From assembly GCF_000264995.1 (NCBI RefSeq), contig NW_006767451.1, forward strand, positions 22,807 through 86,806: DNA of 64,000 nt. Reading direction: 5' to 3'. The position numbers and the translations under genes are program-made. The stretch is from Punctularia strigosozonata HHB-11173 SS5 (Eukaryota > Basidiomycota > Agaricomycetes > Corticiales > Punctulariaceae). Under the pieces are notes generated by a model. That model did not search any database. It was not told the origin of the DNA and saw only the letters and a program-made list of their open reading frames with translations. Below are positions 1 through 64,000 of this stretch, one piece after another (the stretch's first letter is position 1; every line of letters begins with the position of its first letter).

Positions 1-545
1 AGGTCTGGCGGTGGCCGTAGGCGGTGTACAGGGTTCGCACGGGCTTTTACTAAGAACGCCTTGACGCTCGCTCTACGCTTCGGCTACTATCCATTCGCCA
101 TCTTTATACATTCACTTTCTGTGCAACATACTCTCCTCGGTGCGCACCCGGACGTTGCGCAGTATGGAATACGTGGCGGCAAGTTGACTGTCCTTCCGGC
201 ACATCCTGTGCAATATTCAATGATCCGGCTGTGGTGTGCTTTCGGTGTTGATATCTGGCTGTTCAGCTACGCAATGGTCTGCCTTCTCTCCATCGCGACG
301 TTGCCAACCGGTCTGGCCGCGATCTATTCATTATGGGCTGGCGTAGATGCCTACCAGAGTGCTGCGGATTGTTGTCGCTTCACGCGTTTTGGCAGGCGGA
401 TACAGTATAAGAGGGCATGTCGCAGCTCTCCGATTCTTTACCCCGGTCGGTCCCCATCATCTCGTACAGTCACTTTCCTTTGCTTTGTAGGCCAGGCGCC
501 GTTGTCTATCATATCCCTAAACATCCCATCCCTCTCGAAAACAAC
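1..545. other. 5' flank without a recognised gene
   Basis: No open frame here resembles a known protein. The longest frame begins with a TTG codon and reads into the signal-peptide exon of the next gene in another frame. A C/T-rich stretch shortly before position 546 fits a fungal promoter or leader. Confidence 0.4.
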
Positions 546-1101
546 ATGTTCGTTCGTGCATCGGTGTTCACTCTTGCGGCCTTGGTTGTCTATGCGCTTG
601 CCGCCCCTACGCGCCGAACCAACACCGGAGACGGTGGGTTACACCCGAAATCGATAGGGGCCTTGTAACCGAGTAGCTTTAGTCACGTTCTTTGAGCCTG
701 GTCTGGGCGCATGCGGTCAAACCAATAGCGCATCCGATTCGATCGTCGCCATTTCGTCGACGTTGTTCCAGTACGTTTTGCTCTTACCGGCGCTGAACTT
801 GTCGGCCAATTATTTCTGTTGCCTATCACAGAAGCTTGCAAGGCGCCACTGCGAACCCAAACGCTAACCCCGTGTGTGGGAAGACCATCACGGCGAACTG
901 TGCGTGATATGGGTGTATCTACTCTCATTTAGTTGTATTGATTCATGAATTCTAGTCCAAGGGAAGACTGCCACTGTGACCATCGTGGACGCTTGCCCCG
1001 GTTGCGCGCAGTTCGACCTTGATTTCTCGCCGGCGGCGTTCAGTCAGCTCGCAGACCCCAGCGTAGGCAGGTTGACTGGCGTCACATGGGACTTCGACTA
1101 G
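546..1101 (+). CDS. Small secreted expansin-like (barwin/RlpA-fold) protein
   Basis: Four exons, 546-633, 683-770, 832-899 and 956-1101, join in frame to about 129 residues. The first exon encodes a signal peptide (MFVRASVFTLAALVVYALAA). Exon 2 begins with TFFEPGLGACG, the usual start of the double-psi beta-barrel in small fungal expansin-like proteins, and exon 4 carries VDACPGCAQFDL. Four cysteines lie in the positions expected for this fold. Such proteins are secreted and loosen or bind polysaccharide, and most have no shown enzyme activity. The length matches the single-domain family, with no carbohydrate-binding extension. Splice phases agree at all three introns. The exon 3 donor (T|gtgcgt) is the least certain. 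Family assignment is firm, the biological role is inferred. Confidence 0.82.
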
Positions 1102-1312
1102 TGGGTTTGCGGGGCGACGCTGGCAAGTGTTGTCTCATGACGTTGTCCCAGCGGGGATGTTGGACGAGGATACTATATCGGTGATATTGATGGCAGTGCA
1201 TACTGAGCAATGAAAGTTGTCTTGCCGATGCGCATATCTGGACAACATCGAGTCATATCTCGAAACACTCATTTCGGTCAAGAAAAGAAGCTGAGGGGCG
1301 CCCTAGAACACT

Positions 1313-2482
1313 TCAGAGACTGATAGGTAGATCTGGCCCCAAGTCCAACGGAAAATCGGTGCTCAATCCTCCGAATGCCAATTTGATATTACCTGAGTCC
1401 AAGGTACAGCAGGCAATCACGAAGATCGTGCATCAATACTCACTTTCGGTAATTTCCGCGACCTCAAGCTGCTCGTCATCCGCAAAGACGAGGATCTGTG
1501 CGACAGTGGCGGCGAGGGTTGCGAAATTGGTTTGTACCACACTAGGCTTCCAGCCGAGCTCGAAAGGGAGTTTTTCCTGTTCGAACAGCATGTTGACGAA
1601 GCTTTGAGGCGCCATGGCAATGATCGGCGCGCTCATGACCTGCCAGGAGATTCCGTGTCAGGAAGGAATCGTCGCCCAGTCATCACGGACGCACTGATAA
1701 GTATAACGCCGCCTCGCCATACGCGATAAGTGCATGTTGGGCGAGCCATGTAATGTTAGGATTACGAGCGACGGAGTCTTCGAGGCGAGCTTGGCGGACA
1801 AGCCCGGCCGTCTCTGTGGTGTAGAAGCCGTTGACAGCGGAGTTGTTGAGTGTCTGGAATATAGTCGTATTGAAGTCGTGATTGTCGCCGAAGAACGCAT
1901 CCTCGCGAGAGACTGAAGCTGTATCAGGGCGTGAGATGCGGAGGCAGGCATATCGATTTCACGCCGGACTTCTGTGCTCACCATCGTGTTCAATGGGGAA
2001 GTTGTGCCTGAATCGTCGATCAATGCCGTCGAGGTGAGTCAGAGAAATGATTAGTGCTTACTCGTTCAAATCGTCCAGGTCAAATATCAATCCTCCTTTC
2101 GCTATGGCGCCGTTCGAAAGAAGGGAAGTCGTCCCGATGACGGTACAGAAGTCAGCTCCAACGTTCAATCCATCTGCGCGCATCTTTGTGAATCAATATT
2201 TTTACCAACAGTATAAGCGTTAAAAACCTTGGCAAGCAGTAACAAGGGTAGGAATCGAGATGGACTTTCCGTCGCGGGGCAGGAAACCGTGGTTTGCGAG
2301 CCTGAGGGGGATTGGTAAGTGGCGTTACGACGTTCTCTTCGTTGTACTGCGATCTCATACGTGTTCAGACCGGGACAGGGGGAGCGGACGGCGCCTGAAA
2401 TCTGCGACGCAGGTATCCATTCAGGTGGGCTCTGGGCGAACGCAACTGAAAGGAAGATCAGAGCCGTGTAGATAGTCAACAT
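1313..2482 (-). CDS. Short-type heme-thiolate peroxidase (chloroperoxidase / peroxygenase family)
   Basis: Seven exons on the minus strand (2482-2361, 2301-2228, 2173-2062, 2007-1982, 1918-1695, 1639-1444, 1392-1313) give about 277 residues. Exon 1 has a signal peptide (MLTIYTALIFLSVAFA) and the SPCPGLNT motif whose cysteine ligates heme. It continues with LANHGFLPRDGKS, then DGLNVGADFC. The acid-base motif IEHDASVSRED is split between a 26-base exon and the next one. EHD rather than EGD, together with the length, places it in the short group with chloroperoxidase and MroUPO. The family uses hydrogen peroxide to oxygenate or halogenate organic substrates outside the cell. No frameshift or stop is seen. 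An upstream in-frame ATG at 2584 would bury the signal peptide, so I prefer 2482. Substrate cannot be read from sequence. Confidence 0.87.
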
Positions 2483-3184
2483 CGCGTGGCACTGGATAGG
2501 GTGGAACCTCGAGGAGAACGCAGAGTACAATGCATTCTTTAAGTGAGACCTCTTCATCATTTGGCGATGTTGCTTCACTGACATGACTTCACCAGAATAG
2601 AACGAGTGACGTCTCGTCTGGCGAGAGCCCAGCAGTGACCGGCGAGCTCCCTATAGTCTCTTAAGTATAGGTCGTGGGTACCGGAAGGTGAGGCTACACA
2701 TGCCTGCATTGAATTGCCAACCTCGGGTGTATTCCATTCATCCACGCGGAGTGAGAGGAACCAGAGGATGGTATTGGTTTGACACTCGGATTTGCGCTCT
2801 TCGGGACGTAAAAACATGCAGTGGCAACGTGCGTATCAGATGATTGCTAGTCGTTTGCAGTACGTCGTCACTTCCCCGAACCAGTTTAGAATGTATGACG
2901 CGCGAGGATATATCGCGGAGCTGCGGCGAACGACCTCTTGTGCAACCGCGCCCGCGTTATGACGCGCAACTATCGTGCCGGGACAATCCTCGACGAGTAA
3001 AACTTGGGAGCGTGGTTTTTTAAGCAGCCTTCGTCCGATTAGAAGTTTCAACGTCGTAGCACAAGCGTTTATATGTACATGTATCTATTCACAGTAGGGC
3101 ATTAGTGATGGTGGTACGCAATCGCTTGGCCGAGGAGATGCCTTCACCGAGCAGGCAGGCGGGCGCAAGCCAATGTTATGGTGC
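2483..3184. other. Intergenic region, no supported gene
   Basis: Two minus-strand frames (2575-2817 and 2836-3051) are open but short. They match no family I know and lack a convincing start or splice partner. The stretch separates the start of the peroxidase gene from the 3' end of the Mpv17-type gene. Confidence 0.35.
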
Positions 3185-4202
3185 TTAATCCACTTTTGCA
3201 AGCTCCTTCGCACCTGCCGCAATGGCATCGGGGTCCTCTTCCTTCTTTGCAGCCGCGTTTACGGCGCTGAGGTACGTGTCTGTGTGATCATGTCAATACA
3301 GCGGTCTTGAGAAGCACATAGCAACAGCCTTAGGGTAGGCACTGGGATCCGAGCAGGATAGAAGAGAGAACGCACTCCAGAACAAGCTGACCACGCCGAC
3401 AAAGACAAAACGGAAGTGAGGCGGTACTAGACCGAAGTTGATAAGTTGCGCAGGAATAAATACACCCCTGATGCGACAGTTAACATCGGCAGCTCCAAAG
3501 GTACGTCAAGAGACGCCTACCAGTTCTTAACGAGAGTGGGAGCATAATTTTCTTTTATACGTTCCTTGGCACCTTCAAGGCCCTTGCCTGGGGTATAACC
3601 ATCAGAACAGGCCATGACACGGAGGTGAGCTCAGTAAAGAATGCACCTTCAAGAAGAGACATGGACCCGAAAAAGAATGCGACAATCCCGGGAGTCAGAA
3701 GGAACTGATCCATCCATACCTGGATGTCGCGCAGACAAATTAGACTCCGATAGTGAGGCTGAGATATGACGACCGCACCATGTACACCACGCCCCGCTTT
3801 TTGTTCGCGAATTGTATCCGGCTCAGGAACTGGAACCATTTCGTGACAATCGGACCGAATAGACATCCTACGACAGCCAATGGCAGCACGAGCCATGCAT
3901 CAAAGGGTGACCGTATCGCAAACGCCTTATCATCACCTGCCACTTTACTCCGTAAACGGGATTGTGGGCTCACCTCCATAGAAGCTCAGTCGCGCTGTCC
4001 TCGCCAGGTCGTGATTCTTTCCCTTCTTCTCGATGGCCTGCTGCGCCAGCACGTCGCCTGCGCCGAACAGGAACGCGGCCGTACCGCATTGCGCAAGCAT
4101 CGGTCGGCGCTGAAGGACGGAGCTGCAGGACAGACATGAGCAACGATCTTCGAGAGTTATAGTGAGCATTCACTTGTAGGCGCGGAAGAGTCTGGAGGCC
4201 AT
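3185..4202 (-). CDS. Mpv17/PMP22-family membrane protein (Sym1-like)
   Basis: Seven exons (4202-4174, 4122-3974, 3867-3779, 3719-3647, 3587-3521, 3467-3376, 3279-3185) join to about 197 residues, the normal length of the family. The start MASRLFRAYNSVLQRRPMLA is typical. Conserved blocks follow in order: GDVLAQQAIE, LSFYGG, LFGPIVTKWFQFLSRIQ, a segment ending FFFGSMSLLEGK, TLVKNW, and the C-terminal PAQLINF and WNTY blocks. Four hydrophobic segments are expected. Family members sit in the inner mitochondrial membrane (yeast Sym1) or in peroxisomes and are thought to form channels, so location here is open. The gene is divergent from the DUF6593 gene, sharing 4203-5029 as upstream sequence. 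All splice phases agree. Confidence 0.9.
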
Positions 4203-5029
4203 GGTGGACGATTGCGAACGACAAGGGACGCGCTGGCGAGTGGAGACGCCCCCTTCGGAAATGCGGGGTTCGGTGAGGTAATCGGGGGCGGCGGCAACCC
4301 GGTCCGGTCGTTCTCACGCCTCACTTACGTTTTGGCTACATAGCGCGACTTCGCGCCTGCCTTCACTCTGATCAGGACCGTGACTATGCACCAGGGAAAA
4401 CGATTGGAAGGTACGACGCGGGCGCGAATGTGCAGGGTTATATGTGCCGGCTAGGACGGTGCTCTGGTCCAAGCTACGACTTCCATCCCATCTTATCCTT
4501 GCCGTGTGACGACTGTTCGTACTGGAGCGACATACGGTACCCCACGGCATCTCACAGACTGCCGGCACCATTATTGCTCAGTGGGATCTTCGGATGCTAC
4601 ACATCCTCGCTGCATGATCGAAGACCGCCCTTGGAAATCGACGTGCGATGACTTCGGAGACTAATACGATGCTGTGTTCGTCGGTATGGAAAGCAGCAGA
4701 CGCGGACGGACAGGACAATCCCCGGTCGCACGCTTCTCCAAGCCTGTGCGAAGGTCTGACAACTTGCCGCCGCACCCGGTCCCGGAGTGGGAACAGGCCG
4801 TCCGCACTTGGCAGCCGACGCAGCGTGTATGGGCTCCTGCATGGCTTGCTACACGGTGGACCGTTCCCGACCGGTCTGCGCCACGTTCTGTGCGCACACG
4901 TACCCGCGCGATGGGAACAGGAAACGCAGATATAACTCGTCTACCCGCCGCCTCCGCTTGGCAAAGACGAACTTCCAACTTCATCTTTCGCATCTCCCGC
5001 CCCTCTCTCCTTTCTCGTAATTCGCAACG
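4203..5029. other. Shared upstream region of two divergent genes
   Basis: This 0.8 kb lies between the starts of the Mpv17-type gene (-) and the DUF6593 gene (+). Long frames on both strands come from high GC content and few stops; none shows family similarity. A pyrimidine-rich run at about 4978-5020 leads into the plus-strand start, as is common in basidiomycete promoters. Confidence 0.45.
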
Positions 5030-5766
5030 ATGTCGCGCGCCGCCAAGAAGCCCGACCCGCCGCTCAAGTTCGAGTTCACGACGAACAGCGTGCGGAACAC
5101 GACGGTGTCCGTGGACGACGACAAGTTCATATACGAGATCGTCACCCGGTACTGGCACCCGAACATCACCAAGATCAACAAGGTCGACGTGGAGAGCCGT
5201 GAGGTCCGGCTCATCGCCGAGATCGAAAAGGCCGCCTCGCCCGGCGCCGAGGAGCGCGTGCGCCTCGGAGGCGAAGGCGCCCAGTGGGTCGACGCGAGCG
5301 AGTTCCTCAAGCAGGAAGCGAACGGGTTCGTACTGGCTTAGTGCCGTGCAATGTAGAGAGTAGGGCTGACATTCGCTGGACCAGCGCCACGACCTGGGTA
5401 TCCGAGACCGGTGAGGAGTACAGATGGGATAAACAGAAGGGAAAATTGGCTGTAAGCATCTGATACACGCTCGGCGAGACACAACCGTCTGATGCGCAAT
5501 GATCTAGCTTTTAAAGGCGTCAGAGGAAGCAGAGAAGCCCGAGCCACTTGCGAAGTACCACCCACACAAGCGTCATTTCTTTTTCTTCCGTATGTCGAAG
5601 CATGCATGGCTCGAGGTCAAGCCTGAGGCCGTCGGCGCACTTGATCAACTCATCAGTGAGTCGCTAACCATATCTGCGGAAGACCGCAGCAGCGTGCTGA
5701 TATTTGCTTGACTATCCAGTCAGTTACATCCTCGTCGAGAGAAAGCGAAGGCATGGTAAAGCGTAG
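5030..5766 (+). CDS. DUF6593-type basidiomycete protein
   Basis: Four exons (5030-5340, 5385-5451, 5508-5655, 5720-5766) make about 190 residues. The arrangement is that of the DUF6593 family, common in mushrooms and of unknown function: an N-terminal strand with RNTTV, KFIYEIVTRYWHPNITKINK, an AEIE block, then a GEEYRWD block encoded by the small second exon, and a C-terminal segment DQLIISYILVERKRR. The second exon is the key evidence, since TA|C across the intron restores the frame and gives FVLAY followed by TTWVSETGEEYRW. No signal peptide or membrane segment is seen, so it is probably intracellular. The ATG at 5030 follows a C/T-rich leader. No function should be inferred. Confidence 0.8.
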
Positions 5767-5958
5767 GCCGAGTTGCATTGCTTCGCAGATAGCTTCCTTG
5801 TATTGTACGTTGAATGGTCTAATGAGCGAGATAGATTTTTTGCGGGTTAGAGATACGATTTGCATGCCTGGTGTGATGTGCGTGCCGCGTGCGGTGACCA
5901 GGGGTCGACAAGGCCCCGGGAACCTCCGAAGCGCGTTCCGGGAACGCGCACGTGCATC

Positions 5959-5971
5959 TTCTCGAAATTTC
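5959..5971 (+). promoter_or_regulatory. Perfect three-unit heat shock element
   Basis: The bases TTCTCGAAATTTC form three alternating units (TTC, GAA, TTC) with exact two-base spacing, the binding site of trimeric heat shock factor. It lies about 100 bases before the HSP60 start codon. A looser inverted pair, GTTCCGGGAAC at 5935-5945, lies just upstream but has three-base spacing. Confidence 0.75.
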
Positions 5972-6069
5972 CCCGGCCGAGTTTTTCAAGTGCATCCGCC
6001 TCGTCATCCCCGTTCTTGCACCCCGTTCTCATCCTCTCCACCTCCCCCTCCTTGTTCCTTGGTCTCGCC

Positions 6070-8047
6070 ATGTCCCTCTCTGCCTCCTCGTCTTCCAGCG
6101 TTCTCCGTCGTGCCGCCGCTGCCGTCAAGCCTGTGCTTGCTCGCGGTGCGCACAAGGAAATCAAGTTCTCGAACGACGGACGCGCGAGCATCCTCAAGGG
6201 TGTCGATGTTCTTGCCGACGCGGTCAGCGTTACGCTTGGGCCCAAGGGTACGTCCAATGGCCAATTGGCTTTTATTGAGTTCGCTCAACATCGCGTTGCA
6301 GGCCGGAATGTGATCATCGAGCAGTCATTCGGCGGCCCGAAAATCACGAAGGGTACGTGTGCTTGCGGTTCCACTCAGACCTTTCGAGTAACTTATATAT
6401 CGTTTCATAGATGGTGTTACTGTCGCGAAGTCAATACAGCTCAAGGACAAGTTCGAGAACCTTGGTGCTCGGTGAGCTCCCCCATCCGTTATTGGTAATG
6501 AGGTTGGGAGTGTTCATCACTTCCGCTTCAGGCTTGTACAGGACGTTGCTCAAAAGACCAATGAGATCGCCGGTGACGGTACGACGACTGCGACTGTTCT
6601 TGCGCGCGCCATCTACTCGGAAGGTGTGAAGAACGTCGCCGCCGGTTGCAACCCTATGGACCTCCGCCGCGGTTCGCAGGCCGCCGTGGACCGCGTCGTC
6701 GCGTTCCTCTCCGAGAACGCGAAGCCGATCACTACCACCTCTGAGATTGCGCAGGTGGCGACCATCTCCGCGAACGGCGATACCCACGTGGGCGGTCTCA
6801 TTGCACAGGCGATGGAGAAGGTCGGAAAGGAGGGTGTGATCACCGTGAAGGAGGGCAAGACGATCGAGGATGAGATCGAAATCACGGAGGGCATGCGCTT
6901 CGACCGTGGTTTCATCTCTCCTTACTTCATTACGGATGTGAAGACGCAGAAGGTCGAATTTGAGAAGCCGTTGATCCTCCTCGCGGAGAAGAAGATCTCG
7001 TAGGTCTCCGTTTATACGACTCGCTGATCTTCCGGCTAATATTCTGTTAGTGTTCTCGCCGACCTCATGCCCTCCCTTGAAGCCGCTGTGTCGCAGCGCC
7101 GTCCTCTGCTCATCATCGCGGAGGATGTTGACGGAGAAGCCCTTGCCGCGCTCATTGTCAACAAGCTCCGTGGCCAGCTCCAGGTCGCCGCCGTCAAGGC
7201 TCCCGGCTTCGGTGACAACCGCAAGAACATCCTTGGCGATATCGCTATCCTTACTGGCGGCACTGTCTTCACGGATGAGGTCGACGTCAAGCTCGATGCT
7301 GCGACCCCTGACATGCTCGGATCCACGGGTAGCGTGACTATCACCAAGGAGGATACCATCATCCTCAATGGCGATGGCGGCAAGGACGCCATCCAGGCTC
7401 GCTGCGAGCAGATCCGCGGCGTGATCTCTGACCCCACCACCAGCGACTACGACAAGACCAAGCTCCAGGAGCGCCTTGCCAAGCTCTCCGGCGGTGTTGC
7501 CGTCATCAAGGTCGGTGGCGCTAGCGAAGTCGAGGTCGGCGAGAAGAAGGATCGCTACGACGACGCGCTCAACGCGACCCGCGCGGCCGTCGAGGAGGGT
7601 ATCCTTCCCGGTGGCGGTGTTGCGCTGCTTAAGGCGTCCCTCGCGCTCGCGACCAACTCCCCTGCGGCTGGCGCGTCCACCTCCTCACCTGTCTCACCCG
7701 ACGCGAAGCCGATCGCTACGGCGAACTTTGATCAGGACCTCGGCGTCTCCATCGTCCGCCGCGCGCTCACCCATCCCTCGCGAACGATCCTGAAGAACGC
7801 CGGCGAAGAATCCAGCGTGATCGTCGGCACCCTGCTCCAGCAGTACGGCGCCAAGGACAAGTTTGAGTGGGGATACGACGCCAGCCGTGGCGAGTACGTC
7901 GACATGATCAAGGCCGGCATCGTCGACCCGCTGAAGGTCGTGAGGACGGCGTTGGTTGATGCTGCCGGCGTCGCCAGCTTGTTGACCACGAGTGAGGCGT
8001 GCGTCGTCGAGGCTCCCGAGGAGAAGGCCCCAGCGGCACCGATGGGT

Positions 8048-8080
<33 letters not shown>

Positions 8081-8086
8081 TATTAG
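6070..8086 (+). CDS. HSP60: Mitochondrial chaperonin HSP60
   Basis: Five exons (6070-6247, 6302-6352, 6411-6471, 6532-6999, 7051-8086) give about 597 residues, the usual group I chaperonin length with a presequence. The N-terminus is rich in Ser, Ala and Arg ([20 protein letters not shown]), a matrix-targeting signal ending before [14 protein letters not shown]. Signature blocks are [17 protein letters not shown], the ATPase loop [26 protein letters not shown], and the C-terminal [13 protein letters not shown] tail. HSP60 assembles into heptameric rings that fold imported proteins in the matrix. A perfect heat shock element lies about 100 bases upstream, so heat induction is likely. The protein runs from presequence to GGM tail without a break. 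Assignment is secure. Confidence 0.97.
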
Positions 8087-8504
8087 ATGGACGAAAACCG
8101 CGGGCCAGAGGCCGGGTGATGGCCTTTGGTGGGTTGATCTCCACAAAAGTATCCTGCATCATGGGCTGTTGTTATCTGTTTCTGTCGCACGATTCTTCGC
8201 ACTACTCACGATCCCCACGTCGCATTCGCTACTGTTATGTGCCTTATAGTTATACGTACTTTGCTAACGCTGCTCAATCCGCAATACAATCCACCACTCA
8301 CCGCTTCCCTATTCTTTGCTGGATCGCCGCTCGCCACCAATCGACGGTGTTTATGTCAGTCCTTCCAATGAGAACGGATCCATTCCGAGTGTTGCGAGCG
8401 GCCGCGCGCCTCGAGGATCGCGTCGACGACTGGAAACTTTCGGGTTACCCGATCGTACCATATTCATAAACTCGTTCCGGGCGATCCATTTCACTGTGAC
8501 CGCG
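8087..8504. other. 3' flank of HSP60 before the assembly gap
   Basis: This holds the HSP60 3' untranslated region and unremarkable sequence up to the C homopolymer that borders the gap. No gene is supported. Confidence 0.5.
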
Positions 8505-8536
<32 letters not shown>

Positions 8537-9097
8537 NNNNNNNNNNNNNNNNNNNNNNNNNNNNNNNNNNNNNNNNNNNNNNNNNNNNNNNNNNNNNNNN
8601 NNNNNNNNNNNNNNNNNNNNNNNNNNNNNNNNNNNNNNNNNNNNNNNNNNNNNNNNNNNNNNNNNNNNNNNNNNNNNNNNNNNNNNNNNNNNNNNNNNNN
8701 NNNNNNNNNNNNNNNNNNNNNNNNNNNNNNNNNNNNNNNNNNNNNNNNNNNNNNNNNNNNNNNNNNNNNNNNNNNNNNNNNNNNNNNNNNNNNNNNNNNN
8801 NNNNNNNNNNNNNNNNNNNNNNNNNNNNNNNNNNNNNNNNNNNNNNNNNNNNNNNNNNNNNNNNNNNNNNNNNNNNNNNNNNNNNNNNNNNNNNNNNNNN
8901 NNNNNNNNNNNNNNNNNNNNNNNNNNNNNNNNNNNNNNNNNNNNNNNNNNNNNNNNNNNNNNNNNNNNNNNNNNNNNNNNNNNNNNNNNNNNNNNNNNNN
9001 NNNNNNNNNNNNNNNNNNNNNNNNNNNNNNNNNNNNNNNNNNNNNNNNNNNNNNNNNNNNNNNNNNNNNNNNNNNGCCCCCCCCCCCCCCCCCCCCC
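8505..9097. other. Assembly gap flanked by cytosine homopolymers
   Basis: A run of 32 C (8505-8536) is followed by 539 unknown bases (8537-9075), one G, and 21 C (9077-9097). The gap has a C run on both sides, so it probably spans a long G/C homopolymer tract that sequencing could not cross. True length and content are unknown. It may hold the promoter and 5' leader of the next gene. Confidence 0.95.
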
Positions 9098-9264
9098 ATC
9101 TTCCCCTTCGTTACAACCCGTTTCTCACCCTGATCTCGCCGATGCCAGCGCCCACGAACCCGACCGAGATCGCGTTGCAAGCCTCCACCACGAACGGTTC
9201 GCGCCTATTTGCCTCTGATACGATCGCTGCAACGCTGACTTCGGGGTATGAATGCGATACAGGA

Positions 9265-10562
9265 ATGTCGTCCGCCGAGAAGAAGAAGCAAGCTAGGGCC
9301 AAGTTCGAGGGCGTGTACCAGGTCCTGCGCAAGGACCTTCTGGACCACTTTGCGGGCGAGGGCATGCCGAAGGACGCCATCGAGTGGTACTCCAGGGTAT
9401 AGCCCAGCAGAACTCGGAAACGCTTCCGGAACTGATGGTCTATAGAACTTGGACTACAATGTTCCCGGCGGCAAGCTCAACCGCGGCATGTCCGTCGTCG
9501 ACTCGGTGGAGATCATCAAGGGTCGCGCGCTCACCGACGAGGAATACTTGAAGTCGGCGATCTTGGGGTGGTGCATCGAGCTGGTAAGCGCTCCAACTTT
9601 CACCTCTGAGCTTGGTCAAGGATTCACCCGACGCTAGCTTCAAGCTTTCTTCCTCGTCTCTGATGACCTGATGGACTCCTCGGTCACCCGTCGCGGTCAA
9701 CCATGCTGGTACCGCGTAGAGAACGTCGGCCTGATCTCGATTAACGACGCGTTCATGCTCGAGGGCGCTATCTACCACCTCCTCAAGAAGTATTTCCGGC
9801 AAGACTCGTACTACGTTGAACTGCTTGACCTCTTCCACGACGTCAGTGGCTTTTATGCCCCGTCAAATCCCTAGAACATTCTCACAGCACGTTACAGGTC
9901 ACCTACAAGACGGAAATGGGCCAGCTGATCGACCTCATCACCGCTCCTGAGGACCACGTCGACCTCGACAAGTTCTCGCTAAAGAAGTACGTGTGCTTCC
10001 TGTTTATAACCGTGCGGCGTACCGTTTTAACTACGATCATCGCAGGCATCAACTCATCGTCATCTACAAAACCGCCTTCTATTCCTTCTACCTCCCCGTC
10101 GCCCTCGCCATGCACGTCTGCGGCATCCCCCCATCCCCAAACTCTCCCTCGGACCCTTACAAGCTTGCGCACGAGATCCTTATCCCGCTCGGCGAGTACT
10201 TCCAGGTCCAGGACGACTTCCTCGACTTCGGGGGCACCCCGGAGCAAATCGGCAAGATCGGGACCGACATCCTCGATAACAAGTGCTCGTGGTGCATTAA
10301 TACCGCGCTCGCGGTCGCGACCCTAGAGCAGCGGAGGGTGTTGGACGAGAACTATGGCCGGAAGGACGCGGCGAAGGAGGCGAAGGTGAAGGAGGTGTTC
10401 GAGCAGGTCGAAATTCGGAGGCGGTACGAGGAGTACGAGCAGACCGCTTACGAGAGGATCAACGGACTGATTGAGACCATCCCCGCGGACGCGAAGGATG
10501 GGGAGCTGAAGAGGGAGGTGTTCACTAGCTTCTTGTCGAAGATCTACAAGAGGACGAAGTGA
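9265..10562 (+). CDS. ERG20: Farnesyl diphosphate synthase
   Basis: Five exons (9265-9396, 9446-9583, 9638-9841, 9898-9986, 10046-10562) give about 359 residues. The trans-prenyltransferase motifs are present: [13 protein letters not shown], the first aspartate-rich motif in [34 protein letters not shown], and the second aspartate-rich motif [13 protein letters not shown]. The C-terminus KIYKRTK is typical. The enzyme condenses isopentenyl diphosphate with dimethylallyl and then geranyl diphosphate to make farnesyl diphosphate for sterols, ubiquinone, prenylation and sesquiterpenes. I chose the ATG at 9265 (MSSAEKKKQ) because the in-frame extension to 9142 lacks family similarity and an acceptor-like sequence sits just before 9265. 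The 5' end lies near the assembly gap, so a leader exon may be missing. All intron phases agree. Confidence 0.94.
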
Positions 10563-10974
10563 TCGAAGGGTTGGGATATCAACTGCTAATCAAAAGACCA
10601 TTGTATAGTCGTATCATCGTGCTGAATAGAGATGCTTTGTTGAGATGCATTGAATGTGTATATACACCCAAAGAGGAGGAGGTGGTGGTTGTATACAGCG
10701 TACACGCAGAATTGTGGCGTAGACATGTGCCCGCGATAACTGATTTCGCGGCTGGCCCCTAGCGTTCTTCGTTTCACCGACCGGTAATATGGTTGCCTAC
10801 TACCCTCTCGGTTCTTGGGCTCCAACTGAAACCCTTTGACGGCTGTTCACATTCATAATTCGTTCCAACACACGACTACGAAAATCTTTTCATCGCCAAC
10901 GCACATCACTTGGTCTAGATTAGCTCGCACCCCAGCTCTCATCTCTGATTCCAAGCACCGCGACCTGAAGCAGC
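10563..10974. other. Intergenic region between two plus-strand genes
   Basis: It holds the 3' end of the farnesyl diphosphate synthase transcript and the promoter of the histidinol-phosphatase gene. A short minus-strand frame at 10586-10825 has no recognisable similarity. Confidence 0.4.
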
Positions 10975-12049
10975 ATGCACAGTCACCATAGTCATTCCGG
11001 CCAGTTCTGTGCTCATGCGAAGGGCAACCTGGAAGACGTCGTTCGAGAAGCCATTGCTCAGGGCTTCGTGGTGTACGGCCTAACTGAGCATGTCCCGCGT
11101 TACAGGGACGTCGACCTTTACCCTGAGGAGGTGCGATGATTTACATGGTCTCAGCTGCAGTAGACTAAATGCTATGCCTCTTCAGCGCGACCTCTGGATA
11201 TCGATAGATGACCTAGAAGAACGATTCCGTTCGTTCCTGCACGAAGCTTGGCGTCTCAAAGCGCAGTATGCGTCGCAAATCACTCTACTCGTCGGTCTTG
11301 AAACTGAATCGATATCCCCGATCGACCTCGAGCAACTGGATGCGCTACTTGAAAGGCACGCCGGTCAAATAGACTACATTGTCGGATCCGTCCACCACGT
11401 TAACGAGATCCCTATCGACTTCGACTTCGCCACATACGAACGCTGCTTGGATTCGTTCACGTCTGCTGAGGTTACATCTAATCATGAGCGACTAGCGAGG
11501 TATCTGCTCGAGTACTTCAAATCGCAACATACGCTGTTGGAGCGCTTCAAACCGGCCGTTGTGGGCCATTTCGATCTGTGCCGCCTTTACACGCCGGACG
11601 TTCGCATATCTGACTTTCCGGACGCCTATGCCCAGATGGAGGCCAACATCGCGCTTGCAATCGGATATGGGGCCCTCTTTGAGGTCAACGCTGCGGCGTT
11701 CAGAAAAGGGTGGGAAGACGCGTATCCGGGCACGGACGTTGTTGAGGCATGCACATCACTTGGATGCGTCTCTATCATACCACTGATGCTTGCACAGGTC
11801 ATTTTGAGACATGGCGGTCGATTTTGCCTGTCGGACGACTCGCATGGCCCACACGCGGTGGGGTTGAATTACCATCGTATACCGGCTTACCTTGCGCGCG
11901 CCGGCGTCACCGAGCTCTGGGCGCTCCAGCCCGCTATATCCTCCGAAGGCGATGTGCAGCCACGGTCTTCCGTTCATGCCATGCAGGTGACGGATTGGCA
12001 ATCATGGCCGTCGTGGGCCTTGAACCGACCAGTCACAGTGACGGCGTAA
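10975..12049 (+). CDS. HIS2: Histidinol-phosphatase, PHP type
   Basis: Exon 1 is 10975-11130 and exon 2 starts at 11186. The PHP metal-site motifs are present in order: MHSHHSHSGQFCAHA, GLTEHVPRY, VGLETES, DYIVGSVHHV, VVGHFDLCRL and LSDDSHGPHA. The enzyme removes phosphate from histidinol phosphate, the penultimate stage of histidine synthesis, in the cytosol. Length is about 322 residues if an intron at 11747-11797 is removed. That intron would have a GC donor (GAG|gcatgc) and a cag acceptor and is a multiple of three, so the frame stays open either way. Removing it gives DVVEVILRHGGRF, which fits the family better than the 17 extra residues. Position in histidine synthesis is family knowledge; the intron is my inference. 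Confidence 0.88.
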
Positions 12050-12913
12050 GGTGTACGTCATATTCGTACACGATGCAGTACTTGGCGATCATCCGCGATG
12101 CAGTCGGTTTCGTGCGTCTCGTCGATTGAGGGAAAGGTTCTGTATGACGGGTAGTGCAAGAGTGGATCTGCGCGCTACCTTGCTCCGCTGGCAGCGGTAC
12201 TCATGCTCGTCGTATGCAGTAACTTGATCACTTAGTACTCCTAAACAGAGCATCGTGCTTACAGTAAGCGAGAATCCTAAAGCGCTGCTGGCGCTAGCAG
12301 GTAGTATATGGGGTTAACTGGTTAAGTAACGATTCTGATTTCGAACGGAAGGTAGGTCACTATGTTGCCTGACGACGTCCGTACCGCCGATGCTACTGTA
12401 GCTTAACTACCGTGAGTGCGTACGCTTGAGATCCAAGAACCACCTCCGGATCGATCTCACCGCATATAGCTTTGACAGCCTGCGACGCCTCTCGCAATCC
12501 ATAGCAGCGAGCCATAGTGACGGTCAATACCAGGCACTATTACGAGTGGATAACCTGACCGTTCGGATTCAAGGCAATTAAGGGAGTCAACACTCACCGC
12601 GGCTGTGGGATCTGTCTTGCACTCGGACGGTTTCAACAACAGTTCTGCATACTGTATCTCTCGCAAAGCAAAACCCAAGCTGTGCGACTGCGCCGTCGAA
12701 CCCGGAAACGTCACGTACCCGTGTATCCCGTTGGCCTAGGAACGCAATCAGGGCTAGGCAATCCACAGCAAAGATACGTGGGTGCCATCTAGGCGCCGGC
12801 GCTCATCTGGAGGATATGTACAGGCTATCAGCACCTTTCGTTCCTCAGCCGCGCTTGCAGGCCTTTTCGTTCCCTTCTGCCGCTAGGTTGGTACCCTGGT
12901 GGTAGCCTCTGTG
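12050..12913. other. Intergenic region with a possible orphan exon
   Basis: No complete gene is recognised. On the plus strand, about 12603-12739 reads as an exon-like frame ending in a stop: it includes SDGFNNSSAYCISRK and then KLCDCAVEPGNVTYPC, with four cysteines and three possible N-glycosylation sites. It looks like the tail of a small secreted protein. I could not find a start or signal peptide that splices to it. Confidence 0.25.
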
Positions 12914-15900
12914 ATGTCTTTCGTTCACGTCGGCGGGGCTGACAAGACCGTGATGCAAGATGATCCCGCTTCACCCGTACTCCTCACTTGGGGTGCGTCG
13001 CTGACCCTCATCAGTGCCTCATATTGCTCACATGTCTTCCGTTAGATCTCGCAGATCAGATTCTTCGTATTTGCGACGTATCGGGCGTGTCTCCCCCTCA
13101 GTATCAGGCCCTAGAAGATGGCATAGCTGTGGACCGCCCTCACAATCAGTCCTTGATCAACGACCTTCACAGCGTACGTGCATTGCCAATTTGATGTGCC
13201 AGGTTGTCTGATTACATGATGGCTTGACTCAGTATTTGCTGGAAGTAAACGGATCGGGACAACATGCCTCATTGGCTCATCCTCCGAGGCGACGCGTCGC
13301 CCGTATCATCGAGAAACTCGTCTTCTCTAGCCAATGCTTACCGACATCGTTGTTCAAGACCGAAGTGACCCTCTGCGATCGGGAGCCATTCAAAGGCGGC
13401 GCTTTTGGAGATATCTTCAGAGCCTCGTTCGAAGGTCGGCTCGTTGCACTCAAAAGACTGCGCGTGTTCGCTGGAGACGAAAACCCGGAAAGATTCACTC
13501 CTGTCGGTAAACATCCATCGCACCTGAACGTTCCGCTGCTAACTCGGCGTAGGAGTTTTGTCATGAGGCCATACTATGGCAGCGTCTCAGACATAAGAAT
13601 GTTCTGCCGTTCCTCGGCATAGATAACACCTCTTTCAGCCCGCATCTGTGCATGATGTCGCCATGGATGAGGAACGGCAACGTTCTTGATTATATACGCG
13701 CGGCTCGGCCAGGGTACGTTGACGTAGTACGGCTGGTGAGCTAACGATGTCGTCAGTTTCATTATATCCGTATATTGACACAGATGTAGCTCGCCGAGAT
13801 TGCGGAAGGACTCGCCTATCTCCACAGCGAGCATGTTATCCATGGTGATGTTCGCGGGGTGAGTCTTGATACCTTCTCTTCATTGATCACATTTTCATCT
13901 CTTCACAGGTGAATGTGCTGGTAGACGATCAGGGTCATGCTATGCTGGCAGATTTTGGCCTAGCCAAGATATCCAGCAATACAGCGACCGCGCATACCAC
14001 TAAAGGGCACGGCGCGCCCAACTGGCTTTCACCCGAACTGCTGCAGCCAAAGGAGGGGTTCCATCGCACGACTGCGAGCGACGTCTATTCTTTGGCATGC
14101 CTTGGCCTAGAGGTGATTCCACGTCTCGTATTTTCATGATCAGGGGCCAAAACAGACTTCCTCTAGCTGTTCACAGGGAAGCCACCTTTCGCGGACATCA
14201 GGCCACCAGTCAATGTCGCGCTGATGGTACTCAAAGGGGAGCAACCTAAACGGCCAAGGATGAGTGAGTGTTTCCGAGGCGTCCGGCTTCGGACCAAGCT
14301 CTGGACCCTCCTTTGTGAGTGCTGGAAGGCCGACCCGAGCGAACGGCCGTCTACGGAGGTCATAGTGGCCCGCCTATCTGATATGGTCGTCGAAGCCGAG
14401 GAATCCCAGAGCATCCGCACGTTATCGCGTCGGTCGAAGTCGATGGTGTCCATGGCCAGCTCCAATCGCTCACGGAAGGCGCCGCGGTCGAAACTTGGGG
14501 TCCAAGATACCTTGTGGTCTGTCCTTCCAGCTGCTCTGCGCAAGTACAAGATTACGGACTCGTGGCGCAATTGGGCGATGTTCATTGTCTACGGCCCTAC
14601 GGGTATGCCGTTCTCCCTATGATTGAACTTTCATCGTTACCAACGTGTCATGTCAGGGAAACGCGTCGAACGTTGCCTCAATCTGAACGACAAACCTTTG
14701 ATGCTCTTTTACGACCTGAAAGCGCGTGGTGAAGATCCGGTCTTCATGCTCAGGCACATGAAGGACATCGATTCCCCGATCACCATCGCGTCCCGGAAGA
14801 AGTCGGGCAATGAAGATGCTCAGTACGACTTGATGCCCTTGACTCCACAAGATATTGGGGTAACTTGAGCCTTCTCCTCCTCTAGGCGTAAGTTTGATGG
14901 ATCCCACAGGTTCCCGTGTCCTCATTGGTTGGATTCAATGTGGGAGGAGATCTGTCTGCCGAGCCGAGCACACCCATGCTCGGCGACAGCTTCAGCACGA
15001 ATAGTTCGCCACCGTGCTTCGCCGACACGATTGTCGAGTCGCCTCAAGCCGAGTCTCCGTCGCGCGACCCATCAACGCGACTCTCCCCAGTCGATTCTAT
15101 CGCGAATCGTAGGCTGGGCGTCGCGATCTCGTACGCAATCGCCATCTTTCCAAACACGGCGGAGAACGAAGGCGAGCTCGACGTTGCAGTCGGCGGCGCG
15201 TTCGTCGTGTTTCCACAATCGTCGTCGTGGTGGATCGCGCAGCGAGATGCCACCGGGAAGGGCATCTTCGACGGGGGCGATGCAAAGCAGGGCTGGGTGC
15301 CAGCGGGCTGCTTTTTGACGCTGAGCGTGCCAGTAGCGACAGCGGTCGCGGAGGCGCGAGAGCGGCGATCTCCTGGGCGCTCGGGCCGGTCGTCGTCCTC
15401 TCTTGCGAGGACGGGCTTGACGAATGACCCGATACTGCCGATGAGGATCGAATCGAAGTGCTTGCCCGGGGTGATACTAGAGGACTATAAGAAACGCGAG
15501 GCGCATGAGTTGGAGGTGGCGAGGGATACGGCTGTGCTGATATATAAGCGATACGGTCACTGGTCGTATGCGGTCAAGCTAGTATCTGGCGAGCGTGGAT
15601 GGCTTCCGGTCAGTTTTTACACAACATTGGAGTATAGACGGAAATGATTGACTTCCTCCTTCCAGTCATGGTACATAGGGAAAGTGACCGTGGAAGGCCA
15701 ACGTAACGGCGATGCGTCGCTGACTTTGCCCCTTACTCCGAGAATCCAGGGAGGCGACGATGAGGACGGGTACTGGGACGTGATTGACTGGCAGATGCCC
15801 GTCGTCCCGAGCACGCCACTCTTCGTCGAATCATCCGTCGCCCCCATCGTCGGGAGCACGCGCTCTGCGGCCTCGTCGCGAATCATTGTAACGGGAAAGG

Positions 15901-16034
15901 AGAACCTGAAGGCGGAGGTGACGCGCACGGCGCGGGTTGCGAAGAGAGCAGTGCTCGTGCCGAGCGCGAAGAGCACGAGGAAAGCTAGGAGGGAGTTTTC
16001 GATCACTTCTGCGCAGGTGTTGTTGAGTGCTTGA
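12914..16034 (+). CDS. Fusion protein: tyrosine-kinase-like kinase, Ras-association domain, two SH3 domains
   Basis: Ten exons (12914-12992, 13046-13173, 13233-13502, 13553-13735, 13790-13858, 13909-14112, 14167-14602, 14657-14859, 14910-15608, 15666-16034) give about 879 residues. Residues ~115-385 form a kinase of the agaricomycete TKL type: glycine loop KGGAFGDIF, VALKRL lysine, catalytic loop VIHGDVRGVNVLV with HGD instead of HRD, DFG, and WLSPEL. Residues ~419-495 form a Ras-association domain (RNWAMFIVYGP, ERCLNLNDKPLMLF, PVFMLRHMKDI). Two SH3 domains follow (~590-655, ending KQGWVPAGCF, and ~720-770, ending GERGWLPSWYIGKV). RA-SH3-SH3 is the C-terminal layout of basidiomycete Ste50/Ubc2 MAP-kinase adaptors, where a SAM domain stands in place of the kinase. 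The kinase end and the RA start lie in one uninterrupted exon, 14167-14602. The exon 3 donor (13503, gtcggt) is weak. Confidence 0.8.
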
Positions 16035-16586
16035 GTGCGATGTATCGGGGGAGTATAAATATGTTGTAATTCAGCAGCGTGTATAGTCCTAGTTCGTTTG
16101 CGTCAACTGAGTAACGTCTCTGGTCTGTATCAGTATCATCGTGCTGCAATCCACCTGGAAGTTGCAGCATCGGGAGTGTCAGAGAACAAGCTTAAGTGTG
16201 TCCGACGAAGAGGGCCCGGGGGCGACGGCGGCAAATCCCGTGGTCGCTGCCCGCCGCTCACGTGCCCGTCGCGCCCTTGTATCGTGCGCCACAAGCTAGC
16301 CGACGCTACGCCCTTGTTCTGCGCGACGACGGCGACGACGAACGACCATCGCGACGACAACGCTCACGGCATTCACCACGTCGCCCAGTACTGCGAGCAC
16401 CAGGATCAGATGAGCCATCGAGCGCCACCACGTGCGTGACTCGTGTTCAGGCGTTTGCTAGTTCACGCTACAGGACTTGACAAGGCGTTTGCGAATCACA
16501 GGCCGAATAAATATCTGTACAAGCACGAACTATATACGCAATCGACACGAATACACCATCATATGAAAGCCAGTAACGCAGCTCGT
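16035..16586. other. Intergenic region between two plus-strand genes
   Basis: No gene is supported. A plus-strand frame at 16196-16480 is arginine-rich, lacks family similarity and is probably GC-driven. The last part holds the promoter and leader of the WDDDF-motif gene. Confidence 0.4.
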
Positions 16587-19500
16587 ATGACCGGTCAGTC
16601 GCAAAGCTCTTGCTTGCCATGCATCGTAGTGCTCATACGCGTCACACGTAGCACCAGAAGAAAATTGGGACGACGACTTCGTATTTCAACAGCAAGATCA
16701 CCACAGAGCACAACCTCACACTCCTTCGCGTACCCGCACCGTCGTCACTAGCCCCGCCTTACGGCCACCTCCTCATTCCGCGTCATCTTCGAATCCTCCC
16801 TCGCCGGCCCGTCCGTCTCCTTCGTCTCGGCGCACGAACCTATCCAGACAATCGCAGCTGAACGACTGGGCCGAACATCCAGGACATATCACGCCATCAG
16901 GTTCATCCGGCCGCGCCGCCTCTACGCCTACCGAGAACTGGGACGACGATTTCGAGGACAATCCGGATTCCCCGCCTCAAGGGACCAAATCCCGTCGACA
17001 AAATCCTGGAACTCCATCAACTTCTAGGGTTGCGAAATCTACCACCTCTCCCAATGCCCGAACCACCTCGCCGCCCATCGAGAACTGGGACGACTCCTTC
17101 CGCGATTCGCCCATCGGCAAAGCCCAGCGTCCGCGTCTGAACGCGTCATGGGGTTCGTCAGATGACGACCTTGAATTAGGTTTTGCCGACAAGGAGGAGG
17201 ACAGGACCGTCACTGCTCGCTCGCGCCGTAACATGGTGGCACGCTCCTCCCCGCCGCCACCTGTACCGCCACTCCCCATCTCCTTCACCGCGCACACATC
17301 CGACCCTGCCACACACGGCATTGAAGCCTCCATCCTCTCTGGCTCCTCTGACCAGCCCACCTTCCCGCGCTCCCCCTCCACCTCTGTCTTCTCCATCCCG
17401 CTCTCGTCTACGACCGGCCGCGACTCGGCCCAATACGGATCTGAAGCGCATCTGAACCTCAGGCGCACTACGTCCGAGTCGTCCTCCCCCTTCGTGCCGC
17501 CTGCCCAGCCGCGATACGAGCGTGAACGCCGTCGTTTACGTAAGAAGAGTCGTCCGCAGAATCCGGGGCCAGACATCTTCGAGATGATGGAAGTGCCCGA
17601 ACCTGCCGTCTTGCGCAAGAAAACGCGCCCAGGTCCAGGGCCAAGTAACGGCAATCTCTCCCCGTCTGACGCGTCCGAGGACCCACCGCACGCGCATTCG
17701 GCCGTTGCACCCTCCACGCCGGAGCGCGAACGCGCCACGAGCCCTGCGCCAGGCGCGATCGATATCACCGCGACGCCCGCGTCGAAGACGCCTATCCTGT
17801 CCCGCATCGGATCCGTCAAGAAATGGGGCACCCGCAAGAAGCGCGCGAGCACGACGCCCTCTGAGCTGACGTCGCCTCACCGGCCGCTCTCGCGCGCGTA
17901 CCGAACCGACGAAGACGACGAGGGCGACGGAGGTATGGAGGCGACCCCGCGCCCACCGAGCTCTGTCGCGGGCTCCCCGCCGGGCGCGCACGGCCGCGGC
18001 TGGTTTTTTCGCGCTGGTGGCGGGGCTGGGCCCGCGTCTCCGCCACCGGCAACCCGGACGCACGCGCTCGGCGCGGGTGGTAGCAGCCGCAGCGCCAGCG
18101 GCGGGTCTTCGGGCGCGGACGCCCCGGGAGCGCTGAGGCGGGAGACCAGTCTGGACCGCATGCGGCATCTGCTGGGCGGCCTGGGGTCGCCGATGAAGGG
18201 GAAAGGGAAGGCGGCGGAAAAGGAGAGGGAGGGCGGGAAGGGGAGGGAGAGCTATGGATATCTGAGGAGGCATTCGAAAGGGAGGAGTGTGGTTGGCACT
18301 GGAGAGGGAAGGGAGAGCAGGGCGAGCTCTAGGGCAAGCACGCGGGCGAGCATGGAAGGTACGAGCGACAGCCATGCACTCCCGTACGTCCTGCCGCCGA
18401 TCCCGCCCAGCCCCTCGCTGCTCCCGAGACAGCCGAGTAAAGGGCGGAGCACGCCGATCCCGCGTCATGCGTCGTACACGTCAACGCCCCGCAAAGACGC
18501 GGACGAAGCGATGGGCCGCAAACAGAAGAAGCGGAGCGCGTCGAGCAAGTCGGCGCTCGTGAGTGGGAGCGAGTATTCGCACGACGAGGAGGCGCTGGCG
18601 TCGGGCAGGAAGGAGGGCAAGTTTTTGAACCGGGTGAGGAGGATCAGCCTCGTGGGCCGGCACAAGTCGTCGAAGAGCATCTCGACTCATCGAGACGCTC
18701 CGGAGGACCGGAATGCGCGCGTATCCCTTACTGACCCCAGGGAGCGCGTTGGCCAGATACCGATGATGCCTGCCTCCCAGCTCAAGACGCCGGAACAGAA
18801 AGAGCAGCTCTTGCCACCCATCGAGCTTCAGCCTCCTTCACCCCCAGATCGGAACAGCGAGCGAAGTCGCCTTACCGCATCCTCTTCCGAACCTGCTCCT
18901 TCCGTGTCTTTCGAAGCTTTTGGCACCGATCCGATCCACAACACGACGCAGCGTGCAAAGTCGCCGATGTCCATTATCAAAGCGCCCGGCTCGCCAACGC
19001 ATTACGCATCTCTTGGGCGCTCGACCCCGGTTTCTGCCATCACGGGGACGGCGTCTAACGTCCCGAGGCGGAACTCGTTGGGCGACCTCAAGATCCCGGC
19101 AAGGATCAGTCAGGCGCAAGTAGGTCTCAGGCGCGACTTGGGGATGGTGAGGGAGTTTGCGGCTAGCGTCGAAGGTCGGTCAAGCTGCCTATGATCCCAA
19201 TTACCGCTGTGTTCAATATTCTCTCCAATAGCCCTTAAGAGTCTTCAGGACGCCTATCGTGCCCTTGTGCGCGAAGTCCAAGCCATACTGGAGACTCCCG
19301 AATCGCCGTCCCGCGCTACCTCTCCTACAACTGGCTTCCGTATCGGGCGCCGTCGCGCACGTTCGAATGCCAACCCTCCGACGGCGCCAGAACAGACGCA
19401 CAAGGAGCTCGCGAACGCATTCGGCACGATCGACTCCAAGTATCGCATCGCTTGGGAATGCGCCGAGCTACTTATCGAGCTTGGCGGCGGTCCGCCTGCC

Positions 19501-20919
19501 CCGGCTGCGGCTCCACCTTCTAGCGTTTCCGCCCCTGCTGATATGCACGCACATGCTCAGGGGCAGGCAGCAACGGATGGGCAGAAGAAGGGGAGGGAGA
19601 GAGCGATCACTCTCGCGGGCGATGACCGAGGATCGAAGCCACCTACTCCAACGTTCAATGGCCCGCCGGCTGCTATTGTTCCTCCTCCTTCATGGCGGGC
19701 ATCTACTGGGCGACATGACCTTAGTCAGCGACAGCTGCTCCTTCTTCGCGACATGCTCCAAAGCTCAGAAGGCTCCTCCTTGAGCCCGCCGATCTCGTCG
19801 ACCCCCGTTATGGAGGAGCCCGTCGTCAATCGGGCGTGGAGGTGGGGAGACGCCATGAACAGCACAATCACTCTGCCGTCGGAGGAGGGAAATTCGGTGT
19901 CTGTGCCGTCGCCGTTGAGGAAGCAGCGCAGCCACCGCTTGGGTATGCGTGGGTTCAGGGACATGCTCAAGTCCCTCCGAAAGGGAGTCGTAGAGCATCA
20001 GCATCAACAACCGACCCTTCCGCTGCCTTCGCCAGAGCACATACGTGATCATGCGCAGCTACCAGGGCGGCGTCGGGCGAAGACAAGCTCAGGTCCGGAC
20101 ACCGTCCATTCCAACAGTTTGCGCTCGCCATATGGCACTCAAGTTTCGCTTTCCAACCACAAGTCCTCTCCGCGTCGCCCCTCGCTCGCATCTATCTTCC
20201 GGCTCGGACAACGCAGCAAGTCGAACGCGGGCGGGGGTAGCTCTGACAATATGGCGAGCACGCGGAGCGCCAGCAGCCACTCTGCGCAGGCCAGCACGTC
20301 GTCAGAGGAGGAGGACTGGGATCGGATGGACTCGGCGAGCGACATGGACACCGCAGCCGAGGCGTTGCATATGAGCGGAGACGGCACGGGCACGGTTAAG
20401 ATGATGTCACACGGGAAACGGCCCCGGAGGCCGCCAATCCTTGTTCCAACCGGATCCGGATCGAGGACGGACGTCAGCTCAGAGGGTGCAGCCAAATCCG
20501 GCCGCTCGGCATCGACAACGCCCGTCTCGGCGATGGCGAGCGCGTCGAGATCGAGCATCTGGGACGAATCGCAGTCGTCGCATCATTCGCAAGGTCAGGC
20601 GCGAACGACGCGGCTGTCCAACGTCGACGAACGGGACGAGCACGATCGGGAGCGACGTGGGCTCACGCCTCGCAAACCCAAGAGCAAGGCCCGGCCAGGG
20701 ACCGAGCCTGTTCCAAGCTTGCCGTCTCATTCTGGCTCGGTGCGGTCCGTGCCCCCGCCGTCGGCGCATTCGGCGGACAACGTCGGGTTCGCGCTGGCAA
20801 TGACGCCGGAGAATATCAAGCCGCTGTTGGATAACGCGCGGGAGGTGCAGGCACGGCTGCAGGACTGCGTAGGCGAGGTGAAGACGCTACTTCAAGCGCG
20901 GAACCAACGGCCCTCTTGA
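16587..20919 (+). CDS. Large low-complexity protein with WDDDF motifs, function unknown
   Basis: Three exons are proposed: a 7-base first coding exon 16587-16593 (ATGACCG), 16652-19174, and 19232-20919, giving about 1405 residues. The protein opens with PEENWDDDFVF, and the motif recurs as TENWDDDFED and IENWDDSF within the first ~160 residues. The body is mostly disordered, rich in Ser, Pro and Arg, with basic patches such as SRIGSVKKWGTRKKR. Exon 3 has an ordered part: a helix LKSLQDAYRALVREVQ and the block IDSKYRIAWECAELLIEL, then a C-terminal helix near EVQARLQDCVGEVKTLL. WDDDF motifs occur in regulators of the septation and mitotic-exit network such as Byr4/Bfa1, but I do not see the C-terminal Byr4 signature. 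Call it a probable scaffold of unknown role. The start rests on the spliced 7-base exon. Confidence 0.65.
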
Positions 20920-21267
20920 AATATATAATTTGCGGACATGGAACGGAGGGTGTGTGGACGATCGCTTTGTGGCGCTTTCTCGCTGTCTCGTTATCTCGCT
21001 TATCGTTGTTCATGATGTATCTCACGTATTTGAACGTAGTATCAAGAATCTAATGTGAATTTTGACGTTTCATTCCTCGAAGGATCGTTTCAGCCGGTCC
21101 TATTTCCATTCACAAACAAAACCGCGACGCGATCAACTCCTTTGCATTGCAGGTTCAGAATTCAAGTTTCACAGCGCCGATTTGTCCACAGAAACCCTTC
21201 CGGTGCGCTGATGTTCGGCCACACCGCTTTGACATTCCTCCGTTCGTTGTGGGAAGGCGCTAAGTAC
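20920..21267. other. Convergent 3' flanks
   Basis: This holds the 3' ends of the WDDDF-motif gene (+) and the F-box gene (-), with AT-richer sequence than its surroundings. Nothing else is seen. Confidence 0.5.
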
Positions 21268-22614
21268 CTACGCGAAGAATGTCCTCACGCGGTGTACGCC
21301 TCCTCGGTCTGTGATCACATCCGTGTTCTCGATGAGCCAGTCCCATATACCTTTGTCTTCGCACCAAGCTTTGGCGGACGGATGGACGAGGATGACTAGC
21401 TTCGGCTCTGCGTGACTACGACCGATGCTCGATACCTGCCCCTTCACGGACGCGAGGACCACGGGTTGGCGCTCTGTGTGCTCTCGCAAATCGATGATCC
21501 GCCGCCTGGGCCAGGAAGGGCCGAGCGCCCAACTTACGTCGACGCCGAAATGGCCCTCCTCGCGCGTCCATCGGATGAGCGGAGGCACGATGATCTCGTC
21601 CAGCGCCGGAAAGCGGGGACCGTACTCGTCTCGGGGAGCATCAGAGTAAATGCGCAAGCTCTTGACGTGCGGGTAGGTGCGCCCCGGCCGCAACACGACT
21701 TCCTTCCAATGCGCGTGGCTCTTTTCGGGACAGAAGAGGTGAAGACTTTGCAGCGAAGGGAGGTCCAAGGACCGGAAATACGACGCGGCCAACTGGCTCG
21801 ATGGTAACTTGGCGCATTCGATGGTGAGCTCGCGGAGCCGAGCCAACGTCATGTCCGGGTACGAGACCGGTTCAAGCCCGTCTGTCCGCGGTAGCGGGAT
21901 TTCCCCGTCTGGGAATCGGAGACACAGCTCCTCCAGTTTCTGTAGCTGCCCCAATCTTAGCCAGCACCGACCGTCGTAATGATGGGGAGACCAATGGAGG
22001 TCGAGCGCGACCAGGTTCAAGAACGGGCACGAAGCGAACTGCGTCAAGAAAACGCCGAACAGGCGGAGATCCTCCAGGGCAGGTGAGTGGACGGTGATAT
22101 TGTCAACAGTGATCTGAAATCTCGAGTCCTGGTGAATGCCGTGCAGTCCTCCTTCGAGATGGAGCGATGTCATGTCTTGAAAAGCATCTTGTCCGAACCA
22201 ATCCCATATGTATTGATGACGCAGCTTCCCTTCGGTCTTCTCGAAGCGCAGATGCAAGTGATGGATCTGACGACCTCGTATCTCTGAGAGTTGTCCGTTA
22301 AACGCAATCGTCTCTCCTTTGGCACGAAGAGCTGCGACATCTCTTAAACCTTCCGTGATCGTCAGATCCAACGGGTGGGGATAAGAACGCGACAGTATAA
22401 CGGGGAGGATAGGCTCGGTGTGTGCAATCCGCCCATAGCCGAAAACGCAGATGGAGACCCTAGACCAAAGCTGCGGCGTAGACAGCAACGTTTCCCGCCA
22501 CTCGCGGCAAACCGACGACAACGTTTTGAGAGTCCACGTGGCAAATCCCGGACCCGCATCGTCGATGACGGCTGCTGCAATCAGCAAGAGCAGTTCGGTG
22601 GGCAAGGAGTGCAT
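21268..22614 (-). CDS. F-box protein with leucine-rich C-terminal region
   Basis: A single exon encodes 448 residues. The N-terminus MHSLPTELLLLIAAAV followed by SSVCREWRETLLSTPQLWS is a basidiomycete F-box-like motif, which binds Skp1 and recruits the SCF ubiquitin ligase. The rest contains spaced leucine/valine segments (for example LDLTITEGL, MTSLHLEGGL, LRELTIECAKL) like degenerate leucine-rich repeats, which would choose the substrate. Agaricomycetes carry very many such genes, often unexpressed and fast evolving, so no target can be proposed. The frame is intact. A decayed fragment matching its last ~35 residues lies about 1.9 kb beyond its 5' end. Start chosen at the first ATG, which fits the family. 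Confidence 0.85.
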   Translation of the reverse strand: MHSLPTELLLLIAAAVIDDAGPGFATWTLKTLSSVCREWRETLLSTPQLWSRVSICVFGYGRIAHTEPILPVILSRSYPHPLDLTITEGLRDVAALRAKGETIAFNGQLSEIRGRQIHHLHLRFEKTEGKLRHQYIWDWFGQDAFQDMTSLHLEGGLHGIHQDSRFQITVDNITVHSPALEDLRLFGVFLTQFASCPFLNLVALDLHWSPHHYDGRCWLRLGQLQKLEELCLRFPDGEIPLPRTDGLEPVSYPDMTLARLRELTIECAKLPSSQLAASYFRSLDLPSLQSLHLFCPEKSHAHWKEVVLRPGRTYPHVKSLRIYSDAPRDEYGPRFPALDEIIVPPLIRWTREEGHFGVDVSWALGPSWPRRRIIDLREHTERQPVVLASVKGQVSSIGRSHAEPKLVILVHPSAKAWCEDKGIWDWLIENTDVITDRGGVHRVRTFFA

Positions 22615-23122
22615 CGGAGACGGGGCGGTCGCGCGATCGGTGCCGCGACCTTTCGATTTCCTCGAGACGATCTTCCCTGAAGAGTGTCTTGGTCGCAGAC
22701 GCGTCAGTATGAAGCTGAAGAGGGTGCCTGCCGCGAACCGCTCACGCTATACCCATTCTGCAACGGCACCTGCGATGGGATTCCAAGTGGCGATACGTTG
22801 TAACGGTTGAAGATGCAGACGGACAGCAAAGAAAACGAGAGCGTCGTGAATGTGCATCGTATCCTAATCGGGAGGACAATGGAAAAACCAAAGAACTGTA
22901 CAGGACGAGGCCTACGAAGTCATGAGTCCGTACATCGATTACTTACTCGACTGGAAACGGAGTTGTAACTGATCTTGTCCGCGAATTTCGTGACTCCGCG
23001 CGCCTATACGCCGGGCTTCAACGGACGGATCAGCTGAGATAAGTACCGGGAGACGAAGCTACAAGAAAGACGGAAGGGTCGTGGCAGCTCCCCGGGAACG
23101 TCGAAGCAGGATACTAGTGTGC
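22615..23122. other. Upstream region of the F-box gene
   Basis: No gene is supported. This is the presumed promoter of the F-box gene, bounded at its far side by the F-box relic. Confidence 0.4.
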
Positions 23123-23245
23123 TTTCACAGGTAGAGTATGCCTCCGTGTCCGTGATCAGTTGGAGATTTTGCAACGAGCCAGTCCCGGATGCCGTTGTCA
23201 ACGCCTCATCTTTTAGCGGACGGGTGAGCATCGTCTTCGGTGTGC
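23123..23245 (-). pseudogene. Decayed fragment of an F-box gene (C-terminal part)
   Basis: On the minus strand one frame reads HPSAKR, an in-frame TGA, then GVDNGIRDWLVAKS, DHGHGG and another stop. The end of the intact F-box gene at 21268 reads HPSAKAWCEDKGIWDWLIEN, then DRGG. The shared HPSAK, GI.DWL and GG positions in the same order show common descent. Only about 35 residues remain alignable and two stops break the frame. No start or F-box is left. Confidence 0.6.
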
Positions 23246-23650
23246 TAATATCGACGCCACACCAGCTCCTTTTTTGCAGATACGAGACCCACTGGCTGTG
23301 TTTTTCGGTGTGGTTCCATGTCAAGTGCGATGACGAGCGAAGGAATTTGGGACAAGATGAGGCCATGCCCGAAGAGGCAATTCCCGCCGGTCCCGATGGG
23401 GCGGGATGCACCACGTGCGGACAATCCAGGCGGGGAAGGGCACGCCAAGCCCAAACCAGATCCGTCAGTTGCGATCCGGTGACCCTCGAGCGCGACCTGG
23501 ACAGAGGGACGATGACCTCCCCGACGGTCTTCATTGCCCGCCATCGTCCGTTCCTCCCCGCCCCCTCTCTTTTCTGCCTTAAGAGCCGCCCGCCTGCTCG
23601 ACGTCGCTCCTTTGCCTTTCCTTCCGCACCGACCCTTTCCCTATACAAAA
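23246..23650. other. Promoter region of the MAGP-type gene
   Basis: No gene is supported. The last ~100 bases are strongly C/T-rich, ending in ccctatacaaaa just before the start codon at 23651, which fits a basidiomycete core promoter. Confidence 0.45.
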
Positions 23651-25427
23651 ATGTTCGTCAAATCGGCGCTCCTTGCCATAGTCTCCGGCGCGCTGTTCGT
23701 CGCCGCACAGACCCCCGCATACACGGGCCAACTCCTCCTCCAACGTGCGCATACAATTTGCATTTCCACTGTAATCTCGCGCTGAACGTCTTTTTTTTTT
23801 CTTTCTTTTTTTTCGTCAGCCGGCAACTCGGCTGCCAAATGCCTCAAAGTCAACAACGCCAACGGCGAACCCGTCGTCGTCCAGGCCTGCACGGGAAACT
23901 CGAACCAGCTCTGGACGTTCGAGGACGGGCAGGTCAAGATCTTCGGGAACAAGTGCCTCGACGTCACCGACGGGAAGAACGTCGACGGGGTCAAGCTCCA
24001 GATCTGGGACTGCGACGCGAGCAACCCGAACCAACAGTTCTGGTACACGGCCTACGGCGATAATCAGTGAGTTTTCTGTCTTAATGCTCTCCTTGTCATT
24101 GCCATCCTTGGGCTCACCCAGTCACTTTTTAGTTTGGCCTGGACCAAGTGAGCAAACGAGATGTCTGTATGGAGTTTGACTGAACGCGGGAGCTGACTTT
24201 TTTTCTTTTTCTTTTTCTTTGCTGCCTAGCCACGGCAAATGCCTAGATCTGACCGGCGGCAGCCTCTCCAACGGCAACCAGGTCCAGCTTTGGACCTGCA
24301 GCGGCAATAACCCCAACCAGATCTGGGACGTCGGATACATGGCCAGCAAACGCACGCATTCCTGTCTCCTCTCCCGTACTCACTCTCGCTCACCTCATAC
24401 TTCATGGTATTAGTCCCGACCACGTCCGAGAGCGGCCAAACCGGCGTGAACGCGTGCGGCACCGGCTCCTCCCAATCCAGTAAATGCCAAACGGCGTGGA
24501 TCAACGACGCCGACGACTTCTGCCTCTGGGCTCCGCCTACCGCCGGCGGCACCATCGGTCCGTCGTCACTCCGATCCGCACAGCCCATCGGCTGCTCCTT
24601 CTAACGTAACTCTCGCAGGCGACACGGAGCAGCAGGAGGTTGCGTGGTGCACCAAGTCCGGCCGCGGCACGCGCGTCATCCCCAACGGCGCGCTCAAGGG
24701 CGTCCACTTCGTGCGCACGCCGGATTATGTCCAGGTCACCGGCGTGGGCGACTTTACCAAGATCAACGTCAAGAAGGGCGACGCTGGGGGCGGTAAGCGG
24801 GCACTGTCCGTATCGTTAGCTCGCACCTATGCTGACGACTCTTTTTTTCTCTGCTTTGTATACGTAGAGCTCGACCCTCACGGCGCCGACTCGCGCGGTA
24901 ACCCCATCGGCGGACTGGTGTACGGCGATACTTTTGGTGCTAACCTGCAGTACCACGAGTGGACGAGCTTCATCTCCGACACCGAGTTCTGTTTCCGTGC
25001 CGTAAGTAATGGCCTCGCCTCCCTCATGGATTCCGCCTCTGACGTGTCTCCCGCCCAGTGCGTCGGCCCCAACGCGCGCGAAAACTGCCAACACATCTAC
25101 GACGGTAAGCTCCCTCCTCCTCTCTTCCTCCGCCCCTTTCTTGTACCTGAACTCACGCGCCTCCGCACACACCCAGAAATGGGCTGCTACTGGAACATGC
25201 CCGCCAACTACGACGCCGGCGTGTTCGAGTCCTGCAAGGCCGACGACGACCTGCCGATGGGCGTGTACGGCACCTCGACCTGGCACCAGGGCACCTCGCC
25301 CACGCCCGCCGCCCACCCCGCCGCCAAATCGAGCGACTGCACCGCGTTCCCCAGCATCACCGTCGCGCCCGTCAAGCGCGGCGAACCGACGCCCGCGCCG
25401 GTCGTCAAGTACGCGAGGGAGCTTTGA
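23651..25427 (+). CDS. Secreted ricin-B-lectin / macrophage-activating-glycoprotein-type protein
   Basis: Eight exons (23651-23744, 23820-24066, 24230-24345, 24414-24557, 24619-24792, 24868-25001, 25059-25104, 25177-25427) give about 401 residues. A signal peptide MFVKSALLAIVSGALFVAAQ is followed by ricin-B repeats with QxW motifs (NQLWTF, NQQFWY, NQIWDV), which bind sugars. The remainder matches the basidiomycete family annotated as macrophage-activating glycoprotein: CGTGSSQSSKCQ, DTEQQEVAWCTKSG, LDPHGADSRGNPIGGLVYG, EWTSFISDTEFCFRAC, EMGCYWNMPANYDAG, and MGVYGTSTWHQG. The family name comes from mushroom extracts, and its role in the fungus is unknown. The intron 24346-24413 appears to use a GC donor (A|gcaaac); this restores frame where no GT does. 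A broken copy lies at 60557-60971. Confidence 0.85.
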
Positions 25428-26419
25428 ATCCAAGGTCGTACGTACGTGCCGGTGGATTTCATCATAGTTACGACTCTCTGTTCTCTCTTTCCCGCCTCAT
25501 TATGGACGATCCACGGACTTTCAGGACTCATCGGCACCGATTAATACATAGTCAATAACGCTTGATATCCTAATACACTTGGCCGCGCTCCGCTATGGAC
25601 GAACTTTACGGTCGAAAAAACAAACTGCAGTACCGCGCTCTCCGCAACGCGATCGTCTCTCTCGGGTATCGTACGAACGGATCTATATGATATCGCGTGC
25701 AAAAAAGGGGTTGTGATCGGGTTTCTCTGCCTTCGTTCTTGAACCTGCACCAAGCACCGCGCCGACGCACGTATTCGTTCTGTTCATAACCGCGCCAAAA
25801 AGAAAAAAAGGGAGCCGGAAAGTCGTCCCCAACTTGGGTCGATACACCATCTCCTTTTCGTCCTTGATGGCCTTATACTTTACCTTGCACAGACAGCAAG
25901 CGTCGGTTTATCGCGTCCGGTGATGAACGTTCTCGTCAAACGTCGTGAACAAGGGTATACGCGTACATACATCATGTCCAAAAAGCACTGTCCGTCTGCG
26001 TCGTTACATCATAAAGTAGAAGCGAAATGGCCATCGTTCGTCAGACCGCGCCCGCCCCCCCGCCGCTCACATCACGTTGCAGCCACCACACAACAAATCC
26101 CTCGCGCCGCCCTTCGCGCCCGATCCCGATCCCGATCCTTTACCCGCACCGCTCTTCTCCGTACCGCCTCCCGAGCTCGTCGCCGGTCTGTCGTTCACGA
26201 TCGCGGAGATTCCATCGTTCAAAGTGTTTCGATTTGTTCACAATTTCGCGCGGGCGAGACGAGGGTCGTATCGTACATTAATCAATCCGATTGTTCGTTC
26301 GAGGATGTCCAAAACAAAAGAGAGTCCGAGTATCAACGTTCGTCGTTCGTCGGTGCGTATCACAAGAACACCGTTGCGTCATCCAGAAAACGTCCCCCCT
26401 TCCAAAAGAATGAGGGTGC
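25428..26419. other. Convergent intergenic region, about 1 kb
   Basis: This lies between the 3' ends of the MAGP-type gene (+) and the aspartic protease gene (-). Short open frames at 25920-26556 overlap one another on the same strand in different frames and show no family features. A-rich patches (25795-25810) are the only notable feature. Confidence 0.4.
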
Positions 26420-28049
26420 TTACTCGAGCGAGCGCTGGGCGAGGCCGAGGCGGGGCGCGCCCGAGGTCTGGTCGAACACGGCGTAGACGCGCTTCAGGAA
26501 GACGTCACCGAGAATATCCTGCGGGTTCTGGCCGCGCGACTGGATCGCGCCGCTGAGGATCACGAGCGTCAGCACAAAGGGAAAAAAAAAAAGAGGGAAA
26601 CGGCGACGCAAAGATGAGACTCACAAGCTCATGCCGTTACCCGCGTCGGCGAACACAAGGTCCGAGCCAGGGATGGAGAACATGTTGTCGCCGGCCGCGA
26701 ACGAGATCGTAGACGGCAGGGTGGCGTCCGTCGGGAACACTATCGACCACCGGGGAAAAAAAATCGTCAATACAAGCAAGCGGCATGAAAACAACGCGTG
26801 GAAAGCGCACCGTATCCGCCCTGGGTGTTGTCGAGCTTGGCGCCCTCGATCGAATCGTAGATCGCCTCGGTCGCCTCGTCCGAAATGAGGATCTAACAAA
26901 AACCCCCATCATTCGTCAAAAACCAAACCGACCACAAACCGATAAACCAAAAACACCCCGACAAAAAAAAAACTCACGAGGGTGGTACCGGTATCCGCGA
27001 TCGCCGTGTTCCCGCGCCCGCGGCTGACGCTCTTCCCGTCGATCTCGAGCGTCGGCGAGCTAAACTCCCAAAAGCCGTTCGACGAGTCCACGTCGACGTA
27101 CGTGACCTCTCCCTGCGCGCCGCTCTCGCTCGCGTCGGCGATGTACCCAAAGGTGTAAAAGCCCGACGAGTCGCCCTTGTCGAGCTTGGCGGTGAAGACG
27201 GGCTGGGGGATGAGGCCCTCGGAGATCATGTTCTCGACCGGGGTGGCGACCGCGCTCGGGCGGACGGTGTTGATGGTCGGGAAGGCGAGGCCGAGCAGGC
27301 CGTCCGAACCTTCGCCCTACACACGTTGGTCAGCATCAGGGAGTTCAAGCCAGGAACGGAGGGACGGGGGGTGTTTTTTTCGAATAGAAAAATTTACCTG
27401 CTCGAAGGCGGAGGAGAGCTTGGAGGCGGCTTCGACGGCCTGGTTGGGGATGGAGACGTCGCCGAGGCGGACGACGTCGGTGTAGACCTGGCCCGAGGCG
27501 GACGAACCGTCCCCGTACGAGATCTGCCAGGTCGACCCCGAGACCTTCTTCGACGTCGACGACTTGGTCGGGTCGTAGATGGTGTGGCCGGACGTGGAGG
27601 CGCCGTGGAAGAGGGTGGACCAGACCCAGAGGTCGGACGAGCCCGTGTCAAAGTCGAGCTTGAGGGTGACGCCGGGGGTGCCGATGGTGACGGGGACGAC
27701 GTACTCGAGGTCGTTCTGGACGTCGTCGGCGGGCACCTCGGCGTCGCCGCTGGACGTGCCCGTGGTGGGGTCGCCCGTGCCGGTGGAGGGCGCGGTGGAG
27801 CCGTCGCCCGAGGTGGGGTGGTGGTGATGCGAGTGGCGCTTCTTGCGAAGGACGGTGTCTTGGACGTAGAAGGAGGTCAGACGGGTGGGCTTGATGTGCC
27901 ACTTGCGGACGGAGCGGGCGTACTGGGGGAGAAAGGGTCAGCGGGAGGGGCGGGGCGAGGGGGGGAGGGGAGGTACGTACGTCCATGGGCCCGTTCGGCG
28001 CCCAGCGGGGGTTGCGGGTGAGCCCGAGGGTAAGACGGCCGGCAGACAT
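26420..28049 (-). CDS. Pepsin-family (A1) aspartic protease
   Basis: Six exons (28049-27981, 27922-27398, 27316-26978, 26892-26811, 26739-26625, 26552-26420) give about 420 residues. Both active-site motifs are intact: [12 protein letters not shown] in exon 2 and IADTGTTL at the end of exon 3. The flap region [18 protein letters not shown] is also present. The N-terminal [20 protein letters not shown] is a pro-region of basidiomycete extracellular proteases, and a His-rich linker ([12 protein letters not shown]) precedes the catalytic part. Unusually, the model begins at the pro-region: I find no hydrophobic signal peptide, either before LTRNP or as an extra exon within a few hundred bases upstream. 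Either a leader exon is missed or the protein is not secreted classically. Splice phases are consistent throughout. Confidence 0.87.
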
Positions 28050-31000
28050 GGTGTCGTGACAGTAGATACTGGTCGTTACTGGCTAAAAGAAGGAGTTCAA
28101 GGACGGTGTAAGGGAAAGGAGACGCGGTGAGGAAGAGAGAGGAGACACACCCCCGCGTGCTTATATTCGCAAGGGGGGCACTGCACATCCAACTGAGAAG
28201 GAGGGAGAAGGGCGCGACGTCATCAGATGACGAGCGAGCGTGCACATATCGGGGTCGTTGGTCGTTGCTGTTCGCGCCGGGGGAGCACAACCCCCGAGGG
28301 TTCGGCCCCGGTGTCGTCCCCCCCTTCTCATCCCTTCTCGCGCAGAGTCACGCCGGTCTAGAACGCAATATGTCTTGTCAGCCTCTCGTAGGCTACATAT
28401 GTCTCGCACGAAGCGATCTGCGCAACCCGCAGAAGGCGAGTGGCAAGCGCAATCACATCCTCTTCGGGTGTGCTCGCTCCCAGTCGCTGTTCGCGATAAC
28501 GCTCTCTCCGGGGCATCACAAGAACCACCCCGCCGCTGACGCGAGAGACATGACTGGCACACGTACCGTTACCGTCACGACGCTATGTATACCACCACTG
28601 GCACCATCGCGACGGCAATGGGAGCCCCAACGTCGTCCTTCTTGCTTTCTCCGCTCAGCGTGTTTCCGGCCGCCTGTCGCGTGAACGGCCAAGGGTAGAT
28701 AGACCCATAAGAAGACGGATATGGCTCCAAGGATGAACGCATCACCGCGAAGGCGGGGTGTAGCACGCGTTCGCGTGGGCACGGAAACAGCTGGCAGGGC
28801 AGGAGGCGTCAGAGATAAGATCCCGCCGCGCTAAGAATAGTCCCAGCGGGTCCGCTTTTAGTGAGCTCGGCAACGCCCGGCCGCCTTTCTCTTCCCCGGC
28901 GATACGCTTTTCGTCCGCACTGCCAGTCATCGCAGCCGTTTCCGCAGCAAGAGTGCGACGTCGTGCGCCGGTCCATGTCATCGCTGGCTGTACAATCCGC
29001 ACAACGCCGCGCAGTCGACGGAGAGTTATGTTCCCGGAGAAGCCCATCCCAGTCTTCTCGAGACAAGAGGCCTAATCCGTATAGCGTCCCACTCACGCGC
29101 TCTCGCCGTGCTTTTCGACCGAGAATGACCTCGCGAGTCCAGACAGAAATTGCCGCTCTGTTCCTCCAGCGGACCACATATACAATCTGCCTGAATCCAA
29201 TACCGCTCGCTTCTCTCCTTTCTCCGGGTACATGGGACTCGCCTCCACCTCCACCGCGTTTTCTCGCCTCTCGTGTCAACAGCGCGGGGAAATCGAACGA
29301 CATCATCACTGCCCACACTCGTGGACGATGTTTCCTCCTCTATGCTTCACATAACGAATGTGCAACGTGCGGAGGCTCGCGCTAGTGTGCCATGATGTTC
29401 AGGATGCACACGGATATCCAACGTACCTTTCAACAATCACCCCCATTCTCTTCGTTTTCCCAGGTCCACCTCCGCCCTAATGCATCACCGGTCCAAGCGT
29501 CTGTATCCTCTACGTCAAGTCGAGCGCAAATAGTGAAACCCATATTTTCAGACGATGGGAAGGGGCGTCTTTACCATTCGACGCTGAGCCCTCTCCAGGC
29601 AGGATCACTAACCCTAACGTATCCGCCCCGTTAGCGGCATGTCCTTTGTGTTCCATCCCCTGCGTACGCGACATGATGGACTCCCGCAGCAATCCATATA
29701 TCGATTCCGTGCCAAAGACAAGCACGCTACGCACCCCTTCGCATATGGTACCGAAAACACGACGCCTGCGTATCGCTTGGTCGCCACTCCACGCGACCTT
29801 CCGCTGCTCTGCCCTCACGATCCTCAACCCTTTAGACGAATATCTTAGATCGCCATCCGGTAACGTCGCCATGTCATCGCGTCCTTGATCTCGAACGCTC
29901 TCGTTCGTAGCTCATTTTCATCGCGTTCTTTCTGTCATAATTGGCTAGGAGGAGGCAAAGCGTGGCACAAGACGGGGGCTTGTTGAGACGCCGGACGAAG
30001 TGAGTACGACGTACCCCGTGCGACGGGCTGGCCATATTCGGCCCAGCCATTCTCCGTGCGCCGCGTCGCGTACGGTGGGTTTTTGGATAAAAAGTCCGGA
30101 TCGCGCGCGCGGGGAGGATCGGCGCGCCAGGCCACAGAGTAGACGATATCATAGTAGAGCGGCCGGAGTCGCTTCCGATGTCGGACAGGCACACCCACAC
30201 GAGCGCCTTCGCCCTTTGCGGCCCACGGATCCAGCCCCGTCGCTCTCTCTATTAGCTCAGGTGGTCGGGAACGCCCCGGGGCCGTGAACCGGCGGGCGCG
30301 CATTGTATTCCATCGCATTCATCATCCGTTGCACCGTCCCCGCCTCTTCCGCGCGTCTCCGGCCATTCCGACTCCTCATCCGCCGTCTCCTAAAAAAGAC
30401 ATACGCCATACTGACCAGCGTAACGTTTAATCCTTTCTCCGGTGTATCAGGACGCTACGTTTTTTCAGTATATTTGGCAGCGCTGGAGTGCACACACGCT
30501 TCGCCCTTGGACAGCCGGCCTTCATCCTCGTTTTAGCTTGGTCGACCAAGCTGGGCCTCTCATCTCAACACTCCCGATTTTCCTCCTTCCTCTCCCCCTT
30601 TACAGACGGGACGTCAACGCCGAGTTGGCATCCGTCGACGACGGCACCCTTACAGCATCTTGCCCGTAAGCGTGTACCTATGCATGTTTGTACAGATAAC
30701 TGATATCATGCGCGACGGTAATTCTCCGTCGCTGTGCACTACGAACACGGCCGAGTTTGGAGCGAGTGGTGTAGGTAAGTCTGAAGTCACGCGATTGAGT
30801 CCATATTTTTTTTTCCGTCGCAATCACGAAAAGCAGGATGTTTCACCGTGGTTGGATCGGTTTTCAGGGAGTGTTATGTGTTCCTTAACGCATTGCTTCA
30901 TTTACGCTGGCAGATGCTGAGACGAACATGTCACTGCGTATAAGTATTCAACGATTGTCCTTCCCGCGGTCCGCCCTAGCTTCCGAACCTGCCCGAACGA

Positions 31001-31145
31001 GCGTTCGCTCACTGCCTCTTATTCTTGGTTATAATGCCGTTCTGATCGAATCTGTAGCTGGGAACATCATACTTGTGAGTTTCTGGCTTGAGTCTTGGAA
31101 AAACCGGATGTGATCTATACTCATATTGGCGAAAGGCATGCAGCT
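28050..31145. other. Gene-poor stretch of 3.1 kb
   Basis: I can support no protein gene. Frames on both strands (for example 28861-29385 + against 28809-29318 -, and 29935-30318 -) overlap each other, use TTG starts or lack splice partners, and match no family I recognise. Near 28158 a TATA-like GAATATAAG on the minus strand lies about 110 bases before the protease start and may be its core promoter. Small genes or noncoding transcripts cannot be excluded. Confidence 0.35.
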
Positions 31146-31218
31146 GCCTGCTTGGCTAAGTGGCTACGGCGTCGCACTTGTAATGCGAAGATCACTCGTT
31201 CAAATCGGGTAGTAGGCA
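31146..31218 (+). tRNA. tRNA-Thr (anticodon UGU)
   Basis: The 73 bases fold as a cloverleaf. The acceptor stem GCCTGCT pairs with AGTAGGC including one G-T. The D arm pairs GCT with GGC. The anticodon stem TCGCA/TGCGA encloses CTTGTAA, giving anticodon TGT. The T arm ACTCG/CGGGT encloses TTCAAAT. Discriminator base A follows, with no intron. A T5 run follows five bases later as a polymerase III terminator. Confidence 0.93.
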
Positions 31219-31222
31219 TTCA

Positions 31223-31227
31223 TTTTT
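31223..31227 (+). terminator. RNA polymerase III terminator of tRNA-Thr
   Basis: Five consecutive T residues start four bases after the 3' end of the tRNA, the usual fungal polymerase III stop signal. Confidence 0.7.
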
Positions 31228-31409
31228 CCCCTTTTTCTTCCGTGTTCCTTGAAGCAAGTCGAGCTCGCTGTTTTTGCTCCTCGGGGCTCGTGAAGGACCT
31301 TACTGGTATACATAAATCCGCAGTGACGAATGACTACTTATACCAGCAAAACATGCAAGAGACAACCAGGCTATAACCACCGTCACGAATGAGAAGGCAT
31401 AGATCCATG

Positions 31410-32837
31410 TCACTGGTATATATTCATCCAAGCCAGGTCGAAGTACGCGTTCTGATAGTAAAGCGGGTTGTTGTTCACATAATCTACAAATAGCCGTTAA
31501 AGAGTGGACGGTGAAGTATCAAAACGACGTTACGCACCGACACATGTGTCAGGACAGCCTTGAGATTGATACACAGCACCAGCCCAGTCGCCACCTGAGA
31601 AAGGATTCGCGTAAGCGTCGCAAGCATGCGCTTTCAAACCATCTCCTGCTCACAGAAGGTTAGGTTGATGACGATTTGATTGGGTCCAAATTTTGAGGAA
31701 ATGTCGCAGTCGGTGTCCGAGAAAAGCGCGAAGGGAGCTCCCTGGGGATGATAAATTTACGAGTCATAGCGAGTTGTCCGTCATGACGTACCCATGTACT
31801 GGTATCGATGGATGTAGCACCGCTCGAGACTTGACTCGGCACGGAGCCGTCCGTGCGAGACCAGAACCACACTTTGATGGACGTCGAGGTCCGCTCCATG
31901 GCGAACCTGTGCGAGAGGTCTCAGTAGGGAACTACGACGCCTCAGACATGCCAGAGGAGCTTACCATCCACCACCGTTACCATTTAGGGTGGGCCCATAA
32001 CTACGGATGTCCGGAGATTGGACGCCACACCCTGAGCTGCCCTCGCAGTCCGTGCCGACGATCGCCCTTTAATATGACGTTATACATCACGATTATCCAT
32101 GATCGAAAGTGCACCGTACCCCGTATGGCCGCTTTGGGTGGAAGGCATCGTACATCCTACCACATCAAGATGAAGAATCAGCGTATTCTCTAGGGACCAT
32201 CGAACGTACCGGCACTGGTGTGAAGAGTAGCTTGATCCGGACCGACGTCATTCACACCTTCGAGGATGTCGACTTCACCCTATTCGCGGTTCAGTACGTC
32301 GGTCAACATCCTTGTTTAAACGGTTCTACTCACCTCGTTGGGCCAGTTCGGTCCGACTTCCCAGATCGCGGGCCAAGTTCCGCAACCTTGGGGCATATGC
32401 CGGAGGTCGAAACTACGATTGGCGGGAATTAAAAGACGCAGGTAAGGGCCCACGAGACTAGACGTACACGGCGACGTGAGTTGTGTAGGCATTGTTCGAC
32501 AGGAGCCGAACGGAGTTGCGACCAGGTCCACTTGCACTGAGGACGGTCTTATCGTCGGCCCGGAGGATGAAGGTGTCAGAGGACGCGAAGGTGAGATTCT
32601 GGGCCCGTGCAGTAGTCTCATCAACGTAGTTGCTGTGATGAACCGGAGTAGATCAGCGATGATCTCTTGAGATATTCAGCATACTCACACACGACCGTTT
32701 GTGGGATCCGGGATAGCCTGGAAAGAGAAAAAGTCGTAGAAGCCGTTGCCTGCAACATTGCTTGTCCTGCTGTACGTCGCGGCCAGAGCGGGTCGGGCCG
32801 CACAGAGCGTCAAGATGGGGAGGACGTATCGCATCAT
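31410..32837 (-). CDS. Secreted GH16 endo-beta-glucanase (laminarinase-like)
   Basis: About ten exons on the minus strand. The first (32837-32689) encodes a signal peptide MMRYVLPILTLCAARPALA and the family start ATYSRTSNVAGNGFYDFFSF. Later exons give NYVDETTARAQNLTFAS, LRADDKTVLSASGPGRNSV, FDLRHMPQGCGTWPAIWEVG, and the GH16 active-site block GEVDILEGVND with both catalytic glutamates. Further on are MERTSTSIKVWFWSR, CDISSKFGPNQIVINLTFC, GDWAGAVYQSQGCPDTC and a C-terminal block ending NAYFDLAWMNIYQ. The enzyme should cut beta-1,3 or mixed beta-1,3/1,4-glucans in fungal or plant walls. A TATAAAG on the minus strand at 32905-32899 lies about 60 bases before the ATG. Small internal exons near 32050-32200 are the least certain part of the model. 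Confidence 0.85.
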
Positions 32838-34094
32838 TCAGCGAGTTCGAGCGCGTGGTAGCGAAGCCGATGTATCGTCAGCCCAGCGACAAGACAATCT
32901 TTATACGTCCATCAGGCTCGACTATACGTTCGCAGCGCTTCTGACGAAGTTCTTCAGCACATCGTCACTGGCTTGACAGAGCATGAGACGTTCTACTCAC
33001 CTGATCCTCGACATGGACAAGAATAGGCGGGCAGATACCGAGCAAGACGAGTATGGCCTCGCAAACTTGGACACGAGTGCGCCCGTTTACCAGTGTAAAC
33101 AACGGCGACCGGCAATTCCAGCATGCTCCGAAGCCAAGAATGATGACCTCCTTTAGATGAATATGCGTGTGATTGAGTCCCTCGTGGAAAGCAGCAGGCC
33201 ACGTACGCCGCAACGGTGTTCGAAGACATCTGTCCGGCATTGCTCATGATTCAGTGCACCGGCACGTGAGTCGTTCCTCCCGATTGCAGCGCAGATCGTT
33301 CTCCGGAACGGCCCATGAACGTGCTGCTCCGCTGAAGATGCTGAAGATGCGACGGATATGGAACAGACTGGTAACAGGAAGCGGAAGGACGCGATCCGTA
33401 TGGCCGGAGGCAACTGTAAGCCTAAATTCACATGACGTCTGGACTCCCTCGAAGCCCGTTCCGAGTAATCTCAGAATAGATTCCTCCGTGTTGTAGCACC
33501 ACCGCGTGTCCGAGTTCTCGAGGGCAAACGCGGATCGGAGCCGGATGGAATAGTGTTGAGCCGCGGTCTTCACCGTCAACAGATGGAACAGCGCTGTGAG
33601 TTGCATCAACGGACGATACAAGACAGAGAAGGGCTGTATCGGCGTACCGTTCTACCAGCAACGACGAGCATGCCTCCATTCAATTGCGTATTCCAGCTTC
33701 ATCTCCGAAAGCCGAGCGCGCACACGAAGTTTCTTTCAAGCCAACAGATATCCTTTCGCCGGGCAGAATGTGGTTCATATGATGAATTGAGAACTTTGGG
33801 CTCCTGAGCAGCACCGCTGGTGTTAGAACTCAACATCGTTTATATGAACGAAGCAAGGTAACTCGGTGCGCGAACAGCCTGAACTCGGAACTCGCCTTTC
33901 TTCACATTCACGTGACGCCTGCCTCCTTCGTCCCTTCCTTCGGGGATCCCAACGTTGACTTCAATCAAACCGTCTGACAGACAACTCGTACAATGCATGA
34001 CAGCGACTACATTGCACAACTTCATATGTATACATCCGGATTTCATCGGTACGTGGAGCCATTCGTTCTGCTCTTGATGTGAAATATCGACACC
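32838..34094. other. Intergenic region, 1.26 kb
   Basis: No gene is supported. Several overlapping frames at 33150-33680 on both strands were read in all three minus frames, and none gave conserved blocks or plausible splicing. Confidence 0.35.
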
Positions 34095-34444
34095 TTATGC
34101 AGCAGTACCGCCGGACTTCCTTCTACAACTCTCGAGGTGAATCTTTCGCGATGATTTCTGTTCCGAGAGTATGCACTCACATCTGGTACCAGCTCGCGAT
34201 GAACGGAATGGAGAATCCTGTTCCTACGAACACGACGTACTTGACTGCGAACGCCTTTCTGCGATTGTGATAGGTGAAGGGAAAGGCCTTGGGACCGCTA
34301 TCAACCTGAGCTCGGGCTCAGAGCCTTGTCCGAACTCACGTCGTACATGGACCGCTCGTCGTGTGCCAAGCGGCGCTGCATGGAGACCCGGCCGTTGCGA
34401 GCCAATCTGACAGAAGAGAACCCGACGCGGTGGAGGAACGGCAT
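34095..34444 (-). CDS. Cytochrome c oxidase subunit VIIc / Cox8-like protein, copy 1
   Basis: Three exons (34444-34340, 34287-34181, 34122-34095) encode 79 residues. The N-terminal exon is Arg- and Ser-rich without acidic residues until QRRLAHDERSMYD, a mitochondrial targeting sequence with an RRLAH cleavage-site-like motif. Exon 2 has the family core AFPFTYHNRRKAFAVKY followed by one membrane helix (VVFVGTGFSIPFIASWYQ), and the tail is IRKSGGTAA. The subunit is a single-span component of respiratory complex IV in the inner membrane. It is paralogous to the gene at 35099-35484: intron positions and phases are identical and both have a 28-base last exon. Too short for most gene finders, but the paired comparison makes the model strong. 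Which copy is the main subunit is not known. Confidence 0.85.
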
Positions 34445-35098
34445 CGTAAGCAGTAGGCCGACCGGGGAAAGGTTACTCGTTCAAGTGGTCGAATGAGGAG
34501 TGGTGAGGGCAAGGGAGCGTCGCCTGATCACTACGGGACTAAGTATGGGGTCATTAGCAACCCTGCGAAGCTCGTCGTTCCCAGCATTTGAGTTTGGCCC
34601 CTTCCACGACCTGTCCTGTGACCACGGCGGGAGCCCCGAAGTCAATCCCTGATTTGTTCGAGATCATAAAGTGTACCACATGAGGTGCTAGACAAATAAC
34701 ACGTCTTCGATACGTATTCCAACCGCAGCTGCGCAATGATATCGACAACGGCCACTACAACTGGTTTTCTAAGTTATGGAGACGGGCATTTCTAGAGCTC
34801 TTTTATATGAGATGGTACTCTCGCAAAACGAGCCGGTCGAAGAGACTATAAGCTCGTGCTGTCCGCCATCAATCATCATTAAACACAACCACGGACCTCG
34901 CATGATTCATGACGGTATCCATAAGTGATCTGCGGCCACAGAATACGGAGGTCGAGGTGCATCATTTTGATTGCTCATCGCGTCTGGTCTATATAGTACA
35001 ATGCTCATGGTACAATATTGTTCGCGATCTGTGTTCTGAGAGGGAGAAATGCCCGAGGCGTTAGGTGGGCAAGTGAGAGGGATAGACTGGGCTGCGGG
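34445..35098. other. Spacer between the two Cox8-like genes
   Basis: This holds the promoter of copy 1 and the 3' region of copy 2. A short minus frame at 34554-34748 has no recognisable similarity. No other gene is supported. Confidence 0.4.
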
Positions 35099-35484
35099 CT
35101 ATGCCGAAGATCCTGCCCAATTGTGCCTAAAAGGGCCGTAAACATCGAGAACGGGTGACAGACTCTGGAAGCGTCGTAAATTACGACGTACAGTTGATAG
35201 CCAACGGCCACGAACGGCAGAGCGAAGCCCGTTCCGAGGTATGCGACATATTTGATCCTGAACGCCTTCTTGTTACGGTAGCCAAAAGGGACGGCCTAGA
35301 TCCGCAGACGTTCATAGCAATGGTGAGATAATATCCACGCAATACAGAACGAATAGCCGCAGGTAAGAAGACATACGTCGTAATATGTGTGGGTGCCGTG
35401 GGCCAGACGACGAGGCTGAGACCGAATGATACCGGTGGGCCGAGCGCGGAGGACGGACGAAGCAAGCCGTTGGTTTGCGAGCAT
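35099..35484 (-). CDS. Cytochrome c oxidase subunit VIIc / Cox8-like protein, copy 2
   Basis: Three exons (35484-35377, 35295-35192, 35126-35099) encode 79 residues, the same length as copy 1. The presequence MLANQRLASSVLRARPTGII continues with RSQPRRLAHGTHTYYD. Exon 2 gives the core AVPFGYRNKKAFRIKY and the helix VAYLGTGFALPFVAVGYQ. The last 28-base exon encodes LHNWAGSSA. The helix and PFGYRNKKAF block match fungal Cox8 more closely than copy 1 does, so this may be the ancestral copy. The last exon was chosen because it has the same length and phase as in copy 1; reading on without splicing would give a long tail that is not conserved. Same strand and about 0.65 kb from copy 1, so the pair arose by tandem duplication. 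Confidence 0.85.
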
Positions 35485-36191
35485 AGTGCGTGCGGAAAAG
35501 TCAAAACAGGCTCGACGGATGTCTTCTGGGTGGTAGTTTCAATATCCAAGAAGCCGCGCTCAGAATATAAAGGGCTCTTCGCAATGTGCGTAGCCCCTAG
35601 ATCGGGGACCCTCGGGAGGCAATATCAGACCATACAGCGTAGCCCATAGCTGAGTCATTCCAGAGCGGGTCTAAAGTAGTCTCCCCAGACAGCCTCTAGA
35701 GTGAGAAGACAATCGTTCTCACAATAGAGTCTGCAACTCGACGCGCCCCTCCGAGTAAGCTGGCGCATTTGTGATGACGCTGACGTGATGCACCGATCTT
35801 AAGGTCTTTTTGCCGCCGGATTAGGCAGGTGTCGCGGCTGTGTGCCCCTGTGACGTAGCCTTCTGCGCACCCCGCGCAAGTGCATACGTCGCCTTTTGCA
35901 TCTCCCCACCATCGCTTTGCGTACCTCGCATGAAGTTACGACGAAATGCGACGATATAACAGCTGCAACTTCTGGTATTGTGCATATGGACACCCTCTCG
36001 CATCGATCCAGCCTATTCACGCCCGGGCGCGACTACTCAGGTCATCCATACATGCGTCATTATATCCGTCTTGCCCTACGGCTACTTGTTCCGCACCCAA
36101 ATAGTCGCTTCCCGCCTTAGTATCCGACGATCGACTTGTCTTGTACAATATTAGTATGGGCAATCAATATGGATGATGCTCGATTCACGAC
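35485..36191. other. Intergenic region left of the DUF6589/RecQ unit
   Basis: No gene is supported. This stretch would contain the left end of the candidate mobile unit and the promoters of two divergent genes. I found no convincing terminal inverted repeat by eye. Confidence 0.35.
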
Positions 36192-39100
36192 ATGGACGAT
36201 GCGGGACATAGTACGCCTGCTGAAACCACCGATGAAGCCTCACCGTTCTTTGACCCTCAGCTTGCCGCAACTCCGTATGCATGGAATACTCCATCTCAGG
36301 ATGTATTGAACACTCCATTTCATCAGCCCAGTACCGGTTCATCTCACCGCCTCCAACAGGGTCCGGAATCCGAACTCGATTCGGTCTTCAGCGTGCCTGT
36401 AGATCACAGCTTCAGTTTTGCAACTGCAACGCCGCGGCGCTTACTCTCCCAGACATTTGAAAACCGACACCACCCTGAAGAATTTCCCGACCGCCTTACG
36501 TCTACACCCTTACGTCCAACCCAATCAACCCCGGCCATTTTCAGCACACGCGCATACAATCGTCGGCCCACAAATATGGAGAGGTTAGAGCAAGTTCTGG
36601 ACCTTCTACGAAAACTCGACTGGACGGCAGGAGACTTCATGTACTACTTTGTCCGCAACAAGGCCAAGGGAGATCCCGATCGCAGTCTGCGGCATGGGAG
36701 GATGCGCTCAAACTTCCTCTCCGGTTCTGGCAGCAAATCCCGCCATTTCTCTGATATCCTTGAGGCTATCTGGACGGCCGACGATGGTCTTCCTCCACCT
36801 GAAGACAAGGAACGGTCGTTGAGCTTCTCATACACTGCCGAATTCTCCGACATCGGTTACGCCCGACCAGCCCTCTCGACGTTTGCTGTACGGATTGTCC
36901 GGGAGGAACTCAAGAGAGAACGCAACTCTGCAGTCAAGACATCGAGCGGGCTTCACACATTGGTAAAATCTGGACACGGTGCTACAGAGACCACTTGGGA
37001 GCATCTCACCGCCAGTACTATCGCCGGTGCATCGCGGATACTTCGTGCCCATCAGCCCCTCACCTGGAATTTCATCGAGGACCTATCGACACCCAAGTCT
37101 CGTGGTTCTAACGTTATCGTACAGTATCGGTATCGGCCTCCCGCAATAGTACGTCGAGCTTCACATCCCGCTCAGGATTGTTATAACACCATGCTGCAGG
37201 CTACAGCGCATGTCTTGAGCTTCATCAATTTCACTCACAACTCTCACGCGAAGCTCCTTCCCCTTCTGCTTGGGATCTTCTTCTTCTCATGCCGGGCAAA
37301 CCGCGAGCTATTTGCACTTGGAAGCCGTGTTGGACTGATCACAAGCTACACTGGCACCATTCTCGCACTCCGACGGATGGCCGCCTACGCTGCCAAACAT
37401 ATCAAGGAGCTTGGTACCAGTCCCGTCTCGGCTCTTGCGCTTCTCATTGACAACACCCAAAGCTACGCCCGCGCACGCTCTATGAGGATGGGCACCACCG
37501 ACAGGATGATTGTTGGAACAGCAGCAACTGCGTATGAGCTCGAAGATTGTGATTTGCAGGCCCTAGATCTCGACGACAAGCTTGCACGCATAGCCGAGAA
37601 TAAACGGAAGGACTTCACTGTGGAGAAGCTTGTGCGGATGACCGACATGGACTTGATTCAGAAGGCATGCTCGATGCAGTGGCTCCAGATTCTCATCCGC
37701 TATATTCCGGAGCTTTCTTCCCGGTACAAGGACGAGGCTGCTCAGGAATACGACAAGATCGTGGCTCCACATCGTCCGAGAAAAATACGCAAAACCAAAA
37801 CACATCCTCTCGCTCCTAATGGCCGCAACGAATCGGTCACTTCTGAATTACTTCTTGGTCTCAAGCACTTCCTCTCTCAACTTGGTCATACCGAAGACGA
37901 CCAGCTAAGACGCCTGATTCCTGTCGGCGGAGACGGCCTAACCTACGAGAGACTGGTGCAGCTGAAGAAGTACATGCAGCTTCATCCTGAAGCGGCTCAA
38001 CGGATGGATCACATCGAACCATTCCTCCAACTATGGCACACTGCGTGGACGGATGTTAGCCGTATCTTTGAGTCTCACTGGGATAGTGATCTCTCAGACG
38101 ACCCTTCTTCCCTTGGTCACAGTGCCACCAAGATTGGGCGCAAGGCGCCTTCAAACCTGAAAAAGGTTGACTACTATCCCGCAATCGATACCGCATACTT
38201 GGTATTAGATGTTCGCGTCCTAGATTGCTGGAGGTATGTGACTCTATAACCGCTTTTCCGCACGTTTACACAGTCTTCTCAGGCTTCACTTTGGTACCGA
38301 GGATCTGTTCTTGTACTTTACCAAATTAGAAGAACAAGACAAGATCCCCTCATTTGAGTCCCTGCTCTCTGCGGCATCGACATTATGGGGGCGCTATGCG
38401 TCTCCTCGATCTTTCATCAAAGTATTCCGTGGAGGAAGCAACGAAACTAGTCACGGAAACATCCCTCACGGATCCCCGTGGCAGTCCCCACAGATGCCTA
38501 CAGCCGATCACATCTCTGAACCTCGTGGAGAGTCTAGCAAGCCAAAGCGGCAGGCGAAGAAGAAGGAGTGGGAGGCTGATGCGGACCGTCCACATCCGCA
38601 AGGTGATACAGCATGTGGAAGGTCTATGCGGTTTCTCTGGGATGCATCTATATCACGCGAAATGGCAATGGCAACTGCTGCTGGAGCGATTGGAATTGTG
38701 TACGAGTGCGTGAAGGTATGCGCACATATCACATCCCGTACACATGTATACTGATACCCATGCCTTAGCTTCTACTATTGAGCTTTGCCGGCTCGACACA
38801 TACAAAATACGCGGTATATCTCCTTGAAATGATCTGCAACCATGAGGACGAGAGCAGTACGGCACTCCAACAGTTGATGCTCAACAACTGGCTGGTCAAT
38901 CCAAGCGGAGAATCGGGCCGTTGGATGGAAGGTGATCTCTACCAGGAGCACCTGAATGGTCTCCTCGAGCAGCATAATTCGAAGAATCATGACTTTGACT
39001 CCAAACACATGCAGGAAACGGTTGGGCGCAACATCGCACATTTCTATGACTTACAGCGTGAAATGCGGGAAGGTGCACAGCTCAAGCCACGAGGATGGAA

Positions 39101-39500
39101 ACACACCAATCCCCACACACGCCCAGAGGTCCGGACCCTACTTGACATCTACAAGACAACGGAACTGCACACGTTCAGACCGGGAAGGTCATACGAACGT
39201 CATGGCCGAGAGGTGAACGATCTGGAGCGCGGAATGAGGATGCTTCGTGAAACCAAGATACCCGCTTGGATTCATGATACATTCCGAGGACGAGACATTG
39301 CAGAGGGAAAGCTTACCTTTTCAGTGGAGCCATCCCAACGTCAAGATATCGTGGACGATTTGGAAGCACTGGAAGATGAGTACATACCACAGACAGCAGG
39401 ACGGCTCATTGTACGTGATGGTGAGTTGTTTGTTGAGATTGATGATAGTGGATTGGAAGAGGAGGTTGTCGAAGAGATAGATGGAGAAGTAGATACGTAG
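36192..39500 (+). CDS. DUF6589-family protein, possible transposase
   Basis: Three exons (36192-38233, 38283-38715, 38769-39500) give about 1068 residues. The first ~120 are disordered (Ser, Thr, Pro rich). The conserved DUF6589 blocks then appear: LALLIDNTQSYARARSMRMG, GTAATAYELEDCD, GDGLTYERLVQLKKYMQLHP, LWHTAWTDVSRIFESHW, SSLGHSATKIGRKAPSNLKK and DTAYLVLDVRVLDCWR. After the introns come SISREMAMATAAG, FAGSTHTKYAVYLLEMICN and LYQEHLNGLLEQHNSKNHDF. The repeated conserved Asp residues inside hydrophobic strands resemble an RNase-H-like transposase core, which is my inference; the family is officially of unknown function. The C-terminus is acidic. It converges on the RecQ-type gene. The frame is intact, so it may be active or recently so. 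Confidence 0.82.
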
Positions 39501-39679
39501 CATTACTACTTGTTCTCTTTATCCTATGAAATGTTGTGAGTATCACATGCGCATCAGAAGATGTCATCTGGCATACCTTACGAAGTCTTTTGCCCGAACC
39601 AACTTGGTGTTTTGGAGTGACCTTGCGCTTCCGTATGCCACCGGTATGCACATTTATAGTGTCCATACTGTGTGTGTTA

Positions 39680-41973
39680 TCAGAAACGTGCCGTTGCCCC
39701 GAAGTAAATGATTAAGAAATACAGGGAGAGTTCAACCGGGGTATTCAATGAACGTATCTCTTCTTCAATCTTCTTGACTTGCGCTTGCATTTGCGCCACA
39801 ACATGGGCTTCTTCGACAAGATCAGAGAGCGCCTCCAGGTTCCGAATGGTTGGCATCACCAGCTGAGGCTGTATATCATGACTGGCCAAGATCGCGAGTG
39901 CTTGCGTAGCACGGGTAGAGTGACTGTGATAAACACTCGTTGATGAACGTAGACAGACATCGGGTCTGCCTTTCCGCAGGGCCTGGCTACGTTCTATGCA
40001 ATGCAACTGGTCTGTACAATGCATTGAGCCTGCATAGTAGCCCGTGAATATTGGGAGGTTTCTTACCGAATGCCTCTGACTCTTCTTCCGCTTCGCTTCC
40101 TGACTCATTTGAATCATCTCCGCCAAAGTTGGTATTGCTCGTGTCAAAATAGGCTCGAAGTCCACTGATAGTGGCCCATAGCGTGAGCCGATATGATGGA
40201 CGCAAATAATTGCAGTCCGTCAGATAGCCATCCAGCGATGCCTCTGTGGTTAACAGTGCAAAACGAGAAATGAGTAGGTCAATCTTCTCATCTGGTAGAT
40301 ACTCCTCTGGTGGTATGAGATGCGGGTTAGCGGCTTCATCTCGCTCCCACACATCCCAGCGGAACTCGCGCAATTTCTTAAAGGCCTCCTCTCTATGCGG
40401 TTTTGAAAGTCGGTCCTTCGTCGGCACTGGGTTCCGCACACGTTGGTGTTTTTTTACTGGAACGACCGGGAGATCAACCTCAGGAGTGCACCCGCTGCAT
40501 GCGCATATCGGCGGGGTTTGAGAAGATGGGGTCTGGCCTACGCAAGAGCCGCATAAACATGGTGCATCTTCTGAGGGGTTGTCGTAGATTGAGTTCTGCT
40601 CGGCAGTCTTGCAATCGGCGAGAAGAAGCCGTGCCATTGTGATGTCCAAAGGATCAGCCTGATGTGTATGGCTCTTACTCTTCAACGTGCGCCGGGTAGA
40701 AATCGGAGTGTCAACGAGATCACGAGCCTGCTTCATGGCCTTCTCGGAGTAGTAAACAATGATGCGACCATCGCCGAACAGACCCAAGCGGTCTGCGCGT
40801 CCACCACCTTGCATAAGGTCATCGGCATTTGATGGATTCCCCGCAAAGATCACATCGCGAATGCCCGGCAAACTGATGCCAACGAGCAGGCACGAAGTTG
40901 CCACGCAGATTACACCTTGATGCTCAGGGTTGCGGAGCAGGTCCCGGGTTTTCTTGTTGTATTCGGAATATCCCATCGAGTTATACATTCGAATCCGCTC
41001 GAGGTTTGCATTGCGAGACCCAGAAAGCTGGCGAAAGAGATACGCAACAAGGCGGAATTGGATGGCAATGGTCTGGACGAAAATCAATATGTTGCGCCCC
41101 TCCTCCACGACCCAATGCAGATCGGGAAACTCCCAGCCGCCAAGGCCATGCTTCAGAGGCCGGAACAGCAGGCGTAGCTCGCTCCGGGCGTTGGAACGAT
41201 GTATGCGATGGTACTGTCCTGCCTTCAAGCCAGCGAAACGACAGATACGATCAAGAGGGTCGCCCTGAACCGCAGTTGCAGTAACGCAAATTTCGACCAC
41301 CCGGGTAGGAAGACGGGCACGAACATGTCCGATCTGTTTGAACGCGATGCGAAATCCAGATCCCCATGTGTCCAGTAAGTGCACCTCGTCAATTCCAAGG
41401 CCGACAACGCGGTCCTTGAACTGCTTCGTCTGTAGCAATTTCTCGAAGCCCTTGGAGGTGAGCTGCTCCGGGCCGAGTAGCAGGAGGGATACGCCGTTAG
41501 AGCTGGCATTCCATAGGTCCTCCCCGCGCGATCTAGCATCTTGAAGAGTGTCCTGGTTGATGGCGAGCGCACGGAGACCGTAAGAGCGGAAGGTAGCTTC
41601 CTATTGACAGATCAATACCATTCACTGGTATAATAAGCCAAGAACGTACCTGCTCGACCTCTAATCCATTTGTGGGATATATGACAACCATGCATGGGTT
41701 CTGTGGAACCGGACGCTTGAGGACTTCCTGGAGAGACTGGTCCTCAAGGAATGCGTGCAGCAGCATGATGAACATGTAGAAATACGCTGATTTACCGGCC
41801 CCGGTCTTGATCGTGGCGAGCACATCAATACCATCCATCATCTTGCACAGTGCTTCGAGTTGGTAATCGTGAACATCGGTGTATGGAATGCGGGGCTTGA
41901 GCAGACGGCGGGCGAGTGCGCGGCCTGTGGGGTTGTCGAGACCAGCACAAGGAGCCAACATGTCGGGTTCCAT
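39680..41973 (-). CDS. RecQ-type DEAD/DEVH helicase
   Basis: Three exons (41973-41650, 41600-40067, 40011-39680) give about 729 residues. Superfamily II motifs are complete: DVHDYQLEALCKMMDGIDVL (Q motif), TIKTGAGKSAYF (Walker A), VGLGIDEVHLLDTWGSGFR (DEVH box), EICVTATAV (motif III), ICVATSCLLVGIS, and QGGGRADRLG (motif VI). Behind the helicase core is a cysteine cluster CLCGSC...CACSGC, two CxCxxC motifs that probably bind zinc, as the RecQ C-terminal region does. The last exon encodes a predicted coiled coil (LVEEAHVVAQMQAQVKKIEE) and an odd hydrophobic end. It is not the housekeeping RecQ/Sgs1 type: it lacks their long flanks and HRDC domain. It resembles mobile or telomere-linked fungal RecQ helicases. 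Two ACGCGT boxes lie upstream. Confidence 0.85.
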
Positions 41974-42489
41974 CCACGCAATATCCTACCCTTGTGATAT
42001 GTCGTGTTGTTCGCCGGACCAGCAACAGAAAAAAAGGGGGGAAACGCGTTGTATTGCACATACGATCGACGCTCACTGATATCGCGGTAGCTGCTCGTGT
42101 CAACAAAAGCGACGCGTCGCGCGTAAAATAGGATCACATGACACGGAAAGATCCGAAATGGGCCATCCTTACAAACCCTGCACATCGAGTTACAGACTAG
42201 GTCTAAAGCAGGCCAGGAATGAACCAGGCGTTGACAGCCCCAGATTCGAGACATCACTCGGAGGATGACGAAAGACTCGAAAGGAGCGCCTCGATCTTGG
42301 TTGCGAGAATCGAGACCGGTACGAATTTGGGCAGAGCCCCTGTTCCGCGGGGCTTGAAAGCTTGAACATTGCCGCATTCGGCACCCGCATGTCTTCCTCC
42401 TTTTTGACATCAATGCAGAAAGAGAAGATCGTTATTGCAATTCGTGGCTACATAACTTAGTAATCCAATGCGGGACACTCGTGATCGGG
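41974..42489. other. Upstream region of the RecQ-type helicase
   Basis: It contains two ACGCGT (MluI cell-cycle box) motifs at 42044-42049 and 42112-42117. The second is the centre of a perfect 12-base palindrome at 42109-42120. The right end of the candidate mobile unit should lie here. No gene is supported. Confidence 0.45.
42044..42117. promoter_or_regulatory. Pair of ACGCGT boxes upstream of the helicase
   Basis: Two ACGCGT hexamers lie about 70 and 140 bases before the helicase start codon. In fungi this is the core site of the MBF factor (Mbp1/Swi6), which drives G1/S genes. The second is embedded in GCGACGCGTCGC. CG-rich genomes contain some by chance, so this is suggestive only. Confidence 0.35.
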
Positions 42490-45107
42490 TCATACACAGC
42501 TAAAACTGGTAGAAACATTTACATTACCGCCGTTATACTGGATGCTTAAAGGGAACTACGAGGGGTGGAGGGGCTCAGGTTTGGAGAAGAGGATGGGATG
42601 ATGCGACGGTGCTTACCTTGCACAGCGGCCGAGTGAATCCAACCCCGTTGTTGTGATCGTCGTCGACATACCAAGCTGCCGTCAGTTGCACGGGTGCCGT
42701 GCCGTTCTCTACCCATGCCACCAGAGCCTGGAGGATGTTATGCTCTGTATTGCTTGGCGATGAGCAGGGGCATCGATACATTCGCGCAACAGCGACATAC
42801 CCGGGTCGTTGGCTAGCGGAGGCTGACCCGACGACGCCTGCATGGCACCTCCGAAAGCGTTGGCTCCGAATCCTTCCTATATCGTCATGTTAAGTGTCTT
42901 CATCCTACAAGGAAATCCTAAGATACCTTGCTGAAAAGCGAGACACGTAAGCATGGAACTGACCATTGCTTGCAAATGGAACAACAACGTACCAGTGCTT
43001 CATACCGGGGACGGTGAAAAGCCGATAGGAATCATCAATGTCGCCGAGCCCGTTGCCGTCCATGAACGATTGCACGGAGCTGTGATACAGTTTCGAGTTT
43101 CCGGGCGATATCAATTGATCGGCCAAGCCTATGAGACGAAGCTGAATGAGAGTACCCGCTGAGATGACGACCGCGACTTACCAACGTAATGCAGAATTTT
43201 GCCGTTATGTGGAGCGCTCACGAAGCTCGAAATATCGGTGTCGATGGCCTTGACCACAGAGAAACAATATGAAACGGCGTTCAGGCACTAAAAGCAGATC
43301 AGTTCACGTACGTTTGCGTTGCCCACGTCAAGCCTGTCGCCCAACTCGATAGCTGCCAGGTCGAGTTGCGTGTCCTGCCATAACGTGTTGCTGTTTGTGC
43401 GATCAAAACGCGCATCATCTGCGAAAGCGTGGAGATAACAAACTTGAATACGAAAAACCGTTCGTAAGCGAGCGCTAGCGAAGAGACATGGTCTCCAACG
43501 AGGGCATTCGGGTAGTCCAGTTCGCCGCCGAGGTAATACCCATTGAAGATGAATGTGTCGTTTGTCTCGATGTAGTCCGAGAATACTTGAGTGAATGTTT
43601 CGACTTGAGTACTCGTGAGACAGTCCGTAGCGTTCGTATCCTCCGCGGAGCAGGTGATAGACGAAGGGTCGAAGCTGTACAGTGTTCGTAAGCCTCAAAT
43701 CCTCGGGTCCAGAAAAGGTCGAGCTGACGTACTTGCACTGCGTAGGATCGTTCAGAATCCCATCCTCGACCTGATCAAGAGGTCAATGCTAATATCGTGG
43801 CACGGCTGAACCCCGAACATACTCCATCTAGCCCATCGCACTGTCTCAACACCTCGTTGTGGATCAGGTTCTCCCACGTGTCTGCCGGTATCCACCGCGA
43901 CGAGTTGACGGGCTGCACGAGGAGATTGACGTGAAGGCTCCACGGCTGGACATGGGTTAACCAGTTAGCTGGCGAGCCGACGACCTGTCGCAACCGGTGA
44001 GATCTCGTACGCCACCCGCAACGCCAAAGCCCGCCATATAGTTAGCCACTTACGACACCATCGAAGTCTCCCGGAAACATCTGAACTTCCTTCAAACTGC
44101 GTCATCGGTAGGTAATCCCGTCTCACATGGGAATCACGAGGATGAACAAGCTCACCCCTGTCGCCCGCCTGTCGAGGACGTTAAGTACGCCACTCGCCAC
44201 AGCTCGTCTGACGGAAGAGTACGTACCTGTCGAACATCCAAGATAGTAGCTCTTGTTGGCCGCTTGCTGATAGAATTGCGTCACCACCTCCTTTCCAACT
44301 TCTACCGATATGTGCAGCGCTCTCCACGCCCAATCTATAATGGCATCCTGCATAATAGGTTTTCAGCACCGCAACACAAACACAAAATATAGGAGGTCGA
44401 TTACGTCGTTATTCAGGGCCCATGAGGCGTCACCTGACGTCGAAGTATGCCCGGTATCGGTAGACACTCCGGCAACTTACACGGGGGAAAAGGTAAATAT
44501 ACGTGGACCGCAGAGTCAGCCGACTCTCAAGGCACTTACAGCCCTGGGATACGGCTATGAACCCTAGATCTTCGACGGTGACTGTAAGACGAGTTCGTCA
44601 GAAGGGGAACGGACGAGCGGGCATCATAGGAGATGGATCGTTACCTCCGCCCCCGAATCCTCCATTCCCAACGGCTAAAAACCGTCCATTCCAATCCTCG
44701 GGAAGCCAGACCTCCGCGTTCGCGGTCTTGTTCGTGGCTAGGTTCGTGACGATGGTCAGTTGTACGCCTGATGATGATGATGTAGAGGAATCCGTCAGGT
44801 TGGACACAGTACTCCAGGGGTTATGTTTCTGCGACGTACGGCAGAACGCGGGTAGATGGGTCGAGTCGATGGAAGAGAACAGGTTGGTGATGTTAACGCG
44901 ATCTCCGGCATCGAAGAACTCGGTCACGATGGTGTCTGCGACACCCGGGCTGGTGAACCGGAATGCGGCGCACGCGTCGGACCCAGCACTGGTACTGGCA
45001 GCAGGCAACCGGGCGGCTACGGACGCTCCCGCAACGAATTGAAGGTGGACGTGGACCGCGACGAGTAGAGCCCGTACAGCGACACGCATGGCGTTGAGGT
45101 TGAGCAT
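42490..45107 (-). CDS. Secreted tannase / feruloyl-esterase family protein, copy A
   Basis: A many-exon minus-strand gene of about 540 residues. The first exon has a signal peptide (best start MRVAVRALLVAVHVHLQFVA, ATG at 45089, with an upstream in-frame ATG at 45107), then VTNLATNKTANAEVWLPEDW and FLAVGNGGFGGGG. The nucleophile elbow YYLGCSTGGRQG holds the catalytic serine, and LADQLISPGNSKLYH holds the aspartate. MKHC holds the histidine, with the cysteine that pairs with the one beside the serine (CS-D-HC motif). The protein ends GGNVNVSTSFSCV. A 13-base exon (44168-44156) encodes GRQG and a 4-base exon (42930-42927) completes the HC cysteine. The family hydrolyses gallate or ferulate esters; substrate is unknown. 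Its divergent paralogue is at 47284-50098, and their last exons align. Confidence 0.88.
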
Positions 45108-47283
45108 GAGCGAGATGACGATCGGTACGGGTATACCGGGGCCAGATAAAAACGGACGTCTATATCTGCTCTTAACCGGTCGCGATTAGAATAGACTGCG
45201 CAGCGTGTCTATAAACGCCAAGGGGGAGGTGGGACGCGTCTAGTCGAATATGGATAACACGGACGCATCCCGTACAAGCGGACGCCGTCCGATCCGTCCC
45301 ACCAGGACCCGCTCTGCGCGCATTTGGTGTTCGTTGCGTAGCCAGTGCCAGGTACTCCCGCTCGGTGAGGACCCGCTGCCGAGTTACGCCGTGCTGAACG
45401 ACCGCACCAAGACAGGATGTGTGCCTTGTAATTCTGAGTTCTGAAGAGTCAATGCACGTCACGAGTGCAGATCGCGTCCATGTCGGAGTGAGGACATCGA
45501 TGGCTATTCTCGATAACCGTCCCTGGACGTATGAGACCCATGGACGAGCGGCCAAGCGGGGCGAACGCGGGCGGGGTGGCGGCTCCCACGATTCGAGCGA
45601 TAATACTCCCGGAAGGCTATTTCGGAGTACGGTGCGGACACGTTCGGACAGTGGCCAAGACGGCGGCAGCCTGAGGATGAGAGCCCCGGGCATCTGTGGC
45701 TTGGCGGGTGATTATCACCGCGATTTGTCAGGTTCCGGGGAGGTATTGCGCGGGGAGGCCAGCACAAAGCGCCGGTCGCAAGAGCTGCGAAGAGTCCTCC
45801 GGACTCGCGTTATCAGGTACGGCAAGGAAATCTTGGTTATTCCGAGTTGCGCATCCATCGCGGTTGATAGCGACAGTAAACGGATATGAGATTGAGGCCT
45901 TGCGGCAGCACAGTCCAGGCGATGGAGGACGCAGAAGACAAGCTCGCGAGCGGCCTGATTCGCTCGGACTTCTCCGCGCCGCAGTCTACATAGCGATCCC
46001 GTGATGCACGTCTTGCCTTCTGTCTTGCCCTCTGCACTGGCAGTAGCTGAGGGTACATGGCTGTCGCATCACCACTCCCGCGGACGCTCGTGCACAGAGA
46101 CGATGGAATGCACTCGTCAGAACGCCTGCAAATATGCAATAGGCCAGATCCGTCACCCTCCCATCCGAAGGCCTGCCCTCCTCCTGCCCCAACGCGGTGA
46201 TTATGTGCTTCATCGAGGCCTATCGTACTACCATCTCGCTTGGAAGCACATCAGTCGCTCTCGTCAGTCATGGACTTCCGATAAAGGTCCTAGGGTCGAC
46301 GTTCGCGCTCCCCTGTCGCGAACTGTCGGTCATCGCAGAATTGCTAAAACGTGCGCTGCGCACAAAGTACGCACGTTCAATGCTGGTTTATCCGACGTGC
46401 TCCATCGCATTCTTTCATCGACCGCAATAGCTCGGTTTGATTCGGGGCTCAGGTGCCGTGATGCGAATTCATTCGAAACCATCTTGTGCATTTCTGCTGC
46501 AGGTCGCAGTATCCGCTGCGAGCGGATCGCATGTAGATTATCTTGCGCTTGCATTTCACGGCGCGGTAACCGTTGCAGCTGGCTGTTACGCAGGACCGGC
46601 ACCCTCGCGGCAGACATCTCCCGGCAATGGCGGTCCACGAGTACAACTATGTGGCTTATGGGATGGGGCGACGCAGGTATAACCGGTATAATTCGCGCGT
46701 AAGTACGTGTATTTGCGCAGGACCGCCAACGATGAAAACGAATCCAAGAGCACGGGAGGGTGTGACATCGGTGACACGGATACATATCGACGGGCTAAAA
46801 ATAAGCGTGTCGGCTCGCAGCACCGCTTTGACGTGCGCCCCGCACTTCCGCCTTCGTCGGTTGCCCGCCCCGTCCTTCCGTGCCTCGTCGAAGACCACAG
46901 TGCCGGCATCGTGACCCTCCTCCTCCTTCCGCCAGGCCTCGCTGCGCCTCATATGACCTAACATGCCTTCGCTTGCGCCGGCTCAGAGCTTTGACTCCCT
47001 TGTTATCGTCTGCATTCTGATATTATCGCACCAACAATTACCGCCTTCCCGCTCTATCGGGCCCGGCGTCGGCGAATGACCTGCAGCCTGGCGCGCTTCT
47101 GGGCGCGATATCGTCATACCGATCGCGGCAACATCGCAACCCATGACGGCCTGCATACCGCATAACCCGCGCCCTCCGTCCGCCGCGTCGGGCGAGGGGG
47201 CGTATTACTATATAGCCCTCGCCGGCCCCGATACGATCGAGCGAACTCCGAACCCGGGGGCATCCTCACGTCAGGACCCGACG
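45108..47283. other. 2.2 kb between the two divergent esterase genes
   Basis: This lies between the 5' ends of the two esterase genes and would hold both promoters. Many short frames overlap on both strands (for example 45172-45693 - and 45419-45889 +), with no conserved blocks. A TATATAG at 47209-47215 lies about 70 bases before the copy B start and is a likely TATA box. No gene is supported. Confidence 0.4.
47209..47215 (+). promoter_or_regulatory. Probable TATA box of esterase copy B
   Basis: TATATAG lies about 70 bases upstream of the start codon at 47284, within otherwise GC-rich sequence. The spacing suits a fungal core promoter. Confidence 0.45.
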
Positions 47284-50098
47284 ATGAAGAGCCTACTGCT
47301 GCTCGCCCTCGCATCGACGACGGCGCCGCTCGCACGAGCATGGGGCGCGGAGCGATGCGCCTCCTTTACCCTCAAAGAATCCGGGGTCGCGCCCGTCTCC
47401 GCGTTCTCCGCCCAGTTCTACGACGCGGGCGACTTTGTGAACGTCACGAACCCGTTCTCGTCTATCAATACCACGTCGTTGCCGGCGTTTTGTCGTACGG
47501 GAGGAGCTTTTCTATGATGACATGGGAGAGATACCGACGTTTTTTTTTCCGTGCCCCTTATATAGGGATACAAGTGGCGATCGTGTCGAACCAGACGGCG
47601 GGGAGCGTCGTGAACACGGAGGTGTGGCTGCCTGAAGCGTGGACAGGCCGGTTCTTGACGGTGGGGAACGGAGGGTACGCCGGAGGAGGCGAGTCGTGTT
47701 TCACTTGGCAAACGAACGTCGAGACTGACCGGTTGGTTTGCCAACAGCTACCGTGGAAGACCTAGGATACGTCGGAGTCGCCCAAGGATGTACGGACCTC
47801 AGCTCGCTTCCGAAGGCGAGGGCGCTAAAAGTTGACTGTTTTATGAGTGCAGTTGCGGGAGTGTCGACGGACACGGGCCACGTCTCCACTGCGGGAGGAG
47901 CGAACTGGACTCTCGGCGACGTTGTACGTCGACCTCGCACGAAATCCCGCTCATGCTCACCATTTGACACCCTTTCTGCAGAACGCGATAACAGATTGGT
48001 CGTGGCGCGCGATCCGGCTGTCCGTTCTTATCGGAAAAGAGACAGTCGAACAGTATTACAACCAAAAGATCACCAAGAGTTACTATCTGGGATGCTCGAC
48101 AGGTAAAGGTCTTTTTGCCGATTATCGAGTTGCTTGCACAGGAACTCATTCATTATACTAGGCGGTCGTCAGGGGTAAGCCATACCGCTTCACGTCAACC
48201 TCGAAGCATACCGACCAATCCCCTCGTCCTCTTCACCAGACTCATCGAAGTGCAACGATTCCCGACCGACTTTGACGGCGTTGTACGTCTTTCTACCCCT
48301 CTCCTCCGCCGCCGCGCGCCCCAGAAGCTGAGCGTGACGACGATCTCTCTATGCTAGCTGATCGGCTCTCCATCCAACTGGATGACGCATCTCCAACCCT
48401 GGGGACTGCACGTCGGCAACCTCGTCCAACCCGTGAACTCCTCCCGGTGGATCCCGGCCGAAACGTGGGCAGGGCTGATCCACAACGAGGTCTTGAGGCA
48501 ATGCGACGGGCTCGACGGGGTGAGGAGCACGCTCTCGCTACCCTTTCACCCCTTCCCCCTGAGTACACGACACTGATCCCGATAACGCAGGTGAACGACG
48601 GGATCTTGAACGATCCGACGGCGTGCCAGTTGCGTCCCTTTCAATGTCATCCCTTACCGGTTCCTTCGTCTAACGAACCATCGTCCGTCCTTTGCCAGCT
48701 TCGACCCTTCGCCGATCACATGTGCCGGAGGCACCCTCCCGGATCCGACGAACCCCATCTGCCTCAGCGCGGACCAAGCCGACGCGGTGACCAAGGTGCT
48801 CTCGGACTATTACGCCGAGGACGGCTCGTTCGTGTTCAACGGGTACTACCCCGGCGGCGAGGTCGGCTACCCGACCGGGTACGTCGCAAACGTGTCGAAC
48901 GTGTACGCGATCGACTACGAGCGCTATTTCGTGATGAAGTGCGTTTTTTTTCCCTTTATTCACTACTCGTTTTTCTCTCTCCCCCTCTCTCTCTCCAAAA
49001 AGGGGGGTCACTGATGGGATGATGAAAAAAAAAACAGTGATTCGATGTGGAACGCGACGAGTCTCAACGTGGACGTGATTAGGCTCGGGGACGAGCTCGA
49101 CGTGGGACGAACGAACGTGAGCCTCCACTTTCTCATCCCTTCCTCTCCTCGAACGCCCCGGCTGATCCGGGCCACTGCACAGGCCATCGATCCCGACATC
49201 CGCCCGTTCGTGAACGCGCCGCACAACGGCAAGATATTGCACTACGTCGGTCCGTGAAACACCTGCTTGCGAGCTCTATTGCCGCATATATATGATCGTG
49301 GTTGATCACGCTCGTACCCATAGGTCTCGCCGACCAGCTGATCTCGCCCGGAAACTCCAAGCTGTACCACCAGAACGTGGCCGGTTTCATGGCCCAGCAC
49401 GGACGCCTGGACGTCGACGACTTTTATAGGCTGTTCACCGTTCCGGGCATGCAGCACTGGTACGTCGTAGTCCGCATCCCCACGAAAATCTCCAAGCTAA
49501 CGTCTTGTGTGTCGGTGGGATGCAGCAGAGTACGGGCATTTCTCTCTGTCGTGGAGACATCTGTGACACCAATCGATAGCTGACGCACAAACCCCTCCTT
49601 CTGTTGACATTTTTTGTTCTTTTCCGCTTCTTGCCCCCGTGTTTTTTTTTTCCTTGGACGCGCACGATAGGGCGGATTCGGCGCGAACGCGTTCGGGGCG
49701 AGTCGACAGGCGTCTCTCGGGATGACGCCGCTTTCGCATAGCCCCGGTACGTACCACCCAACTCCTCCCGGCTCCTCCCGCTTAGGCATGTTCTAACCGA
49801 GAAACCCGAATCCCTCGCCTGGGGTGTTCCAGAAAACGATATCGTACAAGCCCTCGTCGCGTGGGTCGAGCACGGGCGCGCGCCGACGCAGCTGATCGCG
49901 GCGTCGTGGGTGAACAACTCGGACGCGAACGGGTTGGCGTTCACACGGCCGATATGCAAGGTAGAAGACGTTCGCGAGGATTGCCGGAAGCTCGAGCCGA
50001 ATCGCTGACGCCGTTGTTCTGTCTCGTAACAGTTCCCGCTGCAGGTAAAGTACAAGGGAGGAAATCCGAACGTGGCGAGCAGCTTCTTCTGCGGATGA
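47284..50098 (+). CDS. Secreted tannase / feruloyl-esterase family protein, copy B
   Basis: Early exons are 47284-47494, 47566-47688, 47748-47789, 47853-47923; many more follow. The product is about 530 residues. The signal peptide is MKSLLLLALASTTAPLARAW. Conserved blocks: FYDAGDFVNVTNPFSSINTT, NTEVWLPEAWTGRFLTVGNG, GVSTDTGHVST, YYLGCSTGGRQG (serine), WMTHLQPWGLHVGNLVQPVN, CDGLDGVNDGILNDP, LADQLISPGNSKLYH (aspartate), MQHCRGGFGANAFG (histidine and cysteine) and NVASSFFCG at the end. Intron 47689-47747 has a GC donor (GAG|gcgagt), where copy A has GT. A 13-base exon (48162-48174) encodes GRQG, and a 4-base exon (49526-49529) supplies the third base of the HC cysteine codon plus one Arg. Without it the frame is lost. 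Same catalytic set as copy A. Substrate unknown. Confidence 0.87.
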
Positions 50099-50268
50099 CG
50101 AATGACGGATGACGCTGCGAAGACGAAATCAAATTGTATACGTGATGTAGCATTATGCAACGTGAAAGCACAAATCAAGCACATCAAAACGACAACGCGA
50201 ATCAGCGCACTCAGAGCGGTTCATGTGTGCCACGTCAGACCCAGGATTGAGAGTATAATGCAGCACGA

Positions 50269-51518
50269 CTACAGGATTTTCTTCGCCTTGAAGTCCACCT
50301 CGGGCTCCTTCACACCGAGCTCGACCTGGAGCACGGTCGCGTTGAACGCGGCCAACGTCAGACCGAACGGTTTCCTGTCTCACGGGCATCAGCGGCGCCA
50401 CCCACGTCGATCGGGGAAAACGCACCTGTAGGTAGACTCGTACCCGTCGGGCAACCTCTCCTCGTGCAGCACGGTCTTCAACGTCTCCACGTCGCCGCCG
50501 AACAGGAGGAGCATCGTCGCGGAGTTACTGCTGCCGAAGATCTGCGGCGCAGGTCAGTTTCGCGCGCGTCTAATCTCGGAGAGAGGCGCGGGGTGCGCAC
50601 GGGATGTGGGCCATATACATACCTTATGGAAGGTGCTGAGGGTGTGCTGCCCGTTCTGGACGCGGGAGTCTGCGCGACGCTTGGACATGAACGCGGCGAT
50701 GTCGGCCGCGGTGAGCGAGGTCCGGCCTTCGCGGGTTGGGTATGCGAGCATCTCGGTGATCAGATCGTGCGCTGGCTTGGACTGGTCGGGTTGGAGGAAG
50801 GTGTCATGGCCTGAATATACAGTCAGATTGAATGGTTGAAGCGCGTATGAGAGACATACGACAGAGCGAAGCGTCGTGCTCGATACCGTTGTGGACGCTG
50901 ATGTCGGACAGGTCGAGCGTGTCCTTCCGGTAGGACCGGCGAAGGAGCTGCGCCATGTAAGACGGCACGAAGTAGCAGAACGACGGCGCGAAGCTGTTCG
51001 AAAGAGACAGTCAGGCACGCACATCCCTTCTCCATTCATCTCAGCATGAACGAGGGAAAGGGAGGGGGACAAACTTGTATGTCTTCCTGATTTGTTGGCC
51101 CATATACGCAAACGGTATGTTCTTCCCATCCCTGGGGAGTATTCCTGCTCTCGTGCTCACATCAGTACTGGGGAAACAGAGTGTTCGGCTACGTTGACGA
51201 ACCGTGGTTGGCCATCGCGTTGAGCATGGGGCACGCGCTGCGGCTGTCGCCTTCACCGGGGGGTATATACTCGGGCCATTTGCCGCCATGTCCTAGCGCC
51301 CCGGCCGGGTACAATTTGCCTCGCGGTGTGGATGGAAGGACGATGTTGGCGAGACAGAGGCCGAGATCCCAGAGGACGACGGCTGGGAGTACACATCAGT
51401 GATCCTTGCCAACCTGAGCAGACGCGCGCAAGGTGATCGCACCCAAGACCGTCACTTGTCCCGACAGGGTCTCGAAGAGGGCTTTCAGTAGCCGCGGTGT
51501 CGCAGTGAGGAGGAGCAT
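50269..51518 (-). CDS. Second heme-thiolate peroxidase, EHD type
   Basis: Minus-strand gene with at least six exons. Readable blocks in order: LWDLGLCLANIVLPSTPRGK, GGKWPEYIPPGEGDSRSACP (CP contains the heme cysteine), LNAMANHGILPRDGKNIPFA, FCYFVPSYMAQLLRRSYRKD, then the acid-base motif NGIEHDASLCRHDTF, TSLTAADIAAFMSKRRADSR and a tail with PEVDFKAKKIL. It belongs to the Peroxidase_2 family with the first peroxidase of this window but is a distinct subgroup: a short N-terminal segment before WDLGL instead of a clear signal peptide, and SACP rather than SPCP. The start is uncertain. I used ATG 51518 (MLLLTATPRLLK), but the splice from that exon to LWDLGL is short (about 30 bases) and may be wrong. 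Intact catalytic residues suggest activity with hydrogen peroxide. Confidence 0.78.
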
Positions 51519-53195
51519 TGGCAAAACCGTGGTGGACGGAGAACAGGGCGGCACTTGGACGCGTATTATCAAGGACTCCAACCGGCTACCGAAGAGCAGC
51601 GTCGAAACACAAAGGGTAGGCCGGTGCAGCGCTCAGCGCGGACGCGGTGCGAAAGCCCCGGTCTGCAAGCAACTTCGGCGCGGTCTTGGGCAGCTCGGTA
51701 TTTCACCAGCTCCGTAAAGCGATACATGCTGCGGGGAATGTCATCTTCCAGGATAAGCGAGATATATTACATGGCTCCCTGTTGAGTTCCAGAAGTTGCC
51801 GATAGCGGGAATGCAATGTAGCCCCAAATGAATCGAAGGGCAAGGAGAGATGCTGCCGCTTTACGATCGGAAGGAGATGATTGATCCCTGCGAAGGAGCG
51901 AAAGTCCATAAACGGAAAGCGCGGAAGGACGCAAATCCGCACGTGACATATTTGTTTTGACAGGCGGAAATTCGTGTGGCATGATTGGTCCAGCGCTCCG
52001 GTCCCGCTGCTCGCACAAGGCTGCTTTGCTTCACCATGGTTTCGAATGTCTAGTCTCGCGACGCGTCAGGAAACATACTGTACACTCGCGAGATACCGGT
52101 AAACCTCGTAGGTTTCTCGGACGTTCACACGTTCAGGCGATTCCGTATCACACTGTGTGTCCCCCTTACGCTCGTAAGGAGGTCATTGACAAGATTTGCA
52201 GTTAATATAGGCCACGCCCTCGATCATCCGTTCTCATGGCTGTCATTGGCGCTTCCTTTCTTCCTTTGTGGCACACGAACGCAGAGTTGGTGTCGATTCC
52301 ACTCAATCCTCGAAGAGCATCTCAATAAATGCGGAGCACTAATCCTCCTGCACACTTTCGAATCAAGACCCAATCATCGGCCTGAGCTAGACAATTCTTG
52401 TATTCCGCGCACTTACCGTCTTCACCATCTTTTCCGCGATCTTTCTCACGGCACTATGAATGTGAAGGCTTCGACGTTGACAACGTTCATTATCAATCAT
52501 CGATCTTGCGGAGTTTTTCTGCCTCTCGGATTGTTTCGCCCCTCCCAGATTCATCAAATCTATCCAACAACTATCGAGCAATTATCTTGTGCCATCAAGC
52601 CTCATTTGGCTGCGATGTCTCCGCAGGCGTATCATCGATTCTACGACTCACGCCAAAGGGCGAAAACGTCGGACACTTTGCCAAGGACTCCTACTCTTGT
52701 TTCTCTATCCTGTTCCCTATCCAAATTCCCGGATGGTCCCGGACGTCAACGAAGTCCGACCGACACCCTCTTAGTAAATTGCCAAAAGTTTTCATTCCCG
52801 TCCGGGATCCGGAAGAAGGCCTTCCCCACGTCAAACCGCTTGGGCCGGACAGATGTCGAAGGATGGACGAGGGGCGATCCGCCATTCGGCACGGAGGAAA
52901 AGACAAGACCAGCGCAGGGTCCGGAGCGCACGGCAATAGGCGAACACCAGGAAGGTCCAGTACTTAAGCTCATCGGAACCCCTCTGCGAGCTCGTGCACA
53001 TGCGGATTGGCTTCTGCCTCTTTCCACACTCCGAGTCGATATCTGGCACCGCATAACGCTCGCAGGGGAAAGGATTCCTATTTTCCCTATTGATTACCCG
53101 CAGAGATTCGCGAGGGCCTATAACTAGAGACACGCACCCGCACCTTCCAGACTTCTCGACCTTACATCCCCGCTCTACCCCGCACCACGCAAGGG
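51519..53195. other. Intergenic region, 1.7 kb, promoter of the Ppo-type gene
   Basis: No gene is supported. A plus-strand frame is open from 52186 to 53127 and another from 52398 to 52967, but they begin with TTG or late ATGs, overlap in different frames, have no conserved blocks and precede the dioxygenase start directly. The sequence becomes C-rich just before 53196. Confidence 0.4.
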
Positions 53196-56100
53196 ATGTC
53201 TTCCATACTTTCTGCGCCGCTCCGCGCGGTATCAAGCATTCTCGAACACGTTCATGCATCGTTATCTCCGGTCGACACAGACGGAGCCAACCCGACCGCT
53301 ACGTCCAGCGAGAGCGGCGGATGGTTGAGTAACACCGTCGGTGAGTACTGCTCGTCTTGATCACCATCCTCCGTTCATCACGGGACTGTTATCCTTCATG
53401 CGTTCTGCCGAATGTCGAATCCGCATATGTGTGTTCAGATGCACTAGGCGTTCGGCATTCTGGCTATTCTTTTGACCTTTCCCTTCTTCTGGCTTTGAAA
53501 CCTTTGCATGCTTCGCGGCAGAGTTACTATCTACGGCGTTCAAATGCAGTATTGATGATGAAGCGCCTGACTAACTACTCGAACACTGCACAGCCGACCT
53601 CGACAAGCTCGTGAGCGGCGGTAACCTCGTCAATGCTTCCGACATACCCGCGTTCGTCGACGCCATCCGCAACCTCAATGGTGTCGGAATCGATGATCGC
53701 GAAGGGCTGGTCAGCGACTTTTTATTCCTCTCTCGCTTCCGAAGAGGCCGCTAATAGATTGCCGGTGTCGGCACATACAGCTCGAGAAGCTGGTCGTCCT
53801 CATGTCCCGCCTGCCCGAAGATTCTGAGCTCGGAGCGAAGATGCAGAAGTTGTTCATCGACGCATGTCAGCATCTCAGCTTTTCACTGGACCCATTATAG
53901 TTCTCCGCTGAACTGGAGTGACGTCATAGTGTATAAGGATCTGCCTCACCCGCCCCAGGGATTCGTTTCGGATTTCGCGATTACCTCGCAGCCGACCGAG
54001 AGCGGTTCACCGACGACGATCGCGGGTGCCAAAGGCCCTTCTACTATCCCCGTTCGTTCTTCCTTTGCTCAAATGCAGCTTCTCTAACGCGTGGATGGAT
54101 TGACAGACGAACCCCAACATTGGCGCTGGTCCTCAAGTCACATTTGCCGCTGACGGCCCGAAACCCAATACCAACGGAAGCGCGAACGGGAACGCGTCGA
54201 ATGGATATGGCGCCGCGGCGCAAGGGGTTAAGCGCCCGGCGTATGTGTTCAGGACAGACGACGGATCGTCGTACAACCCTCTCATCCCGGATTTGGGCAA
54301 GGCCGGAACGCCGTACTCGAGGTAGGATCGATAGATAGAACATCCGGTCCCATCGTGCTGACTGTTGATCAGGTCGGTGCCGTCTATGGTCTCGACACCC
54401 GCCACGGCGCTGCCCGACCCCGGCCTAGTGTTCGACACTCTTCTCAAGCGGCCTGACGACCAGCCTTTCAAGGAGCATCCAGGCGAGTATTCTGCACTCG
54501 CTAACTGACATGGCCGCCACAGGCTCATCACCACCCACAGGCGGCCTTTCTTCCCTCTTCTTCGCCGTCGCGGACATCGTCATCCACAACGTGTTCGACA
54601 CTGACCACTCGAACCCGTCGATCAATATGACCAGCTCCTATTTGGACCTCGCCCCCCTTTACGGCGGCGGAACGAAGACTGTGTTCGAAGGAGGACACTG
54701 TTTGAGGATGCCGGTGCACGAGATGCGGCAGTTCGATGGGCGCGGGTTGATCTGGGAGGACTGCTTCGCCGACGCGAGGCTGTTGTCGATGCCTCCCGCA
54801 GTCTCCGCGATATTGGTCCTACTGAACCGTAACCACAATGTGAGCTGGGTTTTAATCATCGCAACGGCAGGCGATTTCTCATACACTCGTCCAGTTCATT
54901 GCGAAGAAGATCCTTGCTATCAACGAGAAAGGCACCTTCGCGGACCCATCTACTCTTAGTGAGGATGCGAAGTAAGCTCTCGTTTCGCGAGGTTTTGTCT
55001 GCGTCCTCTTAATAAACCTTTACAGGCGCGCTCAAGACGACGAGTTGTTCCACCGCGCTAGGCTTGTAAACTGCGCATACTGGGGTCAGGTCGTCCTCGG
55101 CGACTATGTCGGAGGTATCCTTGGTCTCATTCGGGATGGCAGCCCGTGGAGGCTGAACCTCCTTCAGGTACATAGCAGCGCCAATCTGGGTCCTAACGTA
55201 CAATGTTGACTTACCTCATCATCTCCTAGCAAATGCGCGACGGTGATCACGAGCTCGCGCCTCGGGGTGAAGGCGCGTCCGTATCTGTCGAATTCAACAT
55301 GCTCTACCGTTGGCACGCGACGACCTCCGCTCCCGACGCGGCGTGGATTGGCGCTGCGTTCCAGCAAATGATGCCCGGGAAGCCGTACGACGAGATCACC
55401 CCACAGGACTTTGCCATGGCGGCAAGGAAGTGGCTCATTCCGGACCGTGACCTCAGGAAATGGGCTCCAGCAGGGTGTGTATCGAGACCTCGACGTACTT
55501 GAGTAGTGATGTTGATGGCTGGTGGTTTACAGCATGGCGCGCGGCGATGACGGCCTATTCCCCGATGAAGTCTTGGCCCAGATCCTGCATACGGCTACTG
55601 AAACCCCAGCCCATGCTTTTGGCGCGAGGTCAACGCCTGACGCACTCCGTGTCATTGAGATCATGGCCCTTCAACACTCCAGATCATGGGGCACTTGCAC
55701 TGTATGTGTCTCCTCTTCATAGCAATGTCGTATCTAACGGGTCCATTCCAGATGAACGAGTTCCGATCATACTTCGGTTTGAGACGTAGGTTTGCCAGCG
55801 TCATGACGATATGAAAATACTTAGCGTGCTGTATAGCATACGCCAACTTCAAAGAGTGGAATCCGGATCCGGCAATCTACGTGAGCCTGCTTCCCACAAT
55901 CACACTTATCTGTGATGCTGACCATCGACTACAGAAAGCAGCGGAGGCTCTGTACCACCATATCGATAATCTTGAACTCCACGTGAGCCTATCATTTCCT
56001 TCGCCTAGGGCATACCCCTCACCATCACCGTCAGACCGGACTTCAAGCTGAGGAGACGAAAGAATCGATGCCCGGAGCGGGTCTCTGCCCCGGGTTTACC

Positions 56101-58217
56101 ATCGCTCGTGCTATCCTTGCCGACGCTGTTTGTCTGTGCCGTGGCGATCGCTTCTTGACGATCGACCTCACTCGTAAGTGCAATACCCAAATTCAGAAGA
56201 CGTTCACTGAAACCAACATGTCCCGCAGCCGCAAACCTGACATCTTGGGGCTTCCAGGACGTCATGGTGAACAAGGAAGATGGGTCATACGGAGGTATGG
56301 CGGAGTATATCATAGCTTCGTTGCTGCCACTGATCCTTCGATGCTCGCTTCAGGTATGCTCACAAAGCTGTTTTTCCGCACGCTTCCCGACTACTTCCCT
56401 CGCGGATCGGCGTACGCGCACTTCCCTCTCATGGTTCCGTCTAAGATGCAGAAGTACGCGGCGAAGAACGACCCAGCGAACGTCGCTAAGTACACCTGGA
56501 CGCGCCCGCAGCCTACCAAAGGGATGACTGTCATTAGCACCTACAAGGGCGTCGAAACCATCATGGAGAAGAGAGATTTGTTCGTATCCGCGAGCGACCA
56601 GCGTCTTTCACTGCTCGTCAAGGGTCTCAAGACAGACCGTGATACCGTAGGTTCAATTGCCATCCTAGGTTGAAGCCATTCCAATACACTCTCACAGGTA
56701 AACAAAGCTTTGTGTGGTGCAGAACAGCTCCAGAAATGGTCGAACACTTTCGAGGAGATTACTCTGAACCTCGTGCAACACAAGACGATCACTGCCATCA
56801 GCGCCAAGACGAAGTACCTCGACGTTGTCAAGGACGTCCTCAACCTCGTTCCTGTGTACTTCATCGCGAATGAGTTGGTGGGTACCTCTGTTTTCCTGCC
56901 ACAGGAGATGTCCTGACATAGCCCTCCAGTTCGGTCTCCCACTGAAAACTGCTTCGAATCCTCGTGGGATCTACAGAGATCACGAGCTGTATGAACGTTT
57001 CTCCACCGTTGCGAAGTGCGTTACATCGAACGTGAACCGATTCCGCAAAGCTGACATCCCACAGTTATGTGCTCATTAACTATGACGCGTATGATGACTG
57101 GACCCTGCGACTGAAGTCCGCCGATACCGCGGAAGAGTCGCTGGAGTACATCACAGCCCACCTCGACAAGATTAGAAATGGCATGGTGCGCTCTACTCCC
57201 CTCTTATCGTAAGGCGTTGCTCATCGGGATACCTAGTTTTCGTACTCCGGATTCAAGGACACGATCTCCTCCTTTATAACGTCTAAGAACGATCACTCGG
57301 AAGATTTCATGACGAAGTGGCACGCGTTGGCCGGAAGGAATGCCCCCCACCCGGAGATGGCTGCTAGCCTGTTTAGCGAAGTCGTGCCCTCCGCCGCCGA
57401 TTATTCCTCGGCCCTCGCGCACGTCGTCGACTTCTACCTGCGCCCAGAGCATGCGGAAGAGCTCAATGACATTATAGCGGGATGCTCGGGCGACAAGGGA
57501 CGATGGACCGAAGCACGTCTTGTAGGGTACATACGCGAGGCATTGCGTGAGTTGCCCGGGTATCTCGCCCACGTTCAGCGAATGATTGAACATTTTATAG
57601 GGTTGAATCCGCCCGTGTCCATGATTTACCGGACTGCGAAGGCCGATACCGATGTTGACGGGACCAAGGTCTCCGCGGGCCAGACGGTGTACGCGAACTT
57701 TGCCGAGGCAAACGTCGACGTGAGTGCTTGCATTCCCTGGGTTAACATCCCGCCGACATTCATCCCCAGAGCACCGTATTTGAAACCAATGCACACGAGC
57801 CTGACTTTGCGAGAACCGCGCACGGGTTATATAGCCTTGGAGAAAATGGGTACGCCACGGAGGACATCTGGTCATCCGCACCCACTTACGCCGTTCTTTC
57901 AGCCTGATGACACCGGCGTTCTTCGAGAAGACGGCTCCTCATATTCTTCGCACAGTCTTCTCCTTGAAGAATCTGAAACGCGGCCCGGGTGCATCGGGCA
58001 AACTCACGTCGTGCGCGTCCATCCGCATGACAATCATTTGACTACCGCTCACGAGATTCATAGGTTCACGCAAAGCATCGAGGGCACCGCCCAGCGCTTG
58101 TATATTGACATGGATGGCAAGTTGACTCCGTGGCCTGCCTCGTTGCTGGTGCAGGTCAGTATGTTCGGTGATGACGCCAAGTCCCTTACTGAGCCCAGAT
58201 ATACGCAGTATTCCTGA
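53196..58217 (+). CDS. Ppo-type fatty-acid dioxygenase (linoleate diol synthase-like) with P450-like tail lacking the heme cysteine
   Basis: A plus-strand gene with more than 20 exons and about 1050 residues. The first half is the animal-peroxidase-like dioxygenase: TDDGSSYNPLIPDLGKAGTP, the distal histidine in VIHNVFDTDHSNPS, SSYLDLAPLYGG, GRGLIWEDCF, SRNHN-type LLNRNHN, and FNMLYRWHATTSAPD with the catalytic tyrosine and proximal histidine. The second half is cytochrome P450-like: LPVYF-type LVPVYFIANE, LRELPG, and IYRTAKADTDVDGTKVSAGQ. Where the heme loop should carry cysteine, the spliced sequence reads SLGENG|LMTPAFFEKTAP, with glycine at the ligand position. The end is KLTSFTQSIEGT, DGKLTPWPASLLVQYS. 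The family makes hydroperoxy fatty acids (psi factors) that regulate sporulation. With a dead P450 part the product would be the hydroperoxide, as reported for Aspergillus nidulans PpoC. Exon edges are approximate. Confidence 0.85.
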
Positions 58218-58688
58218 ACGGGCAACGAACTGGCGGACGGCGGCGGAGTGGATCGGATTGCGCGAGCTTGAGCATAATCTGTATCATACAAAACCTTAGT
58301 TGCAACCCACGGGCTCCAGCCGAAACGGTTTTTAATGATGAATCCGTTCTTCTTTCAGTCTGATGTACATGCGAGGGCGCTGAAAGGCGGCGGGAAATCG
58401 ACAATGGTATAGTTCAAGCGTATGGGTCCTGATATCGTTACGTGAACGGACCAATCGAGCTGCGTGGCCCGTGACTTGGATCTTCTCAGTTGGGCGTAGG
58501 AGTCGCGTATTCGGTGAAAACGATCGTTTTCCTGTCAACAATAGGTAGCTCGTCAGTTAAGTCGACAGACCAGATAATGGCCACATACGTGATCTCCGTC
58601 AAGTACGGCGGCTCGGGAATGAGAGTGTTAATAATCCGAGTCATCCTGTAAGCCCTGAGTTCAGTAGTGGACGGCAGATGTTTACGAT
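58218..58688. other. Convergent 3' flanks
   Basis: This lies between the 3' end of the Ppo-type gene (+) and that of the small secreted peptide gene (-). Nothing else is recognised. Confidence 0.45.
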
Positions 58689-58876
58689 CTAGTCGTACGT
58701 GTACGTGTGGACCGGAACTGCATCAGCCGCCTCGGCGGTGACGGCGGGGGCCTGTGGGCGATTCGTAAGTATCCCGCGCCGTCGGATACACGATGTAATA
58801 CACATACCGGAGCAGTGGCGCACAACGTAGCGACGGACGCGAGCAGCGCGAGAACGGAAGCGGAAGAGAACTTCAT
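58689..58876 (-). CDS. Very small secreted protein (43 residues)
   Basis: Two exons (58876-58808 and 58751-58689) with a phase-0 intron (gtatgt...acag) encode 43 residues. The first 20 are a textbook signal peptide, MKFSSASVLALLASVATLCA, with cleavage likely after CATA. The mature part is only about 20 residues: PAPAVTAEAADAVPVHTYTY plus a final D. No cysteines remain after cleavage and there is no CaaX prenylation motif, so it is not a typical mating pheromone or effector. A TATAAAG on the minus strand at 58946-58940 lies about 65 bases before the ATG, which supports a real promoter. Similar short signal-peptide proteins with tyrosine-rich tails are often left unannotated in basidiomycetes. 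Function unknown. Confidence 0.6.
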
Positions 58877-58939
58877 CGCGAAGGCGCACAGGAGCGTTTG
58901 TTTCGAATGCTGTGGCTACATCCCGCACCGCGGCACGGC

Positions 58940-58946
58940 CTTTATA
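58940..58946 (-). promoter_or_regulatory. Probable TATA box of the small secreted peptide gene
   Basis: TATAAAG on the minus strand, about 65 bases upstream of the start codon at 58876, in GC-rich surroundings. Spacing fits a fungal core promoter. Confidence 0.5.
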
Positions 58947-60513
58947 CGTCTGACGAAGCGCGGCCAATCCTTGGACAATTTCCACTATGGCGCGTTATGC
59001 ATGTGCATACCGTAGCGTCTCGGCCGCCACAATGCCCAATACCCACTGATACCACCGGGAAACATTATTTGGACTGAGGTCATCCAGGATTGGTGTGTGG
59101 CTACACGGGTCTAGAATTCATCTTTGGGTGTCCGACCATCGGATGCGCCGTGTATGGAAGGCTGAGATGGATGTATGTTCACAAGAAGAGGTTATCCGCG
59201 CGCGACAAATCGCGGACGAAGCTCGTTAGCTCGTGACCCCTGCACGAAAATGACACTAAAACCTAGGAAATGCATAGGTTAGGACGGTGTTCTTTTCACA
59301 TGAACGTCCACTTGCTCCTCATATAACCAAGGATTCTGCGTGAATTTGGAGCATGCTGGCAGGTAGAACAGATGAGCCAGCGAATTATGAGCTAATGGCG
59401 GGCTCGTAGCGAGTTCAGAGGCGCGTCAGCAGCGCATAGCTGATTACGAGATGGTCGTCATCTTGATGACCAGGGCCCAAGTGAGACAGCTTGTAAGGGT
59501 CCTTGGAGGACAAGCGAAGGCCAGTCCGGGGGCATGTGGCGTTGCGTCACTATAGAAGCGTCTGCGCGTGCATCGAGCCATTATTGATGTGTCGGCCGCC
59601 GGTATGCAGCCGCGTGAGGGGCGGCAACGCGAAGAAGCAGATCGCATGTAGATTTGCCAAGTGTATCAGAAAGAACGCGTACGGGAAACAGTGTTAGAGG
59701 CTAATTCACGCTGTATTTTCGGCGATGGCCGGGACAGCGCCTATTTTGCGTGGTTAAGCATTGGAAGCGGAGCACGTAGCGGATACTTGAGCAATTTAGG
59801 GACTGCGACTCTCTCGCGCGGGGGCGCCGTAGGAGTACGCACAGGGTCCATACGCATTGTAAGCAGGTGTCGTCGTGTCGTGCTGGCTTGGCGGTTGAGG
59901 AGAGAATGATGATGTGCGAGAATGCAGGCACGTAGTCATTCGTGTGGCACGGCGCAAGAAGAATGAAAGAACTTGCGGTTAGGAACGAAAGCATGCAGCT
60001 GGGGACCCGCTGCATGGTCAAAATTGCGTCGAGCCTACGTCCGATAGACCGCAATTGATGTGTCGTATAGCTTGCTGTGATTTGACCGCACTCGAACCAA
60101 GTGGTTATTCTGCGATCGAATGGCGTCATCGTCGGCTTCTAGTTTGATGATCTCCTGAGCGGACAGACGCAAGACCATGTCCATGCAGGGTTCCGATACA
60201 TCTGCAATCGCCGTCGGGGAACGAAAGAGGAAGAAATGGGCCTTCCGATCCCCCGTGCGCAAACTCGAACTCGGAGCGAGGGTGCTTTGTCGGACCTCCA
60301 TTATTCAGGGCGCAACAGATGTCGTTCGGTATGTATCGTGCGCAAAGTGCCCAAATCACGAATATCGCGATTGCGAGCCTCGTATGAGGAGCAACAGCCA
60401 GATCGGCCTGTACATGCTGGATTTCAATGCATCCCGTCACGCTGTCGACTGCACGAGTGGCGTACGTGCAGCGCAGCAACCGGCTGTTCCGCTACCGGGA
60501 CCCCGTCGGCAAT
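58947..60513. other. Intergenic region, 1.6 kb
   Basis: No gene is supported. Minus-strand frames around 60035-60479 contain hydrophobic stretches (for example RLAIAIFVIWALCARYIP) and a charged stretch AQEIIKLEADDDAIRS in different frames. They could be remnants of a membrane-protein gene, but I could not splice them into a product. Confidence 0.35.
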
Positions 60514-60534
60514 CTACCTACCTACCTACCTACC
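60514..60534 (+). repeat. CTAC tetranucleotide microsatellite
   Basis: Five tandem copies of CTAC. Short and ordinary; it lies just outside the MAGP-type pseudogene. Confidence 0.85.
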
Positions 60535-60556
60535 GTGATCACAGTAGTGGAGGCTA

Positions 60557-60971
60557 GCGTACACTAGCCCGCCGATGGGGTTGCCGCGCGAGTCCACGCC
60601 GTGAGGGTCGAGTTCTATAAAACTCATTCAGTATGGGTACGAGCTGACGAACGCGAGAGGACACGTACCGCCTCCGTTGGAGAGGCTGCCGCCGGTCAGA
60701 TCTAGGCATTTGCCGCTGGCTAGGCAGCAGTATAAAAATAACAAAAAGGCAGCTCCCGCTTTCAGTCAAAATAGACATCTCGTTCGCTCGCTTCGTCCAG
60801 GTCAGACTAATGGGTGGCTGGATCAGCCCAAGGATGACAACGACAAGGACCGTTATATGACAAGAAACTCACTTGTTATCGCCGTAGGCCGTATACCAGA
60901 ACTGTTAGTTCGGGGTCGCTCGCGTCGCAGTCCCAGATGACGATGGAATGGAGCACCGATTTGGCAAACAT
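60557..60971 (-). pseudogene. Internally deleted pseudogene copy of the MAGP-type gene
   Basis: Read on the minus strand this matches the gene at 23651-25427. It begins MFAKSVLHSIV (compare MFVKSALLAIVS), then jumps directly to IWDCDASDP, losing most of the first lectin repeat. A one-base insertion then shifts the frame before the TTCTGGTA segment. The next intron is recognisably the same (ending tgctgcctag), followed by the KCLDLTGGSLSNG segment. A second deletion jumps to the LDPHGxDSRGNPIGGLVY segment, where it stops. Introns are retained, so it arose by DNA duplication, not retroposition. It lies 36 kb from the intact copy and in opposite orientation. Confidence 0.82.
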
Positions 60972-61373
60972 TTTACGTAGGGAAAGGATGTTTGGGCGGA
61001 ACGCAGCGCGAAGGAACGAACGTTGAGCAGCGTACTTCTGCCATCGAATGACACCATCGAACGACGGCTTCCGCCGTAACATTGAGACTATGAAGGCGTA
61101 AGTAAAATAGGGACCAAGTAGTCTGTCGCGTGAACCACGAGTAGTTGGTTGCACATCGGCGTGCGTCTCTCGCTGCCGGAGTGCGGGAGGACGCAACTCG
61201 TCCACTTAAGACTTCTTTGGGATTATTCCCTCTGTTCTATAACACACATATCGTTGGCAACGGGATGTTAAATCTCCACAAAGGATGCCGTCACAAGTCC
61301 TACAATGCCAAGGGGGGACAGACGTTGACGACGCGACGGACGCGCTCTAGGCTACGTACCCTCACTGTATTGT
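60972..61373. other. Flank of the pseudogene and 3' end of the TyrRS gene
   Basis: An open minus frame (to 61205) runs into the pseudogene start but has no family similarity. It probably represents the decayed promoter copied with the pseudogene. No gene is supported. Confidence 0.4.
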
Positions 61374-63172
61374 TCATTGCTGTTTCGCTGCCTCGACGGC
61401 GGCATGGACCTGCTCATCCACTTGCTTGTCCGCTACCTCTCCAAACGGCTCTTTCGGTACCATCGTTGCCGCGCCCACCGCTCCGCCATCGGCCGGTAGC
61501 GCCTGCTGTGCGTTCTTACCCTTCCCGGGCGGTGGCGGATGGTATACCTTTTTGGGCTGTGGTATGATTCAGCACAGCGCTATCATCAGGACCGGGTTGT
61601 GAAACATGATAATGAAAGAAGACCGCCGCACCTTCTTCTTCCCTTCCGGCTTCGCGTTGGGGTCCGGGTACGCGAGCTTGGTCACCTCCTGCCACTCGGG
61701 GTCGGCCTCGTACGCCTGCCGTATCGGCGCGAGCAGGCTGACGATCGCCTCCGCGACGGCCTTCTTGAGGTCGCCCGGGTGCAGCCTCTTCGCCGCGAAC
61801 TCGTCCCTCATCTCGTCGAACGACTTGTAATGGCTCGGCCCGCCCCACTTCTCGTCCCGGTGGACGGTGAACACCGTACCGTCCGGCGCGCCCTCCCCCA
61901 CGAACGGCTTCCGCGCCTCCTCCTCTCGCACGTCGTCGTCGGCCTCCGCGCCCTCTTCGACGTGTCCGAGCGACTCGCCCCGGAGCCGCGCGAGGCGGAG
62001 CTCGCTGATGGGGATGAGCACGGCCTGGACGAAGGAGAGCACGCCGTTCTCGGCGACGTTGCCCTCCTCGCAGAAGGCGGCCTTGATCTTCTTCCGGACG
62101 AGCTCGGGCGGGTCGAGGAAGTCGATCTTCGAGTTCGGGTCCGAGGACGACATCTTGCCGCCCGCGAGGCCGGGCACCATCGCGTTCATCAGGTGCGCGC
62201 GTTTTTTGTAGCCGAGCCGGGGGAGGTAGAGCTCCGCGAAGGTGAAGATCTTTCTCTGTCGGGTGTGATACGCGGCATGAGCGACAGGGGATTGCGGTGA
62301 TGGAAATGAAGAGGGAGCAGAAGGGAGGAGGAGGGGGAGAACCTGTTTATGAGTGACACGCACCTGATCGACGCCGCCGAATTGGAAGTCGCAGCCGAGG
62401 TACTCCTCGTCGAGCGCCTGCAGGCCGGGGTAGAGCAGACCGCTCAGAAGCGGGCTCTCGACCTGCTTCACGACCTCCGCGCCCGCCTTCTTCGCGTCGT
62501 GCTCGGTCACGGTCGCGCAGAGTCGGTAGTTGTCGAGGTTGTACTCCTTCGTGAGCTGGTAGGAAGAGCCTTCGACGAAGCGCAGTTTGGAGGTCGGGAT
62601 GCCGAGCGAGCGGAAGACGGCGACGAGGACGAGCTTGTAGTATTTGACGCGGTACGCGACGAGCTCGAAGGGTGCTTTCAAGTTGTCGAGGAAGGCGTGG
62701 ATGTCTATCGGGCGAAGGGAGGGAGGGGGGAGTGGAAGGAGGGCGTTAGTCGAGGGATTTGAGATGGATCATCTGGATATGGTGCGGACCTGCAAGAAGG
62801 ACAGTGACCTGCGATTGGACCCGTCAGCGGATGGATGCGAGACACGGGTGAAAGCGACGGACCTCGACTCCGGCGCGCAAAAAGTCAGCGATCTTGGTCA
62901 ACGGGACGAAGTAGCCCAGGTGTGCTAACGGCGAGTCGGTCGTCAAGCGTCACGAATATCGAGCACGGCTTACGACGACCGGTAGGAGCAGTACCTGACT
63001 TGTTTCTGGTAAATTACCCCGCGCCGGACACGAGCAGCAGGATCCGCTCACCCCAGTAACATTTCGGCGTCCTCCCCTCAGCAAGGATGGCCTTGATCAG
63101 GTCCCCGCCCAGCACCTCCTGCAGCCTCCGGGTTATCAGCTCATATTTCGCATCTGCCGCTGCGGTCGCCAT
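61374..63172 (-). CDS. TYS1: Cytoplasmic tyrosyl-tRNA synthetase
   Basis: Minus-strand gene with about seven exons. Exon 1 (from 63172) starts [20 protein letters not shown] and ends in TPKCYWG. The class I signature is spliced as [18 protein letters not shown], with the HIGH-like motif, then [20 protein letters not shown]. The large exon 62681-62346 gives [20 protein letters not shown] and [20 protein letters not shown], the tyrosine pocket. The next has the KMSKS-type loop [15 protein letters not shown]. The last exon ([15 protein letters not shown]) has an Ala-rich, low-complexity C-terminal extension. The enzyme charges tRNA-Tyr with tyrosine in the cytosol. Archaeal/eukaryotic-type sequence, no mitochondrial presequence. 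The intron between exons at about 62250-62340 was placed by conservation ([17 protein letters not shown]). All key residues are intact. Confidence 0.93.
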
Positions 63173-63765
63173 CGTCGAGTGCGATCAAGGGAGAGGAAGT
63201 ATAGTACAGAGTAAACACGGATGGCTGCAAGTCATCGTCGCGAATCCTCCAAAAAGTGACTCGTTTACCAGGCTGATCACGCGATCATTCGCATGTATAT
63301 CATGACTAGTATCTTTTCTTTTCTGGTCCACCCCGACTTTGCTCAGAGGTTGGTCCGTACGTATGTACTGTGCGAGTACGGGGACACGCGATAGATTGCA
63401 GTCGGGATAATACCGAGGATATACGCAACATCGATATCTCCTGCACGGCGGCCTCAGGAATTTACGCGACCCGGCGGCTGCGAGCCCCCATTCCAATCCG
63501 GAGGCGATAGTGGGCCCTTTCCACCTCGCCTATGAGAGACCCATCCGATCTTGGCGACCCGAACGTCGGAGACCGTCGATCGGCTTTTTGGGATCGTGCG
63601 CATGGCCGCCCGCGCAGGGGGGGGGGGGGTTTGGCGACCATTGCGTCCGACTTCGGAGGCCGTACAGCGCCGGTTGGCGTTTCGAAATCGTCCGATGGGC
63701 GACGGCAAAGTTGACGGTGGTGGGGGTGTGTATCGGGTTGATAGTCTGATGGATGGAGGCGGTCA
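63173..63765. other. Intergenic region containing a G13 run
   Basis: No gene is supported. A run of 13 G at 63617-63629 lies within it. This may be the promoter of the TyrRS gene plus the 3' flank of the gene at the right edge. Confidence 0.4.
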
Positions 63766-63922
63766 TCATTCGCGAGCGCCTCTGAAACCAAGGCAGACCC
63801 AGTACGCCTCGCTCGAGTCCGATCGGCTCGACTTGGGCTTGGAGATCCGCACGCGGTTGAACGCGGGCTCGAGCTGCTCTTTGCGAAACTCGGTGAGATA
63901 CGGGTGGTCGAAATACTTGATC
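63766..63922 (-). CDS. 3'-terminal exon of a gene running off the right edge; possibly an FtsJ-type RNA methyltransferase
   Basis: This is a partial gene: a last exon beginning after a cag acceptor at 63923 and ending in a stop at 63766, with no further exon visible before the window ends. It encodes IKYFDHPYLTEFRKEQLEPA followed by RVRISKPKSSRSDSSEAYWV and CLGFRGARE. The KP.SSR..SSE.Y.VC.GF pattern is the C-terminal strand of FtsJ/Trm7-type 2'-O-ribose RNA methyltransferases, where lysine-proline, SR and VC.GF recur. Only about 52 residues are visible, so this is a suggestion. The upstream intron reaches the poly-G run at the window edge. Confidence 0.45.
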
Positions 63923-63988
63923 CTGCAAGAAACAAGTCCGATATGATTCAGTTCCCCAATTTTCGAGACCCGCAGAGGGTGTCGTAAA

Positions 63989-64000
63989 GGGGGGGGGGGG
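63989..64000. repeat. Poly-G run at the window edge
   Basis: Twelve G residues end the window. With the C runs around the gap near 8.5-9.1 kb and the G13 at 63617, long G/C homopolymers recur here, so sequence beyond this point may be another gap. Confidence 0.7.

Follow-up and report, generated by a model that had tools for sequence, protein, structure and literature searches.

A predicted gene of Punctularia strigosozonata places a kinase domain ahead of a Ste50/Ubc2-like RA-SH3-SH3 module

The locus described here raises a question of architecture: does a single gene of Punctularia strigosozonata join a protein kinase to a Ras-association (RA) domain and two SH3 domains, the set carried by the Ste50/Ubc2 adaptors, and what might such an enzyme do? 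We analyzed a window of 64,000 nucleotides (contig NW_006767451.1, positions 22,807 to 86,806), within which the gene occupies positions 12914-16034 of the + strand. With introns placed by hand, this region resolves into ten exons and an uninterrupted predicted frame of 879 amino acids, the 2640 coding bases being open across all ten. The initial annotation had claimed the order kinase-RA-SH3-SH3; that order, and the strand and coordinates of the parts, are borne out by splicing and Pfam:

12914..13352, + strand: N-terminal region encoded by exons 1-2 plus part of exon 3, residues 1-109; neither SAM nor any other domain recognized
12993-13045 and 13174-13232, + strand: introns of the N-terminal region
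13395..14376, + strand: protein kinase domain, residues 124-381; PF07714 E 4.4e-39, PF00069 E 2.5e-36
13503-13552, 13736-13789, 13859-13908 and 14113-14166, + strand: introns inside the kinase domain
13395-13418 (GGAFGDIF loop), from 13443 (VALK), from 13951 (DFG) and within 14014-14037 (SPE): kinase motifs
13841-13914, + strand: kinase motif HGDVRGVN, spanning intron 5
14377..14502, + strand: basic, Ser-rich linker, residues 382-423; entirely within exon 7; the kinase-RA join
14503..14760, + strand: Ras-association domain, residues 424-491; PF00788; contains intron 14603-14656
15138..15269, + strand: first SH3 domain; PF00018 at residues 601-644; its GWVP motif extends to 15302
15429..15446, + strand: PILPMR, residues 698-703, from a motif search; between the SH3 domains
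15468..15683, + strand: second SH3 domain, residues 711-763; PF00018 at 716-758, PF07653 at 711-758 (below cut-off)
15609-15665, + strand: intron in the second SH3 domain, separating GWLP from SWY
15684..16034, + strand: C-terminal tail and stop codon; no significant domain match, the best being LEM at E 1.1

All nine introns are GT-AG and 50-59 nt long, with a mixed set of donors (GTGCGT, GTACGT, GTCGGT, GTGAGC, GTGAGT, GTGATT, GTATGC, GTAACT and GTCAGT). Intron 3 (13503-13552, 50 nt) is the one of which we are least sure, its donor GTCGGT (13503-13508) being an unusual, non-consensus form. Enumeration gave 23 frame-keeping solutions for this intron, six of which retain both the lysine of VALK and the glutamate of HEA; two of those six are shorter than 60 nt (50 and 53 nt), and both use GTCGGT. 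A consensus-like GTAAAC lies four bases downstream of that donor, and its use breaks the frame. GTC donors are uncommon forms, and that of intron 9 (GTCAGT, 15609-15614) resembles the one at intron 3. For intron 4, where 11 solutions preserve the frame, the 54-nt intron with the donor GTGAGC was selected as retaining the most kinase sequence. Three earlier trial splices were ruled out by stops inside exons, which arose because introns 3 and 4 required different donors: the trials had used GTAAAC, or a donor one base off, in intron 3, or had ended exon 4 wrongly. Since the final model was picked by openness of frame and likeness to a kinase, it is not in itself independent evidence for a kinase. 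A codon model was trained on nine long frames elsewhere in the window, of which five have a Pfam match; for every one of the ten exons it favors the frame of the gene model. A tblastn search of the window uncovered no second copy of the protein (best match outside the gene, E 2.1), and Rfam gave no match at the gathering score over 11000-18000.

The gene stands among others of varied character. Its upstream neighbor (11084-12046, + strand) carries a PHP domain (PF02811, E 3.6e-6) and is possibly a histidinol-phosphatase-type enzyme. Just downstream is a large Ser/Pro-rich frame (16630-19194) whose residues 818-848 match the Etd1 septation-protein family (PF20162; 31.5 bits against a cut-off of 27.5, E 2.5e-7), and the frame after it (19195-20916) matched nothing in Pfam at E<=0.001. 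Further along the + strand, a DUF6589 protein lies in two pieces, 36177-38246 and 38769-39497 (PF20231, E 1.6e-59 and 9.1e-36). Ordinary genes of the window include a TCP-1/cpn60 chaperonin frame (7040-8083, + strand), a tRNA-Thr gene (31145-31219, + strand) and a Trp/Tyr-type tRNA synthetase frame (61572-62768, - strand).

The case for one gene rather than two had been built on the kinase end and the RA start sharing an open exon, and this held on inspection: exon 7 (14167-14602) contains both the kinase end (VIVARLSDMV, to 14388) and the RA start (14503) and reads through with zero stops. Runs of 80 codons without a stop are no rarity in the window (1651 of 9109 sampled stretches), so the argument lies in the absence of a kinase-frame stop before the RA domain, together with the coding score on both sides. 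That score prefers the model frame in six of the seven sub-windows of exon 7, the last of which extends into intron 7, while in the linker sub-window 14407-14526 the model frame has 6.6 bits vs 7.5 for another frame. A very improbable alternative is that the locus encodes two proteins, with transcripts that stop in or just after the kinase part, as at the TGA (14620-14622) of a retained intron 7, and with a free RA-SH3-SH3 protein translated from an internal start in exon 7 such as MVSM. Retention of intron 7 does open that stop (ORF 14167-14622), the exon 7 linker does hold in-frame Met codons, and the linker sub-window without a preference for the model frame is what this reading would expect; the spliced frame is nevertheless free of stops between the domains, and exon 8 carries the RA domain on in phase with exon 7. 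The exon structure supports a single continuous predicted gene model bearing all of the domains, and a shorter product terminating at the retained-intron TGA is possible alongside it.

The domains were recognized with unequal margins. In Pfam searches of the whole protein, the families on which the proposed architecture depends (PF07714/PF00069, PF00788 and PF00018) all pass their cut-offs: PK_Tyr_Ser-Thr scores 134.8 bits against 23.1, RA 26.0 bits against 21 (E 1.5e-5), and SH3_1 33.2 bits against 22.9 over two stretches (E 3.9e-8). When scanned singly, the first SH3 domain passes the SH3_1 cut-off of 22.9 with 24.9 bits, and the second, at 22.6, falls short by 0.3; the SH3_9 and SH3_2 models both score below their own cut-offs in the whole protein. 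The RA match improves to E 8.5e-7 in a 141-aa piece that includes 40 residues of the upstream linker, yet it covers positions 26-91 of the 93-position profile with or without those residues. Sequence searches of the PDB returned weak matches for the SH3 domains (best E 0.0085, a Fyn fusion) and none at E up to 10 for the RA domain, and single-sequence fold predictions were of low confidence (mean pLDDT 38.8 for the RA piece and 31.9 for the SH3 piece) and lend neither fold structural confirmation. Of the NCBIfam models, 17 families appeared at E<=0.01, all scoring far under their cut-offs.

What kind of kinase is this? The catalytic lysine (VALK), the HGD aspartate with its subsequent asparagine, DFG and SPE are all kept, so the kinase is expected to be catalytically active. 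Weighing on the other side, HGD stands in place of HRD, a non-RD form that is usual in mushroom kinases. Against the PDB, the kinase part gave 1612 sequence matches at E up to 1e-10; among the best 60, which were inspected, the top single-domain matches were B-Raf (98.6 bits) and CTR1 (96.0 bits), both of which we take to be TKL kinases. An EGFR chain heads these 60 (121.7 bits) because it contains the kinase twice (58.9 and 60.7 bits). Motifs of tyrosine kinases are wanting: the catalytic loop reads DVRGVN rather than AARN, APNWLSPE lacks the TK proline before the tryptophan, and the GXR(L/M) motif reads GEQP, with Q in place of R at the third position and proline at the fourth. The absence of AARN, the absence of the TK-specific proline and a proline at the fourth GXR(L/M) place are the criteria given for FslK, a fungi-specific kinase lineage described as expanded in Agaricomycetes, for which exact functions were said to await experimental determination (PMC3937382). 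A complete kinase domain with catalytic motifs and a best score against the Tyr/Ser-Thr model are further points in common, and the likeness to FslK is one of motifs. The closest single kinase domains in the PDB (best 60 of 1612) are TKL. Most FslK members consist of the kinase domain by itself, unlike the protein described here; extra domains are tabulated for 16 of 241 (Table S3 of PMC3937382). Assignment to the TKL/TK type is thereby supported at the level of motifs and profiles, and within that type we describe the kinase as FslK-like.

The remainder of the protein has a different affinity. The stretch VLPAALRKYKI...RCLNLNDKPL...PVFMLRH of the RA region is, we presume, close to Ste50-type RA domains, and the C-terminal half as a whole resembles the RA-SH3-SH3 portion of basidiomycete Ste50/Ubc2, a putative kinship judged from domain order rather than from an alignment. 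Ubc2 is described as having SAM and RA domains and a C-terminal pair of SH3 domains; SAM and RA are reported as essential for filamentous growth and the SH3 pair as needed for pathogenesis, with SAM binding the MAPKKK Kpp4 (PMC7409079, PMC7766764, PMC9530204). An RA domain followed by two C-terminal SH3 domains, as in Ustilago maydis Ubc2 and Sporisorium SsUbc2, is also the order in which Pfam arranges the domains here. Between the SH3 domains, PILPMR is the sole PxxPx[RK] or [RK]xxPxxP motif of the whole protein; it is class-II-like and could conceivably serve as an internal SH3 ligand or clamp.

Unlike in the Ubc2/Ste50 adaptors, a catalytic domain occupies the place of SAM, and the part through which those adaptors bind a MAPKKK is missing. 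The placement of a kinase in the SAM position, as initially annotated, was upheld by scans in which residues 1-120 matched no Pfam family, SAM included, at E up to 10, and in which SAM was absent from the five scanned of 22 upstream or overlapping frame pieces (at least 20 aa each), HMMER filters being apt to discard weak matches. Those five pieces matched just PGC7_Stella (E 0.16) and a DUF3860-like family (E 0.072) at E<=10, both below cut-off. With a kinase, and with no SAM domain that the scans could find, the protein is not a Ste50.

On balance we lean towards an explanation in which an FslK-like kinase, fused to a Ste50/Ubc2-like RA-SH3-SH3 module, is recruited to the sites of the adaptor. 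The gene would have arisen by fusion, a Ste50/Ubc2-like gene contributing its 3' part and a kinase gene the rest. In the product, the RA and SH3 domains would dock the kinase on proline-rich partners and on a partner at the membrane, either a Ras- or Rho-family GTPase or an anchor comparable to Opy2, which anchors yeast Ste50. There the kinase may phosphorylate proteins at places where the adaptor would normally assemble the MAP-kinase cascade. With no SAM domain, a MAPKKK would not be held as Ste50 holds it; the protein would more likely be a side input, parallel to the cascade or upstream of it, than a replacement for the adaptor.

The initial annotation also suggested direct control of the kinase by Ras. 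The RA domain itself was recognized, and the link to Ras is the weaker part of that claim, since profile positions 1-25 are unmatched and the N-terminal part of RA domains is among the regions involved in Ras contacts. An intermolecular beta sheet has been proposed as the central recognition region of Ras effectors, with N-terminal residues of RA domains contributing to the contacts (PMC5147862). We do not claim that the first two strands are lost: the upstream sequence supplies the 25 residues needed, and these might fold as a divergent hairpin. In a less probable reading that nonetheless deserves weight, the gene is a single fusion whose RA domain is an atypical module, as in yeast Ste50, with an Opy2-like tail or a MAPKK as its partner in place of Ras-type GTPases, and the kinase is localized constitutively, with no GTP switch. 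It draws on the late start of the RA match, on the yeast Ste50 RA domain, termed atypical in a cited title and described as a binder of Opy2 (PMC13233613), and on UvSte50, the RA domain of which also binds UvSte7 (PMC9503583). The same source considers that RA domain essential for binding UvRas2, cites binding of Ras1 and Ras2 by yeast Ste50, and has Ubc2 binding Ste11 orthologues and Ras (PMC9503583); moreover, the 25 residues preceding the RA match could contain a divergent beta hairpin, and Cryptococcus seems to be without Opy2-like proteins (PMC6288190). As this reading overlaps with recruitment of the fused kinase to adaptor sites, the likelihoods of the two should not be added. Candidate partners are thus GTPases of the Ras or Rho type, an anchor in the membrane and a MAPKK.

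The kinase-RA-SH3-SH3 order is, provisionally, undescribed. No such protein appeared in titles or abstract openings among the matches listed, a body of literature that leaves subscription papers mostly outside and so does not prove absence, and in the main text of a paper on fungal kinases and their domains the terms SH3, RA domain and Ras association never occur (PMC2838846). Searches of DNA collections yielded three pattern matches of the RA piece to viral contigs and six of residues 1-524 to prokaryote genomes, none of them confirmed, in collections not meant for fungi. This lack of relatives, from sources that say little about fungi, and the use of GTCGGT at intron 3 in the face of a nearby consensus-like but out-of-frame donor are what might be expected of a recent chimera limited to this species that lacks a selected function or is on its way to decay, the intron 3 donor being perhaps an early lesion. 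We regard such a chimera as improbable, given that the ten exons are open over their full coding length and that the catalytic motifs examined and the GWVP and GWLP ends of the SH3 domains are retained. Recruitment of a fused kinase to adaptor sites, the explanation we prefer, carries a wider implication. Mushroom fungi have many FslK kinases, and a Ste50/Ubc2-like module would hint at the partner and location of one member; if the fusion recurs, it would illustrate how an adaptor built on SAM can be turned into an enzyme.

A Ras-controlled kinase would not be new in the mating pathway, since Mst11 is already described as binding Ras through its own Ras-association domain (PMC5854419). Like Mst11 of Magnaporthe, which belongs to the pathway of Ste50, the predicted protein has its kinase and Ras-association domains on a single chain; unlike in Mst11, the RA domain (424-491) lies C-terminal to a kinase of TKL/TK type (124-381) and is accompanied by two SH3 domains. 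In Ste11-type MAPKKKs, such as Mst11 and Byr2 of S. pombe, the binding domains precede a kinase of MAPKKK type. Animal Raf and mixed-lineage kinases couple a TKL kinase to a GTPase-binding module (the RBD of Raf, the CRIB of MLK), and MLK also has an SH3 domain. The Punctularia protein is similar in pairing a TKL-like kinase with a module of GTPase-binding type and, as in MLK, with SH3, and differs in the order and kind of its domains; common descent with the Raf/MLK architecture is not suggested. We would more tentatively entertain, as an unlikely but coherent extension, that the RA-SH3-SH3 portion of Ste50/Ubc2 was acquired by an FslK-like kinase in some of the mushroom-forming fungi, yielding a dedicated GTPase-gated kinase of the mating MAPK pathway, an independently built fungal counterpart of Raf- or MLK-like signaling.
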